DNA of 64,000 nt from Nitrospirota bacterium (GTDB lineage: Bacteria > Nitrospirota_A > Leptospirillia > Leptospirillales > Leptospirillaceae). Below the pieces are notes generated by a model. The model worked only from the letters and a program-made list of their open reading frames with translations, searched no databases and was not told where the DNA came from. Within the stretch, counting starts at the first letter, position 1; the number at the start of each line of letters is the position of its first letter. This document shows, piece after piece, positions 1-64,000 of this stretch. The position numbers were made by a program, and so were the translations under genes. Location: contig JAKAAM010000001.1 in NCBI GenBank assembly GCA_021802325.1, positions 10,675-74,674 on the forward strand. Direction: 5' to 3'.

Positions 1-78
1 GAAAAGATGGGCGGTCTCGACCTGTCCCCTTTCATCCTGATTCTGATCATTCAGGGGATCGAACGGTTCGTTTATTGA
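1..78 (+). CDS. YggT family membrane protein, C-terminal end only
   Basis: The reading frame is open from the first base and ends with TGA at 76-78. It encodes 25 residues, Glu-Lys-Met-Gly-Gly-Leu-Asp-Leu-Ser-Pro followed by a hydrophobic helix and an aromatic Val-Tyr end. This matches the usual last helix of YggT/YlmG proteins, whose conserved 'G-x-D-x-S-P' precedes the final membrane segment. YggT-family proteins are small integral membrane proteins of the ylm cluster, implicated in envelope or division functions. A DivIVA-family gene 45 bases downstream and a YggU gene after it give the expected neighbourhood. The start lies outside the window. Confidence 0.75.
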   Translation, partial: EKMGGLDLSPFILILIIQGIERFVY

Positions 79-123
79 TCCGGGACTTGAGTCATCTGCG
101 TCGAACGGAGCAAAGGAGGGGTC

Positions 124-663
124 ATGCTCGATCATACAACGCTCAATGACCTTCGCGGTCGCGAATTCGGCAGGAGCCTGCGCGGATACGCCCCGGGCGA
201 GGTGGACGAATTCATCGAGAAGCTTCTGTTCGAGGCGGGTCAGCTTGTCGATGCTGTGGGGACCCTCAACCAGCAGCTCCGGGACCTGCAGGATGAAAGG
301 GAGGAGATCAAAAAACGGGAGGAGCAGCTCTCCGCGACCCTTGTGGCGGCCCAGGCTACGGCCGACGAATGGAAAGGACTTGCCAAAAAGGAGGGAGAAC
401 AGATTGTCAGGGAGGCGCATTTGAAGGCGGAAGAGATCCTTCAGCGGGCCCATAGGGAGTCCGAAGAGCTTCTCCGGGAGGCCAGGGAAAGGTCTCGTTC
501 TGAAGAGGAGAGCCGGACCCGTCTCCGGCATGAAACGGAAATGACCGTGTCTCGCCTGAGGGGGGAGCTCTCCTCCTTCGGAGACGCTCTCTCCCGCTGG
601 GAAAAAACCGCTTCAGAGATGGGTGAAAACGCCAGTGAAACCCCCAAAGAAATCCGCTTCTGA
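124..663 (+). CDS. DivIVA domain-containing protein
   Basis: This 179-residue protein begins with a DivIVA-type N-terminus (about residues 1-50): an 'F-x-R-x-L-R-G-Y-x-x-x-E-V-D-E-F' pattern, then a long acidic/basic heptad region (about 55-150) that should form a coiled coil. DivIVA proteins sense membrane curvature and recruit partners to division sites or poles. Gram-negative members are less studied. The start ATG at 124 follows a strong AAAGGAGG at 113-120. The gene sits after yggT and overlaps the YggU gene by 41 bases, the order seen in ylm/division clusters. The family call is firm; the exact cellular role is inferred. Confidence 0.85.
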   Translation: MLDHTTLNDLRGREFGRSLRGYAPGEVDEFIEKLLFEAGQLVDAVGTLNQQLRDLQDEREEIKKREEQLSATLVAAQATADEWKGLAKKEGEQIVREAHLKAEEILQRAHRESEELLREARERSRSEEESRTRLRHETEMTVSRLRGELSSFGDALSRWEKTASEMGENASETPKEIRF

Positions 664-973
664 TCCCGCCGCCACTCAAAAATCTCCACGAAAAGTCTGG
701 CGTTTCGAAATCAATGTCAAGCCTGGCCAGGCAAGACCCTGCCTCAGGCGGGAACAGAGGGGATGGATTCTCGGGGTCCGTGAACCGGCCAGGGATGGAC
801 TTGCGAACAAGGGCGTCGTCCGGGCCTTGTCGGATTATATCGGGGTGCCGGTCTCTTCTGTGTCGATCGTTCGGGGAGAGGGAAGCCGGATCAAATTGAT
901 CGAGGTCTCCGGTATCGATCCGGAGGAGGGATCCAGGAGACTTGAAGAGGCTGCGACGGGTTCGGGCCCTTGA
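623..973 (+). CDS. DUF167 / YggU family protein
   Basis: This 116-residue product carries the DUF167 (YggU) core at about residues 30-105: 'V-K-P-G' near the first strand, a 'R-D-G-L-A-N-K-G-V-V-R-A-L' segment corresponding to the family's 'P-x-G-K-A-N' helix, and 'S-I-V-R-G-E-G-S-R-x-K' near the end. The biochemical function of DUF167 proteins is not established. The start is GTG at 623, inside the end of the DivIVA gene, implying coupled translation. Its ribosome-binding site is weak, so a start a few codons later is possible. YggT, DivIVA and YggU together support a division/envelope cluster. Confidence 0.8.
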   Translation: MKTPVKPPKKSASDPAATQKSPRKVWRFEINVKPGQARPCLRREQRGWILGVREPARDGLANKGVVRALSDYIGVPVSSVSIVRGEGSRIKLIEVSGIDPEEGSRRLEEAATGSGP

Positions 974-1022
974 GGGCGCGGCCGTCCTCCGTCGTGCTCA
1001 CAAGAGTTTCGAATGGGACGTC

Positions 1023-1637
1023 TTAGTCGAAGGTGACGGTTTCGCTGCGAATTTCATGTCCGTCGTCAATCCGCATTTCGATGGTGATGGAGTAAACGGG
1101 GGAGCCGCCCAGCCAGAAGGCCCGCGATGTCTCCTCCTTCGGGGCCAGTGGCTCGAACATCATGTAGGCCGGGGGAAGTTTCAGTGGAACCTCCGATCCG
1201 TTGCCGATTTTGTAATGGGCCCCCAGCATCTGGAGTTTGATGGGGTTTCCCTCAAGGGTGTATTTCATGTAGGCCACGGAGGGGGAGAGGAGCATCGACA
1301 TGTTGAGCCGCCAACCCTCACCCTGGATGCTCTTGAAGGTTGTTCGCGTGCTGATGCTCCGTTGGGAGACGATCTTGTGCGGTTTTCCCAGAGGTCCGGC
1401 CTTGAAGCCGATGATCGATCCTCCGATTCCTGCCACAAGCAGAAGTCCGATGACGATATAGATGGCGATCGTGACGGGACTGAACCCCTGCTCCTCCTTG
1501 GGTCGGGAAGGGCTGTAGAGTTCTTCGTATTCGGCGGGCGGGGGACTCGGAGAAGGCGCTTCTTGCGCGGAGGACTTGTCTGGTATCGTTTTTTTTGGAC
1601 CACTTTCCGGCCCTGCGCCTTGTCGCGATGCGGTCAT
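1023..1637 (-). CDS. Hypothetical single-pass membrane protein
   Basis: This 204-residue protein is one I do not recognise. The first ~55 residues are rich in Pro, Ser and Glu and look disordered and cytoplasmic. One hydrophobic helix follows (about residues 57-79), then a ~120-residue soluble domain without a familiar motif. This suggests an N-in/C-out protein with a periplasmic domain. I chose ATG at 1637 over the TTG at 1643 because AAGGAG lies 9 bases upstream. The gene converges on the YggU gene 50 bases away and is separated from pgl by about 140 bases, so it is probably monocistronic. Confidence 0.65.
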   Translation of the reverse strand: MTASRQGAGPESGPKKTIPDKSSAQEAPSPSPPPAEYEELYSPSRPKEEQGFSPVTIAIYIVIGLLLVAGIGGSIIGFKAGPLGKPHKIVSQRSISTRTTFKSIQGEGWRLNMSMLLSPSVAYMKYTLEGNPIKLQMLGAHYKIGNGSEVPLKLPPAYMMFEPLAPKEETSRAFWLGGSPVYSITIEMRIDDGHEIRSETVTFD

Positions 1638-1776
1638 GGACAAAAACTCCTTGGGTCTTCCTCGCCTTGCCGAATCCTGCGGCAGGTACGCTCAAACATA
1701 TCTTTCAATTTTACTTCATGACCCTGGCTTGGGGCAAGGTTCTCCGAGGGGCCCCGCCAAGCGGGAAAATCCCGGT

Positions 1777-2583
1777 CTAGAGGGTTCTGACATCGGACCA
1801 GCGGTCGATCCCCTCGGGACAGGCCTCGCGGTCGATCCAGAACTCGGAGGGATGCATTCTCATCCCCGATTCACGCAGAACCCATTGGGTGGGGAGATCT
1901 CCTTCCGGGTCGAGGACCCTGGCAAGGATGTCGCGCTTTTCCCGGCCTGTCACAAGAAAGATTCTTGTCCCGGCTTCCGCCAGAGTGTGGTAGGACATCG
2001 TGATGCGGGGAATCCGCCCAGGTGTTTCGGGGACGGCAAGGATCAGGCGATGGCGATCGTCTTCCGGAGAGGTCCCCGGAAAGAGGCTGGCCGTGTGTCC
2101 ATCGGGCCCCACGCCGAGGAGGGCGATATCGAGAGCCGGCGGGTGGGGAAGGGGGTTGCCCAGAGCCTCCGCGAGAAGCTTTTCGTATCTCAGCGCTTCC
2201 CGGTCATGGTGGGGGGCCTCCCCATGAATCCTGAAGACGGTATTTCCGGGGATTGATCCAGGGGAGAAAAAGTTTTCCTGGGCCATTCTGAAGTTGCTCT
2301 GATCACTCTCCGGAGGAACGCATCGTTCGTCGGAGAAAAACCAGTGGATTCTGGACTTCGTCTCGTCGGGCCAGGAGGCTATTTTTCTGGCCGATGCCCT
2401 CAAAAACGGGATCGGGGTGCTGCCGCCAGAAAGACCGATCGACGCGATGCGTTTCTTTTCAAGGAGGACCAAGATCCTTTGCAGAAAAGTGTCCGATCCC
2501 TTCTCTGCCCAGTCGGAGAGGGAGGGGTAAACGCAAACGACAACGGGTGGGGGGCCCTCTTCAAGATCTGTAAGGCGGGTCAT
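1777..2583 (-). CDS. pgl: 6-phosphogluconolactonase
   Basis: This enzyme hydrolyses 6-phosphoglucono-1,5-lactone to 6-phosphogluconate in the oxidative pentose-phosphate pathway. The 268-residue sequence has the DevB/SOL signatures: 'G-L-S-G-G-S-T-P' near residue 51, 'F-F-S-D-E-R-C-V-P-P-x-x-x-x-S-N' in the middle, and 'L-L-G-V-G-P-D-G-H-T-A-S-L-F-P' near residue 160. These are the phosphate- and substrate-binding loops of the family. Length is normal. Its ATG overlaps the stop of glk by four bases, so the two are translationally coupled and probably make NADPH precursors from glucose phosphate. The enzyme is cytoplasmic. Confidence 0.93.
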   Translation of the reverse strand: MTRLTDLEEGPPPVVVCVYPSLSDWAEKGSDTFLQRILVLLEKKRIASIGLSGGSTPIPFLRASARKIASWPDETKSRIHWFFSDERCVPPESDQSNFRMAQENFFSPGSIPGNTVFRIHGEAPHHDREALRYEKLLAEALGNPLPHPPALDIALLGVGPDGHTASLFPGTSPEDDRHRLILAVPETPGRIPRITMSYHTLAEAGTRIFLVTGREKRDILARVLDPEGDLPTQWVLRESGMRMHPSEFWIDREACPEGIDRWSDVRTL

Positions 2584-3677
2584 CTTGCAACTCCTAGGTT
2601 TTGGGCTTCAGGAACTCGTTGACTGGCAAGCTTCCAAGCTCCCCTGAGACCTGTTTCAGGATTGTCGACAATGTGGACGGGCATTTCGGAGAGAATCTTC
2701 TGGTATCGTCCCTTGTTCGTGAAGTGATCCATGAATGAGGATCGCATGAGGAAAGGGTGAATCTTGCCCGGAATTCCGCCGGCCAGATAGACGCCCCCGG
2801 TTGCGAGCGACTTGAGGGCAAAGTTTCCGGCTTCCTGTCCCAGGAATCGGCAAAAATTTTCAAGAATCATGGTGCAGAGAGGGTCATGTCTCGAGAGCGC
2901 GGCGTGGGTGAGTGCGGCAGGAATCTCATCCTCCGGAAGGGTGGGGTCCAGCGGAAGGCCCGCTGGGGACTGTCCCTGAGTGTGAAAATGGTAGAGATTG
3001 GCGATTCCTTGGCCGGAGACCACCCGCTCGACGCTGGCATGGCCGAAGCGGGACCATAGATAGGTGAGAAGGGGGATATCGGCGGGAGATTCGGGAGCCC
3101 AGTCCGAATGTCCTCCCTCCGTCGGTATGACGATTGGTCCCTGTGCGCCTGGGACAAGGATCGACTCCCCGAGACCTGTCCCGGGAGCGACGACAACCCG
3201 GCTTCCCAGGGGATCCGGATGTCCCTCGTTGATGACAAGGGTCTCTTTTGGGGCAAGACATGTTGTTCCCCAACCCATGGCCACAAGATCGTTGACCAGC
3301 AAGACATCCCTGACGGACAATCCGAGAAGGACCCCCAGTGATTCCGTTTCGACGATCCATGGAAGATTGGTCGTCTGGCAGCGGCCATTGACCACCGGAC
3401 CGGCGATACCAAAGGCTGCCCCCGCGATCGAGAAGCTTTTGGAATAGCCGGTCCGGGCCTCCTCGAGAAAGGATTCAAGGACCCTTTCGAGGGAGGCGAA
3501 GTTGCGGGAAGGGTATTCTTTTTTGAAAACGGATAGGGGGACCTGATCCTGCTCCCCTTTTTTCGGGGTCGCCGGAAATAGGCCGAGAAGGGTTTTTGTT
3601 CCGCCGATATCACCGGCCAGGATCAAAGGGTGAAGAACCGTGCTGATCTGGGAATTGACGGGGGAAGGGTTTTCCAC
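2580..3677 (-). CDS. glk: Glucokinase (Glk family)
   Basis: ATP-dependent phosphorylation of glucose to glucose-6-phosphate is the expected reaction. The 365-residue protein starts with the phosphate-binding loop 'L-A-G-D-I-G-G-T-K-T' at about residue 20. It has the sugar-binding 'L-V-N-D-L-V-A' and 'V-A-P-G-T-G-L-G' motifs and a 'P-T-E-G-G-H' segment, all typical of the bacterial Glk family rather than ROK kinases. The GTG at 3677 is chosen because AAGGTGGT lies just upstream. The frame stays open for 86 more codons upstream, but without a good ribosome-binding site. It is the first gene of a glk-pgl pair, read divergently from hpnH. Confidence 0.9.
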   Translation of the reverse strand: MENPSPVNSQISTVLHPLILAGDIGGTKTLLGLFPATPKKGEQDQVPLSVFKKEYPSRNFASLERVLESFLEEARTGYSKSFSIAGAAFGIAGPVVNGRCQTTNLPWIVETESLGVLLGLSVRDVLLVNDLVAMGWGTTCLAPKETLVINEGHPDPLGSRVVVAPGTGLGESILVPGAQGPIVIPTEGGHSDWAPESPADIPLLTYLWSRFGHASVERVVSGQGIANLYHFHTQGQSPAGLPLDPTLPEDEIPAALTHAALSRHDPLCTMILENFCRFLGQEAGNFALKSLATGGVYLAGGIPGKIHPFLMRSSFMDHFTNKGRYQKILSEMPVHIVDNPETGLRGAWKLASQRVPEAQNLGVAR

Positions 3678-3760
3678 GACACCACCTTTCTGCCGATCTT
3701 CGTTCGAAGTCCGGGGGCTCGTTGACCATTTCGTTATGGGGGCCATGTGTCTGAATGCCG

Positions 3761-3802
3761 AGTTTCTTGACAGAAACTGAACCGGGTCTTTATGATCATA
3801 AA
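3761..3802 (+). promoter_or_regulatory. Sigma-70-type promoter with two superimposed palindromes upstream of hpnH
   Basis: TTGACA at 3767-3772 and TATGAT at 3791-3796 are separated by 18 bases, a near-consensus promoter pointing toward hpnH. A perfect 7-base inverted repeat (AGTTTCT-TGAC-AGAAACT, 3761-3778) covers the -35 box. A perfect 14-base palindrome (TTTATGATCATAAA, 3789-3802) covers the -10 box. Either could be an operator. The transcript would have a leader of about 90 bases. The promoter is well supported by sequence; regulator binding is inference. Confidence 0.65.
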
Positions 3803-3895
3803 ATGTTGCGGCAAACTTGTCATCTCTATTCCTCTCTGTCCGCAACCATATGGATTCTTTGCCTTGCTCCCATCTGAATGAAAGGCACCACTCCC

Positions 3896-4912
3896 ATGGC
3901 GATCCCTCTTCAGCAGGCCCTGAAAGTCGGGGCATATGTAATGCAGAAAAAATGGAAAAAAGAAGAAAGGTTTCCCCTCGTTCTGATGCTCGAGCCCCTC
4001 TTCAGGTGCAATCTCGAGTGTGCCGGATGCGGAAAAATCCAGTATCCCGAGGAAATCCTTCGAAAAAGACTGTCTCCCGAGGAGTGTTTTCATGCCGTCG
4101 AGGAGTGTGGTGCACCGGTGGTCACGATCGCAGGGGGCGAGCCCCTCATTCATCCGGAGATCTCCGAAATCGTCAAGGGGATGATCGATCGCAAGAAGTT
4201 CGTCTATCTTTGTTCCAACGGGATTCTTCTCGAAAAATACATGGACCGGTTTTCCCCTTCTCCCTACCTGACCTTCAGCATTCATCTCGATGGACTGAGG
4301 GAAACCCATGACCGCCTTGTCTGCCGGGAGGGCGTTTTCGATACGGCTGTCCGGGCGATCAAGGCTGCAACGGGCCGGGGTTTCCGTGTGACCACGAACA
4401 CGACGGTGTTCGAAGGGGAAGATCCAGGGGAGATCCGGAAGTTCTTTGACTTCGTGAAGGAGCTGGGGGTGAACGGGATGATGATTTCCCCGGGATATTC
4501 CTACGATTGGGCTCCGGATCAGGAGCATTTTCTCAAAAAGGACCGGACCCGGAATCTGTTCCGAATGATTCTTTCCGACCGTGCCGGCAAGGGGTGGAAT
4601 TTCAATCACAGCCCATTTTATCTGGACTTCCTTGAGGGACAGAGGGACTATGACTGTACCCCATGGGGCAGTCCCAACTATTCCGTCCTTGGGTGGCAGC
4701 GTCCCTGCTATTTGTTAAATGAGGGGTATGCCTCCTCTTACAAGGAACTCATAGAAGAGACGGATTGGAGTCAATATGGACCCTCGTCCGGTCATGAAAA
4801 ATGCCGGGATTGCATGGTTCATTGCGGCTTCGAGCCTTCTGCCGTCGGAGACGCCACATCCTCGCTAAAAAATACCCTTCGCTCCATTTCGAGTCTCCTT
4901 CCCGCCGGCTGA
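3896..4912 (+). CDS. hpnH: Hopanoid radical SAM protein HpnH (adenosylhopene-forming)
   Basis: HpnH couples the 5'-deoxyadenosyl radical to diploptene/hopene, the first step toward bacteriohopanepolyols. The 338-residue sequence has the radical SAM cluster motif C-x3-C-x2-C (Cys38, Cys42, Cys45), then 'T-I-A-G-G-E-P-L' for SAM binding. The C-terminal region has Cys residues of the '[12 protein letters not shown]' type typical of HpnH. The start at 3896 (MAIPLQQ...) is preferred over ATG at 3878 because AAAGG precedes it at suitable spacing and HpnH proteins begin this way. No other hopanoid genes are in this window. The promoter is described separately. Confidence 0.93.
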
Positions 4913-4933
4913 ACGCGGAAGGAAAGAGTTCGA

Positions 4934-5608
4934 ATGTCAACGTATGTCGTGGGGGATCTGCATGGACAGATCTCCCTGCTTCTCGCACTCCTCGACAAGA
5001 TATCATTCGATAGGGAACGGGATCGCTTGATTGCAGTGGGAGATGTGCTCGACCGGGGGGCCCGGGTGGGCGATCTTCTTCTTTTCCTGCATGACGCTTC
5101 GATGGCGGGGTGGTTTCTTTCGGTCAAGGGAAATCACGAGGAGTCCTTTCTCCGGTTCCGGTCCGGAGAATGGGTCTCCTGGTACACCACTCCGGCTTTT
5201 GGAGGGGAGGCCACTCTCTCCTGCTTTGCCGACATTGGGGAAAGACAGTCCAGGGTCATGGAGGAGTGGATTTCCTCATGGCCTCTCGTCTGGTCGGATG
5301 AAAAAGCGATTGTCGTCCATGGCAGCCTTCCCCCCGTCCCCGGAACAAGTCTGGGCGATCGCGACCTTTGTGAAACAAGGATTTCCGGGGGAGAGGGAGG
5401 CCATGAGTGTCTGGAGCTTCGCCCCCCCAATCTCTATCCGTCCTGGGATGGCAGACTTGTTGTTTCAGGGCATACCATTGTCCGTAAAGCCGGATTTTGG
5501 AAAGACGGGATCGCGTTGGTTGATACGGGGGCTTACCGGACCGGCATTCTGTCTGCCTTTTGTCTTGAAACAGGCCAGTTTCACAGGGTGTCAGGTGTCC
5601 CCGAGTAA
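4934..5608 (+). CDS. PPP-family metallophosphatase (Ser/Thr phosphatase or ApaH-like)
   Basis: The 224-residue protein has all PPP-family metal motifs in order: 'V-V-G-D-L-H-G' (Asp8, His10), 'V-G-D-V-L-D-R-G', 'V-K-G-N-H-E' and a late 'V-S-G-H-T'. These bind two divalent metals and hydrolyse phosphomonoesters or dinucleoside polyphosphates. Length is close to PrpA/PrpE-type phosphatases and shorter than ApaH. The substrate cannot be decided from sequence. It begins 21 bases after hpnH in the same orientation, so it is probably co-transcribed, though no functional link to hopanoids is known. The start ATG at 4934 follows GGAAGGAAAGAG. Confidence 0.85.
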   Translation: MSTYVVGDLHGQISLLLALLDKISFDRERDRLIAVGDVLDRGARVGDLLLFLHDASMAGWFLSVKGNHEESFLRFRSGEWVSWYTTPAFGGEATLSCFADIGERQSRVMEEWISSWPLVWSDEKAIVVHGSLPPVPGTSLGDRDLCETRISGGEGGHECLELRPPNLYPSWDGRLVVSGHTIVRKAGFWKDGIALVDTGAYRTGILSAFCLETGQFHRVSGVPE

Positions 5609-5618
5609 GGCAAGGGGG

Positions 5619-7013
5619 TCAAGGCTGGGGAGGCGTGGCGAGAATCTTTCGTGCCGCTTCGATTCCCGATGTAAAACTTTGGGAAACGGAGACCCCCGAC
5701 AAATAGGATCCCGCCAGATGAATTCCCTCCGGGAGAGTTTCCGTGAGCCTTTCGATGCGGGTCCGATGGCCGAGCGTGTACTGGGGAATCGCTCCCTCCC
5801 ACCGTTGAATGCGAAGAAAGTCCGGCTGTCCCTTCGACCCAAGGATCGTCTCCACCTCTTTTTGGACGATGTCGATCAGGTCTTCATCAAAGGCAAAGGC
5901 CAGTTTCGGGTTGGGCATTCCTCCTACGAATACCGTCAGAAGAACCTGACCTTCCGGGGCTCTTCCGGGAAAGAGCGAGGAAGAAAAAAGAATTCCTAGA
6001 ATCTTTCTCCGCTCCTTCGTCGGGACAAGCAGTCCGAACCCGTCCAATGGGTGGGAAACGTTTTTCCTGGAGAATCCCATGGAGACCACTGCAATCGGGG
6101 CATAGGGGATTTCGGATAATGGACCTTCGGATTCAGGGCTGATCTCCTGCAGAAGCTCCGATGTCTGGGTTGCGCTTCCTGCAAGAACAACATGGCGAGA
6201 ATGAAGGTAGTATGTTTCTTCGTCAAAGAGAAGGGCCGTCCTGAATCCTTCTGAGTTACGGGTGCATCCGATGACCTCGGCATTGGTTCCTGCATCGGTA
6301 CCGAGACGATCGGCGAGGGCTTTTGGAAGGAGTCCCATCCCTTCGGAAAAGGAAAAAATAGATCGGGTCAAGGGGGAGGAGGGGGGCTTCTGTCCCCATT
6401 GCATCGCCAGGGCTCCTCGAATAATTGATCCGTAGCGGTCCTCTAGGGCGGTCAGGCGTGGAAAGGTATCCTCCATGGAAAGAATCTCGGGGCTGGAGGC
6501 ATAGACTCCCTTCACGAACGGATCGATGATCCAGTCGAGAAAGTCCGATCCGAAGCGCCGGGAGACAAATTGAGCGACGGTTTCTTCGGTCGGATCTTCG
6601 GGGTCGTTCGGCTCATAGGGAGGGATGAATGGCTCCTGGAGCAGCCTGAGTTTCCCTTTCAGTGACAAGGCTGGCGTCGTAATGGCTTCCAGGATCGAGG
6701 TCGGGAGTGGGACAGGTTTCCCTCCCTTGAGGATGAATCGCCTCTTTCCCGTCAGGCCGGCCTGAACAACCGCTCTTTCCAGTCCGAGCTTTACAACGTA
6801 GTCGAGAAGTGGATCCTCAGGGCGCAGGAATAGGCTGTTGGGACCGGTTTCGATCCGATAGCCGCCTTCCGAGAGGGTCCGAATGACGCCACCAAGGTGG
6901 TCATTTCTTTCCACGAGGCGGACGGATCGGCCGTGTTCTTTAAGGTGGACTGCGCAGGCCAGTCCCGCAATTCCACCTCCTACGATAAGAGTTTCTATAT
7001 CGATATGTGACAC
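5619..7013 (-). CDS. hemY: Oxygen-dependent protoporphyrinogen (coproporphyrinogen) oxidase
   Basis: This FAD enzyme oxidises a porphyrinogen late in haem synthesis using O2. The 464-residue protein opens with the dinucleotide fold 'V-G-G-G-I-A-G-L-A-C' and the second motif 'V-E-R-N-D-H-L-G-G-V-I-R-T'. It continues with 'E-T-G-P-N-S-L', ending in the family's C-terminal 'G-V-S-V-S-Q-S-F-T-S-G' FAD-binding segment, as in HemY/PPOX. Length is typical. Sequence does not tell whether it acts on protoporphyrinogen or coproporphyrinogen. The gene stands alone on the minus strand, converging on the phosphatase gene 10 bases away. Use of O2 agrees with an aerobic lifestyle and with the oxidase and cytochrome genes nearby. 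Confidence 0.9.
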   Translation of the reverse strand: MSHIDIETLIVGGGIAGLACAVHLKEHGRSVRLVERNDHLGGVIRTLSEGGYRIETGPNSLFLRPEDPLLDYVVKLGLERAVVQAGLTGKRRFILKGGKPVPLPTSILEAITTPALSLKGKLRLLQEPFIPPYEPNDPEDPTEETVAQFVSRRFGSDFLDWIIDPFVKGVYASSPEILSMEDTFPRLTALEDRYGSIIRGALAMQWGQKPPSSPLTRSIFSFSEGMGLLPKALADRLGTDAGTNAEVIGCTRNSEGFRTALLFDEETYYLHSRHVVLAGSATQTSELLQEISPESEGPLSEIPYAPIAVVSMGFSRKNVSHPLDGFGLLVPTKERRKILGILFSSSLFPGRAPEGQVLLTVFVGGMPNPKLAFAFDEDLIDIVQKEVETILGSKGQPDFLRIQRWEGAIPQYTLGHRTRIERLTETLPEGIHLAGSYLSGVSVSQSFTSGIEAARKILATPPQP

Positions 7014-7410
7014 TCGGCTCTCCGTCAGGGTCTTGCGTTGATCACCAAAGACATTTGTTCGGGCGGGATAACTTTATCCACTTGGAGTCGCGAGGTCAAT
7101 ATTGTGCGTAGCTTGCATGGAGAAAGCCTTCTCGCCGTCCACGCCTTGGGCTTGATTCTATCGCATACAAACCTGGATTGCCCGGGCTGAAAGGCGCGGG
7201 ATGAAGGATGGCAGAGAGGACATTCCCCTCCCGCCTGATGGGAGAGCCCACGCATCTGCTTAAGCGATCTGGGAGGTCTGACTACTCTTTTTTTGGGAAA
7301 GCCAATCCATTACAATAAAAAGAATGTGGATCGGACAGGCTGCATTTTATCGGGTCGGGTTCGGTGGATGGTTTTATCCTAAATAATTTTTCAGGAAGGA
7401 AAAACTGCTG
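7014..7410. other. Divergent intergenic region hemY/tig, no gene recognised
   Basis: This 397-base stretch separates hemY (minus) from tig (plus). A minus-strand frame at 7025-7255 is not convincing: no ribosome-binding site and odd composition. The plus strand has a CTCCC-N7-GGGAG hairpin around 7227-7245, a GGGCT...AGCCC pairing that encloses it, a T7 tract at 7288-7294 and a TACAAT hexamer at 7311-7316. A small RNA that ends at the T tract, followed by the tig promoter, is conceivable. I could not match it to SRP RNA, 6S RNA or tmRNA. Confidence 0.4.
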
Positions 7411-8805
7411 ATGGATGTCCAGATAGAGCCCCTTGAGGGAGCACAGCGTAAATTTCGGGTCGTCTTCTCCGACGCGGATGTGAGGGCGAAGGTTGAAAAG
7501 GAAATTCGCTCTACCGTCAAGACGTTGAAAGTTCCCGGTTACAGGGTGGGGCATGTTCCAGCCTCCTATGTTCGATCCCGTCCCCCCTTTCTGGCGTCGA
7601 TCCATGAATCGGTCACGGATTCCTTGCGTCAGGCGGCGATTGATGCCCTCGTCAACCAGGAATCGGGAACGGTTGTTTTCCTTGATCCAGAACCTTTCTC
7701 TGTCTCCGGCGAGCATGAAAAGGCGGGAATTACCATTTCCGGAACCCTTGAATGCTTTGCCATTCCGGATGATTTTGTGTGCGAAGGAATCTCTTTGACT
7801 CCCGAATCGGCTCCGACGGTGACCAAGTCCGAGATCCAGGAGGAAACAGCGTCCTTGTCTAAGCGTGCTGGGACGCAGTTCCGGAAAGACCTTCCCGAGG
7901 ATGCCCCCATCGAGGAGGGGGATCTGGTGTCGTTTTCCTTTTCCTTCACTCATCCGGACACGGGACTTCCTTACGAGAACAGGCAGACAATCAATGTGGG
8001 AGATCCCTCCCATCCAGAGTCTCTGACCCGATCCCTGATCGGACGCAAGGTCGGGGAATCCTTCTCTGAGCGACTTCCGTTCAATATTCCAGGTGCAAAA
8101 AAGGGGGATAAGGGTCGGGTTGAAACTCTAGACGCCCAGATTAAGATCGAGAGTCTCAAGCGGATTGAGCCGGCGACTCCTGAGGAGCTTCTCAAGGCCT
8201 TGTCCTCTGGTCAGGAGAACCAGGCCTCGTCGGAATCACTCGAGGGATTGGTCGAGAAAAGAATTCTTGAACGCAAGGTTTCGGAATTGCTGACCAAAAA
8301 GCTGGAGGAGCTTGTGCTTGAGGTCCTGTCGCGGAACCCGATCGCCGTTCCGGAGCGCAGGATCGATCTTGAGGTTGAGCGCATGGTTTCTGCCGGGATG
8401 GCCGCGAGCGATATCGACAAAGAGCAGGTCCGTCGGGATACGCTCTGGTGGTTCATTCTCGACGCCCTTTCTAAGAAGATGAACATTCAGCCGGCCATGG
8501 GCCGTGTTGAACAGGAATATCTGGCGCTCGTTCGCCAGAGCGGGAATCCAGGAAATGACGAGGTCAGACGCAGGGAATTTGTCGAGCAGGCCTTTCTCTC
8601 GGCCCGCCGAAGGCTCACGGAGGAAATTATTCTCAGGCAGTCGACATTTTCCGGGTGGGAGGAATTTTTTGGTCCCGAAGGGCTTCTCTCGAAACTCGGC
8701 TGGAATGATTTCGGAGTTCGTCCCGAACCTCACGACCATTCGTCCCATACCCATCACGACCACGAAGGGCATGACCATCACCACGATCATGATCACACGC
8801 ATTGA
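7411..8805 (+). CDS. tig: Trigger factor with a histidine-rich C-terminal tail
   Basis: This ribosome-associated chaperone and peptidyl-prolyl isomerase is 464 residues long. The N-terminal ribosome-binding domain (about 1-120) has 'G-Y-R-V-G-H-V-P' where the family has G-F-R-K-G-x-x-P, so the Lys of the FRK ribosome contact is Val. A degenerate FKBP-type domain lies at about 160-245 and the helical C-terminal arms at about 260-430. The last 24 residues contain 13 His plus Asp/Glu (8731-8802), a metal-binding-looking tail reminiscent of SlyD. The start follows GGAAGGA. It leads tig-clpP-clpX, a common order. The main call is secure; the tail's role is inference. Confidence 0.92.
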   Translation: MDVQIEPLEGAQRKFRVVFSDADVRAKVEKEIRSTVKTLKVPGYRVGHVPASYVRSRPPFLASIHESVTDSLRQAAIDALVNQESGTVVFLDPEPFSVSGEHEKAGITISGTLECFAIPDDFVCEGISLTPESAPTVTKSEIQEETASLSKRAGTQFRKDLPEDAPIEEGDLVSFSFSFTHPDTGLPYENRQTINVGDPSHPESLTRSLIGRKVGESFSERLPFNIPGAKKGDKGRVETLDAQIKIESLKRIEPATPEELLKALSSGQENQASSESLEGLVEKRILERKVSELLTKKLEELVLEVLSRNPIAVPERRIDLEVERMVSAGMAASDIDKEQVRRDTLWWFILDALSKKMNIQPAMGRVEQEYLALVRQSGNPGNDEVRRREFVEQAFLSARRRLTEEIILRQSTFSGWEEFFGPEGLLSKLGWNDFGVRPEPHDHSSHTHHDHEGHDHHHDHDHTH

Positions 8806-8871
8806 AATGATTAGGCCCATGAATGGTTTTGAATCCGGATTGCCGACCTATAAAAAGAAGGATTGTCGCTC

Positions 8872-9477
8872 ATGCTGATACCGATGGTTGTCGAACAGAC
8901 GAACAGGGGAGAGAGAGCCTATGATATTTACTCCCGGCTTCTCAAGGACAGGATCATCATTCTCGGTACGGCCATTGATGATAACGTGGCCAATCTGGTG
9001 ATTGCGCAGATGCTCTTTCTCGAATCGGAAGATTCTTCAAAGGACATCAATCTCTATATCAATTCTCCGGGTGGAATCGTTACGGCCGGTCTTGCAATCT
9101 ATGATACGATTAAATTCATCAAGCCGGATGTCTCGACCATCTGCATCGGTCAGGCTGCCAGCATGGGGGCCTTCCTTCTCTCGGCCGGGACGAAGGGGAA
9201 GAGATTTGCCCTCCCCAATGCACGGATCATGATTCACCAACCGATGGGGGGGTTCCAGGGTCAGGCCACAGATATCGAGATTCATGCAAGGGAAATTCTT
9301 AAGCTCAAGGCAGATCTCAATAGAATGCTTGCCGAACATTGTGGCCAGCCCATTGAGAAGATTGCCGTCGACACGGACCGTGATTACTTCATGTCTTCGC
9401 AGGAAGGGAAGGACTATGGTCTGATCGATTCCGTCATCTCCACCCATCGTCCGGACCAGAAGGCAGGGTCTGTCTAA
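8872..9477 (+). CDS. clpP: ATP-dependent Clp protease proteolytic subunit
   Basis: ClpP is the serine peptidase barrel that degrades substrates fed by ClpX. With ATG 8872 as start the product is 201 residues and has the full catalytic triad: Ser97 in 'G-Q-A-A-S-M-G-A', His122 in 'I-M-I-H-Q-P' and Asp171 in 'D-T-D-R-D-Y-F-M'. GAAGGA ends 9 bases before this ATG, which is why it is chosen over the TTG at 8863. Length and sequence are typical. It lies between tig and clpX, 28 bases before the latter, and is almost certainly co-transcribed with it. Function is cytoplasmic. Confidence 0.96.
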
Positions 9478-9505
9478 TCGAGAATCTTATGTCAGTGAGG
9501 ATGCT

Positions 9506-10813
9506 ATGGCAGGCAAGGATCGCAAGGATAAAAACAATGTCGGGGATAGTGGAGTCGCGTGCTCCTTCTGCGGAAAGAGCCGCGAGGACGTGCGACGCCT
9601 GATTTCCGGGCCGGGTGTCTATATTTGCGATGAGTGCATCGAGCAGTGTTCGGCGATAATTTCTGAGTCCTGGGAGGAAGAGCAGGAAAGGTCATCCGCC
9701 CCCAATCTCATGAAGCCAGCCGAAATCAAGAAAGCCCTCGATCAGTACATCATCGGTCAAAGCAGGGCCAAAAAGATCCTCTCTGTCGCTGTCTACAACC
9801 ATTACAAGCGGGCCCGGGCCAACAAAATTGCCGAAGATGTGGAGCTTCAGAAGGGCAACATCATCATGCTGGGGCCGACGGGGACAGGGAAGACTCTTCT
9901 CGCCCAGACCCTGGCCCGCATTCTTGATGTGCCGTTTGCGATCGCCGACGCCACAACCCTGACAGAAGCGGGATATGTGGGTGAGGATGTCGAGAACATC
10001 ATCCTGAAGCTGCTTCAGTCGGCCGACTATGATGTGGAGAAGGCTGAATGGGGAATCATTTATATCGACGAAATCGATAAAATTAGCCGCAAATCCGAGA
10101 ATCCGTCCATCACGAGAGATGTCTCGGGTGAAGGGGTCCAGCAGGCTCTTCTCAAGCTTGTGGAAGGAACGGTGGCGAACGTTCCTCCCCAGGGGGGACG
10201 AAAGCATCCTCACCAGGAGTTCATTCAGGTCGACACGACGAATATCCTCTTTATCTGCGGAGGAGCCTTCGTCGGGCTCGATTCGATCATTTCCCAACGT
10301 CTCGCGAGAAAAACCATGGGATTCGGGGCCGAAACCTCACCCTCTCAGGATCGGACCCTCTCAGGAAAGCTTTTGATGGAGGCTCGTCCGGACGATCTTC
10401 TTAAATATGGGATCATTCCCGAGTTCATCGGTCGTTTCCCGGTGATGGCGATCTTGGAAGATTTAGATGAGTCCGCATTCCTTCAGATTCTGACCGAGCC
10501 AAAGAATGCTCTCGTGAAACAGTTTGAAAAACTTTTTGCCATCGAAAAAGTCAAGCTGAGATTTACGGAGGGAGCCCTCAAGGCCGTCGCTCACAAGGCC
10601 TTTACCCAGAAAACGGGTGCACGGGGCCTTCGCGCGATCCTCGAAGAGGTCATGCTCGATCTGATGTATGAGATTCCTTCCCTTCAGAATCTTTCGGAAG
10701 TCATCATCTCGGAGGCCACAATCAATGAACGCGAGGCCCCGACGCTCATCTGGGGCGACAAGAAAAAGGATGTGGCGGGACCGGATGACAGTCGGGGATC
10801 CCTGTCCGCCTGA
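9506..10813 (+). CDS. clpX: ATP-dependent Clp protease ATP-binding subunit ClpX
   Basis: ClpX is a hexameric AAA+ unfoldase that delivers proteins to ClpP. The 435-residue protein has the N-terminal zinc domain with Cys19, Cys22, Cys41 and Cys44 (C-x2-C...C-x2-C). It also has Walker A 'G-P-T-G-T-G-K-T', Walker B 'I-I-Y-I-D-E-I-D', the 'G-Y-V-G-E-D-V-E' pore loop and 'E-F-I-G-R-F-P-V' with the RFP substrate/arginine region. Length is normal. It is the third gene of tig-clpP-clpX. Its end converges with a minus-strand unknown gene only 19 bases away, with no obvious strong terminator between them. Confidence 0.97.
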
Positions 10814-10832
10814 ACGAAGGCCCCGGATAAGG

Positions 10833-11456
10833 TTAAGGCTTTGATTCACCGCCCTGGGAATGAGCGGAAGGTCGGGTCAGGGTAAACCGGATATCTGGAA
10901 AAGACTGCGCATTCAGATTCATGTGGGCGAGTTTGACGACAAAGGAATTCGGGCTTTGCACAAACCTTGGAAACAAGAGGATTCCTTTTCGTTCATATCC
11001 CGGGAAAAGCCTGGCTGAGGGAATGTAGGTCATCCGGATCAGTTTGCGGGCTATCCGGATCGGCTTGGCCGATCCCAGGAATCCATTTGACACACTGTCC
11101 TGGGCTTCATCCACGCTGAGGGCTCTTTCGACCTGTTTCGGTCCCCTTTCAAGGAAAAAGTTCATCGGATCAAAATCTAGATAGCCGGATCCGTTGTTTT
11201 TGACCGTGACAAGAAAGGCGTTGAACTCCGCATTCAGGAGCGAGTTGTAGTAGGGGGAACCCTTCGGAATATAAGAAAGGGTGAAGGTGATTCCGTCGAT
11301 GGTTTGCGAGGGAGGAATGACGGCATAGTTTGTGTCGACGAGGTGGAATCCCTTGAGATAGAAAAGGCTGGTGGCAATCCTGTTCCCGATGGATACAAAA
11401 ATGATGACAAGGATCGCAACGATCAGGACGAGGGTATAATTGATCTTGGGCTTCAA
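10833..11456 (-). CDS. Hypothetical membrane-anchored protein
   Basis: The 207-residue protein has one N-terminal hydrophobic helix (about residues 8-30) after a short basic start, then a soluble region that should face the periplasm. A segment around residues 75-110 with 'F-L-V-T-V-K-N-N-G-S-G-Y-L-D-F-D' looks like an immunoglobulin-type beta-sandwich strand pair, as in DUF4352-like extracellular domains. This is resemblance only. The start is TTG at 11456 with AAAGGA 8 bases upstream. It is divergent from the lipoprotein gene with only 27 bases between the starts, suggesting shared control and an envelope role. No firm function. Confidence 0.65.
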   Translation of the reverse strand: MKPKINYTLVLIVAILVIIFVSIGNRIATSLFYLKGFHLVDTNYAVIPPSQTIDGITFTLSYIPKGSPYYNSLLNAEFNAFLVTVKNNGSGYLDFDPMNFFLERGPKQVERALSVDEAQDSVSNGFLGSAKPIRIARKLIRMTYIPSARLFPGYERKGILLFPRFVQSPNSFVVKLAHMNLNAQSFPDIRFTLTRPSAHSQGGESKP

Positions 11457-11483
11457 CGGAACATTCCTTTCTATTAGATTAAC

Positions 11484-12845
11484 GTGAACAATTTCATCAG
11501 GAAACGGGGGTTTGGCCCCCTGATTTTGATTGTCCTCGCTTCGCTTTCCATCCTATCCGGATGCGCCCATTCCGGTGGCCCTCATCCATTCCGCTCCCAG
11601 CAGGGACTTCTTGCACCGTTGGAAGACCCGGACTCCCTTGTCTCAGACCCGTCCTCCCTCTCTCTTTATCTGGGGGACCTTTTTAATGCCAGGGGAGAGG
11701 GGGGGACGGTCCTTTTCGGCCATCGGCTGGCTTCGAAGCTCCGAGCTGTGGAGGGAGAACAGGTTGCATCGGTCTGCCGATCCATTCCCTGCTATGCGGA
11801 TGTGGCACGCAAGCTTCATTATAAGTTCATCCTTGCCGCCACCATTCAAAAGGATGTAACAAAAGGCGGCTCCGAGGAAATCCTGACCCTCACCCGATGG
11901 TCTGTCGATCCGTTATTTCCGGAGGTGACGGTTCCCGTCACCTTTTCCATGAAAGGACAAGCCCCGTCCTACGAAAAGCTTGTCAAACGTGGGGTCTCCC
12001 GGATGATGCGCCGGGTCGAGGCTCTTTCCAGCCGAAAAAATGTTGCGGGGCCCGAAGGAGCAGCGAAAAAAATACGGAAACTTGTGGCCGAAGGAAAAGT
12101 GGATCTCGCCCTCCGCCAAGGGGAGGCCATCTTTAAAAACGGGTCGAGCCCTCCCCATTCGATCGAATTCTACTCGACATTGTACCGTCTGGAAATGAGC
12201 GCTGGCAAACCTGAAATGGCCAGAAGGGTGGGAGAAGAGGCCATCCGGATCCGACGCGCCTCTTCTGACCTGTTCCTGGAAATGGCGAGGAATGCGAGGG
12301 ATGCCGGAGAGTTGAACAGGGAAAGGAATATCCTGTTCGAAGGTCTCTCCCAATACCCCGAAGACCGCTTTTTCTGGAGAGAACTCGTCGATGATTCTAT
12401 CGACAAGGGAGATTTCTCGCAGGCTTTTAAAATCATTCATATTTTTAACAAAAGAAATGGTTCGTCTCCGGCACAGCCTTCTTTTCGCTGGGAGGTTTAT
12501 GCTTGTCTTGTCGGGCTTGACCGAGGAGACGAAGCCGACCTCTGGTATCGCCGCTATATTTTAAAACACAAGGTCGGAGAAGTGCTGCCGAAGCCATTCA
12601 TGGCCCATGCCATGGTCATTCGTGAACTGCAAAAGGGCGAATGGAAAAAGGCAGAAATGAAAGCCCGGGATTATATTGCCATGGGGGTCCGTTCCAGAAC
12701 GCTTTATACGGATTGGATGATAGCCATGGGGGCTGACAACAATCCCATCGGCGAAGCCCATGCGGCCAGACTTGCCATTTCAGCGGGTTTCAGCTCCCGC
12801 TGGATCCGGGATCAGCTTGCCTATCTCGAGCAAAAGGGGTACTGA
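11484..12845 (+). CDS. TPR-like lipoprotein of unknown function
   Basis: The 453-residue product begins with a lipoprotein signal: basic start, hydrophobic stretch and lipobox 'I-L-S-G-C' with Cys27. Residues ~60-200 form a domain I do not recognise. From about 205 to 440 the sequence is helical with repeated A/L/E/R patterns ('A-R-R-V-G-E-E-A-I-R', 'L-N-R-E-R-N-I-L-F-E-G-L') typical of degenerate tetratricopeptide repeats. It is probably an outer- or inner-membrane-anchored periplasmic scaffold. The start is GTG at 11484. It is immediately followed by pgsA (6-base gap), so the two may share a transcript, and faces another envelope protein divergently. Confidence 0.7.
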   Translation: MNNFIRKRGFGPLILIVLASLSILSGCAHSGGPHPFRSQQGLLAPLEDPDSLVSDPSSLSLYLGDLFNARGEGGTVLFGHRLASKLRAVEGEQVASVCRSIPCYADVARKLHYKFILAATIQKDVTKGGSEEILTLTRWSVDPLFPEVTVPVTFSMKGQAPSYEKLVKRGVSRMMRRVEALSSRKNVAGPEGAAKKIRKLVAEGKVDLALRQGEAIFKNGSSPPHSIEFYSTLYRLEMSAGKPEMARRVGEEAIRIRRASSDLFLEMARNARDAGELNRERNILFEGLSQYPEDRFFWRELVDDSIDKGDFSQAFKIIHIFNKRNGSSPAQPSFRWEVYACLVGLDRGDEADLWYRRYILKHKVGEVLPKPFMAHAMVIRELQKGEWKKAEMKARDYIAMGVRSRTLYTDWMIAMGADNNPIGEAHAARLAISAGFSSRWIRDQLAYLEQKGY

Positions 12846-12851
12846 TATCCA

Positions 12852-13406
12852 TTGACGATTCCGAATTTTCTTTCTGTTTTGCGGATTCTCCTGGCTCCAG
12901 TCTTTTTCGGACTTGTCGCCTACAAGAATATGACCTGGGCCTTCTGGGTTTTTTTTGTCGGTGGTCTGACGGACAGTCTGGACGGACTCCTGGCCCGTCT
13001 GCTGAATCAAAGATCAAAGCTCGGAAAAACTCTGGACCCTGTCGCAGACAAGGTATTTCTCTCCTCCGCGGCACTCTCCCTCGGGTGGTACGGCATCATA
13101 CCGCGCTGGGTCGTCATTGTTTTTGTAACGCGGGATATTCTTCTGGTATCAGGCGTTGTTCTTTTGAAGCTTGTCGACAGTCCGATTCCGGTGGAGCCCC
13201 ATGCTCTAGGAAAGACAACAACGGGATTCCAGGTTTTTTACCTCGGGTTTGTTGTCATGAATATTTCCGGTATTCACTTCAATGCATTGATCCCAGCCCT
13301 GCAGGTAGGATCGGTGATATTTTCATTCCTGTCAGGGGGATATTACATTTTTCGCGGGCTCTCCTGGGTCCAGAAGGAAAAAAATGGAAGCAATCGAAGT
13401 TCTTGA
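12852..13406 (+). CDS. pgsA: CDP-diacylglycerol--glycerol-3-phosphate 3-phosphatidyltransferase
   Basis: PgsA makes phosphatidylglycerophosphate, the committed step to phosphatidylglycerol and cardiolipin. The 184-residue membrane protein begins 'T-I-P-N-F-L-S-V-L-R', as PgsA proteins do. It has the CDP-alcohol phosphatidyltransferase signature D-G-x2-A-R-x8-G-x3-D-x3-D at about residues 43-66 ('D-G-L-L-A-R ... G-K-T-L-D-P-V-A-D'). At least four hydrophobic helices are visible. The start is TTG at 12852 with only a weak ribosome-binding site. The end overlaps the DUF512 gene by 23 bases. Another CDP-alcohol transferase specificity is possible, but the N-terminus favours PgsA. Confidence 0.87.
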   Translation: MTIPNFLSVLRILLAPVFFGLVAYKNMTWAFWVFFVGGLTDSLDGLLARLLNQRSKLGKTLDPVADKVFLSSAALSLGWYGIIPRWVVIVFVTRDILLVSGVVLLKLVDSPIPVEPHALGKTTTGFQVFYLGFVVMNISGIHFNALIPALQVGSVIFSFLSGGYYIFRGLSWVQKEKNGSNRSS

Positions 13407-14766
13407 CCCTTCGAGCGGAGAAAAAAGTGCGCTCGGCCTCCTGGTCAAGGAAGTCATTCCGGAAAGTCCCGCCTGGGATGCAGGGATAATGCCTGGAGAC
13501 CGCTTGATGGCAATCAATGGCATTGTTCTCCGGGATCTAATCGACCTTGAGTTTTTTCAGTCCGACTCTGACGTTCTCATCAAATATAAAAACGGAAACG
13601 AAATACGGTCCATAGAAATTGAAAAGGATCCCGATACCTCTCTCGGAATCGTCGTGGATCCCCCTCCGATTCGCCGTTGTCCCAACGACTGTGAATTTTG
13701 TTTTGTGGACCAGATGCCGGAAGGAGGGCGCAAGTCCCTGTACATACGGGACGAGGATTATCGGTACAGCTTCTTGTACGGAAACTTCATTACCCTTACC
13801 AATCTGACTGAAAAGGATTACCAGAGGATCCTGGAGCAAAGGCTGTCCCCTCTGTATATTTCCGTTCATGCCACTCCTCTTGAGACTCGTCGAAAAATCC
13901 TCAAGAACGAAAAAGCCCCGGACATCCTTCCGCTTCTGAAGAGGCTTTCAGAAGGGGGGATCACCCTTCATACGCAGATTGTCCTGACTCCCGGAGTCAA
14001 TGACATGGAGATTCTGGACAGGACCTGGCGGGATCTGCTCGAGCTTTATCCAGGGGTCGGGTCCCTGGCCGTTGTTCCGGTTGGCTTGACCGCGCACAGA
14101 AAGGGTTTGCCAGACCTTCCTCTGATCGGGAAGACATACGCCGCAAAAATGCTGAGGACCCTTGCCGCGATGCAAAAGGCTTCACTCGAGAGGGTAGGGG
14201 ATCCTTTTATCTTTCCGGCAGATGAGTGGTATGTGATTTCAGGAAAATCCTTTCCGTCGCTGACGCGGTACGGATCACTCCCCCAGCTTGGAAACGGAGT
14301 GGGTTTGGTCCCGCTCTTTCAGCGCCAATGGAAAAAGGGGATGCGGTCAGTCCGGAGATCTCTTCCCGGAAAGTTTGTTCTCGCAACGGGGTTGGCGTTC
14401 TCCCCCTATCTTCAGGAGTTGACAGAGTTGTGGGGAAAGTCAGATCTGGCGAGAAAGGATGACTTCATGGTCCTCCCCGTTCAGAACCGATATCTGGGTC
14501 AGACGGTGACCGTTGCAGGACTGCTTTCAGCTCGTGACATCATTGCCGCAGCCAAGGAAGCCCGATTGCCAAAGGAGGCGATTCTTTGCATTCCTGACAT
14601 CTGTCTCCGGGACGGGACGGAGATTCTGATCGATGATGGAGCCTTGACGGAGATTGCCGTCAGCACGGGTGTCAAAACGATTGTGGTCCCCTCTTCGGCC
14701 CGGGAATTCTGGTTCTGGTTGAAAGATGTGTCTGATGAGTCCCCGCTCAAGGAGGTATCGGCCTGA
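13384..14766 (+). CDS. DUF512 PDZ/radical-SAM-like protein
   Basis: The 460-residue protein has three parts: an N-terminal PDZ-like module (about 10-75, 'V-I-P-E-S-P-A-W-D-A-G-I-M-P-G-D'), a radical-SAM-like barrel with C-x3-C-x2-C ('C-P-N-D-C-E-F-C-F', about residues 99-106), and the C-terminal DUF512 domain. This fixed architecture defines a conserved family of putative radical SAM enzymes (TIGR03279) with unknown substrate. The start ATG 13384 follows AAGGA and lies inside the end of pgsA. The stop overlaps the ispE start (TGATG). The neighbourhood is lipid/isoprenoid, but that may be coincidence. Family assignment is good, function unknown. Confidence 0.85.
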   Translation: MEAIEVLDPSSGEKSALGLLVKEVIPESPAWDAGIMPGDRLMAINGIVLRDLIDLEFFQSDSDVLIKYKNGNEIRSIEIEKDPDTSLGIVVDPPPIRRCPNDCEFCFVDQMPEGGRKSLYIRDEDYRYSFLYGNFITLTNLTEKDYQRILEQRLSPLYISVHATPLETRRKILKNEKAPDILPLLKRLSEGGITLHTQIVLTPGVNDMEILDRTWRDLLELYPGVGSLAVVPVGLTAHRKGLPDLPLIGKTYAAKMLRTLAAMQKASLERVGDPFIFPADEWYVISGKSFPSLTRYGSLPQLGNGVGLVPLFQRQWKKGMRSVRRSLPGKFVLATGLAFSPYLQELTELWGKSDLARKDDFMVLPVQNRYLGQTVTVAGLLSARDIIAAAKEARLPKEAILCIPDICLRDGTEILIDDGALTEIAVSTGVKTIVVPSSAREFWFWLKDVSDESPLKEVSA

Positions 14767-15674
14767 TGGCGACGAACACCCTGTACCTGAGAACCCCTGC
14801 CAAGATCAATCTCTCTCTTGTGGTGGTGGGCAGACGGGAGGACGGGTATCATGAACTCCTGACAGAGATGGTCATGATCGATCTGTTTGATGAACTCCTT
14901 CTTGAGAAAGTCTCTGATCCGGGGATTCACCTTCGGCTTTCCGGACGTCCTGTCGACGGGGATCCGGAGAAAAATCTCGTTGTCCGGGCCTTGACTCTTC
15001 TGATGGAGAGCGTGAGAAGAAAGGGGGTGAGTCCTTCCGGGGGATTCGCTGCCGATCTCACCAAGAAGATTCCCGTCGGGGCGGGCCTGGGCGGAGGCTC
15101 TTCAAATGCGGCAATCGCCTTGTGGGGAGGGAACCGGCTGATGGGAAACCCGCTGTCTCTGGACGAGATGCGGGAGATCGGTCGAAGTTTGGGAGCGGAT
15201 GTTCCTTTTTTCCTGGGAGGACCTCGGGCGATGGGAGTGGGGAGGGGCGATATTCTCGTACCACTTCCACCGCCGAAGCCTTTTGTCGTCCTCCTGTGGA
15301 ATCCTGAAGTTCCTTTGCCGACGCCTTCTGTCTATCGTGCCATCGATCCGGCCGATCTGGAGATCAAGGGGACTGTCGAATTGACAGAAAAAGAGCGTTC
15401 TAATAGAATTGGTAGTCTTTTGAAATCCGGTGATTTAGTCAATAGCCTGGAGAAACCAGCCATTGGTCTTTGTCCTCAAATAGCTGAGGGGATAGATTTT
15501 CTGGGCAGAATTCGTCCGGGAAATGTCCGGATGACTGGATCCGGCCCAACCGTCTTTGCCCGGTTCGATTCACGAGAGATGGCGCTCGGAATTGCGAATA
15601 CAATGGCCATGACGCTCGGAGGATGGACCGGCGTTTTCGAAGGGCTTCAGGCTCCTCCCGTACCTGGAGTTTGA
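14766..15674 (+). CDS. ispE: 4-diphosphocytidyl-2-C-methyl-D-erythritol kinase
   Basis: IspE phosphorylates CDP-methylerythritol in the MEP pathway to isopentenyl diphosphate. The 302-residue GHMP kinase has 'A-K-I-N-L-S-L' near the N-terminus, 'D-G-Y-H-E-L' with substrate-contacting His, and the glycine-rich ATP loop 'P-V-G-A-G-L-G-G-G-S-S-N-A-A' at about residues 101-114. The C-terminal 'M-T-G-S-G-P-T-V-F-A' is also present. Length is typical. Translation is coupled to the preceding DUF512 gene by a TGATG overlap. The pathway would feed the hopanoid route that includes HpnH. A tRNA-Gln gene follows 45 bases later. Confidence 0.95.
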   Translation: MATNTLYLRTPAKINLSLVVVGRREDGYHELLTEMVMIDLFDELLLEKVSDPGIHLRLSGRPVDGDPEKNLVVRALTLLMESVRRKGVSPSGGFAADLTKKIPVGAGLGGGSSNAAIALWGGNRLMGNPLSLDEMREIGRSLGADVPFFLGGPRAMGVGRGDILVPLPPPKPFVVLLWNPEVPLPTPSVYRAIDPADLEIKGTVELTEKERSNRIGSLLKSGDLVNSLEKPAIGLCPQIAEGIDFLGRIRPGNVRMTGSGPTVFARFDSREMALGIANTMAMTLGGWTGVFEGLQAPPVPGV

Positions 15675-15719
15675 GTTTTCAGGAGGGAGAGCTTTTTTGT
15701 GTCATTTACTCGGACTCCT

Positions 15720-15794
15720 TGGGGCGTCGACAAGCGGCAAGTCACGAGATTTTGGATCTCGCATTCCCAGGTTCGAATCCTGGCGCCCCAGCCA
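15720..15794 (+). tRNA. tRNA-Gln (anticodon TTG)
   Basis: The acceptor stem TGGGGCG (15720-15726) pairs with CGCCCCA (15784-15790), followed by G and an encoded CCA (15792-15794). The anticodon stem CGAGA/TCTCG encloses loop TTTTGGA with anticodon TTG at 15752-15754, reading CAA. The T arm GGTTCGAATCC is canonical. The gene lies between ispE and prs. Confidence 0.96.
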
Positions 15795-15891
15795 GTTCGC
15801 CTTATAGGGGCAGCCATGTTTTCCAATTCGGAGGACGTGGGGTCTTCTTGCGAAAATTGAAGGGTTCTTACTCAGGAGGATCGATACGGTC

Positions 15892-16830
15892 GTGAGGGAG
15901 ATAAAGATATTTTCTGGGAACGCCAACATTTCGCTGGCCCAGGAAATTGTGTCTTACCTTAAGGTTTCGCTCGGGGCATCGACCATCGGGGCGTTTTCCG
16001 ACGGAGAAGTCCGTGTCAGGATCGATGAGAATGTTCGGGGAAATGATGTTTTTCTGATCCAGTCCCTTTCACATCCCGTCAATACACATCTGATGGAGCT
16101 TCTCGTCATGATTGACGCGGTGAAAAGGGCTTCTGCCCAGCGGATTACCGCGGTGATCCCCTATTATGCCTATGCGCGCCAGGACAGAAAGGATCAACCG
16201 AGGGTTCCGATAACGGCCAAGCTTGTTGCGGATCTGATCACGACGGCGGGAGCGTCCCGGATCCTGACGTTGGACCTTCATACGGGCCAGCTCCAGGGAT
16301 TTTTCAATATTCCGGTGGACCATCTTCATGGAACCCCTGTCCTGATTGAGCCGCTTAAAAAAATATCCGGGCAAAATCTGGTCCTCCTCTCCCCGGATGC
16401 GGGTGGGGTCGAAAGAACGCGCGTCTTCGCCAAAAGACTTCAGGCTCCCCTTGCCATCATCGACAAGAGACGGGAAGGGCCAAATCAGTCCCAGGTCATG
16501 AACATCATCGGGGATGTTTCAGGAAAGACTGCAGTCATCCTCGACGACATGATCGATACGGCGGGGACTATTACGCAAGGAGCCCAGGCCGCCATGGATG
16601 CCGGGGCCAAAAGGGTTGTGGCTGTTGCCACGCATCCGGTTTTGTCCGGAATGGCCCTCGAGCGATTGAACAAGTCGGTGATCGATGAGGTGATTGTGAC
16701 AAACTCCATTCCCATGGGTGGGAAGGACGAGGTCTGCCGCAAACTTCGAGTCTATTCCATCGCACCTCTGCTAGGAGAGGCGATTCGGAGGATTCACGAA
16801 GACGATTCTGTCAGTTCATTGTTTATCTGA
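15892..16830 (+). CDS. prs: Ribose-phosphate pyrophosphokinase
   Basis: Prs makes PRPP from ribose-5-phosphate and ATP for nucleotide, His, Trp and NAD synthesis. The 312-residue protein has the class I signatures: 'F-S-D-G-E-V-R-V' and 'Y-Y-A-Y-A-R-Q-D-R-K' near the ATP site, 'D-L-H-T-G-Q-L-Q-G-F-F' for metal/ATP binding, and the PRPP loop 'V-I-L-D-D-M-I-D-T-A-G-T' at about residue 215. The start is GTG at 15892 with AGGAGG 9 bases upstream. It starts the run prs-rplY-pth-ychF, an order found in many bacteria. The enzyme is cytoplasmic. Confidence 0.97.
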   Translation: MREIKIFSGNANISLAQEIVSYLKVSLGASTIGAFSDGEVRVRIDENVRGNDVFLIQSLSHPVNTHLMELLVMIDAVKRASAQRITAVIPYYAYARQDRKDQPRVPITAKLVADLITTAGASRILTLDLHTGQLQGFFNIPVDHLHGTPVLIEPLKKISGQNLVLLSPDAGGVERTRVFAKRLQAPLAIIDKRREGPNQSQVMNIIGDVSGKTAVILDDMIDTAGTITQGAQAAMDAGAKRVVAVATHPVLSGMALERLNKSVIDEVIVTNSIPMGGKDEVCRKLRVYSIAPLLGEAIRRIHEDDSVSSLFI

Positions 16831-16881
16831 GATTTTCAGGGGTTTCTGATAAAAACTCCGGAGAGTAAAAAGGAGGTCGGT

Positions 16882-17457
16882 GTGGATCACAGCAAGTTGA
16901 AAGTGTCTCTCAGAGAAAAAAACGGAAAAGGTGTGGCACGGTCACTCAGGCGATCCGGTCATATCCCGGCGGTTGTTTACGGGGGCGGGAAATCACGGGC
17001 TCTTTCGGCTTCCCTGAAGGATGTGGAGAAGGCCTTGCACACCCATGCTGGAAAGAATGCCCTGTTTGATCTCGAAATACACGGAGGCCCAGAGGTTCAT
17101 AAGGCCTTGACTCTCGTCCGGGATATCCAAAGGGATCCGATTACCGGAACGATTCTCCATCTGGACTTTTATGAAGTTTCAGAAAAGGCGAGGGTGCGGA
17201 ACAAGGTTCCTCTTGAAGTGATCGGAGATACGCCCGCCGGGGTTAAAAAAGGCGGGATCCTGGATTTTGTGATGAGGGAACTCCATATCGAATGTCTCTC
17301 GTTCCAGATGCCGGACCATATCAAGGTGGACGTTTCGGGGCTCGATATCAATCAGACCCTTCATGTGAGGGAAATTTCGCTTCCTCCTGGGGTCACAGTC
17401 CTTGATGACGGAAATTCCGTGGCCGTGCATGTCATTCCGCCGAAGGCCGAAGCCTGA
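16882..17457 (+). CDS. rplY: 50S ribosomal protein L25/CTC
   Basis: L25 binds 5S rRNA in the large subunit. The 191-residue product is the longer Ctc form: an N-terminal L25 domain (about 1-95, 'G-K-G-V-A-R-S-L-R-R-S-G-x-I-P-A-V-V-Y-G') and a C-terminal TL5-type beta domain (about 100-185). The start is GTG at 16882 after AAGGAGGT, a very strong ribosome-binding site. It sits between prs and pth, the most conserved order for this gene, and shares a transcript with both by spacing. No unusual residues noticed. Confidence 0.95.
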   Translation: MDHSKLKVSLREKNGKGVARSLRRSGHIPAVVYGGGKSRALSASLKDVEKALHTHAGKNALFDLEIHGGPEVHKALTLVRDIQRDPITGTILHLDFYEVSEKARVRNKVPLEVIGDTPAGVKKGGILDFVMRELHIECLSFQMPDHIKVDVSGLDINQTLHVREISLPPGVTVLDDGNSVAVHVIPPKAEA

Positions 17458-17507
17458 TCCGACGACTCTTTTCATCACTGGCTTGATCAGGGTGTGGAGG
17501 TGGTTTC

Positions 17508-18053
17508 TTGCCTTTGGTGATCATCGGGCTTGGAAACCCTGGGCCGGAGTATTCGGGAACCCGTCACAATGTCGGAAAGAGGCTTCTTGATTTTTTGTCT
17601 GAAAAATATGCCATTCCTTTGGACAAAAAACAGGCTGACTTTCAATTTGGAGAGGGTTTGTGGCGAGACCGTCGCCTCCTGCTCGTATTTCCGATGACCT
17701 TCATGAATCTGAGCGGGAAAGTGGTTCCCTGGCTTCGGATGAAGGGGGCCGGAGACTTCTCCCGGTGGTTGTTGCTCCACGATGACCTTGACACCCCTTT
17801 CGGAATGGTTCGTTTTCGTGAAAAAGGTGGAGCCGGGGGGCAGCGTGGTGTCGAATCGATTCTGAGCTCGGCCGCTTCTAAGGAAATCTCCCGAATCAAG
17901 GTCGGGATTGGAAGACCCCCCTATGTGGGGGCGGATATCAGCGGATATGTCCTTTCCCCGTTTTCTAAAGAAGAAAGAGAACGGCTTCCATTTTTATTCG
18001 AGAATGCTTTGGCATTGACCGAAAAATGGCTGATGTCCAGAGACGGGAATTGA
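17508..18053 (+). CDS. pth: Peptidyl-tRNA hydrolase
   Basis: Pth releases tRNA from prematurely dropped peptidyl-tRNA. The 181-residue protein has 'I-I-G-L-G-N-P-G-P-E-Y-x-x-T-R-H-N-V-G' at the N-terminus, including the conserved Asn and catalytic His of 'R-H-N-V-G'. 'P-x-T-F-M-N-L-S-G' and 'L-L-H-D-D-L-D-x-P-x-G' follow, then 'G-G-A-G-G-Q-R-G', where the usual motif is G-G-x-x-G-H-N-G: Gln-Arg replaces His-Asn. The start is TTG at 17508; an in-frame alternative is not obvious. It is preceded by rplY and followed by ychF 13 bases later. The overall call is firm. Confidence 0.94.
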   Translation: MPLVIIGLGNPGPEYSGTRHNVGKRLLDFLSEKYAIPLDKKQADFQFGEGLWRDRRLLLVFPMTFMNLSGKVVPWLRMKGAGDFSRWLLLHDDLDTPFGMVRFREKGGAGGQRGVESILSSAASKEISRIKVGIGRPPYVGADISGYVLSPFSKEERERLPFLFENALALTEKWLMSRDGN

Positions 18054-18066
18054 AGAAGGGGATTCT

Positions 18067-19161
18067 GTGGGGCTTTCCTGCGGCATAGTGGGGCTTCCGA
18101 ATGTCGGAAAGTCGACGCTTTTCAATGCGTTGACGGCGGCATCCGTCCCGGTTGCCAATTATCCTTTTTGTACGATCGATCCGCATTCCGGGATCGTTCC
18201 TGTGCCCGACAAAAGGCTTGACCGCCTGGCGGAACTGTACAGTCCGAAGAAGGTGACGCCAGCTACGGTGGAATTTGTCGATATCGCCGGACTTGTCAAA
18301 GGTGCGAGTCAGGGAGAAGGCTTGGGCAACCAGTTTCTGGGGCACATACGGTCCGTGGACCTCATCGTCCATGTTCTCCGAGGGTTTCAGGACGGAGAGA
18401 TCACACATGTCCATGGTGAAATCAATCCAGTCTCGGATCTCGAAGTCATCGAAACGGAACTCCTCCTGGCGGACTTGTCTTCTCTAACGCTCCGGTTGCC
18501 GAAGCTGGAAAAGCAGTGGAAGTCGGAAGGCAAGGATTCCGAAGCCCAGAGAGCCCTTTTCACGACGATCCTGAAGGGCCTTGAGGAAGGGCGTCCTGGT
18601 CGGGAGATCCCTTCGGAGCCGTCGTTGGAGATCTTTCGGCGAAGCTTGGGCCTCCTGACAGACAAACCTGCCTTGTATGTCGCGAATGTTTCCGAAGGAG
18701 AATTCCAGCATCCTTCGGAAAGGGTCAAAATGCTTGAAAAGGCGATTGCAGGAAGGGGTGCCTCCCTGATTCCTATTTGTGCAAAATGGGAAGCCGAAAT
18801 TGCTGAACTGCCGCCCCAGGAAAGAGCAGCCTTTCTCGAAGGATTGGGTCTGGAAAGTTCAGGGCTGGACCGGTTGGCCTTCGAAGGATACCGGTCTTTG
18901 GGCCTGGTGACCTTCCTGACCGCCGGGGAGATGGAAGTTCGGGCCTGGCCAGTTCTGAAAGGAACGACAGCTCCCAGAGCCGCTTCGGAAATCCATTCGG
19001 ATATCGAGCGCGGGTTCATTCGGGCCGAGGTGATGAGGTATGAGGATCTTGATCGGCTCGGTTCTGAAAAAATCGTCAAAGAGAAGGGACTTCTGCGCCT
19101 TGAGGGCAAGGAGTACATCATTCAGGACGGAGATGTGGTCTATTTCCGTTTTCATGTCTAG
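18067..19161 (+). CDS. ychF: Ribosome-binding ATPase YchF
   Basis: YchF/OLA1 is an Obg-family P-loop ATPase that binds ribosomes and takes part in stress control. The 364-residue sequence has G1 'G-L-P-N-V-G-K-S-T-L-F', 'Y-P-F-C-T-I-D' in switch I, 'D-I-A-G-L-V-K-G-A-S-x-G-E-G-L-G-N-x-F-L' in switch II, and the C-terminal TGS domain with 'R-A-W-P-V-L-K-G-T-T-A'. Length is standard. The start is GTG at 18067, giving the usual M-G-L-S-C-G-I-V-G-L-P beginning. It lies directly after pth and 22 bases before rpsF. Confidence 0.96.
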   Translation: MGLSCGIVGLPNVGKSTLFNALTAASVPVANYPFCTIDPHSGIVPVPDKRLDRLAELYSPKKVTPATVEFVDIAGLVKGASQGEGLGNQFLGHIRSVDLIVHVLRGFQDGEITHVHGEINPVSDLEVIETELLLADLSSLTLRLPKLEKQWKSEGKDSEAQRALFTTILKGLEEGRPGREIPSEPSLEIFRRSLGLLTDKPALYVANVSEGEFQHPSERVKMLEKAIAGRGASLIPICAKWEAEIAELPPQERAAFLEGLGLESSGLDRLAFEGYRSLGLVTFLTAGEMEVRAWPVLKGTTAPRAASEIHSDIERGFIRAEVMRYEDLDRLGSEKIVKEKGLLRLEGKEYIIQDGDVVYFRFHV

Positions 19162-19183
19162 ATCAATCGAGAGGTGAATTCCA

Positions 19184-19567
19184 ATGAATTTTTATGAATG
19201 CGTCCTGTTGTTGAAGCCAACCCTTTCCGACGAAGAGTCCGCTGCGGTGGTCGGAAAGTTTGAGAAAATCGTCGGGGACAAAAACGGAACCGTCCATGCC
19301 ACCCAGCGGCTTGGCAAGAAAAAGCTGGCTTATGAGCTGAAAAAGGAACGGAAAGCCGAATATGTTATTCTTTATATCGAACTTCCCAATGCCTCGGACG
19401 AGCTCGAGCTCGAGCGCAATGCCCGTCTCGATGAGAGGGTGCTTAAGTCAATGATTTTAAAAAGGAAAAAACTCGTTGTTCCCCCCACCGAAGGACATGC
19501 CGAACATCCTGCCGGGGCGGAATCCACGACCGAGGGTGCGGTATCGGTTGAAGGAGCGGCCATTTGA
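19184..19567 (+). CDS. rpsF: 30S ribosomal protein S6
   Basis: S6 binds S18 on the small-subunit platform. The 127-residue product starts with 'M-N-F-Y-E-C-V-L-L-L-K-P' and contains 'L-G-K-K-K-L-A-Y-E-L-K-K-x-R-K-A-x-Y' in the usual place. The last ~30 residues are acidic, Ala/Glu-rich and variable, as in other species. It leads rpsF-ssb-rpsR, the standard operon. The stop overlaps the ssb start by four bases. AGAGGTG is upstream of the ATG. Autoregulation by an S6:S18-binding RNA is known in some species, but I did not identify that element here. Confidence 0.95.
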   Translation: MNFYECVLLLKPTLSDEESAAVVGKFEKIVGDKNGTVHATQRLGKKKLAYELKKERKAEYVILYIELPNASDELELERNARLDERVLKSMILKRKKLVVPPTEGHAEHPAGAESTTEGAVSVEGAAI

Positions 19568-19992
19568 GCAGTTATAACAAGGTGATTCTTATGGGCAATC
19601 TGACCAGGGACCCAGAAATGCGGGTCACAGGGGGAGGAATGTCCGTTGGAACCTTCACTCTCGCGATCAACAATCGCGTGAGGGGAAACGATGAAAAAGA
19701 AGATGTCAGCTTCATCGATTGTGTTGCCTTCGGAAAACAGGCTGATTTTGCCAAGGAATATCTTGGGAAGGGAATGCCGATTCTGATCGAAGGCCGTCTT
19801 CAGCAAAACCGTTGGGAACAGGAAGGTCAGAAGCGTTCGAAGATCGAGGTCATCATCCAGACTTTGACCTTTGTGGGCCCGCCCAAGCGTTCATCGGGCT
19901 CCGGCTCCGATATGACACACCGTCAGGAATCCTATCCGGATCCTGGTGCGGATCTGCTCATGGGACAGGGAGAATCAGACATCCCTTTTTAA
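19564..19992 (+). CDS. ssb: Single-stranded DNA-binding protein
   Basis: SSB coats single-stranded DNA in replication and repair. The 142-residue protein has the OB-fold opening 'Y-N-K-V-I-L-M-G-N-L-T-R-D-P-E-x-R', the internal 'K-G-M-P-I-L-I-E-G-R-L-Q' and 'W-E-Q-E-G-Q-K-R-S-K-x-E-V'. It ends with a short acidic tip 'S-D-I-P-F' used to recruit partner proteins. Length is on the short side but complete. The start is TTG at 19564, overlapping the S6 stop, with AAGGAG 7 bases upstream. It is placed between rpsF and rpsR as expected. Confidence 0.96.
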   Translation: MSSYNKVILMGNLTRDPEMRVTGGGMSVGTFTLAINNRVRGNDEKEDVSFIDCVAFGKQADFAKEYLGKGMPILIEGRLQQNRWEQEGQKRSKIEVIIQTLTFVGPPKRSSGSGSDMTHRQESYPDPGADLLMGQGESDIPF

Positions 19993-20049
19993 TGTGATTA
20001 TCATGAAGAATATTAACAGCATTCAGCTCAAATGAAAGGAAATACACGC

Positions 20050-20280
20050 ATGGCAGGTCAGGCTCGCTCTTTCCAGAGAAAGAAAGTATGCCGTTTTTGC
20101 ACAGAAGATCTTCTTATCGACTTCAAGGATCAGGTCACGCTCCACTCCTACCTGACCGAGAGGGGAAAAATTCTTCCCCGAAGACTGACTGGAACCTGCT
20201 CCCATCATCAGAGGGCGGTCTCTAAGGCGATCAAGCAGGCCAGAAATGTTGCATTTCTTGCCTTTGCCGAGGAAAGCTGA
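20050..20280 (+). CDS. rpsR: 30S ribosomal protein S18
   Basis: S18 is a small basic protein of the 30S platform. The 76-residue product contains the family signature 'R-K-K-V-C-R-F-C' (a Cys pair typical of the zinc-type form), 'I-D-F-K-D', 'L-x-x-Y-L-T-E-R-G-K-I-L-P-R-R-x-T-G-T' and 'H-Q-R-x-x-x-x-A-I-K-x-A-R'. ATG 20050 is chosen because AAAGGA ends 9 bases before it; ATG 20032 lacks a site and adds a non-conserved extension. The downstream membrane gene may begin inside its last codons. No rplI follows, unlike many rpsF operons. Confidence 0.95.
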   Translation: MAGQARSFQRKKVCRFCTEDLLIDFKDQVTLHSYLTERGKILPRRLTGTCSHHQRAVSKAIKQARNVAFLAFAEES

Positions 20281-21433
20281 GCTGAACACTCCCTTTCCCG
20301 TCGGAGTTTTCCTGTCGACGGTGTCTTTTTCAACGGCACTCTATCTCTCCCTGCTAGCCCTTCCCCGGGTCGGCATTCTTGTCGCCATGTTTTCCGGTGT
20401 TCCTCTCGTGCTGGCCCAGATTCAGTTCCCGGCCCAGCTTCTGGGCACTGGCGCCATGATCACGTCAGGAGGGCTGATCTTTCTATTGGGATCGCTTCTT
20501 CATAATCCCATGCCGGGCCTTCAGGTTCTGATCTATATCGGATGGTGTGGCCTTCCGGCTCTCCTGACAGCAGAACTGTTGCGTCGACAGGTGCGTATCC
20601 TTCCGATGCTTTTCTCGACCTCCTTCCAGATCCTTTTTTTCCTCGGGGGAATCGGTCTTTTCTTGTACATGAAAACCCATGGACAGATCTGGACCGGGTT
20701 CGCCCAGACGATTCACGGGGCACTCGATGTCGTGATGAATGCGGCCATAAAGAATTCCCAAACAACCCTGACCCCCTCGGATCAGGCCCGGGTTTTGGGC
20801 CTCGAACCCCTCATATACCGAGCCTTCATTGCCCTTCTTCCCGGTGTCTTGTCGAGTCTCGCACTCCTGACAGCCGTGACTGTATGGGCCACGACAGTCG
20901 GAATTCTTGAAAGCCGGAATCTTTCTTCGGGAGTTCTAGGAATCGATCGGTGGGTTCTTCCCGATCCCGTCATTTTTGCCTTGATCGCGTCCATGGCACT
21001 GCTCCTGATACCCTCTTTCGAAATCCGGGTACTAGGAACCAATCTCGTCATGGTTCTGGGGGTTCTTTATGTAGGACAAGGGGCAGGGGTTTTGTTAAGC
21101 TATGTAAGGAAGAGACGTCTGGGGGCATGGTTTTGGCTTGTATCGGGGGTCTTTATCCTGATCCAGCCAATGTTCCTCATGATTCTGGGCATTGTCGGGA
21201 TTATCGATATCTGGGCAGATTTTCGTCAGCTCAGGGGAAAGTCGCCTGGAGGGGACGGATCGAATGAAAAAGGGCGTTTTGTGGAAAAGAAGCTGGACGA
21301 CCTTTCTGACGGGGACGGGAGCCATCGCTACTCTTTTCGCACTCTCCGCCTGCGTATCCCCCTCCGGGGCTCCCGTCTCATGGGGCCATTCCGGAGGGGA
21401 GGTCGTCTCCAGGGAGCGATTCGGGCAGCCTGA
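20246..21433 (+). CDS. DUF2232 (YybS-like) membrane protein with odd C-terminal extension
   Basis: The 395-residue frame encodes a polytopic protein with about eight hydrophobic helices between residues 15 and 330, matching DUF2232/YybS proteins often found next to rpsR. Function is unknown. The last ~56 residues (from 21264 on) lie inside the rlpA gene in another frame, are Arg-rich and resemble frame-shadow rather than designed sequence. In a third frame a TGA at 21265-21267 would give a standard ATGA overlap with rlpA, so a small indel is possible. The start is uncertain: ATG 20246 overlaps rpsR by 35 bases and lacks a clear ribosome-binding site. Confidence 0.7.
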   Translation: MLHFLPLPRKAELNTPFPVGVFLSTVSFSTALYLSLLALPRVGILVAMFSGVPLVLAQIQFPAQLLGTGAMITSGGLIFLLGSLLHNPMPGLQVLIYIGWCGLPALLTAELLRRQVRILPMLFSTSFQILFFLGGIGLFLYMKTHGQIWTGFAQTIHGALDVVMNAAIKNSQTTLTPSDQARVLGLEPLIYRAFIALLPGVLSSLALLTAVTVWATTVGILESRNLSSGVLGIDRWVLPDPVIFALIASMALLLIPSFEIRVLGTNLVMVLGVLYVGQGAGVLLSYVRKRRLGAWFWLVSGVFILIQPMFLMILGIVGIIDIWADFRQLRGKSPGGDGSNEKGRFVEKKLDDLSDGDGSHRYSFRTLRLRIPLRGSRLMGPFRRGGRLQGAIRAA

Positions 21434-22007
21434 CTTTTCCGTTGTCGAAGGGAAAGTCGGAATGACGGAGGTCGGACGAGCCTCCTGGTATGGCCCAACA
21501 TTTTATGGAAAACGAACGGCAAGCGGATCGATTTTTCGTAAACACGCTTTGACGGCCGCCCATCGCACCCTTCCATTGGGCTCGACCGTCAGAGTGACCA
21601 ATTTGGCCAATGGCCGCTCGGTCGATGTTTTAATCAATGATCGGGGTCCCTTTGTTTCGGGACGGATCATCGACCTCTCCTGGGAGGCCGCCAACCGCCT
21701 TGAAATCATTGGTCCCGGAACGGGTCTGGTCAAATTGACCGTTCTCTCGGTTCCAGGGGGGCGAGGAACGGGGCCAGAAAGCCATTACTCGATTCAGGTC
21801 GCCTCTTTTTCGAGCTACGACAAGGCTCTGAGCTACAGAAAAAAGCTGAGAGGATATGACCACATAAGAATACAACGGGCGCATTTCGGCGGTCAGCCGA
21901 TTTTTCGCGTGCAGGTCGGCCATTTTACGGATCCGCAAAGGGCCCGTTCAGTTGCCCGGGAGGTGAAGGCGAACCTCGGGAGTGCCTTCATCGTTGAGGT
22001 GGACTAA
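21264..22007 (+). CDS. rlpA: Septal ring lytic transglycosylase RlpA-like lipoprotein
   Basis: RlpA proteins are outer-membrane lipoproteins that bind, and in some species cleave, peptidoglycan strands lacking stem peptides at division sites. The 247-residue product has a lipobox 'A-L-S-A-C' with Cys30. The double-psi beta-barrel follows at ~75-165 ('G-R-A-S-W-Y-G-P-x-F-Y-G-K-R-T-A-S-G', 'L-T-A-A-H-R-T-L-P-L-G', 'V-x-I-N-D-R-G-P-F'). A C-terminal SPOR domain (~175-245) binds denuded glycan. All three parts are intact. The start ATG 21264 has GGAGGGG 9 bases upstream. It overlaps the preceding membrane gene by 170 bases. Confidence 0.92.
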   Translation: MKKGVLWKRSWTTFLTGTGAIATLFALSACVSPSGAPVSWGHSGGEVVSRERFGQPDFSVVEGKVGMTEVGRASWYGPTFYGKRTASGSIFRKHALTAAHRTLPLGSTVRVTNLANGRSVDVLINDRGPFVSGRIIDLSWEAANRLEIIGPGTGLVKLTVLSVPGGRGTGPESHYSIQVASFSSYDKALSYRKKLRGYDHIRIQRAHFGGQPIFRVQVGHFTDPQRARSVAREVKANLGSAFIVEVD

Positions 22008-22039
22008 ACGTTTTAACCATTAATCGAAAAGGATGAAGA

Positions 22040-22243
22040 ATGTCGGAAGCAAAAATTGAAAAGCTGGGAAAAAGGCTGACTCTTACAAAGGAAATGCTTC
22101 AGAAAAAGAAATCGGAAGTTTCGTCCGAGAACCGGAAGGCTGACTCAGAGCTCCGGCGTCTCAAGCGGATTGTCCGGAGGGTTGCCAACAAGAGACGACG
22201 GCTGTCTCCTCCCGCTGAAGGTGCTTCCTCGAAAGAGAGCTGA
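22040..22243 (+). CDS. Small basic coiled-coil hypothetical protein
   Basis: This 67-residue, very Lys/Arg-rich protein has a predicted helix/coiled coil from about residue 3 to 55 and a Ser/Pro tail. I do not recognise it. The ATG is preceded by AAAAGGA. It lies 32 bases after rlpA and 2 bases before the next small gene, so it is probably co-transcribed with both. The composition would suit nucleic-acid or ribosome association, but nothing in the sequence proves it. A good start site and tight spacing argue that it is real. Confidence 0.6.
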   Translation: MSEAKIEKLGKRLTLTKEMLQKKKSEVSSENRKADSELRRLKRIVRRVANKRRRLSPPAEGASSKES

Positions 22244-22245
22244 CG

Positions 22246-22413
22246 ATGGCAATGATCTGGGAATATCGCGTTGCACCCATCAGTCGGGAGCAGATTGAGA
22301 ACCAGCTTAATTTCCTGGGTGAGGAAGGGTGGGAACTCGTGCAGATCGTTGTCATGAACAATCCGGAGATCCCTTATCAGGGATTCTTCAAAAGAATCCA
22401 GAGCACCCGGTAA
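22246..22413 (+). CDS. DUF4177-like small protein
   Basis: This 55-residue frame starts with ATG at 22246 and stops with TAA at 22411-22413. It has the pattern of DUF4177 proteins: an initial 'W-E-Y-R-V' strand, a helix leading into 'L-G-E-E-G-W-E-L-V', and a final 'G-F-F-K-R' strand. Function of the family is unknown. It begins two bases after the stop of the small basic protein. It faces a minus-strand gene whose end is 13 bases away. The conserved G-x-E-G-W-E-L-V core makes it a real gene despite its size. Confidence 0.75.
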   Translation: MAMIWEYRVAPISREQIENQLNFLGEEGWELVQIVVMNNPEIPYQGFFKRIQSTR

Positions 22414-22426
22414 TCTTCAGGAAATC

Positions 22427-22879
22427 CTATTGTGAGTTTTTGAGGATGAGGGACCGGATTTTCTGATCGGCGTCGTTGAGTCCCTTGATGGCATCCTTGT
22501 CGAGATGGTTCAGCTTTTCTGAGGCCTGGTCGAGTGTTTGGGACAGCGACGTAATTTCTGCCGGGGAAATCCGGTTTCCCGGGGCTCCCTTGAGAAACTT
22601 TTTTGCGGAGTCAACGGCGATTCGGGCCTGTCCGAAATTCTGGTCGAGCGCATCGTGAACCGCCGTTTCGATGCTCGTTTCCGCCATATGGAGATCCAGG
22701 GAGCGATGGAGTCTCTGGTAGGACTGGCTGAAGTTCTTTCCCTGCTCGTTCAGTTGCAGCTTGAGGTTGTCCATCTGGGATTTGAGGTCATTGACTTGGG
22801 ATCCGTTTTCTTTTTTTCCCATGGAATAGGCGATGGCAATGGTGATGACGATCGCCATCACGATCAACAGATTTTTCAT
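22427..22879 (-). CDS. Hypothetical membrane-anchored coiled-coil protein
   Basis: The 150-residue product has a hydrophobic N-terminal helix (about residues 3-19) acting as anchor or uncleaved signal, and a long helical region with heptad-like Leu/Ala spacing (about 30-145). It has no Cys and no catalytic motif. It would be exported to, or face, the periplasm and form a helical bundle or coiled coil. I do not recognise a family. It is a single gene between convergent small plus-strand genes and divergent rimO. A possible ribosome-binding site is AAGGA, just before the ATG on the minus strand. Confidence 0.6.
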   Translation of the reverse strand: MKNLLIVMAIVITIAIAYSMGKKENGSQVNDLKSQMDNLKLQLNEQGKNFSQSYQRLHRSLDLHMAETSIETAVHDALDQNFGQARIAVDSAKKFLKGAPGNRISPAEITSLSQTLDQASEKLNHLDKDAIKGLNDADQKIRSLILKNSQ

Positions 22880-22978
22880 AAATTATTGGTCCTTGAGAAA
22901 ATTGTCAGGAAGTGGCTACATTCGCTTCCCATTGTACCATGTTGGATTTCCCCTTCCTAATGCGGAAGCCGGGAGAAA

Positions 22979-24361
22979 TTGATTGCTGCGGGTGATCGGA
23001 ACGTGAAAAAAAAGATTCAGTGGAAGGAAAAGACGGTCGGAATCGTCAGCCTCGGGTGTCCGAAAAACGCCGCCGATACCGAACGCATGATCAGCGATCT
23101 TTCCGGTCGGGGGTATACCGTGGTGCCCGATCTGGAGGCAGCGGAAATCCTCCTCGTGAACACCTGCAGTTTCGTGACCGACGCCCGGAAAGAATCGGTC
23201 GATACCATCCTGGAGCTTTCCCGGTACAAAGAGGAAGGGAAGGCAAAATATCTGGTCGGGGCGGGTTGCCTGGTCTCCCGATACCGGGACCAGATGGGGG
23301 ATCTCATTCCCGAAATGGATTTGGCGCTGACCACCTTCGATGAGGGACGGCTCGGCGAAATTCTTGACGAGGTGGGTGGGATTGCCCCCTCAGTTCGCCC
23401 CCGTCTGACTTTTCCGCTGGCAGAGTCGCGTTTGACTCCTCCCCACAGGGCCTATGTCAAGGTTTCGGAAGGCTGCGATCATCCTTGCACCTTCTGTTCG
23501 ATTCCCCTCGCCCGGGGAGGGCAGGTCAGCCGCCCACCGGAGGAAATCCTGGCCGAGGTGCGGCACCTTTCCTCTCGCGGGGTAAAGGAGATCACCCTTA
23601 TTGCCCAGGACCTGACACGGTATGGCCATGACCTGGGTCAGACCGATGGCCTGTCCGCTCTCCTCGAAAGGATCGACACGGAGGGAGGCGTTCCCTGGGT
23701 TCGCCTCCTGTATGCGTATCCGACGCTGGTTACGGAGTCTCTTTTGCGGACGATCCGGGAATCCCGGAGCATCCTGCCTTATCTCGACATCCCTCTGCAG
23801 CATGTCGACGAAGGAATCCTGGGGGCTATGAAAAGGCCTGGAAGCCTCGATTTCATGAAAAGGCTGGTCGACCGCATCCGGAACGCCGTTCCGGAAATTG
23901 TCCTGAGAACCACCTTTATCGTGGGCTTCCCCGGTGAAGGGGAGAAGGAGTTTGAAACCCTGCTTCGCTTTGCCGAGTGGGCCCGCTTCGACCATGTCGG
24001 GGTTTTTGCCTTTTCAAGGGAAGAGGGGACGCCCTCCTACGACCTTCCGGGACAGGTCCCCCACAGGACCCGTATGCGCCGGAGAAAGGATCTGATGTCG
24101 CTGTGCGCGACCATCGCCCAGGAGAAGAATCGGATCCTTGAAGGAAAAACCTTGCCGGTATTGATCGAAGGCCTCTCCGAACAGTCGGATCTGGTTCTTG
24201 CCGGACGGATCATGGGAATGGCCCCCGACGGAATTGATGGAGAGGTCCTGATCCTTTCGGGACAAGGCCGTCCGGGAGATATCGTGGATTGTCGGATCGT
24301 AAAAACCCATGCCTATGATCTTGAAGCATGGGAAGTCGGAGTTCCTGAACCGGCAGTTTAA
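22979..24361 (+). CDS. rimO: Ribosomal protein S12 methylthiotransferase RimO
   Basis: RimO adds a methylthio group to an Asp of ribosomal protein S12. The 460-residue sequence has the N-terminal UPF0004 cluster cysteines (Cys27, Cys63, Cys97), the radical SAM C-x3-C-x2-C (Cys166, Cys170, Cys173), and a C-terminal TRAM domain (about 390-455). 'G-C-P-K-N' and 'R-x-x-L-L-Y-A-Y-P' favour RimO over MiaB. The start is uncertain: TTG 22979 is used, but GTG 23003 is also possible and would keep every motif. The upstream gene is divergent, so this is likely a single-gene unit, ending convergent to the chemoreceptor. Confidence 0.92.
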   Translation: MIAAGDRNVKKKIQWKEKTVGIVSLGCPKNAADTERMISDLSGRGYTVVPDLEAAEILLVNTCSFVTDARKESVDTILELSRYKEEGKAKYLVGAGCLVSRYRDQMGDLIPEMDLALTTFDEGRLGEILDEVGGIAPSVRPRLTFPLAESRLTPPHRAYVKVSEGCDHPCTFCSIPLARGGQVSRPPEEILAEVRHLSSRGVKEITLIAQDLTRYGHDLGQTDGLSALLERIDTEGGVPWVRLLYAYPTLVTESLLRTIRESRSILPYLDIPLQHVDEGILGAMKRPGSLDFMKRLVDRIRNAVPEIVLRTTFIVGFPGEGEKEFETLLRFAEWARFDHVGVFAFSREEGTPSYDLPGQVPHRTRMRRRKDLMSLCATIAQEKNRILEGKTLPVLIEGLSEQSDLVLAGRIMGMAPDGIDGEVLILSGQGRPGDIVDCRIVKTHAYDLEAWEVGVPEPAV

Positions 24362-24412
24362 TCGCTCCGACCTTCAAGGGCTTCACCTTCTCCTTTCAAG
24401 AGCCTCCCCTTC

Positions 24413-26032
24413 TCAGAGAGGATTGCTTTCTGTTTCGGTCCGGAAGGAAGACGTCAGGGCCGAAAGGGACCGGACAATTTCCCTGAGGCACTCGACAGCC
24501 GGTACGGCAGACGAAATATCTTTTCCCCTGGCTTCCATGATCCCCGAAAGAGCATTCACGGCTTCCAGTATCCGCTCGGAGGACTTCTTCTGCCCCTCCG
24601 TTTCTCCCACGATGATATCGACGTTGTGCCCAGTGGTCCGGACCATTCCGGCCAGGGTATCGAGGACCTTTTCGGCCTGGCCCGCCTTGGCTCCGCAATC
24701 CGCCAGCGCGGAGGCTTCCTTGCGGATGTCCGAGACTGTTTCGGCGATGGACGTCTGAATATCCGCGAGGGCGGCGCTGATTTCCTCGGTGGCTTTTGAA
24801 GTCGTTTGGGCAAGCTTCCGGACCTCCTCCGCCACGACGGCAAATCCCCGCCCCTGCTCCCCGGCCCGGGCCGCTTCGATCGCGGCATTCAGTGCGAGGA
24901 GGTTTGTCTGGGTCGCGATAGCCGTGATGGAGCCGGCGATGGTGCCAACATTCTGGCTTGCCTCTTCGAGACCGGCAATACGATTTGCAAGGCTGGTTAT
25001 TTCCTCGGAGGATGTACGGACGGACTCGAGGACGCTTCGAACCGTCTTCGATCCATGCTCTGTTTCACCGACGGCCTGCTTCGAGGCTTTTCCCATTTCG
25101 AGCGCCAGCTCGTTCTCCCGTCGGGCTTCCTCTGCCAAAACCTGGGCCTTTCCCCGGACATCGGCCAGAGTATTGACGGCCTCGCGAAATCCCTCGGAGA
25201 CCGCCGAAAGAACCCGGGAGAGCTGGTCGGTCTCTTGGGAAATTGTCTGGGCTTGCCTGTTCAGATCACCGGTCACCCCGGAAAGCTCCTCAATCAGGCG
25301 GTCAATGCCCCGGCCCACCAAGCCAGCCTCGTCCGGTCCGTCAATCTTCGAAAGTCTGGTCAGGTCACGATTCGATGCGAGAAGGACGGTTTCGGCGGCC
25401 GTCCCCAGCCGCCGGGCCATCTTCGACAGGGCCTTGAAATCCCAAAAGAGCACGATCGCCCACGCCATGAGCGTCACGATCTGGACCCATGTCTGGATCG
25501 TTCGCATTCGGAGGATGTTTTTCTCGATCTTCTGGATCTGCCGGGTCATGTGGGCAAACAGGAGGCGGGTTTCGATGACGTAATGGGAAAAGGCCGGATG
25601 CGCTATTTTTGTCCACAGCCTCGGTCCAAGGTTTTCATGGTGGTTTTTGACCAGGTTTACGATCTGAAGCGATGTGGAATGCGCTTCGTTCCGGTCCCGT
25701 ACAAGATCCTTCAGGGGTGCCAAAGTTCCCCAGGCTTTTTTTGCATCAATCTTTAGACGAACCATCTGGACGTGGGAGAGGGCCTTCATCTGGATGACAA
25801 TGGCCTGGTCCGCGCTGAAGTTGGCACTGGTATTTTCCACGAGTTTGCTCATGGATCGCTCCATGCGGGACTCGGAGGCCATCATGAGGGCGAGGTCCAT
25901 TGCCACGGATTGGAGAGAGGCTTCGGACTCGATCCCGCGTGTGAGCTGGTACTGCAGCCAGCTTCCCGTTCCAATGTTGAGGATGAGCATCATGACGACC
26001 ACAATACCCGTTTTTCTGATGAGTTTTTTCAT
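24413..26032 (-). CDS. Methyl-accepting chemotaxis protein
   Basis: This transmembrane chemoreceptor signals to CheA/CheW. The 539-residue protein has a first membrane helix (about 9-28), a ~155-residue all-helical periplasmic region of the four-helix-bundle type (no PAS/Cache motif), a second helix (about 185-203), a weak HAMP-like linker, and a long cytoplasmic coiled coil. The hairpin tip '[20 protein letters not shown]' is nearly invariant in the family. No CheB/R-binding pentapeptide is visible at the C-terminus. The ligand is unknown. It stands alone; no che or flagellar genes are in this window. Confidence 0.9.
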
Positions 26033-26313
26033 AAAGACCCTCTGATATGGCAGACGAAATTGACGCAGGATTTGAAATCAAGAACCCTTCTAGTAAAAGG
26101 TCCTCTTTTCTGCCTTGTCAGGATCCGCTTCTAAAGAGCAAAGGATGTATTCCTCATGATCGGAAGAAATTCGGGAGGCAGACAGGACGATAAAATACCC
26201 TGGGAATAGCGGGGGATCGTAAGGCCAGTTTCAGGAGTGCCCCTTTCTTGAGGGAATCCCATGGATCATTCGTCTATGTCCGTCTCATTTTTCTTTTATT
26301 TTTTGATGGTAAA
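26033..26313. other. Upstream region of the chemoreceptor gene, nothing recognised
   Basis: This 281-base segment lies between the start of the chemoreceptor and the hairpin cluster downstream of the oxidase gene. I looked for a sigma-28 or sigma-70 promoter on the minus strand and found nothing close to consensus. A 16-base sequence starting GGAATCCCAT at about 26253 recurs imperfectly (14 of 16) near 26371. Confidence 0.35.
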
Positions 26314-26409
26314 GGGACGATGCCGGGGCATCGTCCCTGGGACGAGAGGGGGGATTCCGGCTTCCAGTTCGGAATCCCATTCATCACCGGATCCCCATGA
26401 TCCGGTGAT
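26314..26409 (-). terminator. Three tandem hairpins downstream of the oxidase gene
   Basis: Three perfect inverted repeats follow one another: 26314-26324 with 26327-26337 (11 bp, GGGACGATGCC arm), 26351-26359 with 26370-26378 (9 bp), and 26383-26393 with 26399-26409 (11 bp, loop CCCAT). They lie just past the stop of the minus-strand oxidase gene. No long T tract follows on the minus strand, so this may be an mRNA-stabilising or pausing structure rather than a simple intrinsic terminator. Confidence 0.5.
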
Positions 26410-26439
26410 TTTCGAGGACAGGGCAGACTGTCGTATGGC

Positions 26440-27825
26440 CTACGCAGTCACCTTTTCCGGTACGGCAAGAGGCTCGGAAGATCGGGAGGTTGCCACCCGA
26501 TAGATGTTGTAGAGGAAGATCCATTGTCCGGCGATGATCATGAAGCCGCCCCAGGCCCGGGCCACCATGTAGGGGTGGGCGGCCTGGACGGACGCCACGT
26601 AGGGGATCTCGTAGACCTTGGCCGCCGCCTGGATGAGGCCGGCCGCCGTGAGCGAGGTCCAGAAGATGATGAACCCGATGGTCATGAGCCAGTAGTGATA
26701 GAGCTCGAGGGTCGGGTTGAATTTCCGCTTCAGGAGCCGTTCCAGGCCGTAGTACATGGCGCCGATCTCGATGAAAGAGGAAAAACCGAGTAGGGCCAGA
26801 TGGGCGTGGGCCACGATCCAGTGGGTTCCGTGGACGTACCAGTTGATCGCCCGGGTTTGCTGGAATCCCCCCTGGAAGAGCAAGGGGATGCCCATCAGGG
26901 TTCCGGTGATCGCCCAGCGAAGGGCCGGCACTTCGACGAAGAGTTTCCACTTGCCCTGCATGGTGAGGAGGGCGTTGGCGATGAAGGCCATTCCGGGAAC
27001 CAGGATCAGCACGCCGGAGACCGAGGCGAAAGACTTGAGCCACTCGGGAACGGGAGCTCCCATCATGTGGTGCGCGCCGGGGGTGGAGTAGAAGGCGAAG
27101 AGCCCCCAGAAGGTCAGATGGGCCAGCTTGTGGCTGTAAAGGGGATTGCCCGTAAGTTTTGGAATGATATACATGGCAATGGACATGGAAACCGGCGTCA
27201 CCCAGATCCCGAGCTGGTTGTGGGCGTTCCACCACGTCACGAGGGCCTCGTTGAGGCCTGTGATGTGGAAGACCTCGACGCACTGGCTCAGGGAATAGAC
27301 GGTCGCGAGATAAAGCAGCGAGGCCATCATGATCCAGGTGGTGGGATAGATGCCTTTCACTCTCCGGTTGAGGACCGTCATCCAGACATTGACGGCCAGG
27401 GGGACGAGGACAAAGAGGATCACATAGACGTCCACCGGCCAGATGAAATCGGAATATTCGCGGCCGGAGGTCATTCCCAGATCAATGGAGATATCGGCGA
27501 CAGTAATGCCGAGGTTCCAGAGCCAGATGTTCATGACCCCGAGCCGTTCGCTCCAGAGCTTCGTTCCGCAGAGAACGGGGGTCATGTAGTACATGGCGGC
27601 CCCGAAGGCCATGGAAATCCACGCATAGATCACGGTCATCACATGGACGGGCCGGATGTGCCCGAAATTAAGATACGGGGTCCCGTTCAACACGTCCGGA
27701 TACGCCAGCTTGAGCGATGTGACGAATCCGAGCGTGGTTCCCATCGCGAGCCAGAACACCGACGAGATGATGGCCGTTTTTGCCGCGGTTCCGCTTGGAA
27801 TCTCTTTCCCTTTCCCTGGTGCCAT
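26440..27825 (-). CDS. cbb3-like haem-copper oxidase subunit I
   Basis: The 461-residue polytopic protein resembles CcoN. Low-spin haem ligand His61 lies in 'G-H-I-R-P-V-H'. CuB ligands are His202 ('W-W-N-A-H-N') and His252/His253 ('G-A-H-H'), with Tyr246 at the position of the cbb3 cross-linked tyrosine. Haem ligands His340 and His342 lie in 'H-W-I-V-A-H-A-H'. The Tyr argues for an oxygen reductase, not a nitric-oxide reductase. I chose ATG 27825 with GGGAGGA 5 bases upstream; the frame is open for 50 more codons without a site. No ccoO, ccoP or ccoQ lies nearby. A sigma-54 promoter precedes it. Confidence 0.88.
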   Translation of the reverse strand: MAPGKGKEIPSGTAAKTAIISSVFWLAMGTTLGFVTSLKLAYPDVLNGTPYLNFGHIRPVHVMTVIYAWISMAFGAAMYYMTPVLCGTKLWSERLGVMNIWLWNLGITVADISIDLGMTSGREYSDFIWPVDVYVILFVLVPLAVNVWMTVLNRRVKGIYPTTWIMMASLLYLATVYSLSQCVEVFHITGLNEALVTWWNAHNQLGIWVTPVSMSIAMYIIPKLTGNPLYSHKLAHLTFWGLFAFYSTPGAHHMMGAPVPEWLKSFASVSGVLILVPGMAFIANALLTMQGKWKLFVEVPALRWAITGTLMGIPLLFQGGFQQTRAINWYVHGTHWIVAHAHLALLGFSSFIEIGAMYYGLERLLKRKFNPTLELYHYWLMTIGFIIFWTSLTAAGLIQAAAKVYEIPYVASVQAAHPYMVARAWGGFMIIAGQWIFLYNIYRVATSRSSEPLAVPEKVTA

Positions 27826-27956
27826 CACATTCCTCCCTTTACCAAGCAGTTTTCCTTTCTGGTGCATTTCAATTGTCGTTAGCCGAACCTCTTCCCGGCA
27901 TCCGCTTCCCAATCCCAATGCCAGAGTTTGGCCAGGCCTCCGCGCCTTCACATATC

Positions 27957-27971
27957 GCAATCCGTGTGCCA
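27957..27971 (-). promoter_or_regulatory. Sigma-54 (-24/-12) promoter of the oxidase gene
   Basis: On the minus strand the sequence is TGGCAC-ACGGA-TTGC, with the GG and GC doublets exactly 10 bases apart, as in the RpoN consensus. Transcription would start near 27945 and give a leader of about 120 bases before the oxidase ATG at 27825. The divergent neighbouring gene is a sigma-54 activator. The match is as good as textbook nif/dct promoters; function is inferred. Confidence 0.8.
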
Positions 27972-28057
27972 TCATCTTTTCATTGGTGTTTATCTTTAAA
28001 TTTCAATGTTTTGTATGCCACGAGCGATGAGATTGGCCTCCTTATGATGCGTTGGGG

Positions 28058-28098
28058 TTCCCAATAAATTGGAAACGGGTTGTTTCGGGACGACAACC
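28058..28098. promoter_or_regulatory. Candidate activator-binding dyads upstream of the sigma-54 promoter
   Basis: Two dyads lie 100-140 bases upstream of the -24/-12 element: CCAAT-AA-ATTGG (28061-28072, flanked by TTC and AA) and GGTTGT-N9-ACAACC (28078-28083 with 28093-28098). This is the distance at which enhancer-type sites for sigma-54 activators usually lie. The rest of the 27972-28517 divergent region shows no gene I can support. Confidence 0.4.
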
Positions 28099-28517
28099 GG
28101 AGGCTGGCCCCCTTCATTCCGTCCCATTGAGGCTCCCAGTCGGAAGATGTCCTCGAATGGGGGCGATCCTGGAATCGGACGCAGGCCGACCTCCTGTTTC
28201 CTGACGATGCGGAAGGGTGTTGATTCTCCGGAACGAGCGGGAACACGTTTCCGGAACTGGGTGTTGAAAGTAAAGAGGAAGATTGTGTGTTCCTGAAGGG
28301 ATTAAGAGGAAAAGGGGAGAGGATTGGATTTTATCCTTGGGATTTGGTAGGTATATGGACGAACAGGACTTCGGAGGGATTTCTCCGGCAAGATGAGCCG
28401 CTTCCCCCTGCGTTCGCCGCCGAACCTCGTTCGGGGCGGATGCCGGCTCCTCACTCACCTTGGTCTTGAGGGTTTTGATTTGCCTTGCTATTTGCGGGCC
28501 TCACAAAGGGGAGAACA

Positions 28518-29930
28518 TTGCCTTTACAGCGGAATTCCCAGAACAACCTCTACCGTATCTTGTCCCACCGCATTGCCGAACAGACCAATTCGTCCTTTCT
28601 GCTGATCGGAAACGACTATCGAATCCAGTGGATTTCGCGCCCCGTCAGGAAGTCTCTGTTTGAGGGTGAAGGAACTGTCGTGGGAAAGCTCTGTGCCCAT
28701 GTCCTCAAAGACCGGGTGTGTTCGGCCCGTTGCCTCAATGCCGGGGAGATGATTTCTCCCGCAGAAAATGGAAGTCCCTTCGGATCACTCTGCCTTGAGG
28801 AACGACTGGATTCCTGCCAGGTCCGGAATACCATTCTGCGTGATTCGAAAGGAACCACTGTCGGACTTCTCAAGATGGTCGTTCCCCGGGAAACCGGAAT
28901 TCTTGAAGAATCCGCCGATAACGATACGGATCTTGAGGCCAGTCTTTTCGAGGCGGGCGGGGCATGCGAGACCTCCTTTCCCTCCACCCTTTCGCGGATT
29001 GCCCGGACCACGATTCCCGTTCTGCTTGTCGGAGAGACTGGGACAGGGAAAGAGGTTCTGGCACACAGGATCCACCACTTGAGTCCACGAAAGGATCGGC
29101 CCTTCGTTGTTCTGGATCTTTCTGTTGTTCCAGAAACCCTCGTCGACGACTCCCTTTTTGGTCATGCCCGTGGATCTTTCACAGGGGCAACCGCCGACTA
29201 TACCGGAAAGCTCCTTCAGGCCGACAAGGGGACCCTTTTCCTCGACGAACTCGAGAACATCCCCCTCCCGGTCCAGGCAAAGCTTCTTCGGTTTCTCGAG
29301 ACGGGAATCATCGAGCATATCGGCAAAAATCAGAGAACGTTGGTCGATGTCCGAATCCTGGCCGCCACCAATGTGGACCCGGTCAGGCTTCTCAAGGAAG
29401 GACGGCTTCGGGAGGATCTTTATTACAGACTTCGTGGAATGACTGTGGACATTCCGCCCCTCAGGGCCAGAAAAGAGGAGATCCCCCTTTTGATAAGGTC
29501 CTTTAGAATGGCATGGGGAGAGAAGTATGGCGGACCGGTTCCCGAATTCGAGGATTCGGCCATCGACCGTTTCGCAAGCTATCCTTATCCGGGTAACATT
29601 CGCGAACTCAAGCATCTCGTTGATCTCTGCCTGGCCCTTTCTTCGGACCCGACAATCACGGAATCCAATCTCCCGGAACCTGTCCTGAAAATTCTTTCTC
29701 AGAGTTCTTCTATTCCGGACGAAGGTGAAAAAACCGCTTTGCCGGAACCGGAGTTCGAACCCATGAGGGCGACCCTCTCCTCAGTCGAGAGGAAGATGAT
29801 CCAAAAAGCCCTTGCCGACAATCAGGGCCGCATTACCGAGACTGCAAAGACCCTCTCGATGAGCCGGATCACGTTATGGCGGAAAATGCAAAAGTATGGT
29901 CTGGACAAGCGGCATCCCTTTGCGCAATGA
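28518..29930 (+). CDS. Sigma-54-dependent transcriptional activator with Cys-rich PAS-like domain
   Basis: The 470-residue regulator has an N-terminal PAS-like sensor (about 5-125) with five Cys (59, 68, 72, 92, 100), including a C-x8-C-x3-C pattern. A central AAA+ domain follows with Walker A 'G-E-T-G-T-G-K-E', 'G-S-F-T-G-A' (the sigma-54 contact loop, Ser variant) and Walker B-like 'F-L-D-E-L'. It ends with a Fis-type helix-turn-helix. There is no receiver domain, so the signal probably enters through the PAS part, perhaps redox via Cys. TTG 28518 is preferred because AAAGGGGAG precedes it. Divergence from the oxidase with its sigma-54 promoter suggests that is the target. Confidence 0.9.
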   Translation: MPLQRNSQNNLYRILSHRIAEQTNSSFLLIGNDYRIQWISRPVRKSLFEGEGTVVGKLCAHVLKDRVCSARCLNAGEMISPAENGSPFGSLCLEERLDSCQVRNTILRDSKGTTVGLLKMVVPRETGILEESADNDTDLEASLFEAGGACETSFPSTLSRIARTTIPVLLVGETGTGKEVLAHRIHHLSPRKDRPFVVLDLSVVPETLVDDSLFGHARGSFTGATADYTGKLLQADKGTLFLDELENIPLPVQAKLLRFLETGIIEHIGKNQRTLVDVRILAATNVDPVRLLKEGRLREDLYYRLRGMTVDIPPLRARKEEIPLLIRSFRMAWGEKYGGPVPEFEDSAIDRFASYPYPGNIRELKHLVDLCLALSSDPTITESNLPEPVLKILSQSSSIPDEGEKTALPEPEFEPMRATLSSVERKMIQKALADNQGRITETAKTLSMSRITLWRKMQKYGLDKRHPFAQ

Positions 29931-29949
29931 CCTCTCGGATCTGGATGAT

Positions 29950-30000
29950 GGCCGGCCCTGAACGACTCAAGTGTTTTCCATTTTTGAGGCTTGGCCGGCC
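29950..30000 (+). terminator. Hairpin after the sigma-54 activator gene
   Basis: GGCCGGCC at 29950-29957 can pair with the same self-complementary octamer at 29993-30000. CTCAA (29966-29970) and TTGAG (29984-29988) pair inside. No T tract follows. It may end the activator transcript or only retard exonucleases. The remaining ~190 bases to the tRNA-Leu gene hold nothing I recognise. Confidence 0.4.
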
Positions 30001-30189
30001 AAATGCCAGGATGTCTCCGTTCAGCCGGTCTTCCCAACAAGGGGGGGCATTCCGGTTGGGAGGGAATGGACTCAAAATGATGCAGGAGTAAATTCGGGGA
30101 GCAGTGTGGAAGGGAGCCCCGGAGAAAAAGCGACAAAGCGAGTTCCATGAAAAAACGGACAATACTGGCTTGAAGCTGGTGGAAAGGTG

Positions 30190-30273
30190 TGGTGCGAGAG
30201 GGGGGACTTGAACCCCCACGGGTTTCCCCGCCAGATCCTAAGTCTGGTGCGTCTGCCATTTCGCCACTCTCGC
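30190..30273 (-). tRNA. tRNA-Leu (anticodon TAG)
   Basis: Read on the minus strand, GCGAGAG (30273-30267) pairs with CTCTCGC (30200-30194), followed by A and an encoded CCA ending at 30190. The anticodon stem CCAGA/TCTGG encloses CTTAGGA with anticodon TAG (complement 30238-30240). The long variable arm CGGGGAAACCCG is diagnostic of a class II tRNA such as Leu. Confidence 0.96.
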
Positions 30274-30308
30274 TCGAAGATTCTTCATTCTAGGAGGTTT
30301 CTCTCCCT

Positions 30309-31136
30309 TTGACAATTGCCGCAACAAACGGGTATCGGCTTTTTCTCCGTTTTTTTGCTTTGGGAAATCTCCTTTTTTCCGGCATTCTTTTCGCCCTGAC
30401 CCGCCCCTCCCTTTCGACACCCCTCTTCGAGTTTCCTTTGCTTGCCGTTCTTCATAGCCTGGTTGTGGGGACCCTTATTCCGCTTCTTCTCGTCAGGTTC
30501 GGACGGGACTCCTCCCTCTTTCGCATGTCGGCCCTCTTTGTTGCAACCGGCGATCTGGTTCTGATTGCGGGATTTCTCCTTCACCCTCGCTCCGCTCTTC
30601 CGGAGGAGGGTGGTCTGATGGTGACGGCAGGCATCCTGATGGCCGGGGTCATGCTAGTGTCCGGATCGTGGAGATTCCTCTATTGGATCTTTCTCAGCGC
30701 TGCGGCCGTCATGGGGATCCTCCTTGGGGGTGTTCTCGCCCGACCGACCGTCGATCCGATTCCTTTTTCGATGATTGCCGCCCATGGAGTCCTGGGCGCC
30801 GGGCTCGGACTGTTTCCACTCTTCTGGCTTCGAATGCAGGAAACAATCGCCCGAAAGATTCCGGTTCTTTTTTTCTCAGGGGGAATTTTCCTGCTTCTCG
30901 CCCTCGTTCTCCAAAACACGCTCGTCTCGGGATCAATGGCGATTTTCGTCGGGGGAGCCCTCCTTCTGGCCGGGGCGGGAATCGAAAGGGAAGGACAGCT
31001 CCTGGGTCTGTTTTGTCTCTCCGCGGTTTTGGTTCTCCGATTTTCAGACGTTCTTCTTCCGGGGGAAGTTCTTTCCCTTCTGGGAGTCCTTCTTCTGGGA
31101 GGGTGCTTCTGGGGGTATTTCAGGCAGAGAAACTGA
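30309..31136 (+). CDS. Hypothetical polytopic membrane protein
   Basis: The 275-residue protein is almost entirely hydrophobic, with about nine predicted membrane helices and short loops. It has a few conserved-looking polar residues (His49, Arg62, His159), but no motif that identifies a transporter or enzyme. The start TTG at 30309 is preceded by AGGAGG at 30292-30297, a strong site with a long spacer. It ends two bases before the end of the convergent triple-AAA gene. It could be a small-molecule channel or an unrecognised NnrS-like or haem-protein-like membrane subunit; neither is supported by more than hydropathy. Confidence 0.65.
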   Translation: MTIAATNGYRLFLRFFALGNLLFSGILFALTRPSLSTPLFEFPLLAVLHSLVVGTLIPLLLVRFGRDSSLFRMSALFVATGDLVLIAGFLLHPRSALPEEGGLMVTAGILMAGVMLVSGSWRFLYWIFLSAAAVMGILLGGVLARPTVDPIPFSMIAAHGVLGAGLGLFPLFWLRMQETIARKIPVLFFSGGIFLLLALVLQNTLVSGSMAIFVGGALLLAGAGIEREGQLLGLFCLSAVLVLRFSDVLLPGEVLSLLGVLLLGGCFWGYFRQRN

Positions 31137-31138
31137 GG

Positions 31139-34100
31139 TCAGGAGGTTTCCGGAGGAGACGGTGTCGCCGCCGCAACAGGAGTTCCCTCGAGGAGTTCGA
31201 GGCGGTTGTCCTGGATTCCGACCTTGAGCGCGCTGGAGGAGGTCAGAGAGGGTACCTGGATCTCGAGGTTCTTCAGGACGGGCAGAAGCATGGACTGAAT
31301 CTTCCGTGTCAGTTCGGAGGCGGTGATCGTGGACGGATCGACCTGATAGGTGATGAAAGAGGGCGTTTCAGGGTCGACCTCGATCGTCCCCTTGAAAGGG
31401 TGTTTTTCGAGAAAACGGGACAGCGTGTCGTAGATCGTCCGGCGGGCCATATCCGTGATGTCCGAATCGGTGTAGGCGGGGAACGGAACGATCAAATCCA
31501 ATGTCTCAAGGATTTCCCGGCTGAAGATCGGGAGAAAAGCCAGCCTCCTATTCCTTTGGGAAAGGGTGTCAAGAATCAGCTCCGCCCGATTCCCGCGGCG
31601 CGCGATCTCCATGTCGTCTCCGGAAAAAAGGGACGTTGCGAGAATGAGAGTGCTTCTGGGAACGGAAAGCGGTTTTCCTCCGGAGTTGATGACCCCCATT
31701 CTCAGGTAGTCCGGAAGAAAATCCCAAGCCGACGGATGGGCCTGTTCGATGTTGTCGAGGTAAATCACCGCGTCCGGACGCTCCTCAAGAAGGGTGCGGA
31801 TTCCTTCCGGTAACGGGCTGGACTTTGTCGATCCAAGGGGGCGCTGGAGAAGCATGCTGGCAAACAGACGATCCGCGTATAGCCCCATGTCACGAACCAC
31901 AAGCCGCCCTTTGCCGGGATCAAGATGGTGAGCGATGGCCTGTGCCGCCTCCCGTTTTCCGGTTCCCCGCGGTCCGGCGAATAGGAACGCCCCCATCACA
32001 GCCGATCCCCCTTTTTTGACATTGTACGCTGCGGCATCGAGAATGGACCGGATTTCCTCCTGAAGCTCGGGACGTCCCGGAAATCCCGGAAGAGGTTCAG
32101 TTTCGGGCGGAGCCATCAGAAAAGACCCCTTCTCCTGTTGGTCTTCTTCGGCGTGGAGTGCCTCCTGGGAATTTTGCTTGGGTTGGTCGAATTCGGAAAA
32201 ATCGATCTTTTCGGCGGGAACTCCTTCGAGGATCTGGCCAAGGGAAAACTCTTCGAGCTCAGAGAAGAGGGATCGACCAAGTTCTGCCAGGTCCAGGAGA
32301 GAGGAGAAGCGGCGAGCGATAAAGGGATCGATCTTGTTGATGTCTTCGGCCCCGGCGATCAGCCAGATACTCTTGTCCTCATTGGCCTGGGCAAGCTCCA
32401 TCACCTTCTGGTTGTAAATTTCTCCATGATAACCGTAGTTTGAAAGCTGAACCTTTGGAAACAGCTCCTCGAGAGGATCCACGAAGATCATCGAAGGCCG
32501 GTTTTTTCGACTTTTAAGAAGCAGGCTCCTGAACTCCGTTCCGTCAAGCTTTTTGTCATCGGGAATCATCATGAAGGAGACTCCCGCCTGCTGGGCCAGC
32601 TTTTCGGCGATCATGCGGCGGATCGGCCGGTTTCTTCCGATGATCAGAATCGATTCGTGGGACTTTTTCTGCCGATTGGAAAAGAGTTCGTTGGCCCGGT
32701 TGACGAGAATCGGTCCCATCGTCTGATCGGTCAGTCTCGACCGGATCACCTCCATCGGTCCGGCCGTCGGATCTTTCCAGTTCTGGGCCTTGCGACGGAT
32801 GGAGACATCGATGTCAAGCTGCCGAAGCGAACGGCGCAGCTTCCGCGCATAGTCGCTGCTGTGAATGACGACATCCCGGATGTCTTCCGGCGCGAACCCT
32901 TCCATGAGGGTGGCCAGCTTTCCCAGATCAAACCCCTCGATCATGTCGGGAGTGAGCAGGGGGACGTTCCCTGGCAGAATCTCGTTCTTTCTTGATTCCT
33001 CAAGAAGAAATCGGCCCAGGAGGGATCTTCTCATCTCTACGTCCGGCAAGGGAATCGTGAGAATCCAGTGGATGAAGGGGGGAGAGGAGAACTGTTTCGG
33101 AACATCGTCGGCGTTTTCCGCCGAGGCGATGAGGAGATGGGTCCGGTTGCGAGAGAGTCTCCCCAGAAAAATCTGGATGTTGTGGAGTCCCTGCGGATTG
33201 GTCTGGGCGGCCGCTGCAATGACTTTTCCATAGTTTTCGATGTGGATGACAAGGGGATTGAAGGGCTTGATCTTGAAGAGGAAACCCTTCCAGTAGTTGT
33301 CCAGGGCAGATCCATCGATCGAAAGGAGGGGTTCCAGGGAGAAATTGTAAAGAGGACGCTTGTATTCGCCGGCGAGTGCTCGGGCGAAGATGGTGCGCCC
33401 GAGAGAGGAAGGGCCTGTCAGAAGGATCCCGTTGGGAACAGCGCCGACCGTTTTCTGGGCGGAGGCGATCTGATAGAAAATTTGAGACAGCTCTCCTTTG
33501 ATTCCCGGGTTCCCTGCAATCTGTTTGAAGTCCTCTCCCGGAACCAGAAGCCTTGTTTTTGATACGGCGTTCGCTTGGTCTTCGAGCCCCATGCGAAAGA
33601 GAGCGACAAGGGAGAGGATCATGGCCCCCAAAAGCCATCCGGCTCCCGTCCCCAGGCTGATCATCGATCCGATGGTTGCCGAAGACTTCAGCACGGCCCC
33701 CGAAATCAGGAAAAATCCCCCGTAAACGATCGCGGAGCTCCAGAAATAGATAGCCTTGGGAGCCATCTGGACCGGGTTCGGCTTGAAGACGATATCCCCA
33801 TCGGAGTTTTCCGAATGGACCTGGGAGGGAATCAAGAGAAAACAGAGGGCGGAGAGAAGGGTGACCCCTCCGAGAATCCAGAGAGTCACCGCAAGAGTCG
33901 GGACGGACGTTCGAAAAAAAAGTCCGGATCCGATCGTCGCGAGGGCGATGAAGGTCCATGTCCCGACAAAGGGAAGAGAGGGGGGAGGAATTCCTTTGGG
34001 TCCCCGTTTCTTCTTCCCGGATTGATAGGGACGACCGAGATTCTTACCGATCCCGGCCAAAACCGCCGCGTGCATGAGAAGAAAGAGAAGGATGACAAGG

Positions 34101-34210
34101 GTGGACATCAGGGGAAACTGGGCATTGATGGGGTCGATCTCCCGGCGAAAGAAAAGCGAGGCTGAAACCCAGATGAGCCCGACAAGCATGATGATGATCG
34201 GCTGGAGCAT
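31139..34210 (-). CDS. Membrane-anchored protein with three AAA+-like modules
   Basis: This 1023-residue protein is unlike any I can name. About six membrane helices lie in residues 1-206. AAA1 (~225-460) starts like FtsH ('F-K-Q-I-A-G-N') but has a defective Walker A 'G-P-S-S-L-G-R-T' (Arg for Lys) and Walker B 'I-H-I-E-N'. AAA2 (~485-645) has lost Walker A ('G-R-N-R-P-I-R-R-M') but keeps 'I-F-V-D-P' and 'D-P-F-I-A-R-R-F'. AAA3 (~705-960) resembles the second ClpB ring: intact 'G-P-R-G-T-G-K-R' and 'I-Y-L-D-N-I-E-Q-A-H-P'. There is no protease motif. The start overlaps the uvrC stop (TGATG). It is probably a membrane unfoldase or scaffold with one active ATPase. Confidence 0.8.
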   Translation of the reverse strand: MLQPIIIMLVGLIWVSASLFFRREIDPINAQFPLMSTLVILLFLLMHAAVLAGIGKNLGRPYQSGKKKRGPKGIPPPSLPFVGTWTFIALATIGSGLFFRTSVPTLAVTLWILGGVTLLSALCFLLIPSQVHSENSDGDIVFKPNPVQMAPKAIYFWSSAIVYGGFFLISGAVLKSSATIGSMISLGTGAGWLLGAMILSLVALFRMGLEDQANAVSKTRLLVPGEDFKQIAGNPGIKGELSQIFYQIASAQKTVGAVPNGILLTGPSSLGRTIFARALAGEYKRPLYNFSLEPLLSIDGSALDNYWKGFLFKIKPFNPLVIHIENYGKVIAAAAQTNPQGLHNIQIFLGRLSRNRTHLLIASAENADDVPKQFSSPPFIHWILTIPLPDVEMRRSLLGRFLLEESRKNEILPGNVPLLTPDMIEGFDLGKLATLMEGFAPEDIRDVVIHSSDYARKLRRSLRQLDIDVSIRRKAQNWKDPTAGPMEVIRSRLTDQTMGPILVNRANELFSNRQKKSHESILIIGRNRPIRRMIAEKLAQQAGVSFMMIPDDKKLDGTEFRSLLLKSRKNRPSMIFVDPLEELFPKVQLSNYGYHGEIYNQKVMELAQANEDKSIWLIAGAEDINKIDPFIARRFSSLLDLAELGRSLFSELEEFSLGQILEGVPAEKIDFSEFDQPKQNSQEALHAEEDQQEKGSFLMAPPETEPLPGFPGRPELQEEIRSILDAAAYNVKKGGSAVMGAFLFAGPRGTGKREAAQAIAHHLDPGKGRLVVRDMGLYADRLFASMLLQRPLGSTKSSPLPEGIRTLLEERPDAVIYLDNIEQAHPSAWDFLPDYLRMGVINSGGKPLSVPRSTLILATSLFSGDDMEIARRGNRAELILDTLSQRNRRLAFLPIFSREILETLDLIVPFPAYTDSDITDMARRTIYDTLSRFLEKHPFKGTIEVDPETPSFITYQVDPSTITASELTRKIQSMLLPVLKNLEIQVPSLTSSSALKVGIQDNRLELLEGTPVAAATPSPPETS

Positions 34211-36069
34211 CAGGAGATCTCCCCGCCATCCGAAACGGCTCCGTTCAAGGCTTCGAGGATCTTACCGGCAAGAGTCGCCGGTATGGAACATTTTCGGGCG
34301 ATTTCTTCCGGAGCGGCAGACCTGAGCGATGCGATCGAGCCGAAGGTCTGGATCAGCTGTCTCTCCCTGGAGGGTCCGATTCCGGGGATCTCGAGGAGTC
34401 GCGACTGTGTCATGGCCTCCTCCCGAACCTTCCTGTGGTAAGTGATTGCGAAGCGGTGGGCTTCGTCGCGGATTCGAAGGAGAAGATGGGTGGCCGCCCT
34501 GTGGGGCGGAAGGAGGAGCGGCTCGGGAAGCTCCTCGGCCACGATTCTTTCCAGATGGCCTGTCCGGGTGCGTTCCTTCGCGAGGCCCACGACCTGGAAG
34601 GGTGAGGGGGGCTTTCCCATGTTTTTCAACGCCTCCAGTGAGGCCCTGAGCTGGGGTCGTCCTCCATCGATCAGCAGGAGGTCCGGAAGGGGATGGTCGT
34701 GGAACTGGCGTTCCAGAACCTCGGCCAGCATTCTGAAGTCGTCCTGTCCCTTCCCGTAACGGATCCTGAATCGGCGGTAAAGGGATTTTTCGGGAAGGCC
34801 GTCGACGAAGACGACAAGAGAGGCGACAGGAAAGGCATCCCCCGTATTCGAGATGTCAACGCAGCCGATGGATCGGGGAGCGGCCGGGAGCGAGAGGAGT
34901 TCCCGCACCTCCTCGAGGGTCCTTTGCCGGTCATCCTGACTCTTGACCCGTTCTCGAAGCGCCTCCCGCGCATTGTCGATGGCAAGTTCCAGCACGATTT
35001 TCCTTTCTCCCCGCTTTGGATGGAGCAGTGATACGCGCTCTCCTCTCTTTTCGGTCATCCATTCGAGGGACATAAGGGCCGTATGAGGCAGGGCATGCGA
35101 GAGAAGGATCTCCTGTGGGAGAACCACGGTCTCGGGGGAGTAATGCTGCTCCAGAAAAGCCAGGAGCAAATCTTCCGGTGCCTCTCCGTCGGGATTTCGG
35201 AGATGGGCTTCCCGTCTTCCCGAAATCCTGCCGTTTCTGATCGAAAGGAGCTGGATCTGGACCCAGGGGCCATCACAGACCAGGGCGACCGCATCGACAG
35301 GGTGGCGTATTGAAAATTCCACCGTTTGCCGCTCGAGAACCGTGTGGATGCTTTCGATCTGCCGGCGGACCTGTGCCGCCTTTTCGAATTCGAGAGACTG
35401 GGCGAAACGGGCCATTTCCGCATGAAGATGATCTTCCAGATCCCGGTTTTTTCCTTCGAGGAAAAGACGGACTCCCTCCGCCATTTTCCGGTACTCCTCG
35501 GGGGAGACAAGGCCGGCGCAGGGGCCAAGGCAGCGGTGGATCTGGTATTCAATGCAAGGCCTTTCGATCGTTTTTCCGAGATCGAGGGTACACGTTGCCA
35601 GCGGAAAGAGCTTCGCGATCAATCGAAGAGTGTCCCTGAGAGCCCCGGGATTCGCATACGGACCGAAATAAAGATCGGTCCCCGGTCGGACCCGACGGGT
35701 TACGGTAAGACGGGGATAGGTTTCGGACCAGGAAAAACGAAGATAGGGGTAAGTCTTGTCGTCACGAAAAAGAACATTGAAGCGGGGACGGTATTTTTTG
35801 ATCAGGGTGTTCTCAAGGATCAGGGCGTCGAGTTCGCTTCGGGTGACGAGTGTATCAATGTTCGTGACCCGCTCGGTCATTTTCCGGATGCGGGGGGAGG
35901 CTGGGCGTGTTTTCTGGAAGTAGGACCTGACCCTGTCCTTCAGACACTTGGATTTCCCGACATAAAGGACTTCGTCCTCCTCTCCTTTCATCAGATAGAC
36001 GCCAGGGGAATCAGGGAGGAAACGAAGCTTTTCCTCGAGGTGCCGGGGAAAGCTCTGTTCGTTGTTCAA
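34210..36069 (-). CDS. uvrC: Excinuclease ABC subunit C
   Basis: UvrC makes the dual incisions in nucleotide-excision repair after UvrAB damage recognition. The 619-residue protein has the GIY-YIG nuclease at the N-terminus (about 15-95: 'P-G-V-Y-L-M-K', 'L-Y-V-G-K-S-K-C-L-K-D-R-V-R-S-Y-F') and the UvrB-interacting UVR motif (about 205-240). The RNase H-like second nuclease ('C-V-D-I-S-N-T', 'L-L-L-I-D-G-G-x-x-Q-L') and a C-terminal helix-hairpin-helix ('I-P-G-I-G-P-S-R') complete it. Length is normal. The start is TTG at 36069 with GGGAG 8 bases upstream. The stop overlaps the triple-AAA start, so both are one transcript. Confidence 0.96.
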   Translation of the reverse strand: MNNEQSFPRHLEEKLRFLPDSPGVYLMKGEEDEVLYVGKSKCLKDRVRSYFQKTRPASPRIRKMTERVTNIDTLVTRSELDALILENTLIKKYRPRFNVLFRDDKTYPYLRFSWSETYPRLTVTRRVRPGTDLYFGPYANPGALRDTLRLIAKLFPLATCTLDLGKTIERPCIEYQIHRCLGPCAGLVSPEEYRKMAEGVRLFLEGKNRDLEDHLHAEMARFAQSLEFEKAAQVRRQIESIHTVLERQTVEFSIRHPVDAVALVCDGPWVQIQLLSIRNGRISGRREAHLRNPDGEAPEDLLLAFLEQHYSPETVVLPQEILLSHALPHTALMSLEWMTEKRGERVSLLHPKRGERKIVLELAIDNAREALRERVKSQDDRQRTLEEVRELLSLPAAPRSIGCVDISNTGDAFPVASLVVFVDGLPEKSLYRRFRIRYGKGQDDFRMLAEVLERQFHDHPLPDLLLIDGGRPQLRASLEALKNMGKPPSPFQVVGLAKERTRTGHLERIVAEELPEPLLLPPHRAATHLLLRIRDEAHRFAITYHRKVREEAMTQSRLLEIPGIGPSRERQLIQTFGSIASLRSAAPEEIARKCSIPATLAGKILEALNGAVSDGGEIS

Positions 36070-36101
36070 AGAGGTGACTCCCGGGAGGAATGATCCCGAT
36101 A

Positions 36102-36130
36102 TTGTTGTGGGCTTGCGCGTCTCTTATAAT
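36102..36130 (+). promoter_or_regulatory. Strong sigma-70-type promoter
   Basis: TTGTTG (36102-36107) and a perfect TATAAT (36125-36130) are separated by 17 bases. Transcription would start near 36137 and give a leader of about 120 bases before the small membrane protein at 36257. That leader can fold into hairpins at 36162-36177 (AGGGC/GCCCT) and 36209-36229 (TGACC/GGTCA). Confidence 0.65.
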
Positions 36131-36256
36131 AATAGAACGGGTGCATGCTTTTGGCTCAACCAGGGCCTTAGAGCCCTCTGTATCAGTGTAGCATGGAGAG
36201 GGAAGGGCTGACCGGTTGGCTTCTGGTCAATTTGTCTGTTCCCAAAGGAGTTTCTG

Positions 36257-36508
36257 ATGGAAGGAAATCATGGAAGGGATCAGTCTCCTTCCCCTGATCC
36301 GGACGATCAACCGGATGAGAATGTTCCAATGAAGCGTGAGGAATGGTTTGGCCTTTTGAGGTACTTTCTCGGGGGGTTGGCCGTTGCTGTCTTCTTCTTT
36401 TTCATGATGTCCACTGGACCGAAGGGTGTTCTGGCAGGAGGGGTTTCTCTTCTGGTCGGACTGCTAGTCTGGGTGGTTTACCGGTTTGTCTTCCGGGAGG
36501 TGGATTAG
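36257..36508 (+). CDS. Small two-helix membrane protein
   Basis: The 83-residue product has a polar, acidic N-terminal ~30 residues and two hydrophobic helices (about 34-52 and 56-75) joined by a short turn. It ends in a short charged tail. It has AtpZ/AtpI-like size and topology, but I cannot assign it to that family. AAAGGAG lies 6 bases before the ATG, and a near-consensus promoter with a 120-base leader is upstream. The gene is therefore probably well expressed on its own. Its end converges with ftsY, 6 bases away. Confidence 0.65.
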   Translation: MEGNHGRDQSPSPDPDDQPDENVPMKREEWFGLLRYFLGGLAVAVFFFFMMSTGPKGVLAGGVSLLVGLLVWVVYRFVFREVD

Positions 36509-36514
36509 CAGCGG

Positions 36515-37426
36515 TCACTCCCGTCTCAGAATTGACCGGACGAACATAACCGGATCGAAGGGGAGGAGGTCGGAGGCCTTTTCGCCGACCCCGATGAACC
36601 GGACGGGCAGGTGATGCTTTTGTGCAAGGGCGACGACGATGCCTCCTTTTGATGTGCCGTCGAGCTTTGTAAGGATCAGTCCGCTCACGGGGGTGATTTT
36701 CCTAAATTCCTCGAGCTGGGAAAGGGCATTCTGTCCGATCGTCGCATCCAGGACGAGAAGGATTTCGACCGGGGTCTCCGGATCATCCTTCCGGATGACC
36801 GATCCGATTTTCTGAAGTTCGGCCATCAGGTTGTGCTTGTTCTGGAGCCTTCCCGCCGTATCAATGATCGCCACATCCAGCTTACGTGCCCTTGCCGCCT
36901 TGACCGTGTCGAAAGCCACGGAGGCCGGATCGGCTCCCGGTTTCTGGTAGACAACGGGAATGTCGAGCTGATCCCCCCATTTTCTGAGCTGTTCGATGGC
37001 GGCGGCCCGGAAGGTGTCAGCCGCTCCAAGGATGACCGTGCGACCCTGTTCCCGAAAATGGGAGGCCAGCTTTCCGGTTGTGGTGGTCTTACCGACCCCG
37101 TTCACCCCGACCATGAGAATGACGAGGGGGCCCGTTTTCGGAGGGGACTCCCAGAGGGGAGGAGTGCGGGAGAATTCTCCCGCCATTTTTTGTTCGAGAT
37201 GGGAGAGGCTTTCCTCGGGAGTGGCCTCGGGATGCTGTTTCTCCCAGCCTTCCAAGTCAGAGACCAGGTCGCGGGCGACGACAGGTCCCACGTCGGAGGT
37301 GATCAGGAGCTCCTCAAGATCCCGGTAGAATCCGGGATCCTTCCGGCTGAAAAGAGCGTCGATCGCCGAAGAGATTCGTGTGCGTGTTTTGGTCAGTCCT
37401 TCTTTGATCTTTTCAAACAAGCCCAT
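36515..37426 (-). CDS. ftsY: Signal recognition particle receptor FtsY
   Basis: FtsY is the SRP GTPase receptor that delivers ribosome-nascent chains to the Sec translocon. The 303-residue protein has an NG domain only: N helices, G1 'G-V-N-G-V-G-K-T-T-T', 'D-T-F-R-A-A-A', 'D-T-A-G-R' and 'T-K-L-D-G', then 'G-V-G-E-K-A-S-D-L-L-P-F'. The acidic A domain found in some bacteria is absent, as in many others; the basic N-terminus (residues 1-25) can bind lipid. Its ATG overlaps the ybeY stop. It is the last gene of the usp-phoH-ybeY-ftsY run. Confidence 0.96.
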   Translation of the reverse strand: MGLFEKIKEGLTKTRTRISSAIDALFSRKDPGFYRDLEELLITSDVGPVVARDLVSDLEGWEKQHPEATPEESLSHLEQKMAGEFSRTPPLWESPPKTGPLVILMVGVNGVGKTTTTGKLASHFREQGRTVILGAADTFRAAAIEQLRKWGDQLDIPVVYQKPGADPASVAFDTVKAARARKLDVAIIDTAGRLQNKHNLMAELQKIGSVIRKDDPETPVEILLVLDATIGQNALSQLEEFRKITPVSGLILTKLDGTSKGGIVVALAQKHHLPVRFIGVGEKASDLLPFDPVMFVRSILRRE

Positions 37427-37944
37427 CAGTTTTGAATCCCTCCTTTCAACAAGGCGTCCGGAATTTTTCCGGAAATGGATGTCGCGGCCCCTTCCCCGGG
37501 CTCATTTTTCAGGATGGCTCTGGCCATCTTTTCTTCGGCCCTCTTCATCTCCAAAGCCTCCCGGTCGCCTTTCTCGTGGTCATATCCCAGAAGATGGCAA
37601 AGTCCGTGGATCAGAAGATTCGACACCTCGTCGTCAAGTGTGATGCCGAGCTTTTTTGCCTGAGAGAAGGCGCGAGGAAGGGCGATGACGATTTCCCCCA
37701 GAAACCGGGATCGGGCCGTGGTTCCCGGGATGGCGGGACCTGGCTCGAAGGAGAGGACATCCGTCGTCCGGTTCTTGTTTCGGTAGGTGGCGTTGAGGGC
37801 TCTCATCCTCCGATCGTTGACGAGGACGATCGTCAGATCCGCAGAGGATTTTCGAATCGACCGGAGCCCCAAGAGGGCGTGACGCTCGAGCCGGTCCCGA
37901 TCAATGGCCAACTTTCTTTGAAAGTCCAAAATGACAACGGCCAT
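37426..37944 (-). CDS. ybeY: Endoribonuclease YbeY
   Basis: YbeY is a zinc-dependent endoribonuclease involved in 16S rRNA maturation and ribosome quality control. The 172-residue protein has the metal motif H-G-x2-H-L-x-G-Y-D-H ('I-H-G-L-C-H-L-L-G-Y-D-H'), with three zinc-binding His, and the N-terminal 'T-Y-R-N-K-N-R-T-T-D-V-L-S-F' segment. Length is normal, with a ~20-residue variable tail. It lies 9 bases after phoH and overlaps ftsY. The phoH-ybeY pairing is widely conserved. No odd features. Confidence 0.95.
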   Translation of the reverse strand: MAVVILDFQRKLAIDRDRLERHALLGLRSIRKSSADLTIVLVNDRRMRALNATYRNKNRTTDVLSFEPGPAIPGTTARSRFLGEIVIALPRAFSQAKKLGITLDDEVSNLLIHGLCHLLGYDHEKGDREALEMKRAEEKMARAILKNEPGEGAATSISGKIPDALLKGGIQN

Positions 37945-37953
37945 GGGGGATTC

Positions 37954-38982
37954 CTAGCTACGGGAGCGCGGGCGTGTTTTCGAACGAGGTCTTTCCGGTT
38001 TTCCGGGTCCTGATGCGTCCTCTTTCCGGGGAGCTTCGTAGCGTTCGTAGGCCTTGATGATCTCCTGGACGAGGCGATGGCGCACCACGTCGACGTCCGA
38101 AAAAAAAGTGAAAGAAATTCCTTCTATTCCCTTCAGGACTTCCTGGGCCTCGAGAAGTCCGCTGTAGCGATCCTGAGGAAGGTCGATCTGGGTCGTGTCC
38201 CCCGTGATCACCGCTTTGGAATTGAAACCGATCCGGGTGAGAAACATCTTCATCTGTTCGACGGTGGCATTCTGGGCTTCGTCGAGAATGACGAAGGAGT
38301 CGTTGAGCGTTCGTCCTCGCATGAAGGCCAGCGGTGCGACCTCTATCTCGCGGCGATCCATCATCCGGTTGACCTTCTCCACGTCGATCATGTCGAAGAG
38401 GGCATCGTACAGTGGACGGAGGTAGGGGTTGATCTTTTCCGCGATGTCCCCGGGAAGGAACCCGAGTCTCTCTCCCGCCTCGACCGCTGGACGGACCAGG
38501 ATGATTCTCCGGAAGGCTCCCTTCAAAAGATGATGGACCGCCAGCGCGACGGCAAGGTAGGTTTTGCCTGTTCCAGCCGGGCCGATCCCGAAGACGATAT
38601 CCTTTTTCTTCATGGCCCGGATATATTCGAGCTGATGGAGGGATTTGGGGAATATGACCCGCTTCTTGCTGTTGATAGGCACGTACTCGGAGAGCAGATC
38701 CTTGAGGGAGAGATGAGGCGAACTGCGGGACACGGAAATGGCCTGGCGGATTTCCTCCTCGCGGATCGTGTACCCCGCGGCCATGAGGGAGGTCAGATCG
38801 TTTATGACCCGAGACCCCTGTCCAACATCCTCCTCTTCGCCCACCATCGTCAGAACAGGTCCGTTGACCGAAATGCGAAGATGAAAGGCCTCTTCGAACA
38901 GGTGGATGTGGCGGTTCATTTCGCCCAGAAATCCGGCGGTGTCCAGATTCGGAGGAAGGTCGAGATTCTGACGAATCGCCAT
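37954..38982 (-). CDS. PhoH-like ATPase
   Basis: The 342-residue cytoplasmic PhoH/PhoL protein has an N-terminal region (~1-110) and a P-loop domain (~115-320). The P-loop domain carries Walker A 'G-P-A-G-T-G-K-T', 'R-P-A-V-E-A-G-E-x-L-G-F-L-P-G' and Walker B 'F-V-I-L-D-E-A-Q-N' followed by 'T-G-D-T-T-Q-I-D-L-P'. PhoH proteins are thought to act in RNA metabolism alongside YbeY; phosphate regulation is not established outside E. coli. The C-terminal 20 residues are Arg/Pro/Ser-rich. The start overlaps the universal stress gene stop (TGATG). Confidence 0.93.
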   Translation of the reverse strand: MAIRQNLDLPPNLDTAGFLGEMNRHIHLFEEAFHLRISVNGPVLTMVGEEEDVGQGSRVINDLTSLMAAGYTIREEEIRQAISVSRSSPHLSLKDLLSEYVPINSKKRVIFPKSLHQLEYIRAMKKKDIVFGIGPAGTGKTYLAVALAVHHLLKGAFRRIILVRPAVEAGERLGFLPGDIAEKINPYLRPLYDALFDMIDVEKVNRMMDRREIEVAPLAFMRGRTLNDSFVILDEAQNATVEQMKMFLTRIGFNSKAVITGDTTQIDLPQDRYSGLLEAQEVLKGIEGISFTFFSDVDVVRHRLVQEIIKAYERYEAPRKEDASGPGKPERPRSKTRPRSRS

Positions 38983-39515
38983 CAGCCCTTCCGGATGTCT
39001 GGGGTGAATGCCATCGGGAGGAGGGCGTTTTTGTCAGCCATGTGAAGTTCTGCGGATTTTTTAAGGGAGTCCTGACTTGACGGTTCCTTGAGAACGAGAA
39101 CCGGCAGGGGCGAGATATGCATGAGGGAGGTCGAAACCGATCCGACCATAAGGCGTCCCAGAAAGTTCCTGGCATGGGAGACTATGAGAACGAGATCGTA
39201 TCCCCCTGCAACAGCCAGAGCGGCGAGAGTATGGTCTGCTCTGCCGGTATACACCCCGGTCGAGACGACTCCCGAGACCGGTTCGAGGGAGAGGGCGATC
39301 CGATTCAGCCGTTTCATGGCCTCCTGCGCAACGGGTTCAAGGGAGACTCCGGGAATTGGGAAGTCTGCAGGAATCTCGTGAAAGGCTTCCAGGACAAAGG
39401 CCAGATGGATCTCCTCCAGATCCGTTCCGCCAATTTCCCGGATCTTGCCGAGAAGCTCCGGTGAGAGAGGGGACAGATCCGAGGGAAACAGTATGCGCCG
39501 AAAGGAGCAGGACAT
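38982..39515 (-). CDS. Universal stress protein (UspA family)
   Basis: The 177-residue protein has the UspA nucleotide-binding fold: 'I-L-F-P-S-D-L-S' at the start and the ATP-loop-like 'N-F-L-G-R-L-M-V-G-S-V-S-T-S-L-M-H-I-S-P-L-P-V-L-V-L' near residue 125, matching G-x2-G-x9-G-S. The C-terminal ~30 residues are an extension beyond the usual fold. ATG 39515 is preferred, with GGGGGA 9 bases upstream. It leads an operon with phoH, ybeY and ftsY, an unusual partner that suggests stress-linked expression of ribosome-maintenance genes. Confidence 0.87.
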   Translation of the reverse strand: MSCSFRRILFPSDLSPLSPELLGKIREIGGTDLEEIHLAFVLEAFHEIPADFPIPGVSLEPVAQEAMKRLNRIALSLEPVSGVVSTGVYTGRADHTLAALAVAGGYDLVLIVSHARNFLGRLMVGSVSTSLMHISPLPVLVLKEPSSQDSLKKSAELHMADKNALLPMAFTPDIRKG

Positions 39516-39654
39516 GAATGGGCGTCCCCCAGTGATCGTAGGTGGCTTCGGAATTCCCAAAAGGAAGCCGCTTCAGAATATCATATCTTCCGACGGTTGA
39601 TCCAATCGGTAGGGCAGGGGAAAGGACTCTGTTCTTGTGTGGAAGGAGACACGG

Positions 39655-39681
39655 GCGGACAACCCGGTCAGGATTGTCCGC
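39655..39681 (-). terminator. Hairpin downstream of the cytochrome c gene
   Basis: GCGGACAA (39655-39662) pairs perfectly with TTGTCCGC (39674-39681) around an 11-base loop, just after the stop of the minus-strand cytochrome c. No T tract follows, so it is a weak intrinsic terminator at best. It separates cytochrome c from the usp operon. Confidence 0.5.
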
Positions 39682-39693
39682 GCCGATAAATTT

Positions 39694-40284
39694 TCAATGC
39701 AGGGAAAGATCGAGCGGAGAAGAGCTTCCGGCAAGTGTTGAGGAAGCAGGAGAGGAGGCAGTGGCAGATTCTTCATGGATGGGCTGTTTGGCGACCCAGT
39801 CCGCCGAACCGTTCACGCAGTCCATGTCTCCTCCGCAGCCGAGGCTCCGCTCGTACATGACCGCTTCCCAGGCCTGCTTGTCAGTGATTTGACCCGCGCT
39901 GACAAAACCAACCATCGCAGGCTGAAGGGGTGAGCCGTTGGTTACGACCCACACCATTTCTCCCGCGGTGCGGACCTGGTCAAACTTGTGGTTCGTGAAG
40001 TTCCGGGGAGCGGGATCCATTCCTGCCGCTCCTGGTCCGTCCCCCTTGCCTGAGGCCCCGTGGCAGGTATAGCAGGTGCCGGCTCCATTGAAGACATCCT
40101 TTCCTTTTGCGATGGTATCCGCAGTGACGGGAAATGGAGGTTTCATGGCCTTAGCGGCCGCAATCTGGTCTGCAGGAACCCGGGGCTTCAAAATGTCGAG
40201 CTCTCCTGCCTGGGCTGGCAGGGAAAACAGTGCGGCCATGGTGATGCCCAGACTTGCCTGGATCCATCGTCCTCGCTGCATCAT
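39694..40284 (-). CDS. Periplasmic mono-haem cytochrome c
   Basis: The 196-residue precursor has a Sec signal peptide with a likely cut after 'A-Q-A' (residue 26) and one haem attachment site 'C-Y-T-C-H' (Cys71, Cys74, His75). A downstream Met in 'L-Q-P-A-M' is a candidate axial ligand. A second Cys pair ('G-C-G-G-D-M-D-C') may form a disulfide. The C-terminal 30 residues are Ser/Ala-rich and look disordered. Fold and size fit class I electron carriers. It could deliver electrons to a terminal oxidase; partner not shown. AAGGAG precedes tandem ATGs at 40284 and 40281. Confidence 0.9.
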   Translation of the reverse strand: MMQRGRWIQASLGITMAALFSLPAQAGELDILKPRVPADQIAAAKAMKPPFPVTADTIAKGKDVFNGAGTCYTCHGASGKGDGPGAAGMDPAPRNFTNHKFDQVRTAGEMVWVVTNGSPLQPAMVGFVSAGQITDKQAWEAVMYERSLGCGGDMDCVNGSADWVAKQPIHEESATASSPASSTLAGSSSPLDLSLH

Positions 40285-40373
40285 AACGCTCCTTTTGATG
40301 GGCCGGTTCTCTTGTTTCTTCCGGCTATCCTCAGTCGTTTGAAGTCAACCTCGCTTTTTCAGAAATAAAGCAG

Positions 40374-40398
40374 AAATTGTCAGAATTACGCACAATTT
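40374..40398. promoter_or_regulatory. Inverted repeat upstream of cytochrome c
   Basis: AAATTGT (40374-40380) and ACAATTT (40392-40398) form a perfect 7-base inverted repeat with an 11-base spacer, 90-115 bases upstream of the cytochrome c start, in an AT-rich patch. It could be an operator. I found no convincing promoter hexamers to place it against. Confidence 0.35.
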
Positions 40399-40560
40399 CC
40401 CTCTATTCATTGAGTGAAAATAGAGTTGTCACGAGGTTGTTATAAAAATACCCCCGGGGATCGGTTTGTCAATCCAGGGAGAGCGACCAGAGAGAAGGGG
40501 AAAGGGCGAACAGGGGGAGCGGGAACTTTGAAGAGGCAAGATGGAGGACCGCATCCTCCT

Positions 40561-41448
40561 TTAGGAATCTTCTGGAATTCCAGCTCTCTCATAATGGGAC
40601 AGGATGACCGCCGACCAGTCCAGCGACTGTCTCCCTTTTGAGAGTCCGGAAAGAAAAGAGTCGCGAAGAATGCCCCCGAGAGGCAAGGGAACCCTCAGGT
40701 CATTGGCGGCCTCGAGCACGAGGTTGACGTCCTTCAGGCCGAGATCCATGGTAAATCCGGCCTCGTCGTAATGTTTTTCGGCCATAATCCGGCCATAATT
40801 TGCGTAAAGTGGGGAGTGGAAGAGGGAGTCGTTGACGATTTCGAGAAAGAGGGACGGGTGGACTCCCGCCTTTTTTGCCAGAGAAAAGGCCTCGCCTAAG
40901 GTTTCCAGGACTGCCGCGATCATGAAGTTCCCGGACAGCTTGACCAGATTGGCGGTCGAGGGTGTTTCTCCCAGTTGAAACACTTTCGGTCCCAGCGCCT
41001 CAAGAATGGGGAGGACCCGTTGTACCGATTCGTCCTTTCCGGCGCAAAGGAGGCGAAGCCGACCTTCCCGCACGGCATCCGGCCGGCCGAAGACCGGGGC
41101 TGAGACAAATCCCTGCCCATGGGAAGCGTGCCTTTTTTCAAGAGAAGATGCAAAGTCGACGCTGATGGTGGAGAAAGAAAGATGGATCGCTCCTTCTGGC
41201 ATGGCGTCTAGAATTCCTCCCGTGGCAAGGAGGTTTTCAAGGGACTGGTCGTCAGCGACCATGGTGGCGAGGATGTCGCATCCGGCGGCCCCCATTGCCG
41301 GAGTTTCAGCCCAGATGGCCCCCTTTTCGAGGAGAGGAAGTGCGCGGGTCTTTGTCCTGTTGTAGATGGTGATCGGGAATCCGGCCCCCAGGAGGCGCTC
41401 GACCATAGGCTCTCCCATGTGCCCCGTCCCCACAAAGGTGATATTCAT
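40561..41448 (-). CDS. NAD(P)-dependent beta-hydroxyacid dehydrogenase
   Basis: The 295-residue protein belongs to the 3-hydroxyisobutyrate dehydrogenase / glyoxylate-succinic semialdehyde reductase family. It has the Rossmann start 'F-V-G-T-G-H-M-G-E-P-M', a substrate-binding 'S-A-P-V-F-G-R-P' segment, and the catalytic Lys of 'K-L-S-G-N-F-M'. The second motif 'Y-N-R-T-K-T-R' with Arg and Thr after the strand suggests NADPH preference. The substrate cannot be fixed from sequence. Its ATG overlaps the end of the prepilin peptidase gene by four bases, so they are one transcript. Cytoplasmic. Confidence 0.88.
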   Translation of the reverse strand: MNITFVGTGHMGEPMVERLLGAGFPITIYNRTKTRALPLLEKGAIWAETPAMGAAGCDILATMVADDQSLENLLATGGILDAMPEGAIHLSFSTISVDFASSLEKRHASHGQGFVSAPVFGRPDAVREGRLRLLCAGKDESVQRVLPILEALGPKVFQLGETPSTANLVKLSGNFMIAAVLETLGEAFSLAKKAGVHPSLFLEIVNDSLFHSPLYANYGRIMAEKHYDEAGFTMDLGLKDVNLVLEAANDLRVPLPLGGILRDSFLSGLSKGRQSLDWSAVILSHYERAGIPEDS

Positions 41449-42230
41449 AGCGAAATCTCCAAAATATGACTGTTGATGACGTGGACGAGATCTGGAAAGG
41501 CTAGGGCAAGGAATCCTCCCAGGCTCAGAAAGGGCCCGAACGGCATGGCTTTTCCGAAAAGAGCGCCCCGTTTGTCGGGAGGGTTAAGATAGTGGACGCC
41601 AACAGCTGCGAGGATGCCGGTGGAAGAGGCGGCCAGAAGAACGAGGGAAAGGTTGCGGGGACCGGTGAATGCCCCGATGGCGGCAAGCCAGAAGGCATCT
41701 CCCATTCCCATCCCCCGGCTATAGAACAAGGCGACAAGCGCCACGGGAATGAATCCGATGAGGGCTCCTTCTCCGGAGACAAGAAGTCCCTTTCCCCCCA
41801 TAGTGATGGACGAGAAAACAATGCCGGCTGCGATTCCCGAAAAGGTGAGAAGATGGGGCAGGCGATGATGGCGAACGTCGATCAGGGTCAGAGGAAGGGC
41901 TAAGGAGAAAAAAAGAAGGAGCGCGACCCGCTCCGCAAGGGTTCCTGGATAAAAAGCCACAAAAAGAAAAAAAAATGAGGTGGCGAATTCCGAAATAGGA
42001 ATTTCAGGGAGAATGGAATGACCGCAACGCCTGCATCGGCCACGCGAACGAACCCATGAGAGCAGGGGGAGGAGTTCGGAGAGCCTGAGAGGGATCAAAC
42101 AGTGATCGCACCGGGAACCGGGGGTGGCAATGGAGAGACCCTGCGGAACCCGAACAGCCAGGACCCCGAGAAAGCTTCCCCAGATGCCTCCGGCAGCCAG
42201 TGCCGAAAGAACGATCAGGAGAGTGGTCAT
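41445..42230 (-). CDS. Prepilin peptidase (type IV leader peptidase)
   Basis: This inner-membrane aspartic peptidase cleaves type IV prepilin-like leaders and methylates the new N-terminus. The 261-residue sequence has the cytoplasmic four-Cys zinc motif (Cys41, Cys44, Cys66, Cys69) and the catalytic aspartates Asp118 ('L-I-D-V-R') and Asp178 ('G-M-G-M-G-D'). At least seven hydrophobic helices are present. Length is normal for PilD/GspO. No pilin or secretion gene is in this window, so the substrate is elsewhere. It is the middle gene of a three-gene minus-strand run. Confidence 0.92.
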   Translation of the reverse strand: MTTLLIVLSALAAGGIWGSFLGVLAVRVPQGLSIATPGSRCDHCLIPLRLSELLPLLSWVRSRGRCRRCGHSILPEIPISEFATSFFFLFVAFYPGTLAERVALLLFFSLALPLTLIDVRHHRLPHLLTFSGIAAGIVFSSITMGGKGLLVSGEGALIGFIPVALVALFYSRGMGMGDAFWLAAIGAFTGPRNLSLVLLAASSTGILAAVGVHYLNPPDKRGALFGKAMPFGPFLSLGGFLALAFPDLVHVINSHILEISL

Positions 42231-42263
42231 GGAGTGTCTCCTGATGTGAGACCCATTGGTGAG

Positions 42264-42593
42264 CTAGCTCTGGACCCCTGCTTCCTGGGGCTTGGGATCC
42301 GCCTCCACCTGGGAAGGTTCCTTTAGCCTAATCCGAAAGCCCAGGCGGAGCAGAATATTGATTCGCTCCTTGGTCATCCGGTCCCGCTCTTCCTTGGTGG
42401 ATTTTTTCTTTTCAAGGAAGGAAAGAGAGTTTTTGATGGTCTGGATCGCATCCTTGATGGCGTCCTTGTTTGTGTCGTTTGTCAGGGCGGCAGATTGTTC
42501 GACGATGTCGTCGATGTCGATCTCAGTCCATCTGTCGATATCGGTCCAAGGGCGAAATGCCACGGGGTCTGTTCTCCTTGATTTCTGGGCCAT
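42264..42593 (-). CDS. Hypothetical helical protein
   Basis: This 109-residue soluble protein has no signal or membrane segment. The first ~35 residues are Asp/Trp-rich ('W-T-D-I-D-R-W-T-E-I-D-I-D-D-I'), followed by a charged helix (about 40-95) and a Pro/Glu tail. I recognise no family. A promoter (TTGAAA-N17-CATAAA, minus strand) sits 27 bases upstream of the ATG, implying expression with a very short leader. The ribosome-binding site is poor. It is followed 33 bases later by the prepilin peptidase gene. Confidence 0.55.
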   Translation of the reverse strand: MAQKSRRTDPVAFRPWTDIDRWTEIDIDDIVEQSAALTNDTNKDAIKDAIQTIKNSLSFLEKKKSTKEERDRMTKERINILLRLGFRIRLKEPSQVEADPKPQEAGVQS

Positions 42594-42619
42594 TGGCCCG
42601 CGTCCGTCTTCGTAATTCT

Positions 42620-42648
42620 TTTATGATAATTCCGAAGGATTGTTTCAA
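42620..42648 (-). promoter_or_regulatory. Sigma-70-type promoter for the 42264-42593 gene
   Basis: On the minus strand TTGAAA (42648-42643) and CATAAA (42625-42620) are separated by 17 bases, just downstream of the thiol-disulfide gene. The predicted start is about 20 bases before the ATG at 42593. It would drive the hypothetical gene, the prepilin peptidase and the dehydrogenase. Confidence 0.45.
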
Positions 42649-42657
42649 TCAATCCAC

Positions 42658-43698
42658 TCAGTTCGATTTTGTCTGGGATGTCTTTGGCGTTTCCTGTGCA
42701 AAAATTTGTTTGATGTCGTCATAGGAAAGATACCCGGACTTGACCTGGCCATCGACGATGAACACAGGGGTCGAGGGAACCCCGATGTGTGAGGTCAAAG
42801 TGTCCCCGGCTCTTGAAATGTCTGGAAGCGGGCGGCTTTGGTCGATGCATGCCTGGACCTTTGGAGTGGGAACGCCGGCCTGGACCATGAATCCGGAAAA
42901 GATGGGCTTGAGTCCTGACTTGTCGATGTTCTTGAGGTCGACCCTCTGGTCAAGCTGATTGTGAATCGTCCAGAAGGCGGCCGGCTTCTCTTCGTAAACG
43001 CACATTTCGAAGATCGCCGCATCCAGGGAGTTTCTGTGGATGGTTGTCTGGGGGTACGGGATGTATGTGAAATGAATGGAGGAGTCCGAAGTGACCTTGT
43101 CCTGGACCTCCCGGTTCCAGCGACGACAGACCGAACACTGTTCGTCTCCAAACATGATCACGGAGTGAGGCGCGCTTCCGGATCCTGTCGATGGAAACTT
43201 GTCCAGCTGGAAAGTGGATGACGGGATGAAAAGGGAAACGGGTTGGGGGGGAGGGATGCTTGGAACGACGGCATAATGACGGGTAATGTCCAAAAGGGGG
43301 GTCGTAACGAGATAGCGATGGTTGATGATATAGACAGGAAGTACGATTTTCTGGGCTCCGACGATGATAGAAAAAGGAAGGGCCAGAATGTCGTTGTCGA
43401 CAGCCTTGGGGGCAAGCCAGGCAAAATCCCGGTAGGGAATGCGTTGGCGGGCCAGAGAATCAAGAATGACTTTCTGGAAGCGTTTCTGAAGCGCTGCAGG
43501 ATCATCCGAAACTGGTGCGCTTGTGGGGGCCGGGGATTGCGCTGAAGGGGAGGCGGCCAGGGCCTTGCCCAAGTCCGCCCCTCCGGAAAGTGAGAGCATG
43601 AGTCCCAGAAAGCCCCAAAAAAGAGGGGATCGGTCTCGGAGGAAAAGACGTTTCAGAAGTCCGTCCGGTGGAAAGGTGCTCGAGAAGGCAAACGGCAT
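42658..43698 (-). CDS. Exported thioredoxin-fold thiol:disulfide protein
   Basis: The 346-residue protein has an N-terminal hydrophobic helix (about 25-45) as signal or anchor and a Pro/Ala/Ser linker. A middle domain (~65-160) resembles DsbC/G-type dimerisation. A C-terminal DsbA-type thioredoxin fold (~165-335) has the active site C-S-V-C (Cys188, Cys191) and a cis-Pro 'G-V-P-S-T-P-V-F-I-V-D-G'. It would oxidise or isomerise disulfides, or help cytochrome c maturation, in the periplasm. ATG 43698 is chosen by the length of the signal; 117 upstream codons are open but look non-coding. Confidence 0.82.
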   Translation of the reverse strand: MPFAFSSTFPPDGLLKRLFLRDRSPLFWGFLGLMLSLSGGADLGKALAASPSAQSPAPTSAPVSDDPAALQKRFQKVILDSLARQRIPYRDFAWLAPKAVDNDILALPFSIIVGAQKIVLPVYIINHRYLVTTPLLDITRHYAVVPSIPPPQPVSLFIPSSTFQLDKFPSTGSGSAPHSVIMFGDEQCSVCRRWNREVQDKVTSDSSIHFTYIPYPQTTIHRNSLDAAIFEMCVYEEKPAAFWTIHNQLDQRVDLKNIDKSGLKPIFSGFMVQAGVPTPKVQACIDQSRPLPDISRAGDTLTSHIGVPSTPVFIVDGQVKSGYLSYDDIKQIFAQETPKTSQTKSN

Positions 43699-43793
43699 TA
43701 TTGTCTCTCTTCGGTTACCAGATTTTCGGGTTTCCTGGTCCGGCTCCGCCCTTTCGCTGGAAAAGGATCCAGGGACTGGCAGAACCTTCCGTG

Positions 43794-43830
43794 TGCGAAG
43801 GGCCGGCAGAGTCAATTCCGGCCCTTCGCA
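43794..43830. repeat. Strong 13-bp inverted repeat upstream of the thiol-disulfide gene
   Basis: The arms 43794-43806 and 43818-43830 are perfectly complementary (TGCGAAGGGCCGG and its complement) around an 11-base loop. It lies 96 bases upstream of the minus-strand gene and is not followed by a T tract on either strand. A second small hairpin (GATCTC/GAGATC) lies about 20 bases further. The rest of the 43699-44143 gap shows no gene or clear promoter. Confidence 0.6.
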
Positions 43831-44143
43831 TGTGCCAGGCATCGGGGATCTCTTTGTGGAGATCGGCATCGGATCAATCGGGGTCTGAGCATAAAAACCT
43901 TTTCGGGACATACCCTTCTGGCCAGAGTCGGAGTCCTTTGTAAGTGTCAGGCCCGGATTGAGTGAGGGACGGCGGTGGAAAAGCGTATGTCCGGATCGGT
44001 TTTTGAACCATACTTTAACGATGCTAGCAAACGGGGTGTAAAGATTCAATCTTCCCTCGAAAATATAGGGGAGAGGAGTCTTGAAATCGAGGGGCTGAAT
44101 GGAGTAGCCTTTTCACGATTTGCCATCCGTGCTTCCGATCCTC

Positions 44144-44216
44144 GCTCCTGTAGCTCAATTGGCAGAGCACCCGCCTTGTAAGCGGAAGGTTCTCGGTTCA
44201 ATTCCGAGCAGGAGCT
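44144..44216 (+). tRNA. tRNA-Thr (anticodon TGT)
   Basis: GCTCCTG (44144-44150) pairs with CAGGAGC (44209-44215). The anticodon stem CCGC/GCGG encloses CTTGTAA with anticodon TGT at 44177-44179. The T arm GGTTCAATTCC is canonical. The 3' CCA is not encoded (the next bases are CCC), unlike the Gln and Leu genes in this window. Confidence 0.95.
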
Positions 44217-44366
44217 CCCGTTTACAAAACCTTCTCTGTATCCTTACATCCTTTCAGGCTACAAGATGCTCCGACAGAAGGTCCGGGTCGTGAGGTCATG
44301 TCTGGTTCATGACATCGCTCCTGTTTTTGTGATTAAATAGAAAAAGGAAGATCTGAGAAGAATTTT

Positions 44367-44391
44367 TGGTGCCGGAAAATACTTGGCACCA
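44367..44391. promoter_or_regulatory. Inverted repeat just before the DUF4337 gene
   Basis: TGGTGCC (44367-44373) and GGCACCA (44385-44391) form a perfect 7-base inverted repeat with an 11-base spacer, ending at the A of a possible ATG at 44391. It could be an operator or a leader hairpin that affects translation of the downstream gene. Confidence 0.4.
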
Positions 44392-44408
44392 TGTTTTATG
44401 GGGAGGCC

Positions 44409-45014
44409 ATGAGTCAGGAATCGCTTGAAGCCCATGACCTGATGGAGTCGCTCAGTGAGTCCATCGAAAAGCGCGAAGAAAAAAGAGACCAGTGGAATAT
44501 CAAGGTGGCATTGACCACTTCTATCCTCGCTGTTTTTGCCGCTTTGTCCAATCTGGAGTCCGAGCAGAAAACGTCGGAAGCGATCATGCTGAAAAATTCG
44601 GCCATCTTTTATCAGGCCAAGGCCTCAGATCAGTGGTCGTTCTACCAGGCAAAAAAAATCAAGCTTCATATGTCCGAGAACCAGGTTCACCTTGTGGATC
44701 TTCTCCATTCCTCGCGGAGTGAAAAGGACCGTCTGGAAAAACTGGTTTTGAAGTACAAGGGACAAGTCGGGAAAATAAAAAAACAGGCCATAGGATTCGA
44801 GGAGGAGCGTGATCGGATGAATGCGCTGTCGGACCGCTCCCTGGCGCATCATCATGCCTTTGCCCTCAGTGTTGTCTGTTTTCAGATCAGTATCGTCCTT
44901 TCGTCAATGGCCGTCATGCTCAGGAGAAATTCCCTCTGGTATGTCAGCTTGGGCCTTGGAGGTCTGGGAGCATTGGCTTTTGTCAACGGCTTCCTTATGT
45001 TTTTTCATCTTTAG
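44409..45014 (+). CDS. DUF4337 family membrane protein
   Basis: The 201-residue protein has a cytoplasmic acidic helix, a first hydrophobic helix (about 30-47), a long charged coiled-coil-like stretch (about 55-140) containing the family pattern 'A-x-D-Q-W-S-F-Y-Q-A-K-K-I-K', and two membrane helices at the C-terminus (about 147-168 and 175-198). Function is unknown. ATG 44409 follows GGGGAGG but with a very short spacer; ATG 44391 is an alternative six codons upstream. A small lipoprotein gene follows 13 bases later, so the two are probably co-transcribed and both envelope-located. Confidence 0.8.
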   Translation: MSQESLEAHDLMESLSESIEKREEKRDQWNIKVALTTSILAVFAALSNLESEQKTSEAIMLKNSAIFYQAKASDQWSFYQAKKIKLHMSENQVHLVDLLHSSRSEKDRLEKLVLKYKGQVGKIKKQAIGFEEERDRMNALSDRSLAHHHAFALSVVCFQISIVLSSMAVMLRRNSLWYVSLGLGGLGALAFVNGFLMFFHL

Positions 45015-45027
45015 GCAGGTGATTGCG

Positions 45028-45264
45028 ATGGGATGCTTTCGAAAAGAACTCCGGGCAATCGTTTTTTTGGGGTTGCTTGTGGCGGCAGGCTGTCATTCCT
45101 CTCCGGGAACCTCAAAAACGGCAGAGGCTCCCGGCCCCTCCACTCCTCCTTCCTCTCGAAGCGAGTCGTCCCCTTCGGTCCTACCCGGACAGCTGGGCGG
45201 GGCCAACTCATTTGTCCCCTATGCGGACAAGCCACCCTTGGGAACTCCCGTGGAAACCCATTGA
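45028..45264 (+). CDS. Small Pro/Ser-rich lipoprotein
   Basis: The 78-residue product has a short basic start, a hydrophobic stretch and lipobox 'L-V-A-A-G-C' with Cys22. The mature part is Pro/Ser/Gly-rich, without recognisable domain, and likely disordered. AGGTGA lies 5 bases before the ATG. It follows the DUF4337 gene by 13 bases and precedes the rimP operon. Similar short lipoproteins are common, but this one matches no named family I know. The lipobox makes export and acylation likely. Confidence 0.7.
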   Translation: MGCFRKELRAIVFLGLLVAAGCHSSPGTSKTAEAPGPSTPPSSRSESSPSVLPGQLGGANSFVPYADKPPLGTPVETH

Positions 45265-45336
45265 GCGAGAGGGCGATTGACCTTTCGTCAATGACGCGGG
45301 GCAGGGGGTTGATTTATTAAAGGAGATCTGTAGAAT

Positions 45337-45864
45337 ATGTCCGATAACCCCGTTTTGCCCCCCTCCCCCGACCGATTGACCGAAGAGATCTCTCTTCTCC
45401 TTGTTTCAATGGGACTGACACTCTACGATCTTGTGCTACCCAAGAAAAACAGTGGTGTCCTTCGGGTTTTTATCGAAAGCCCCGAGGGGGTGACGATTGA
45501 CCAGCTGGAAGGAGCCAGTCGCAGGATCAGTGTGTTGCTCGACGTCATTGATCCTTTTCCTGGCCGCTATCACCTTGAGGTAAGCTCGCCAGGTCTTGAC
45601 CGGATGCTTAAGGTCCCGGCCGACCTGGAGCGCAATCCGGGTCAGTGGGTCAATGTGAAGCTTGTTGAGGCCGTGTCCGGTCAGAAGGTTTGGAAGGGAC
45701 GGATCGGAGCCGTGTCTGCGGAAGGATTCGAGCTTTTGGTCTCGTCTGGAAAGAAGTCTGCCACCCTTCAGGTTCTGTTTTCGAATGTCAGAAGCGTGCA
45801 GGCGGAGTTCTGGCGTTCCGTTCCTGCACCAAAAGACCGGGAAGCGACTCGGTCGAGAGGGTAA
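45337..45864 (+). CDS. rimP: Ribosome maturation factor RimP
   Basis: RimP assists late 30S assembly. The 175-residue protein has the N-terminal alpha/beta domain with 'L-R-V-F-I-E-S-P-E-G-V-T-I-D-Q-L', where many RimPs have D-x-x-x-G-V-x-x-x-D-C. The central 'L-E-V-S-S-P-G-L-D-R-M-L' signature and a C-terminal Sm-like barrel follow. The start ATG 45337 follows AAAGGAG. It leads the rimP-nusA-infB-ylxP-rbfA-truB-rpsO-pnp cluster, the classic order. A 105-base gap to nusA shows no clear structure. Confidence 0.93.
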   Translation: MSDNPVLPPSPDRLTEEISLLLVSMGLTLYDLVLPKKNSGVLRVFIESPEGVTIDQLEGASRRISVLLDVIDPFPGRYHLEVSSPGLDRMLKVPADLERNPGQWVNVKLVEAVSGQKVWKGRIGAVSAEGFELLVSSGKKSATLQVLFSNVRSVQAEFWRSVPAPKDREATRSRG

Positions 45865-45969
45865 AGCGGGCATCGTGTGGTAGAGTGTAGTGATATGAAG
45901 AGACAGGAAGCTTGTTGCCCGGACGACGTTCATGTCGGACGAAGAGACGGAACCGATTGGGAGAGATGA

Positions 45970-47313
45970 ATGGTTAATCAGGAATTGTTGAGTGTCCTTG
46001 ACCAGCTTCACCGGGAGAAGGGAATTCCCCAGGAAACACTCCTGGAGGCCCTGCAGTCCGCCATTCTGACCGCTGCAAGAAAACGCTATGGCGGTGGGGA
46101 TAATTTTCAGGTCGAAATCGATCCGAGAACGGGCGAGATCCAGGTTCTTCATATTCGCCGGATTGTCGAGAATGTCCTTTCCCCCAATGAGGAAGTTTCT
46201 CTTGCCGAGGCGATGGAATCCGACCCTGAAGCGGAGGTCGGTGACGAAATCGGGGCCTTTCTCGAGATCGATGACTTCGGTCGGATCGCGGCCCAGGCGG
46301 CGAAGCAAGTCATTTTTCAGAAGGTGCGCGAAGCCGAGTGGTCTGTCGTTGCCAGGGAATTTGGCGGGAAAAAGGGGAATGTTGTCGCCGGCGTCTATAT
46401 CGGACAGGAAAAGAGGAGCTTCATCATAGACCTTGGGAAGACAGAAGCAATCCTGCCATATAAAGAGCAAATTCCCAGGGAATCCTTTCATCGTGGAGAC
46501 AGGGTCAAGGCTCTTCTGCTCGACATTCGGACAACCACCCGGGGCCCTCAGCTGATTCTCTCGAGGACCCATCCCGATTTTCTGGCGCGCCTTTTCGAAA
46601 AGGAAGTGCCTGAAATAAGTGAAGGAATCATCGAGATCAAGGGCGTTGTTCGCGATCCGGGTGAGCGGGCCAAGGTCGCAGTGCTTTCACGGGACCCGAA
46701 TGTTGATCCGGTTGGTTCGTGCGTCGGAGTCAAGGGCTCACGGGTCCAGGCCATTGTCCGTGAAATTCACGGAGAGAAAATCGATATCATCGACTGGAGT
46801 CCGGATCCGGGGACCTTTATCGCCCGTGCTCTTTCTCCCGCCAAGGTTCTTCGAGTCGCGACCCGGGACGGGGAGTTCGACAAGGTTGCGACGGTTGTGG
46901 TCGCCAACCAGCAGCTCTCCCTTGCCATTGGTCGTCGGGGACAGAATGTTCGGCTTGCAGCAAAACTCACCGGATGGAAGATCGACATCTTCAGTGAACA
47001 GCAGTACGAGGCCGATCGGATGGCCCGTTCTGCAGAAGGAGAGCATGAGGGACAGGCCGCGCCCTCATTGGAAGCGCCTTCGATGATTCTTCTCGAGGAT
47101 CTTCCGGGAATGGGCGGAAATATGGCCGATGCCCTGAAGGCAGCGGGTTTTGACAGTGTCGAAAAGGTGGCCAATGCATCGGCGGAGGATATCGCCAAAC
47201 TTCCGAAGTTTGGTCCGAAAACTGCCGCTAAGCTGATCGAAACCGCACGGGATTTCATGGGTTATCCGAAGACTTCCGGAACTACGCCGGAGACGGATTC
47301 GGGGTCGCTATAA
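45970..47313 (+). CDS. nusA: Transcription termination/antitermination factor NusA
   Basis: NusA binds RNA polymerase and nascent RNA to control pausing, termination and rRNA antitermination. The 447-residue protein has the N-terminal polymerase-binding domain (~1-125), S1 (~130-200), two KH domains (~205-345, with 'D-P-V-G-S-C-V-G-V-K-G-S-R-V-Q' and 'A-I-G-R-R-G-Q-N-V-R-L-A'), and one C-terminal helix-hairpin-helix repeat (~370-435). Length is normal for a NusA with a short C-terminal extension. It is the second gene of the rimP operon; ylxR, common between nusA and infB, is absent. Confidence 0.96.
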   Translation: MVNQELLSVLDQLHREKGIPQETLLEALQSAILTAARKRYGGGDNFQVEIDPRTGEIQVLHIRRIVENVLSPNEEVSLAEAMESDPEAEVGDEIGAFLEIDDFGRIAAQAAKQVIFQKVREAEWSVVAREFGGKKGNVVAGVYIGQEKRSFIIDLGKTEAILPYKEQIPRESFHRGDRVKALLLDIRTTTRGPQLILSRTHPDFLARLFEKEVPEISEGIIEIKGVVRDPGERAKVAVLSRDPNVDPVGSCVGVKGSRVQAIVREIHGEKIDIIDWSPDPGTFIARALSPAKVLRVATRDGEFDKVATVVVANQQLSLAIGRRGQNVRLAAKLTGWKIDIFSEQQYEADRMARSAEGEHEGQAAPSLEAPSMILLEDLPGMGGNMADALKAAGFDSVEKVANASAEDIAKLPKFGPKTAAKLIETARDFMGYPKTSGTTPETDSGSL

Positions 47314-47332
47314 CGAAGAGGGGGATGGTTCT

Positions 47333-49945
47333 TTGAAGGTTTATGAATTGGCTCGCGAATTGAAAATGGAAAGCAAATCCCTGCTTGCCAAACTTAAACT
47401 CTGGGGGATTCATGCGCCGTCTCACATGGCGACTCTCGATGAAAGAACCATCAACATTGTTCGGCAAAAGGTAAAAAAGGGAGAGGAGGCCCCCGAGGCC
47501 CCCAAAAAGCCGATCCTCATCAAGAAGAAATCTTTTGCTCCCGGGGCCGAGGTCGCTGAGGAGCAACCCGTTCAGGCCGAAGTGGTTTCCCCTCCAGAGG
47601 CGGGGGCTATCGAAACCGAGCGTCCCGTCGGCATGGAAAATGTTGTGAATGCCGTTGAAGCGGTGCCCCCTGCCACGCAGCTCCCTCTGACGGCTGGAGC
47701 TCCTGCCGAGAATATTCTCCCCCGTATTCCAGTCGAAGGATGGACGCAGGAAAACGCACCGGTTCGTCAAGGGGAAAAGACTCCTTCCGCTCCTTCCACG
47801 GCCGTTCCTTCAAAAGAAACGGCGGAAAAGGGGGCGGTCCGGGACCGGGCGCTCCCCGGTGACAAGCGCGGAAAACCAGCAAAAACCACCAAAGACAAAA
47901 ACCAGAAGCTCGATCGCCTTCACATGCTTCGAGAAGAGGATTTTGTCGATCTCGAGGAAGCCGGAGAAAAAGAATCCGCAATATCCAAGCCACCGGTCTC
48001 TCCTGCCACGGTTCATCGTGTCGTCGCTCCCGGCGCTCCCCCTGAAACACAGACGTCGTCCCGCCCTTCCTTTCCGCGCCCTGCTTTCAAGAAGGCCCCC
48101 TCCTTCAAGAAGAAGGCGAAAGGAGGAAGCGATTCAAGGGGAGCCTCCCAGGCCGTTGACGGAACCAAGGCACGGAAGAAGTCCATACGGATCGAGGCCG
48201 GAACGAGCGTCAAGGACTTTGCGGACAAATTGGGTGTCAAGGTGCAGGATGTCATCATGCGCCTGATGGCCATGGGGGTGATGACCACAATCACCGAGCC
48301 GGTTGATCCTGAAGCCGCAATGCTTGTTGCCGAGCAGCTGGGTATCGCCGTCGAAATCCAGCAGGAGGAACCGGAGGAAGCCATTCTTGGTGAATCGGAG
48401 GATTCTCCGGAGGATCTGTTGCCGCGTCCGCCCGTCGTCACGATCATGGGGCACACCGACCATGGGAAGACCTCTCTTCTCGATGCCATTCGCAAGAGCA
48501 AGGTGGCCGAAGGGGAGGCGGGTGGCATCACCCAGCATATCGGTGCCTACACCGTATCGATCAACGGACGGGATATCACCTTCCTTGATACCCCTGGACA
48601 TGAAGCCTTCACGGCGATGCGGGCCCGCGGAGCGAAGGCAACCGATGTTGTCGTTCTCGTTGTTGCCGCGGATGATGGAGTCATGCCCCAGACCGTGGAG
48701 GCCATCAACCATGCCCGTGCGGCCGATGTTCCGATCATCGTCGCCATAAACAAGATCGACAAACCGGAGGCCAATCCGGACCGAGTCAAGCAGGCTCTGT
48801 CTGAATATGGGCTCACTCCGGAGGAATGGGGCGGTACGACGATTTTCTGTCCGGTCTCTGCCAAAAAGAGGACAGGTCTGGACCTTCTTCTTGAAATGAT
48901 CCTGCTCCAGGCGGATGTTCTGGATCTCAAGGCCAATCCCAATCGTCGGGCCCGAGGTCTGGTCATCGAATCACGTCTCGACAAGGGAAGAGGCATCGTG
49001 GCTTCGGTTCTCGTTCAGAAGGGAACCCTCAAGGTCGGAAACTTTCTTGTCCTGGGAGCACAGGTCGGTCGGGTTCGGAGCCTGACAGACCCCTTCGGCC
49101 ACCGGATCACGGAGGTCACCCCTTCTCATTCCGCCGAGGTCGTTGGACTCGACGGGATGCCACAGCCAGGAGACATCTTCATTGCGGTCGAGGACGAAAA
49201 GCTGGGTCGGCAGGTAGCCATGGCCCGCCAGGCCAGACAACGGGCCCTTCAGCTTCTTCAGAACAAGAAGGTCACGCTCGAGGATCTTTACTCTCAGATC
49301 GAGGAAGGCCTCATCAAGGATCTTAACCTGATCCTCAAGGTCGATGTCCAGGGTTCGATCGAACCCATCCGGCAGGCCATTGGGAAACTTGAGAACAAGA
49401 AGGTCAGAGTGAGGTTCATCCATGAGGGAGTCGGAGGAATTCGTGAAACCGATGTCCTGTTGGCCCAGGCCTCAAACGCCGTGATTCTTGGTTTCAACGT
49501 TCGTCCAGAGCCCAAGGCCCTGACTTTGGCGGAGCGGGAAAAAGTGGAAATGAAGTTTTACTCGGTGATTTATGATGCCGTGGAGGACATCAGGAAGGCA
49601 ATGGAAGGGATGCTGTCGCCCACCATTCGAGAAAAGTTTGTCGGTCGTGCCGAAGTGCGTCAGGTTTACAATATCTCACGTGTCGGAACGGTTGCCGGAT
49701 GCTATGTCTCCGAAGGAGTCATGCAGCGGACCGGGACGGTGGTCAAGCTCATTCGGGACGGGGCGGTGGTCTTCGAGGGCAAGATGGAAGCCCTGAAGAG
49801 ATTTAAGGACGATGTGCGTGAAGTCGCCGCCGGCTATGAATGCGGGATTTCCTTGGAAAACTTCCGCGATATCAAGGTGGGTGACCTGATAGAGTGCTTC
49901 GTTCAGGAAAAGATAGCGGGAAAGCTTGAGCCGGTCAACACATGA
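47333..49945 (+). CDS. infB: Translation initiation factor IF-2
   Basis: IF-2 places initiator tRNA on the ribosome with GTP. The 870-residue protein has the N-terminal IF2_N module (~1-55), a long Pro/Ala/Lys-rich linker (~60-285), a second IF2_N (~285-335), the G domain, domain II, the IF-2 domain III and C-terminal domains. The G1 loop near residue 375 reads 'M-G-H-T-D-H-G-K-T', where nearly all IF-2 have G-H-V-D-H-G-K. 'D-T-P-G-H-E-A-F' and 'N-K-I-D' are normal. The start is TTG at 47333. It is followed by the overlapping ylxP-like gene. Confidence 0.96.
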   Translation: MKVYELARELKMESKSLLAKLKLWGIHAPSHMATLDERTINIVRQKVKKGEEAPEAPKKPILIKKKSFAPGAEVAEEQPVQAEVVSPPEAGAIETERPVGMENVVNAVEAVPPATQLPLTAGAPAENILPRIPVEGWTQENAPVRQGEKTPSAPSTAVPSKETAEKGAVRDRALPGDKRGKPAKTTKDKNQKLDRLHMLREEDFVDLEEAGEKESAISKPPVSPATVHRVVAPGAPPETQTSSRPSFPRPAFKKAPSFKKKAKGGSDSRGASQAVDGTKARKKSIRIEAGTSVKDFADKLGVKVQDVIMRLMAMGVMTTITEPVDPEAAMLVAEQLGIAVEIQQEEPEEAILGESEDSPEDLLPRPPVVTIMGHTDHGKTSLLDAIRKSKVAEGEAGGITQHIGAYTVSINGRDITFLDTPGHEAFTAMRARGAKATDVVVLVVAADDGVMPQTVEAINHARAADVPIIVAINKIDKPEANPDRVKQALSEYGLTPEEWGGTTIFCPVSAKKRTGLDLLLEMILLQADVLDLKANPNRRARGLVIESRLDKGRGIVASVLVQKGTLKVGNFLVLGAQVGRVRSLTDPFGHRITEVTPSHSAEVVGLDGMPQPGDIFIAVEDEKLGRQVAMARQARQRALQLLQNKKVTLEDLYSQIEEGLIKDLNLILKVDVQGSIEPIRQAIGKLENKKVRVRFIHEGVGGIRETDVLLAQASNAVILGFNVRPEPKALTLAEREKVEMKFYSVIYDAVEDIRKAMEGMLSPTIREKFVGRAEVRQVYNISRVGTVAGCYVSEGVMQRTGTVVKLIRDGAVVFEGKMEALKRFKDDVREVAAGYECGISLENFRDIKVGDLIECFVQEKIAGKLEPVNT

Positions 49946-50246
49946 AAGGGATCCGCATCAGAGATCTCCTATTGCGCACCTCATATTGATCCTCCATTTT
50001 CCTGATGTCCATTCACTCAAGGAAAAAAGACAACTTTTGTCGAGTCTGACCGCCAGGATTCGTGAACGATATCCCGTTTCGATCGCCGAAACGGGATATC
50101 AGGACCTCTGGCAAAGGGCAGTGGTGGAGGTGGTCATGATTTCCTCTGATCCACGCCTTCCGGAAAGAATCTTCGAGAAGATTCGCGAGATGGTGCTTTC
50201 TTCTCCAGAGTTGGTTCTTCTCGATTCGCACCGAGAGTTTCTATGA
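49926..50246 (+). CDS. DUF503 / YlxP-like protein
   Basis: The product of up to 106 residues carries the DUF503 core: 'H-S-L-K-E-K-R-Q-L-L-S-S-L', 'A-E-T-G-Y-Q-D-L-W-Q-R' and 'V-V-M-I-S-S-D'. YlxP proteins are small and associated with the nusA-infB-rbfA cluster; they probably act with ribosome maturation. The start is unclear. TTG 49926 lies inside infB and adds ~18 non-conserved residues. An ATG at 49942 overlapping the infB stop is in another frame and stops after 15 codons. A single-base shift would join it to the conserved frame. Confidence 0.8.
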   Translation: MSRSTHERDPHQRSPIAHLILILHFPDVHSLKEKRQLLSSLTARIRERYPVSIAETGYQDLWQRAVVEVVMISSDPRLPERIFEKIREMVLSSPELVLLDSHREFL

Positions 50247-50608
50247 AGCATGATCCCGGATTCCGAAGATCGGACAGAGTCTCAGCAGAGATTCATGAAG
50301 TCATGGCGATGATTCTGTCCCGCTTTTCCCGTGATTCTCGACTTTCCCGGGCGACCATCACGAGAGTGGCCCTTTCAGGGGATCTTCGAAAGGCCACGAT
50401 CTACTATCGCGTTTATCCCGGAGAGGATCCAGCCGCCTGCCAGGAAGCTTTCGATCGATACTGCGGAGGGCTTCGCAAGGAGCTTGCGAGCCGGATCAGG
50501 ATCAAGTACATTCCCGCCCTGACCTTCGCTCATGACGCCGATGAAACAGATCCCGCCAGGATTGAGCGCTTGTTGGCAAACCCGAACGCAGAGGACGGAG
50601 GAGAGTGA
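50243..50608 (+). CDS. rbfA: Ribosome-binding factor A
   Basis: RbfA is a KH-fold protein needed for late 16S rRNA processing and cold adaptation. The 121-residue product begins 'R-R-S-D-R-V-S-A-E-I-H-E-V-M-A-M-I-L' and has the characteristic 'I-T-R-V-A-L-S-G-D-L-R-K-A-T-I-Y-Y-R-V' strand-turn and a C-terminal 'I-K-Y-I-P-A-L-T-F' with acidic 'D-A-D-E-T-D-P-A-R-I'. Length is normal. The ATG overlaps the ylxP stop by four bases, and its own stop overlaps the truB start, so translation is coupled in a chain. Confidence 0.95.
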   Translation: MKHDPGFRRSDRVSAEIHEVMAMILSRFSRDSRLSRATITRVALSGDLRKATIYYRVYPGEDPAACQEAFDRYCGGLRKELASRIRIKYIPALTFAHDADETDPARIERLLANPNAEDGGE

Positions 50609-51627
50609 CTTTATTTGACGATCAGTCATCGTCGGAAATCTCCGGACTTCTTTTGGTGGACAAACCTGCCGGTCCGACCTCCCACGACATCGTTCACGCC
50701 CTTCGGAAAAAGTCGGGCATCGACAAAGTCGGCCACGGAGGGACGCTCGATCCCCTGGCTTCGGGGTTGCTCCCTCTTTTTCTGGGGGAAGCGACAAAGA
50801 TGTCGGGATTCATACAGGCACACGACAAGTCCTATTCTTTCGATGTCTCCCTCGGAGTGACAACGGATACCGATGACAGTCAGGGGACAGTCGTCGCGAG
50901 ATCCCCCATTCCGGAAGATCTTTCGGAGGAAAAAATAAGGGAGGTTCTGCAGGGCTTTGTGGGGGAGCAGTGGCAGGAGCCTCCGATGTACTCGGCGGTG
51001 AAGCAGAAGGGGGTTCCGCTCTACAAACTGGCGCGAAAAGGGATGACCGTGGAGCGCGACCCTCGCCTCGTGACGGTTCATTCGCTGGAATTTCTCACGT
51101 GTCAAGAAGGGAGGCTCTCTCTTCGCGTCCATTGTTCCAAGGGCACCTATGTGCGCGTGCTCGCGCGCCAAATCGGAGACGCTCTGGGATGCGGCGGCCA
51201 TGTCAGCCGTCTCCGGAGATTGACAGTAGGGCGTTTTTCGGTGGAGGGGGCGGTTGGGATGGAGGTCATCGAAAACTCCTGGAATGCAGAAGACCTTGGC
51301 GCCGCCCTGATTGGTCCGGAAAAGGTTTTCCTGGATCTTCCGTCCCTGGAGATTCTTCCGAACGCCGCTCCGGCCTTGCAGAAGGGGGGCCTGCTTCCCG
51401 GCATCTGGTTTTTTCGCCGGGAAGGATTGTTTCATGCGAAGGATACGATTAGAATAATGGGGCAGGAGGGGAAGATTCTGGGGTTAGCCGAGGCTCTTCT
51501 GAATAGCGAGGAGTTGAGTCTTTTTCCTGGAGGTATACCTGTGGCGAAAATCGTACTCCTTTTTCGGACAAAGTCAGCGCAGGTAAGAGAGGGAAAGCGT
51601 ATTCCCTCTCACAATGAAAACGGTTAA
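50605..51627 (+). CDS. truB: tRNA pseudouridine-55 synthase
   Basis: TruB makes pseudouridine 55 in the T loop of tRNAs. The 340-residue protein has 'G-L-L-L-V-D-K-P-A-G-P-T-S-H-D', the catalytic 'G-H-G-G-T-L-D-P-L-A-S-G-L-L' with nucleophilic Asp, 'Y-x-F-x-V-x-L-G-V-T-T-D-T-D-D' and 'S-K-G-T-Y-V-R-V-L-A-R-Q-I-G'. The C-terminus is PUA-like. The start is GTG at 50605 overlapping rbfA. No ribF follows; rpsO comes 15 bases after the stop. The last ~25 residues are basic and variable. Confidence 0.95.
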   Translation: MTLFDDQSSSEISGLLLVDKPAGPTSHDIVHALRKKSGIDKVGHGGTLDPLASGLLPLFLGEATKMSGFIQAHDKSYSFDVSLGVTTDTDDSQGTVVARSPIPEDLSEEKIREVLQGFVGEQWQEPPMYSAVKQKGVPLYKLARKGMTVERDPRLVTVHSLEFLTCQEGRLSLRVHCSKGTYVRVLARQIGDALGCGGHVSRLRRLTVGRFSVEGAVGMEVIENSWNAEDLGAALIGPEKVFLDLPSLEILPNAAPALQKGGLLPGIWFFRREGLFHAKDTIRIMGQEGKILGLAEALLNSEELSLFPGGIPVAKIVLLFRTKSAQVREGKRIPSHNENG

Positions 51628-51642
51628 AAGGGAGTTCAGGGC

Positions 51643-51912
51643 ATGGCGTTGAGCAAGGAAAAAAAGCAGGAAGTCATCAATTCATTCAAAATCTCCAGCA
51701 ATGATACCGGATCGGTCGAGGTTCAGGTGGCGATTCTGACCGAAAGGATCAACCAGCTTGGAGAGCATTTCAAAAAATTCCCAAAGGATGTCCATTCCCG
51801 TCGGGGCCTTCTTCTCATGGTCAGCAGAAGACGCCGTCACCTCAAGTATCTTCAGACAACCAATCCAGCCAAATATCAGGAAATCATTGCACGTCTCGGG
51901 TTGCGTCGCTAG
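51643..51912 (+). CDS. rpsO: 30S ribosomal protein S15
   Basis: S15 binds the 16S central domain early in assembly. The 89-residue product is full length and has '[18 protein letters not shown]' and 'H-S-R-R-G-L-L-x-M-V-S-R-R-R-x-x-L-x-Y-L', both typical. AAAGGGAG precedes the ATG. It is followed by a long hairpin and pnp, the same pairing as in E. coli, where PNPase and RNase III regulate pnp through a leader structure. Confidence 0.97.
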
Positions 51913-51921
51913 ATTGAAAGG

Positions 51922-52000
51922 CGGGTTTCAGAAGGGCGTTGAGCTGACTTCCCCTGTCAGAAACAAGACAAAAGTCAGCTTTGCGGCCGCCTGAAACCCG
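51922..52000 (+). promoter_or_regulatory. Long hairpin in the rpsO-pnp intergenic leader
   Basis: CGGGTTTCAG (51922-51931) pairs with CTGAAACCCG (51991-52000), and inside it AGCTGACTT (51942-51950) pairs with AAGTCAGCT (51972-51980). The 10-by-10 base internal loop can form further pairs, and TGTC/GACA closes the tip. The result is a ~79-base double-stranded rod ending 51 bases before the pnp ATG. E. coli pnp has a comparable RNase III-cleaved leader used in autoregulation, so the same role is likely. It may also end rpsO transcripts. Confidence 0.7.
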
Positions 52001-52051
52001 TATCCATCAAGGATTCCATTGATCCGGCTACCGGAAAGGAACATCAAAAAC

Positions 52052-54181
52052 ATGAAGCAAGAAACTGTTGAAGTCAACGTTGGCGGGAAGACGGTCAGGC
52101 TCGAAACAGGTCGAATGGCCCGCCAAGCAGACGGAGCGATCGTCCTCTGGGTCGAGGGAACCGTGGTCATTGCGACCGCTGTGGCATCAAAAACCATCAA
52201 GCCCGGGACGGATTTCCTCCCGTTGACGGTCGACTATCAGGAAAGAGCCTATGCCGCAGGAAAGATTCCGGGCGGTTTTTTCAAGCGCGAAGGGAAGCCC
52301 TCCGAGAGGGAGATCCTGAACAGCCGACTGGTCGATCGGCCCATTCGCCCGCTTTTTCCGGAGGGCTTTTATTATGACACACAGGTGATCGCTTCGGTCG
52401 TTTCTGCTGACAGAAGCGGGGTCACCGATGTGATGGCTGTGGTTGCGGCATCGGCGGCTCTCACCATCTCCGATATTCCCTTCCATGATCCCATGGGTGC
52501 CGTTCGGGTTGGCTACATCGACGGAAATTTTGTCATCAACCCCGATCTTGAGCAGCAGGAAAAGTCCTCCATCGATCTGGTCGTTGCGGGAACCGCCGAT
52601 GCGATCATGATGGTTGAAGGAAAGGCCTCCGAAGTCTCTGAGGAACTGTTTCTGGAAGCCATTCGCACCGCACACAATGCCTGTCAGCCGATCATTGCAG
52701 CCCAGATTGAGCTTCAGAAAAAGGCCGGAAAGGTCAAGCGGGCTATTCCCCCTGTCCCTGTTCGCCCCGAATTGATGGAGAAGATTCGGCAGGGAGGGAA
52801 GGAACCACTGTCTGCCGTTCTTGTCATGTCCGACAAAAAGGCCCGTGAAGACAAGACCTCTGAAATCCGGAACACTCTTTCCAAGGAGCTTTTTCCCGAC
52901 GGTTTCAAGGATGCCCATGAAGAAAAGGAGTTTTCAACAGGGTTTCACGATCTCGAAAGAGAGCTCCTCCGGGCGATGGTCCTCGATCGCGGCATTCGTG
53001 CCGACGGTCGAAAGACAACGGAAATTCGTCCAATCACGATCGAAGTGGGCATCCTGCCCAGGACTCATGGATCGGCCCTCTTCACGCGAGGTGAAACCCA
53101 GAGCCTTTCCGTCGCGACTCTCGGAACATCCGATGACGAGCAAAGGATTGACGCGTTGGAAGGGGAATCGACCAAGCGGTTTATGCTGCATTACAACTTT
53201 CCCGCCTTCTCGGTGGGTGAGGTCAAGCCGATGCGGGGTCCCGGAAGACGCGAGATTGGTCATGGAAATCTTGCCGAACGGGCTCTGTTGCCCATTCTTC
53301 CCTCGAAGGAAGCTTTTCCCTATTCCATCCGCCTTGTCTCAGACATTCTTGAATCCAATGGGTCCACGTCCATGGCAACGGTATGTGGCGGAACCCTGGC
53401 GATGATGGATGCCGGAATCCCGATCAAGGCTCCCGTGGCGGGGATCGCGATGGGACTCATCAAGGAAGGCGACCGGGTGGCCATTCTCTCTGATATTCTG
53501 GGAATAGAGGATCATCTGGGAGATATGGATTTCAAGGTGACGGGCACAGATTCCGGGGTGACTGCGGTCCAGATGGACATCAAGATCAAGGGAATCACCC
53601 TGGAGATCATGAAAAAAGCGCTCGATCAGGCTCGTGAAGGCCGAATGCATATCATGGGCAAAATGAAGGCTTCGATGCCGTCCGTTCGAGCGACGATGTC
53701 TCCTTATGCGCCCCGGATCCTGACGATTCAGGTGAAGCAGGACAAGATTCGGGAGGTGATCGGCCCTGGAGGCAAAATGATCCGGAGCATCACAGAAAAA
53801 ACCGGAGTCAAGATCGACATCGAGGATTCAGGTCTGATTCGCGTCGCGTCCGCCGACGAGGAAGCCGCTCGAAAGGCCATCGAAATGATCAACCAGATCG
53901 TCGCGGAGGCGGAGGTCGGGAAGATCTACCTCGGAAAGGTCAAGACGATCGCCGATTATGGGGCATTTGTTGAGATCATGCCGGGAACGACCGGCTTGTG
54001 TCATGTTTCCCAGCTGGAGCCACGGAGAGTGGAAAAGGTCACCGATGTCGTCAACGAAGGAGACGAGATCGTCGTCAAGGTCCTTGAAGTCGACCGTCAG
54101 GGAAAAATCCGCCTGTCCCGCAAGGAAGCCATTGCCGAGGAAGGTGAGGGTCGGGAACATCGGTCGGCTGCCAAGGCCTGA
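52052..54181 (+). CDS. pnp: Polyribonucleotide nucleotidyltransferase (PNPase)
   Basis: PNPase degrades RNA 3'-to-5' by phosphorolysis. The 709-residue protein has two RNase PH domains (~10-220 and ~310-540, with 'P-R-T-H-G-S-A-L-F-T-R-G-E-T-Q' and the catalytic 'S-D-I-L-E-S-N-G-S-T-S-M-A-T-V-C'). An all-alpha linker lies between, then KH (~555-615, 'I-G-P-G-G-K-M-I-R') and S1 (~620-690). ATG 52052 is preferred over TTG 52019; GGAAAGGA lies 11 bases upstream. A structured leader precedes it. It is the last gene of the rimP operon, with a GC-rich hairpin after the stop. Confidence 0.97.
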   Translation: MKQETVEVNVGGKTVRLETGRMARQADGAIVLWVEGTVVIATAVASKTIKPGTDFLPLTVDYQERAYAAGKIPGGFFKREGKPSEREILNSRLVDRPIRPLFPEGFYYDTQVIASVVSADRSGVTDVMAVVAASAALTISDIPFHDPMGAVRVGYIDGNFVINPDLEQQEKSSIDLVVAGTADAIMMVEGKASEVSEELFLEAIRTAHNACQPIIAAQIELQKKAGKVKRAIPPVPVRPELMEKIRQGGKEPLSAVLVMSDKKAREDKTSEIRNTLSKELFPDGFKDAHEEKEFSTGFHDLERELLRAMVLDRGIRADGRKTTEIRPITIEVGILPRTHGSALFTRGETQSLSVATLGTSDDEQRIDALEGESTKRFMLHYNFPAFSVGEVKPMRGPGRREIGHGNLAERALLPILPSKEAFPYSIRLVSDILESNGSTSMATVCGGTLAMMDAGIPIKAPVAGIAMGLIKEGDRVAILSDILGIEDHLGDMDFKVTGTDSGVTAVQMDIKIKGITLEIMKKALDQAREGRMHIMGKMKASMPSVRATMSPYAPRILTIQVKQDKIREVIGPGGKMIRSITEKTGVKIDIEDSGLIRVASADEEAARKAIEMINQIVAEAEVGKIYLGKVKTIADYGAFVEIMPGTTGLCHVSQLEPRRVEKVTDVVNEGDEIVVKVLEVDRQGKIRLSRKEAIAEEGEGREHRSAAKA

Positions 54182-54196
54182 TTCTATTCCTTGATT

Positions 54197-54235
54197 CCCC
54201 CGGTTCTGGCGTCCAGTAAATGTCTGGAACGGGGG
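54197..54235 (+). terminator. GC-rich hairpin after pnp
   Basis: CCCCCG (54197-54202) pairs with the CGGGGG run ending at 54235. Further imperfect pairs extend into TTCTGG/CTGGAA, leaving a large loop. A T6 run follows about 16 bases later. It is a likely, if imperfect, terminator for the rimP-pnp operon. Confidence 0.5.
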
Positions 54236-54248
54236 ATGACAGGAAGCC

Positions 54249-54277
54249 TTGTTTTTTGAAATCGGCTTTGCCATAAT
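54249..54277 (+). promoter_or_regulatory. Sigma-70-type promoter for the 40-residue peptide gene
   Basis: TTGTTT (54249-54254) and CATAAT (54272-54277) are separated by 17 bases. Transcription would start near 54284, leaving a leader of about 130 bases before 54416. The leader includes a GTATC-A-GATAC dyad near 54299-54309. Confidence 0.45.
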
Positions 54278-54415
54278 GGTCGAGTCTTAATCCCAAAGTA
54301 TCAGATACGCCTTTTTAACCCCCCATCAACCTCTGTGGCCAGAATCGCCTGGCGGGGGAGGGGCCTCTTCGGGGATCGGGAAGAGGGTTTGGCATTCAAA
54401 AAGGAGGAGATGTCG

Positions 54416-54538
54416 ATGGATGTGAACAAGGGTGCTGCGGGTCTGGTCGTTGTTGCGATTATCATGGCCGTGGTGTGGGGAGGCCTTTCCGCGTATGTGG
54501 GAGTGAACCCGTTCTTCCTTCCGACCGGAGCTCATTAG
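54416..54538 (+). CDS. 40-residue single-helix membrane peptide, possibly a small oxidase subunit
   Basis: The peptide has a short polar start 'M-D-V-N-K-G-A-A-G', one membrane helix of about 22 residues ending with 'V-V-W-G-G-L-S-A-Y', and a Pro/Phe-rich tail. ATG 54416 is chosen because AGGAGG (54402-54407) lies 8 bases upstream; ATG 54410 is too close. The unit has its own promoter and terminator, so it is very likely expressed. The 'K-G-A ... V-x-W-x-G-x-x-A' layout recalls the tiny subunit IIa of ba3-type haem-copper oxidases (Thermus CoxIIa). That is resemblance only and not proven. Confidence 0.7.
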   Translation: MDVNKGAAGLVVVAIIMAVVWGGLSAYVGVNPFFLPTGAH

Positions 54539-54560
54539 TTTTTTCGAGGTTTACCCGCCT

Positions 54561-54582
54561 ACCGGACGAACCGGTGATTTTT
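54561..54582 (+). terminator. Intrinsic terminator after the 40-residue peptide gene
   Basis: ACCGG (54561-54565), loop ACGAA and CCGGT (54571-54575) are followed by GATTTTTCTTT. The stem is short, but the T-rich tail fits a Rho-independent terminator. Confidence 0.6.
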
Positions 54583-54613
54583 CTTTGCAATTATTCTATT
54601 CTTCTTTTGCAGG

Positions 54614-54640
54614 AGGGTGTCGTTTAATAAACGGCACCCT
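54614..54640. repeat. 12-bp hairpin downstream of the peptide gene
   Basis: The arms AGGGTGTCGTTT (54614-54625) and AAACGGCACCCT (54629-54640) pair fully with one T-G wobble around a 3-base loop. No long T tract follows. It may back up the preceding terminator or insulate the next operon. A further GGACC/GGTCC hairpin lies near 54662-54676. Confidence 0.6.
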
Positions 54641-54790
54641 TACTGTAATGGATGTCCCTCGAGGACCAAGTGGTCCCTTTCCTCACGACAAAAAATAAAC
54701 AGAATTTCCCCGGCTTTAAGTCTTTCCCCGCTTTTTTAGGGCTGCATTGCGTGCTCTGATCGTTTCAGAATCAGAAGCGGAATCAAGACG

Positions 54791-56065
54791 ATGTCGCCGG
54801 GGTCTTCCAAAGAAAGAATCGCCGTGCCTTATATCAAGCAAATCCTGTCCAATGGTCTGACCGTCTATTGCGATCCACTCGCGACCTCCCGATCGGTCGC
54901 CATCGGGGTTTGGGTCCGTGCCGGTTCGCGTTTCGAGAGTCCCCTTGAAGCGGGGATGACCCATTTCCTGGAGCATATGTGCTTCAAGGGGACTCCCTCG
55001 CGTTCGGCCCAACAGATTGCCAACGAGATGGATCTTCTGGGTGGAGAGATGAATGCCTTCACGTCCCAGGAAATGACCTGCTTTTATACCCATGTTCTCT
55101 CAGAAAATGCCGGACGGGCGGCAACGCTTCTGGGAGACCTGCTGACGCGATCGGTTTTTGATCCGGAAGAGCTGTCCCGGGAAAAGGGGGTCGTCATAGA
55201 GGAAATTGCCGAGTCACAGGATGACCCGGAAGATCTGGTCACGCAGCAGCTTTATGAGGCCCACTTCGGGAGCCATCCCCTCGCTCTTCCCATTCTGGGA
55301 ACGGAGTCCTCCGTCTCGGCCTTTACCCGGGAAGAGGTCAAGAATTATTTTCTTAGGAACTACCATCGGGGCGGGATGTTTGTGACGATTTCCGGACGCT
55401 TTCAGTGGCCGCAACTCCGGGAAACCCTCGAAGAGGCATTTTCCGAGATTCCTCCCGAACAGTCCGGAGCGGAGCGGGCCACCGGCGGATTTGTTCCCGC
55501 CTACGACAGACGCGAAACCGCCCGGGATCTCGAACAGGTGCACGTGGCCCTGGGAATGTCCGGATTGCCGGTAGCTCACAAAGATCAGACCGCCCTTCGG
55601 CTTCTGAACCTGCATCTAGGAGGGGGAATGAGTTCCCGCCTTTTTCAGGAGGTCAGGGAAAAGCGGGGTCTGGCGTATTCGATCTATTCGACGGGACAAT
55701 CCTTTGTCGATGGCGGTCTCGTCCGGATCGCCGCCTCGACACGGCCTTCGAAAAAAGAAGAGCTCCTCGCCATCCTTGTCGATGAGCTGGGTCGACTCCA
55801 GGAGGTCCCGCTGACAGGCGACGAGCTTTTGCGGGCGAAGAACCAGCTTAAAAGTTCCCTCCTGATAGGGCTCGAATCGATCCTGACGCGCATGAACAAG
55901 ATGGGGCGCGACATCCTGTATTGGGGCGAGGAGCTGGAAACGGACAAGCTGGAGAGATGGATCGACGATGCCACTCCTCTGGACCTGCTTCGTGTCGCCC
56001 GCGACCAGGACTGGGTGTCCCGGCGTTCTCTCAGCGTTCTCGGACCGGAGAAGGACGCACCATGA
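54791..56065 (+). CDS. M16 family zinc peptidase (processing-peptidase-like)
   Basis: The 424-residue protein has the inverted zinc motif H-x2-E-H (His58, Glu61, His62, 'T-H-F-L-E-H-M') and the downstream Glu in the 'V-V-I-E-E-I-A-E-S-Q-D-D-P' region. It also has the C-terminal half-domain with 'E-K-R-G-L-A-Y-S-I-Y-S'. It resembles PqqL/YmxG-type single-chain peptidases that work as dimers and degrade small peptides. There is no signal peptide, so it is cytoplasmic. It starts the M16-pdxJ-acpS-nnr-udg-lapA-mutS run; its stop overlaps pdxJ by four bases. Confidence 0.9.
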   Translation: MSPGSSKERIAVPYIKQILSNGLTVYCDPLATSRSVAIGVWVRAGSRFESPLEAGMTHFLEHMCFKGTPSRSAQQIANEMDLLGGEMNAFTSQEMTCFYTHVLSENAGRAATLLGDLLTRSVFDPEELSREKGVVIEEIAESQDDPEDLVTQQLYEAHFGSHPLALPILGTESSVSAFTREEVKNYFLRNYHRGGMFVTISGRFQWPQLRETLEEAFSEIPPEQSGAERATGGFVPAYDRRETARDLEQVHVALGMSGLPVAHKDQTALRLLNLHLGGGMSSRLFQEVREKRGLAYSIYSTGQSFVDGGLVRIAASTRPSKKEELLAILVDELGRLQEVPLTGDELLRAKNQLKSSLLIGLESILTRMNKMGRDILYWGEELETDKLERWIDDATPLDLLRVARDQDWVSRRSLSVLGPEKDAP

Positions 56066-56820
56066 TTTCCTCAGTCTTTCCCGTGCGTCTGGGCGTCAAC
56101 ATCGACCATGTGGCGACGATTCGTCAGGCTCGGGGAGGGTTCGATCCGGATCCCCTGGCGGCTGCGCACCTCGCGAGGCTTGCGGGTGCGGACCAGATTG
56201 TTCTCCACGTGCGCGAAGACCGTCGCCATGCCAATGAGACCGACCTCCGGCGGTTTAGGGAAACGGTCTCTCTTCCGGTCAATCTCGAGATGGCTCTGAC
56301 GGAGGAAATGGCCGGATTAGCCCTGTCTTTTTCTCCGGAGCGGGTCACTCTCGTGCCTGAAAAACGGACCGAACGCACGACGGAGGGGGGACTGGTCCTG
56401 ACGCCGGATTATCTGAAGGCCCTGGATTCCTTCTCGAGACGCTGCATGGAAAAGGGAATCAGGGTGAGCCTTTTCATGGACCCCGACCCGGAGATGCTGG
56501 GCCGGATTCCTGTGTTCGGAGTGGACCAAGTGGAGCTTCATACGGGGTCTTATTCCCAGGCATTCGGGACGTCCCGGGAAGGGGAGGAATTGGCCCGACT
56601 CTCTGCGGCGGCGACGCAGGTCGCTCGCCAAGGGCTCATTCTGGCAGCCGGCCACGGCCTGACCCTGTTCAATCTTCCCCGAATTCTTGGGTTGCCAGGC
56701 TTGGCCGAAGTCAATATCGGCCATAGCATCATCGCCCGGGCCGTCCTGTTCGGAATCCGGGATGCGGTCTCCGAGGTGCGCTCCCTTCTTCTCGCCCCTT
56801 TCGGAGGAGGATCCCGATGA
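56062..56820 (+). CDS. pdxJ: Pyridoxine 5'-phosphate synthase
   Basis: PdxJ closes the pyridoxine ring from 1-deoxyxylulose-5-phosphate and 3-amino-1-phosphohydroxyacetone. The 252-residue TIM-barrel protein has 'L-G-V-N-I-D-H-V-A-T-I-R-Q-A-R', 'I-V-L-H-V-R-E-D-R-R-H', 'V-T-L-V-P-E-K-R' and 'E-V-N-I-G-H-S-I-I-A-R-A', which hold the phosphate and catalytic residues. The start ATG 56062 overlaps the M16 stop (ATGA). It is followed by acpS with the same ATGA overlap; pdxJ-acpS is a widespread pairing. Confidence 0.96.
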   Translation: MISSVFPVRLGVNIDHVATIRQARGGFDPDPLAAAHLARLAGADQIVLHVREDRRHANETDLRRFRETVSLPVNLEMALTEEMAGLALSFSPERVTLVPEKRTERTTEGGLVLTPDYLKALDSFSRRCMEKGIRVSLFMDPDPEMLGRIPVFGVDQVELHTGSYSQAFGTSREGEELARLSAAATQVARQGLILAAGHGLTLFNLPRILGLPGLAEVNIGHSIIARAVLFGIRDAVSEVRSLLLAPFGGGSR

Positions 56821-57194
56821 TCCGCGGTCTCGGGATCGATCTTGTGCTGGTCTCCCGGATCGAAAGCGCCTTAAGCCGTTTCGGAGAACGCTTCGCCTCC
56901 CGCGTTTACACTCCGGAGGAACGCCGTCAGTCCGGGGGGAAATCGACTTTCCTTGCGGGACGATTTGCGATCAAGGAGGCTCTTCTGAAGGCCCTTGGAA
57001 CCGGTCTGGCGGAGGGAGTCCGCTGGAAGGAGATCGAAACGCTCTCCCGGGATTCGGGAGCGCCTGAAGTCCGCTGCTCCGGCAGGGTTCTGGACCTCCT
57101 CGGACATCGCGGGATCGGAACGATTTGGGCCTCCTTAAGCCACGATCGGGACCATGTGGTGGCGGTCGTCGTCCTGGAAGGGCCTTCTTCATGA
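56817..57194 (+). CDS. acpS: Holo-[acyl-carrier-protein] synthase
   Basis: AcpS attaches 4'-phosphopantetheine to acyl carrier protein. The 125-residue protein has 'I-x-G-L-G-I-D-L-V-x-V-x-R-I' with the Mg-binding Asp, the second motif 'L-A-G-R-F-A-I-K-E-A-L-L-K-A-L-G-T-G', and the Ser-His pair in 'S-L-S-H-D-R'. Length is normal. It overlaps pdxJ and nnr by four bases each, so all are translated in a coupled series. Cytoplasmic, required for fatty acid synthesis. Confidence 0.94.
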   Translation: MIRGLGIDLVLVSRIESALSRFGERFASRVYTPEERRQSGGKSTFLAGRFAIKEALLKALGTGLAEGVRWKEIETLSRDSGAPEVRCSGRVLDLLGHRGIGTIWASLSHDRDHVVAVVVLEGPSS

Positions 57195-58807
57195 GAGTCA
57201 TGACCCCCGAAGAAATGAGGGAAACGGACGGAAGGGCGGTCCGGGATTTCGGGATTTCTGAAGAAATCTTGATGGAGCGAGCCGGCATGGCGGTTTCCCG
57301 GGTTTGTCGGGAATGGCTCGGAAGGACAGCTCTCCGCTCAGGTCGCCGGCCGGTTCTTGCAGTGGCCGGAGGAGGCCACAATGGCGCTGACAGTCTGGTG
57401 GCCCTGCGCGATCTTGTCAGCCTCGGATACTCGGGAGAGGCGTTTGTGGTCGTAGAGGAAGCAAACCGGCAGTCCCCGGCGCTTCTTCGCGAGATCGATC
57501 GCCTTCGGCGCATGGAGGTTCCCGTCCGCTTTCCGTCGGAGGGAGGGGGCCGCCATCGGATATCCCACGCCGGCCTGATCATCGACGGAATCCTGGGGAC
57601 AGGGTTCCGGGGTGAGTTGCCGGAGGATCTCCTCCGGCTTGTCGAGGCAATGAACCAGTCGGCCGCTTCCGGCATTCCGGTCGTCAGTGTCGACATTCCC
57701 TCCGGGGTGGACGGCCGCACGGGGGCCGTAGGCCGTTCGGCGGTCCGGGCCGCAACCACGGTGACTTTCGGGGCTCCGAAGTGGGGGCTGCTTGTCGATC
57801 CCGGAACGCGCTATGCGGGTGAGATCCGGCTTTCGAGGATTGGTTTTCCATCCGCTCTTCTGGAGGGAGGCTCCGGATCCTGTCTGACCATCCGCGAAGC
57901 CATGGGACTTCTTCCGCGCCGATATCCGGAGATCCACAAGGGACAGGCCGGCCATGTCCTGATCGCCGGGGGAAGCTTCGGGAAGGCGGGGGCGCCTCTT
58001 CTGGCCGCCCGGGGAGCTCTCCGGGCGGGGGCGGGTCTGGTGACCCTTCTTTGGGACCGAGACCTTTCCGGTTACTCAAATGCCTTCCCCGAGGTCATGG
58101 GCCGATTCTTTAACCCCTCAAACCCTGATCCCGGCGCAATCCGGGGGACCTTCGAGGGGATCGATGCCATGGGCTGCGGGCCGGGACTCCCTGACGACGA
58201 GGGAACGCGGATATTGATGGAAACACTTCTCTCCGGATTCCCGGGTCCGGTGGTGGCCGATGCCGGAACCTTCAGCCTCTTCGCGGGCCGTCCCGAACGG
58301 GTGGCGGAGCTTCGTGGAGGAAAAAAACTCGTGTTGACACCCCACCCCGGGGAGTTGGGGCGCTTTCTGGGGGTCGGGACCCCGGAGGTTCTGAAGGAGC
58401 CCCTGGATATGGCCCTGTCCGGAGCCCGGAAGGCGAACGGGGTGCTTCTTTTGAAAGGGGCGCGGACCCTCGTGGTCGATGCGGCCGGGCGCCATTATGT
58501 CAACCTGACAGGAGATCCGGTCATGGCCGGGGCCGGAATGGGGGACGTCCTCACCGGGATGATCGCGGCCTTCCTTGGCCAGGGCATGGAACCATTCGAG
58601 GCCGCCTGCCTGGGGGCCTTCATACATGGGGCGGCGGGAGAGCGTCTAGGTCGGGGCTCCTCCAGAGGGCGCTTGGCCTCGGAGCTGGCGGACGAAATCC
58701 CCGGGCTCCTTTCCGACTGGGAGCCGTTGTCAGATCCCCCCCCACTTCCGGAGGAGGAACCGCTCACCTTGTGGCCGGTCCGCCCTCCCGCTGGAGGGAA
58801 CCGATGA
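57191..58807 (+). CDS. nnr: Bifunctional NAD(P)H-hydrate repair enzyme
   Basis: Nnr repairs hydrated NAD(P)H. The N-terminal YjeF_N epimerase (~1-220: 'G-G-G-H-N-G-A-D', 'D-I-P-S-G-V-D-G') interconverts R and S forms. The C-terminal ADP-dependent dehydratase (~230-520: 'K-G-Q-A-G-H-V-L', 'D-A-G-T', 'L-T-P-H-P-G-E', 'G-x-G-M-G-D-V-L-T-G') restores the dinucleotide. The total of 538 residues is a little longer than E. coli because of a Pro-rich C-terminal tail. ATG 57191 overlaps acpS by four bases. Both halves look intact. Confidence 0.93.
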   Translation: MRVMTPEEMRETDGRAVRDFGISEEILMERAGMAVSRVCREWLGRTALRSGRRPVLAVAGGGHNGADSLVALRDLVSLGYSGEAFVVVEEANRQSPALLREIDRLRRMEVPVRFPSEGGGRHRISHAGLIIDGILGTGFRGELPEDLLRLVEAMNQSAASGIPVVSVDIPSGVDGRTGAVGRSAVRAATTVTFGAPKWGLLVDPGTRYAGEIRLSRIGFPSALLEGGSGSCLTIREAMGLLPRRYPEIHKGQAGHVLIAGGSFGKAGAPLLAARGALRAGAGLVTLLWDRDLSGYSNAFPEVMGRFFNPSNPDPGAIRGTFEGIDAMGCGPGLPDDEGTRILMETLLSGFPGPVVADAGTFSLFAGRPERVAELRGGKKLVLTPHPGELGRFLGVGTPEVLKEPLDMALSGARKANGVLLLKGARTLVVDAAGRHYVNLTGDPVMAGAGMGDVLTGMIAAFLGQGMEPFEAACLGAFIHGAAGERLGRGSSRGRLASELADEIPGLLSDWEPLSDPPPLPEEEPLTLWPVRPPAGGNR

Positions 58808-59541
58808 GCGGAGAGGCTCGAAGGAAGGTCCTTGACGGGACGGACGGTCTCGCCGTCTATCTGCGCTATCTGGGCGAGACCGTCCCGGACTTTGCTCTTG
58901 CGAAAGGGCTTGCCTCTTCCTCCGTTAGCCCCGGAGAGGCGGCTGCTCCTTCCGAAGGGGGAGCTCCGGACGGCGAGATGCTTCTGGCCGAACTTCGTGA
59001 GCAGGCCCGGTCCTGTACCCGCTGCGCCCTGTCCTCCACCCGAACGCAGGTTGTCTTCGGAGAGGGGAATCCCAAGGCGACTCTCATGTTCGTGGGGGAG
59101 GGGCCGGGGGCGGACGAGGATGCCACGGGTCGTCCCTTCGTGGGAAGGGCGGGGGAACTTCTGACGAAGATGATCGGGGCCATGGGATTCGAGCGGCGGG
59201 AGGTCTATATCGCCAACATCGTCAAATGCCGTCCTCCAGGAAACCGCGTTCCCGAGGACGCCGAACGCCAGGCTTGCCTGCCTTTCCTGCAGCGGCAGAT
59301 CGCTCTCATCGCCCCCCGGACGATCGTCCTTCTGGGGCAGACGGCGGCGTCCTCCCTCCTGGGTCAGACGGGAGGAATCTCCCGGCTTCGGGGGAGGGAG
59401 TCGCGCCTGTCCCTCTTTCCGGAGATCCGGGTCATGCCGACCTACCATCCGGCCTATCTCCTCCGAAATCCCTCCGCCAAAGCGGAGGTCTGGGAAGATC
59501 TCAAACAGGTGATGGCCTGGCTCGGAAAGGATCGGCCATGA
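58804..59541 (+). CDS. Family 4 uracil-DNA glycosylase
   Basis: The enzyme removes uracil from DNA using an iron-sulfur-containing UDG fold. The 245-residue protein has the four cluster cysteines (Cys71, Cys74, Cys142, Cys158), motif A 'G-E-G-P-G-A-D-E-D-x-x-G-R-P-F-V-G-R-A-G', 'N-I-V-K-C-R-P-P-G-N-R' and motif B 'T-Y-H-P-A-Y-L-L-R'. The N-terminal ~60 residues are a low-complexity extension. It lies between nnr and lapA, with ATGA overlaps on both sides. Together with mutS it adds DNA repair to the operon. Confidence 0.93.
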   Translation: MSGEARRKVLDGTDGLAVYLRYLGETVPDFALAKGLASSSVSPGEAAAPSEGGAPDGEMLLAELREQARSCTRCALSSTRTQVVFGEGNPKATLMFVGEGPGADEDATGRPFVGRAGELLTKMIGAMGFERREVYIANIVKCRPPGNRVPEDAERQACLPFLQRQIALIAPRTIVLLGQTAASSLLGQTGGISRLRGRESRLSLFPEIRVMPTYHPAYLLRNPSAKAEVWEDLKQVMAWLGKDRP

Positions 59542-59790
59542 GACTTTTTCTGGGGCTTGTTCTCGTCGTGGCAGGATGGCTTTTCATGGTGGAAAACGAC
59601 CAGGAACACATCACCATCACGCTTCCCGGGTCGGGGCAGATCGGTCCCTTTTCCGTGGGAGTGGTGGTGTTGGGTGCGGTTCTGACGGGGATCCTCCTCT
59701 GCCTCCTGGGAGGGGTTCTTCTGAAGGTGGTCTCAAGGCTGAAAAAATCCCGCTCCCCCGAAGGCGGGAGTTCGGTATCCGAACCGCCTC

Positions 59791-59804
<14 letters not shown>
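59538..59804 (+). CDS. LapA-domain (DUF1049) membrane protein
   Basis: The 88-residue protein has two hydrophobic helices (about 3-17 and 37-60) separated by a short polar loop, and a basic C-terminal tail, the layout of LapA/YciS proteins. E. coli LapA works with LapB in controlling lipopolysaccharide synthesis. No lapB is adjacent, so the role here is uncertain. The start ATG 59538 overlaps the glycosylase gene by four bases, and its end overlaps mutS by 14. Inner membrane. Confidence 0.78.
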
Positions 59805-62364
<2,560 letters not shown>

Positions 62365-62375
62365 AGGAGACATCA

Positions 62376-63542
62376 ATGATGGAAACCATGCCGGGTGACC
62401 CGGAAAAACCAATCGAGGAGCTCGTCGAGATCCTTCGACAAGGTCCCCCCTCGGAAGTGTTGAAGGATGACGAGCTGTCGATGCGGTTTTCCGACATCCT
62501 GGACTTCCTCTCGGAGGACCGTCAGCTTGGGGAACTGGCCCAGCTTTCGGAAATGACCCCGGACTGGTCCCTCTTCATCCGGAACTATCTCGAGATCTCT
62601 CACGACCGGTTCGATCTCGAATTGGATGAAATCGGGGACGAGTCCATGGAAGAGGATCTGCATGAGCCGGGGGATGCCGTCTTCGGAATCGGCCTTCTCG
62701 TGGATCTCGACCAGCCCCTTCCCGAAGTCCTGACCCTCGATGCCCTGGCTCCTCTGGCCCGGATTCTTGAAACGGCCCTCTCCGACTCCTCGAAGGTCGC
62801 CCAGGTCTTCCTCCATCCTCGGGTCCTGTCTTTTGCAGATATTTATACTTTTTCGTATGATAGCCGGCGAGGATTCGTCGAGGAGCGGATAAACTTCGGA
62901 TTTTCAATGGATTCGTCAGGCAGCTTTGATGAGGTGCCGGTCATGATGGCGGACGCTCTTCTCGGGGACTGGGATCAGCCCGCCGACGATCTTATGGCCC
63001 CTTCCGACCCTGTCCTTCGATCTTTCGGCTCCTCCCGCGAGTCGGGGAGGGGGGCGCTGGTGGGTGTGGTCCGAATGACACCTCCTCCCTCCGGAGACTG
63101 GGGGGAAGTCCTCGATGAATGCTTTGCGGGAACCCTTCAGGAAGAGGTGGGGGAGGCCGTCTCCCGTATTTTCGATCTTGCCCGGCCTTTTCCGGAAGGG
63201 GAGGCAGAAGGGGGCCATGTGTCGCTCGTTCCCTGGTCTCTGCTCCTTCCGATGGCGGCGACGATCGAGTTGGGGGCCTCTCTGGCCAAAAGCCTTGACG
63301 AGGAGTCGATTCACCCGGAACGCGTCGCCATGACGCCTGTCTGGCGCGACAGGGTGCTCTGGATCGAGGTGGAGGGGCGTTTCGGTAAAAACAAGCCGGC
63401 CCGATTTCTGGCGGTGGACGAATATGTCGCTCAATTCATGGAACATTACGTTCCCGGAGTCATGGAGTCGATGATGGGGCTCTCGGTCCGTTGGAACAAG
63501 AGGAAAGGCGGGGGAAGGTTTCTTTCCCTGGGGGTCGTCTAG
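62376..63542 (+). CDS. Hypothetical acidic soluble protein
   Basis: The 388-residue protein has no signal or membrane segment and is strongly acidic, especially in the first 120 residues (many Glu, Asp and Leu). The C-terminal third has mixed alpha/beta character with 'F-L-A-V-D-E-Y-V-A-Q-F-M'. I recognise no domain. AAAGGAG lies 6 bases before the ATG at 62376, and it follows mutS by 11 bases, so it is probably part of the same transcript. It could be a late operon member unrelated to repair. Length and even coding quality say it is real. Confidence 0.7.
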   Translation: MMETMPGDPEKPIEELVEILRQGPPSEVLKDDELSMRFSDILDFLSEDRQLGELAQLSEMTPDWSLFIRNYLEISHDRFDLELDEIGDESMEEDLHEPGDAVFGIGLLVDLDQPLPEVLTLDALAPLARILETALSDSSKVAQVFLHPRVLSFADIYTFSYDSRRGFVEERINFGFSMDSSGSFDEVPVMMADALLGDWDQPADDLMAPSDPVLRSFGSSRESGRGALVGVVRMTPPPSGDWGEVLDECFAGTLQEEVGEAVSRIFDLARPFPEGEAEGGHVSLVPWSLLLPMAATIELGASLAKSLDEESIHPERVAMTPVWRDRVLWIEVEGRFGKNKPARFLAVDEYVAQFMEHYVPGVMESMMGLSVRWNKRKGGGRFLSLGVV

Positions 63543-63547
63543 GGTCC

Positions 63548-64000
63548 GTGTCCGCAAAACTCACGTTGTTCTGGCTTTGCCTCCTTATCGAAATCTTGCC
63601 GCTCGGCCCGGCCTGGGGCATCGAGGAGCCTTCTCCGCCACTTTTCTCCCGATCCTTTCCTGAGGGCAGGATCACCCTGGCGGCAGGGGCCGGACGGCTC
63701 TTCCTTCTGTCCGAGAAGGCTGGATCCCTCTATCGGCTTGATCCGCGTACGGGCAACCTCTCCCTTCGAATCTCCGGACTCAAGAATCCCCGGGACATGG
63801 CGGTCGGGCGATACGGAGGCCGCCTTCTGGTCGATCTCGAGTCGAGCCGCTCTCTTTTGATTCTTCCGGCCGAGGAGGCCGGCCCCCCCTTCGAGCGGAC
63901 CGTGGGACTCAATCCGGGCCAGATCCTGGGAGGGGCGGACGACCGCTACTACCTCACCGCCAGAGCCGTCCACATTCTCTATGCGCTGGATCCCGATCGG
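63548..64000 (+). CDS. Secreted protein of unknown function, 3' end outside window
   Basis: An open frame of 151 codons begins with GTG at 63548 and runs off the window. It starts with a signal peptide-like segment 'L-T-L-F-W-L-C-L-L-I-E-I-L-P-L' followed by 'G-P-A-W-G', so export is likely. Repeating short segments such as 'G-R-L-F-L-L-S-E-K-A-G-S-L-Y-R-L-D-P-R-T-G' and 'G-R-L-L-V-D-L-E' look like beta-propeller blades (NHL/PQQ-like). The start has a weak ribosome-binding site, and the gene follows the acidic protein by only 5 bases. Confidence 0.6.
   Translation, partial: MSAKLTLFWLCLLIEILPLGPAWGIEEPSPPLFSRSFPEGRITLAAGAGRLFLLSEKAGSLYRLDPRTGNLSLRISGLKNPRDMAVGRYGGRLLVDLESSRSLLILPAEEAGPPFERTVGLNPGQILGGADDRYYLTARAVHILYALDPDR

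Follow-up and report, generated by a model that had tools for sequence, protein, structure and literature searches.

A CcoN-like haem-copper oxidase gene and the divergent regulator gene beside it, both in the window (the whole 64-kb stretch of DNA that was analysed), very probably form a one-component respiratory switch, in which an RpoN promoter is served by a PAS-gated, divergently encoded activator at a palindrome and drives an oxidase isoform that shares subunits. Under this model, RpoN-RNA polymerase would transcribe the oxidase gene from the -24/-12 element TGGCACACGGATTGC (Table 1) and would be held there as a closed complex until the activator, as an oligomer on the palindrome, hydrolyses ATP and opens the complex, activator-gated promoter opening by ATP hydrolysis being characteristic of the sigma-54 class. 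The PAS domain might gate opening via Cys-x8-Cys-x3-Cys, with a thiol-reactive, redox or metal signal as candidate input, and the product would be a catalytic-subunit isoform relying on partner subunits from genes at other loci, a need common to orphan CcoN proteins. Since a sigma-54 promoter should be silent without its activator, the oxidase gene would be expected to be expressed on a specific signal only. The locus poses a testable question, namely which signal makes an acid-mine iron oxidiser, presumably akin to Leptospirillum, change its oxidase, and the CcoN-like copy would exemplify a duplicated gene whose promoter has been exchanged.

Table 1 Features of the oxidase locus in the window and of the corresponding cydA locus in G001
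Feature	Position	Strand	Basis
CcoN-like haem-copper oxidase subunit I, 461 aa, stand-alone	26440..27825	minus	PF00115, PDB relatives, His motifs
Predicted 5' leader	27826..27945	minus	promoter geometry (start placed 12 bases after the -12)
Leader hairpin GGCAU(16)AUGCC	27897..27922	minus	GACGU(16)ACGUC in G010
Sigma-54 -24/-12 promoter TGGCACACGGATTGC	27957..27971	minus	pattern match, conservation, shuffles
Palindrome GGTTGT-N9-ACAACC, proposed activator site (UAS)	28078..28098		conservation, 0/20,000 shuffles
Sigma-54 activator (probable PAS, AAA+, HTH_8), likely TTG start after AAAGGGGAG	28518..29930	plus	domains, fold
cydA -24/-12 and divergent activator frame, G001:C10	L155:2025-2039; 2144-3514		

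Promoter, palindrome and leader

An earlier note on this DNA had reported TGGCAC-ACGGA-TTGC (27971-27957, minus strand) with perfect GG/GC spacing, and this was borne out: GG and GC show the canonical spacing, 12 bases apart, and TGGCACACGGATTGC is the sole -24/-12 match without mismatches in the whole window. Matches with up to two mismatches were in no excess, numbering 43 in the window versus 38.6 in shuffles, and genome-wide the exact pattern occurred 7, 5 and 10 times in the relatives G001, G002 and G010, as compared to 2, 5 and 3 times for the reversed control. The bare pattern is weak evidence genome-wide, with no advantage over the reversed control in G002; it is position and conservation, not the pattern as such, that set TGGCACACGGATTGC above chance. 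When the 695-bp intergenic region was shuffled with dinucleotides preserved, 8 of 20,000 sequences had an exact site on the ccoN strand; together with the uniqueness of TGGCACACGGATTGC in 64 kb, this led us to reject a chance match. The ccoN strand of the actual region showed no sigma-70-like site.

Genome-wide, the 22 exact matches in G001, G002 and G010 comprised three before ccoN, two before cydA (by Pfam) and three before nifH; the remainder included intragenic ones, and three were antisense to flagellin (nifH and flagellin having been named by eye). The nifH sites lie in stretches L146 (G001:C82) and L151 and L144 (G010), and G010 nifH has TGT-N10-ACA sites ~93 bases upstream, pointing to nitrogen fixation under RpoN in the genus. 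An exact element also precedes a conserved 213-aa protein in G002 (L142:1501-1515) and G010 (L147:936-922), for which Pfam gave no match (G002 copy).

That the oxidase gene lies downstream of the promoter was confirmed, with a correction to its start, which is most likely the ATG at 27825 behind GGGAGG rather than that of the longest open reading frame (27975). The -24/-12 element is located 146 bases upstream of this ATG, and with this start the promoter falls outside the gene and a leader of ~120 nt results. The leader may form a hairpin with a GGGA-rich loop; in G010, two stem pairs are altered on both sides, in a comparison of three distinct sequences only.

The layout of promoter and genes given in the earlier note stood, although the note had overlooked an enhancer-like palindrome between them. 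The centre of this palindrome is ~143 bases before the predicted transcription start, inside the 80-200 bp enhancer range. In its exact form, it occurs in three of 14 genus genomes, once in each and always at the ccoN locus, and these are precisely the genomes with an orthologue of the activator (84-100% identity); absence elsewhere is less certain because many of the 14 are incomplete MAGs. One palindrome only was found at the ccoN locus, and sigma-54 activators of such a class often use at least two sites.

A search of relatives with both genes, as suggested by the earlier note, showed the -24/-12 element to be retained in all three, two of which (G002 and G010) differ from the window and keep all 10 promoter consensus bases. 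G001, the nearest genome (sharing 91% of the window's 31-letter words), is identical to the window over those parts of the locus that it contains, and the orthologous loci amount to three distinct sequences only (window, G002 and G010). In the alignment of the window with G001, G002 and G010, two blocks are strongly conserved, i.e., the palindrome with its flank, and the -24/-12 element. Columns identical in all three distinct sequences number 19/21 in the palindrome (25/27 including its flank) and 13/15 in the promoter, as compared to 47/101 between the two, 63/140 in the leader and 17/100 upstream. The promoter does not stand alone here: 24 of 418 15-column windows, situated in or next to both blocks and in the leader, are as conserved. 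In G010, ccoN and the activator are on separate contigs with a terminal overlap of 411 bp (97.6%); this overlap puts the activator ~1.7 kb from ccoN, still divergent, with a 240-aa ORF in between. The putative regulatory link between the two genes, itself an inference in the earlier note, gains from the conserved palindrome at enhancer distance and from conservation in three relatives keeping both genes.

The oxidase gene and its other copies

The oxidase had been described as a cbb3-like subunit I, and its relatives and motifs agree with this. It matched Pfam COX1 (PF00115; 261.5 bits), its closest solved structures are cbb3 CcoN chains (3mk7 and 9g6b), and, by alignment to 3mk7, its His-ligand motifs start at residues 58, 200, 245 and 338, which presumably provide the ligands of haem b, haem b3 and CuB; Y-x5-HH is present. 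The description needs qualifying in that the protein stayed below the cut-off of the NCBIfam ccoN equivalog TIGR00780 (246.1 versus 583.15 bits) and that no ccoO or ccoP was found beside the gene, its neighbours being an MCP gene and the divergent activator; for both reasons we label it CcoN-like. FixO-like matches above cut-off are located elsewhere in 10 of 14 genus genomes. The neighbouring MCP-type chemoreceptor gene (window positions 24413-26032, minus strand) lies downstream of the oxidase gene, and G001 and G002 have a 539-aa frame at the same place.

Identity as a NO reductase was rejected, as cbb3 CcoN chains matched best, with NorB chains ranking far below (E 1e-11), and Y-x5-HH is present, as it is in 120 of 120 homologues among the matches listed. 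We also dropped a Glu323-to-Gln exchange (stutzeri numbering) as special to this oxidase: FQGG was present in 4 of 120 homologues among the matches listed, in 104 of which the motif region could not be located.

Genus genomes hold several CcoN-like copies, some broken by contig ends. Upstream regions of ccoN were compared for proteins of at least 70% identity whose match starts within the first 10 residues, 24 distinct regions in all. The exact -24/-12 element is present in three, i.e., those of the window, G002 and G010, and no site with zero or one mismatch was found in the other 21 (best: two mismatches; L037 spans only 127 bases). A sigma-70-like TTGC(C/G)A-N17-TATACT lies 106-108 bases before the ATG in nine of these 21, one of them in G001 itself (L092), and 12 have neither kind of site. 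Counted by genome, 9 of the 14 in the genus have a sister copy with the sigma-70-like promoter. In a 33-row tree, the RpoN-linked copies form a single clade (99/98), next to the remaining copies from the genus, and 36 positions distinguish the three RpoN-linked copies from 13 others (initially 37, one of which had no letters in the others). The tree suggests that the oxidase gene was duplicated, and the simplest reading of these sequences would be gene duplication followed by promoter exchange.

The divergent activator and a parallel at cydA

The divergent gene had been proposed to encode a sigma-54 activator, and indeed its product has an AAA+ domain with a GAFTGA loop as well as a Fis-type HTH. 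Translation most likely starts at the TTG at 28518 (the listed ORF starts at 28485), and we number residues from the Pro coded at 28521 as 1. All five sensor Cys noted earlier are present (58, 67, 71, 91 and 99), of which only Cys 58, 67 and 71 are invariant (25 of 25 aligned homologues); Cys 91 is found in 22 of 25, and the two closest orthologues have Phe or Tyr in place of Cys 99. It is these conserved Cys that would suggest redox sensing.

Pfam gave no domain above cut-off and no GAF match for the sensor part, and a profile search of it against PDB sequences returned weak matches only, some of them PAS (E at least 0.15). Because a fold search with the whole activator covered its AAA+ part, the sensor part was folded alone. 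The resulting model is middling (pLDDT 68), and its Foldseek neighbours, none at E 1e-3 or better, include haem PAS (EcDOS, FixL, Aer2) and FAD PAS (NifL) domains. This supports the PAS-like N-terminal domain claimed from the sequence, and we regard a PAS fold as probable on the strength of the model.

The Cys motif is also present in PAS activators at other loci. The nearest paralogues of the activator (53-59%), present in 8 of 14 genus genomes, have neither a -24/-12 element (zero or one mismatch) nor an exact palindrome within 10-16 kb (L081-L088), and so the activator family is not tied to oxidases generally. In all eight stretches (L081-L088), the paralogue adjoins a tRNA-Ser(cga) gene. 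In G013, a 1-mismatch -24/-12 element lies directly behind a 43% homologue of the activator (L089:7870-7884). RpoN is encoded in G001 and in 18 of 21 genomes searched (10 of 13 genus genomes); it was not found in G003, G009 and G010, the last being an 81% complete MAG.

Genomes with cydA numbered 11 of the 14 in the genus and five of seven others in the family, which gave the 16 loci compared here; weaker matches to cydA came from seven genomes farther off in the phylum. A divergent frame with CHE-x8-C-x6-CPL is present at 10 of the 16, and nine of these have a -24/-12 element: six exact (G001, G005, G009, G010, G014 and G016; one in another genus), two with one mismatch and one with two (G004, G006 and G008, the G006 upstream region including a run of N). 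The tenth, in G013, has a divergent activator (a 239-aa open frame in the stretch) and no correctly spaced site. Where the motif is lacking (six loci), a 2-mismatch site occurs once (G011) and five loci have none, which leaves 6 of 16 cydA loci with no site within two mismatches (G003, G013, G017, G018, G019 and G020).

In G001, the cydA-side frame encodes a sigma-54 activator with a Pfam PAS match, which is 38% identical to the activator of the window over residues 155-456 (AAA+ to HTH), the sensor being unaligned; of the other cydA-side activators, those of G004 and G008 were matched by the window's activator and the rest were judged by likeness. Cys spacing is x10/x6 in the cydA-side activator versus x8/x3 in that of the window. 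Upstream of cydA, TGTCA-N4-TGACA is found in five of the six exact-site loci (not in exact form in G009), and the composite of this palindrome, 85-115 bases and TGGCAC-N5-TTGC occurs once each in 5 of 21 genomes, from two genera, always before cydA; the reversed control gave none. An operator common to ccoN and cydA was rejected on comparing GGTTGT-N9-ACAACC with TGTCA-N4-TGACA.

The recurrence of a PAS-Cys activator and a -24/-12 element at cydA argues that RpoN probably controls both oxidase types. A broader proposal, which we put forward tentatively and would more readily doubt than accept, is that RpoN acts as a general terminal-oxidase switch in Leptospirillum-type iron oxidisers: cydA and the CcoN-like isoform would each have a sigma-54 promoter, a palindrome and a divergent PAS-Cys activator of their own, and the two Cys layouts would report different sulfur or redox signals, such that chemistry, and not just oxygen, would decide the exchange of oxidases. 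In this view, the oxidase and activator genes would both have been duplicated and the copies paired to give the ccoN arm.

Competing readings and known systems

The identity of the palindrome bears on whether the promoter, while sigma-54 dependent, is mainly driven by another activator (NifA, NtrC or the cydA-side one), with the neighbour autoregulating or serving other genes. Candidates for such a driver are at hand, as other sigma-54 activator-like matches, nifH promoters with TGT-N10-ACA sites and activator paralogues situated away from oxidases all exist in the genus. However, the palindrome contains TGT-N9-ACA, a spacing unlike the NifA consensus (TGT-N10-ACA) that led us to reject NifA; it does not resemble TGTCA-N4-TGACA of cydA; and its exact form is confined, among the 14 genus genomes, to those with the activator orthologue. 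We consider a driver other than the neighbour unlikely. A fortuitous -24/-12 match, with ccoN under a sigma-70 or other promoter that escaped recognition and the conserved blocks forming some other operator, would accord with the lack of enrichment of the bare pattern in G002 and with a moderately conserved intergenic region in which 24 of 418 windows equal the promoter. Yet the rarity of the site in shuffles (8/20,000), the retention of all 10 consensus bases across three distinct sequences, and a ccoN strand lacking the sigma-70-like site of 9 of 21 paralogous copies make this reading highly improbable.

The nature of the signal is a closer matter. With a chance not far below even, O2 or redox is sensed directly through a cofactor of the PAS domain (haem, flavin or Fe-S), and the Cys have a structural role or hold a cluster instead of taking part in thiol or persulfide chemistry. 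The haem and FAD PAS domains among the Foldseek neighbours of the sensor fit this, although PAS folds are alike at such a level, the model is middling (pLDDT 68) with no match at E 1e-3 or better, and the residues that stand out as invariant are Cys.

As to the proposed one-component switch, divergent sigma-54 activators that switch a respiratory enzyme have a precedent in NorR with norAB/norVW. The NorR sensor is a GAF domain with non-haem iron, whereas that of the window activator is probably PAS, and the NorR model NF003451 stayed below its cut-off (257.4 versus 476 bits), with a match limited to residues 155-462. FisR carries C53, C64 and C71 (x10/x6), a layout shared by the cydA-side activator and different from the x8/x3 of the window. 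The available part of one report describes FisR of Cupriavidus and Acinetobacter as a sigma-54 activator, with regulatory-domain Cys in Cupriavidus that A. baumannii FisR lacks; the latter is transcribed opposite its target operon, and sulfide also induces cydAB in A. baumannii (PMC7315123). According to the same text, the targets of FisR are sulfide-oxidation genes, unlike that of the window activator (PMC7315123).

Sigma-54 regulation of a cbb3 operon is described, in the available part of its report, for NmpR of Myxococcus xanthus (NmpRSTU), which has palindromic sites upstream of a sigma-54 promoter, like the window activator (PMC11841059). As the response regulator in a multi-component system, NmpR binds GCGCA-N5-TGCGC and controls a regulon (same part of PMC11841059), whereas the window holds a one-component activator divergent to a single duplicated catalytic-subunit gene. 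With NmpR controlling a cbb3 operon via sigma-54, the principle was already known, and the switch can be called unusual, as the earlier note had it, for the remainder: as far as our literature search shows, new features are a dedicated activator of the one-component PAS-Cys type, the duplicated catalytic subunit with which it is paired, and the cytochrome bd parallel. No description of sigma-54 control of ccoN or cydA in Leptospirillum appeared among the matches listed from the open literature, to the extent of their available text, and oxidase terms were absent from the available parts of two sigma-54 regulon papers (PMC12316311, PMC4641369). Likewise judged from partial texts, Azoarcus shows NifA-dependent cco expression without an obvious RpoN site (PMC3916325), and Pseudomonas aeruginosa CcoN4 is a catalytic CcoN apart from the full cco operon and with its own role, for which that part of the source notes no sigma-54 promoter or paired activator (PMC5697931).

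In L. ferriphilum, cbb3 transcription had no clear tie to oxygen and cydAB followed aeration, according to the accessible portion of the study (PMC6695575). Since it was cydAB, not cbb3, that tracked oxygen, the two oxidases are already known to respond differently in this species; an oxygen signal would explain the behaviour of cydAB as well as the sulfur idea would. Under NaCl, ccoN and sqr were reported to be up and two sigma-54 regulators down in the same species (PMC9053815).
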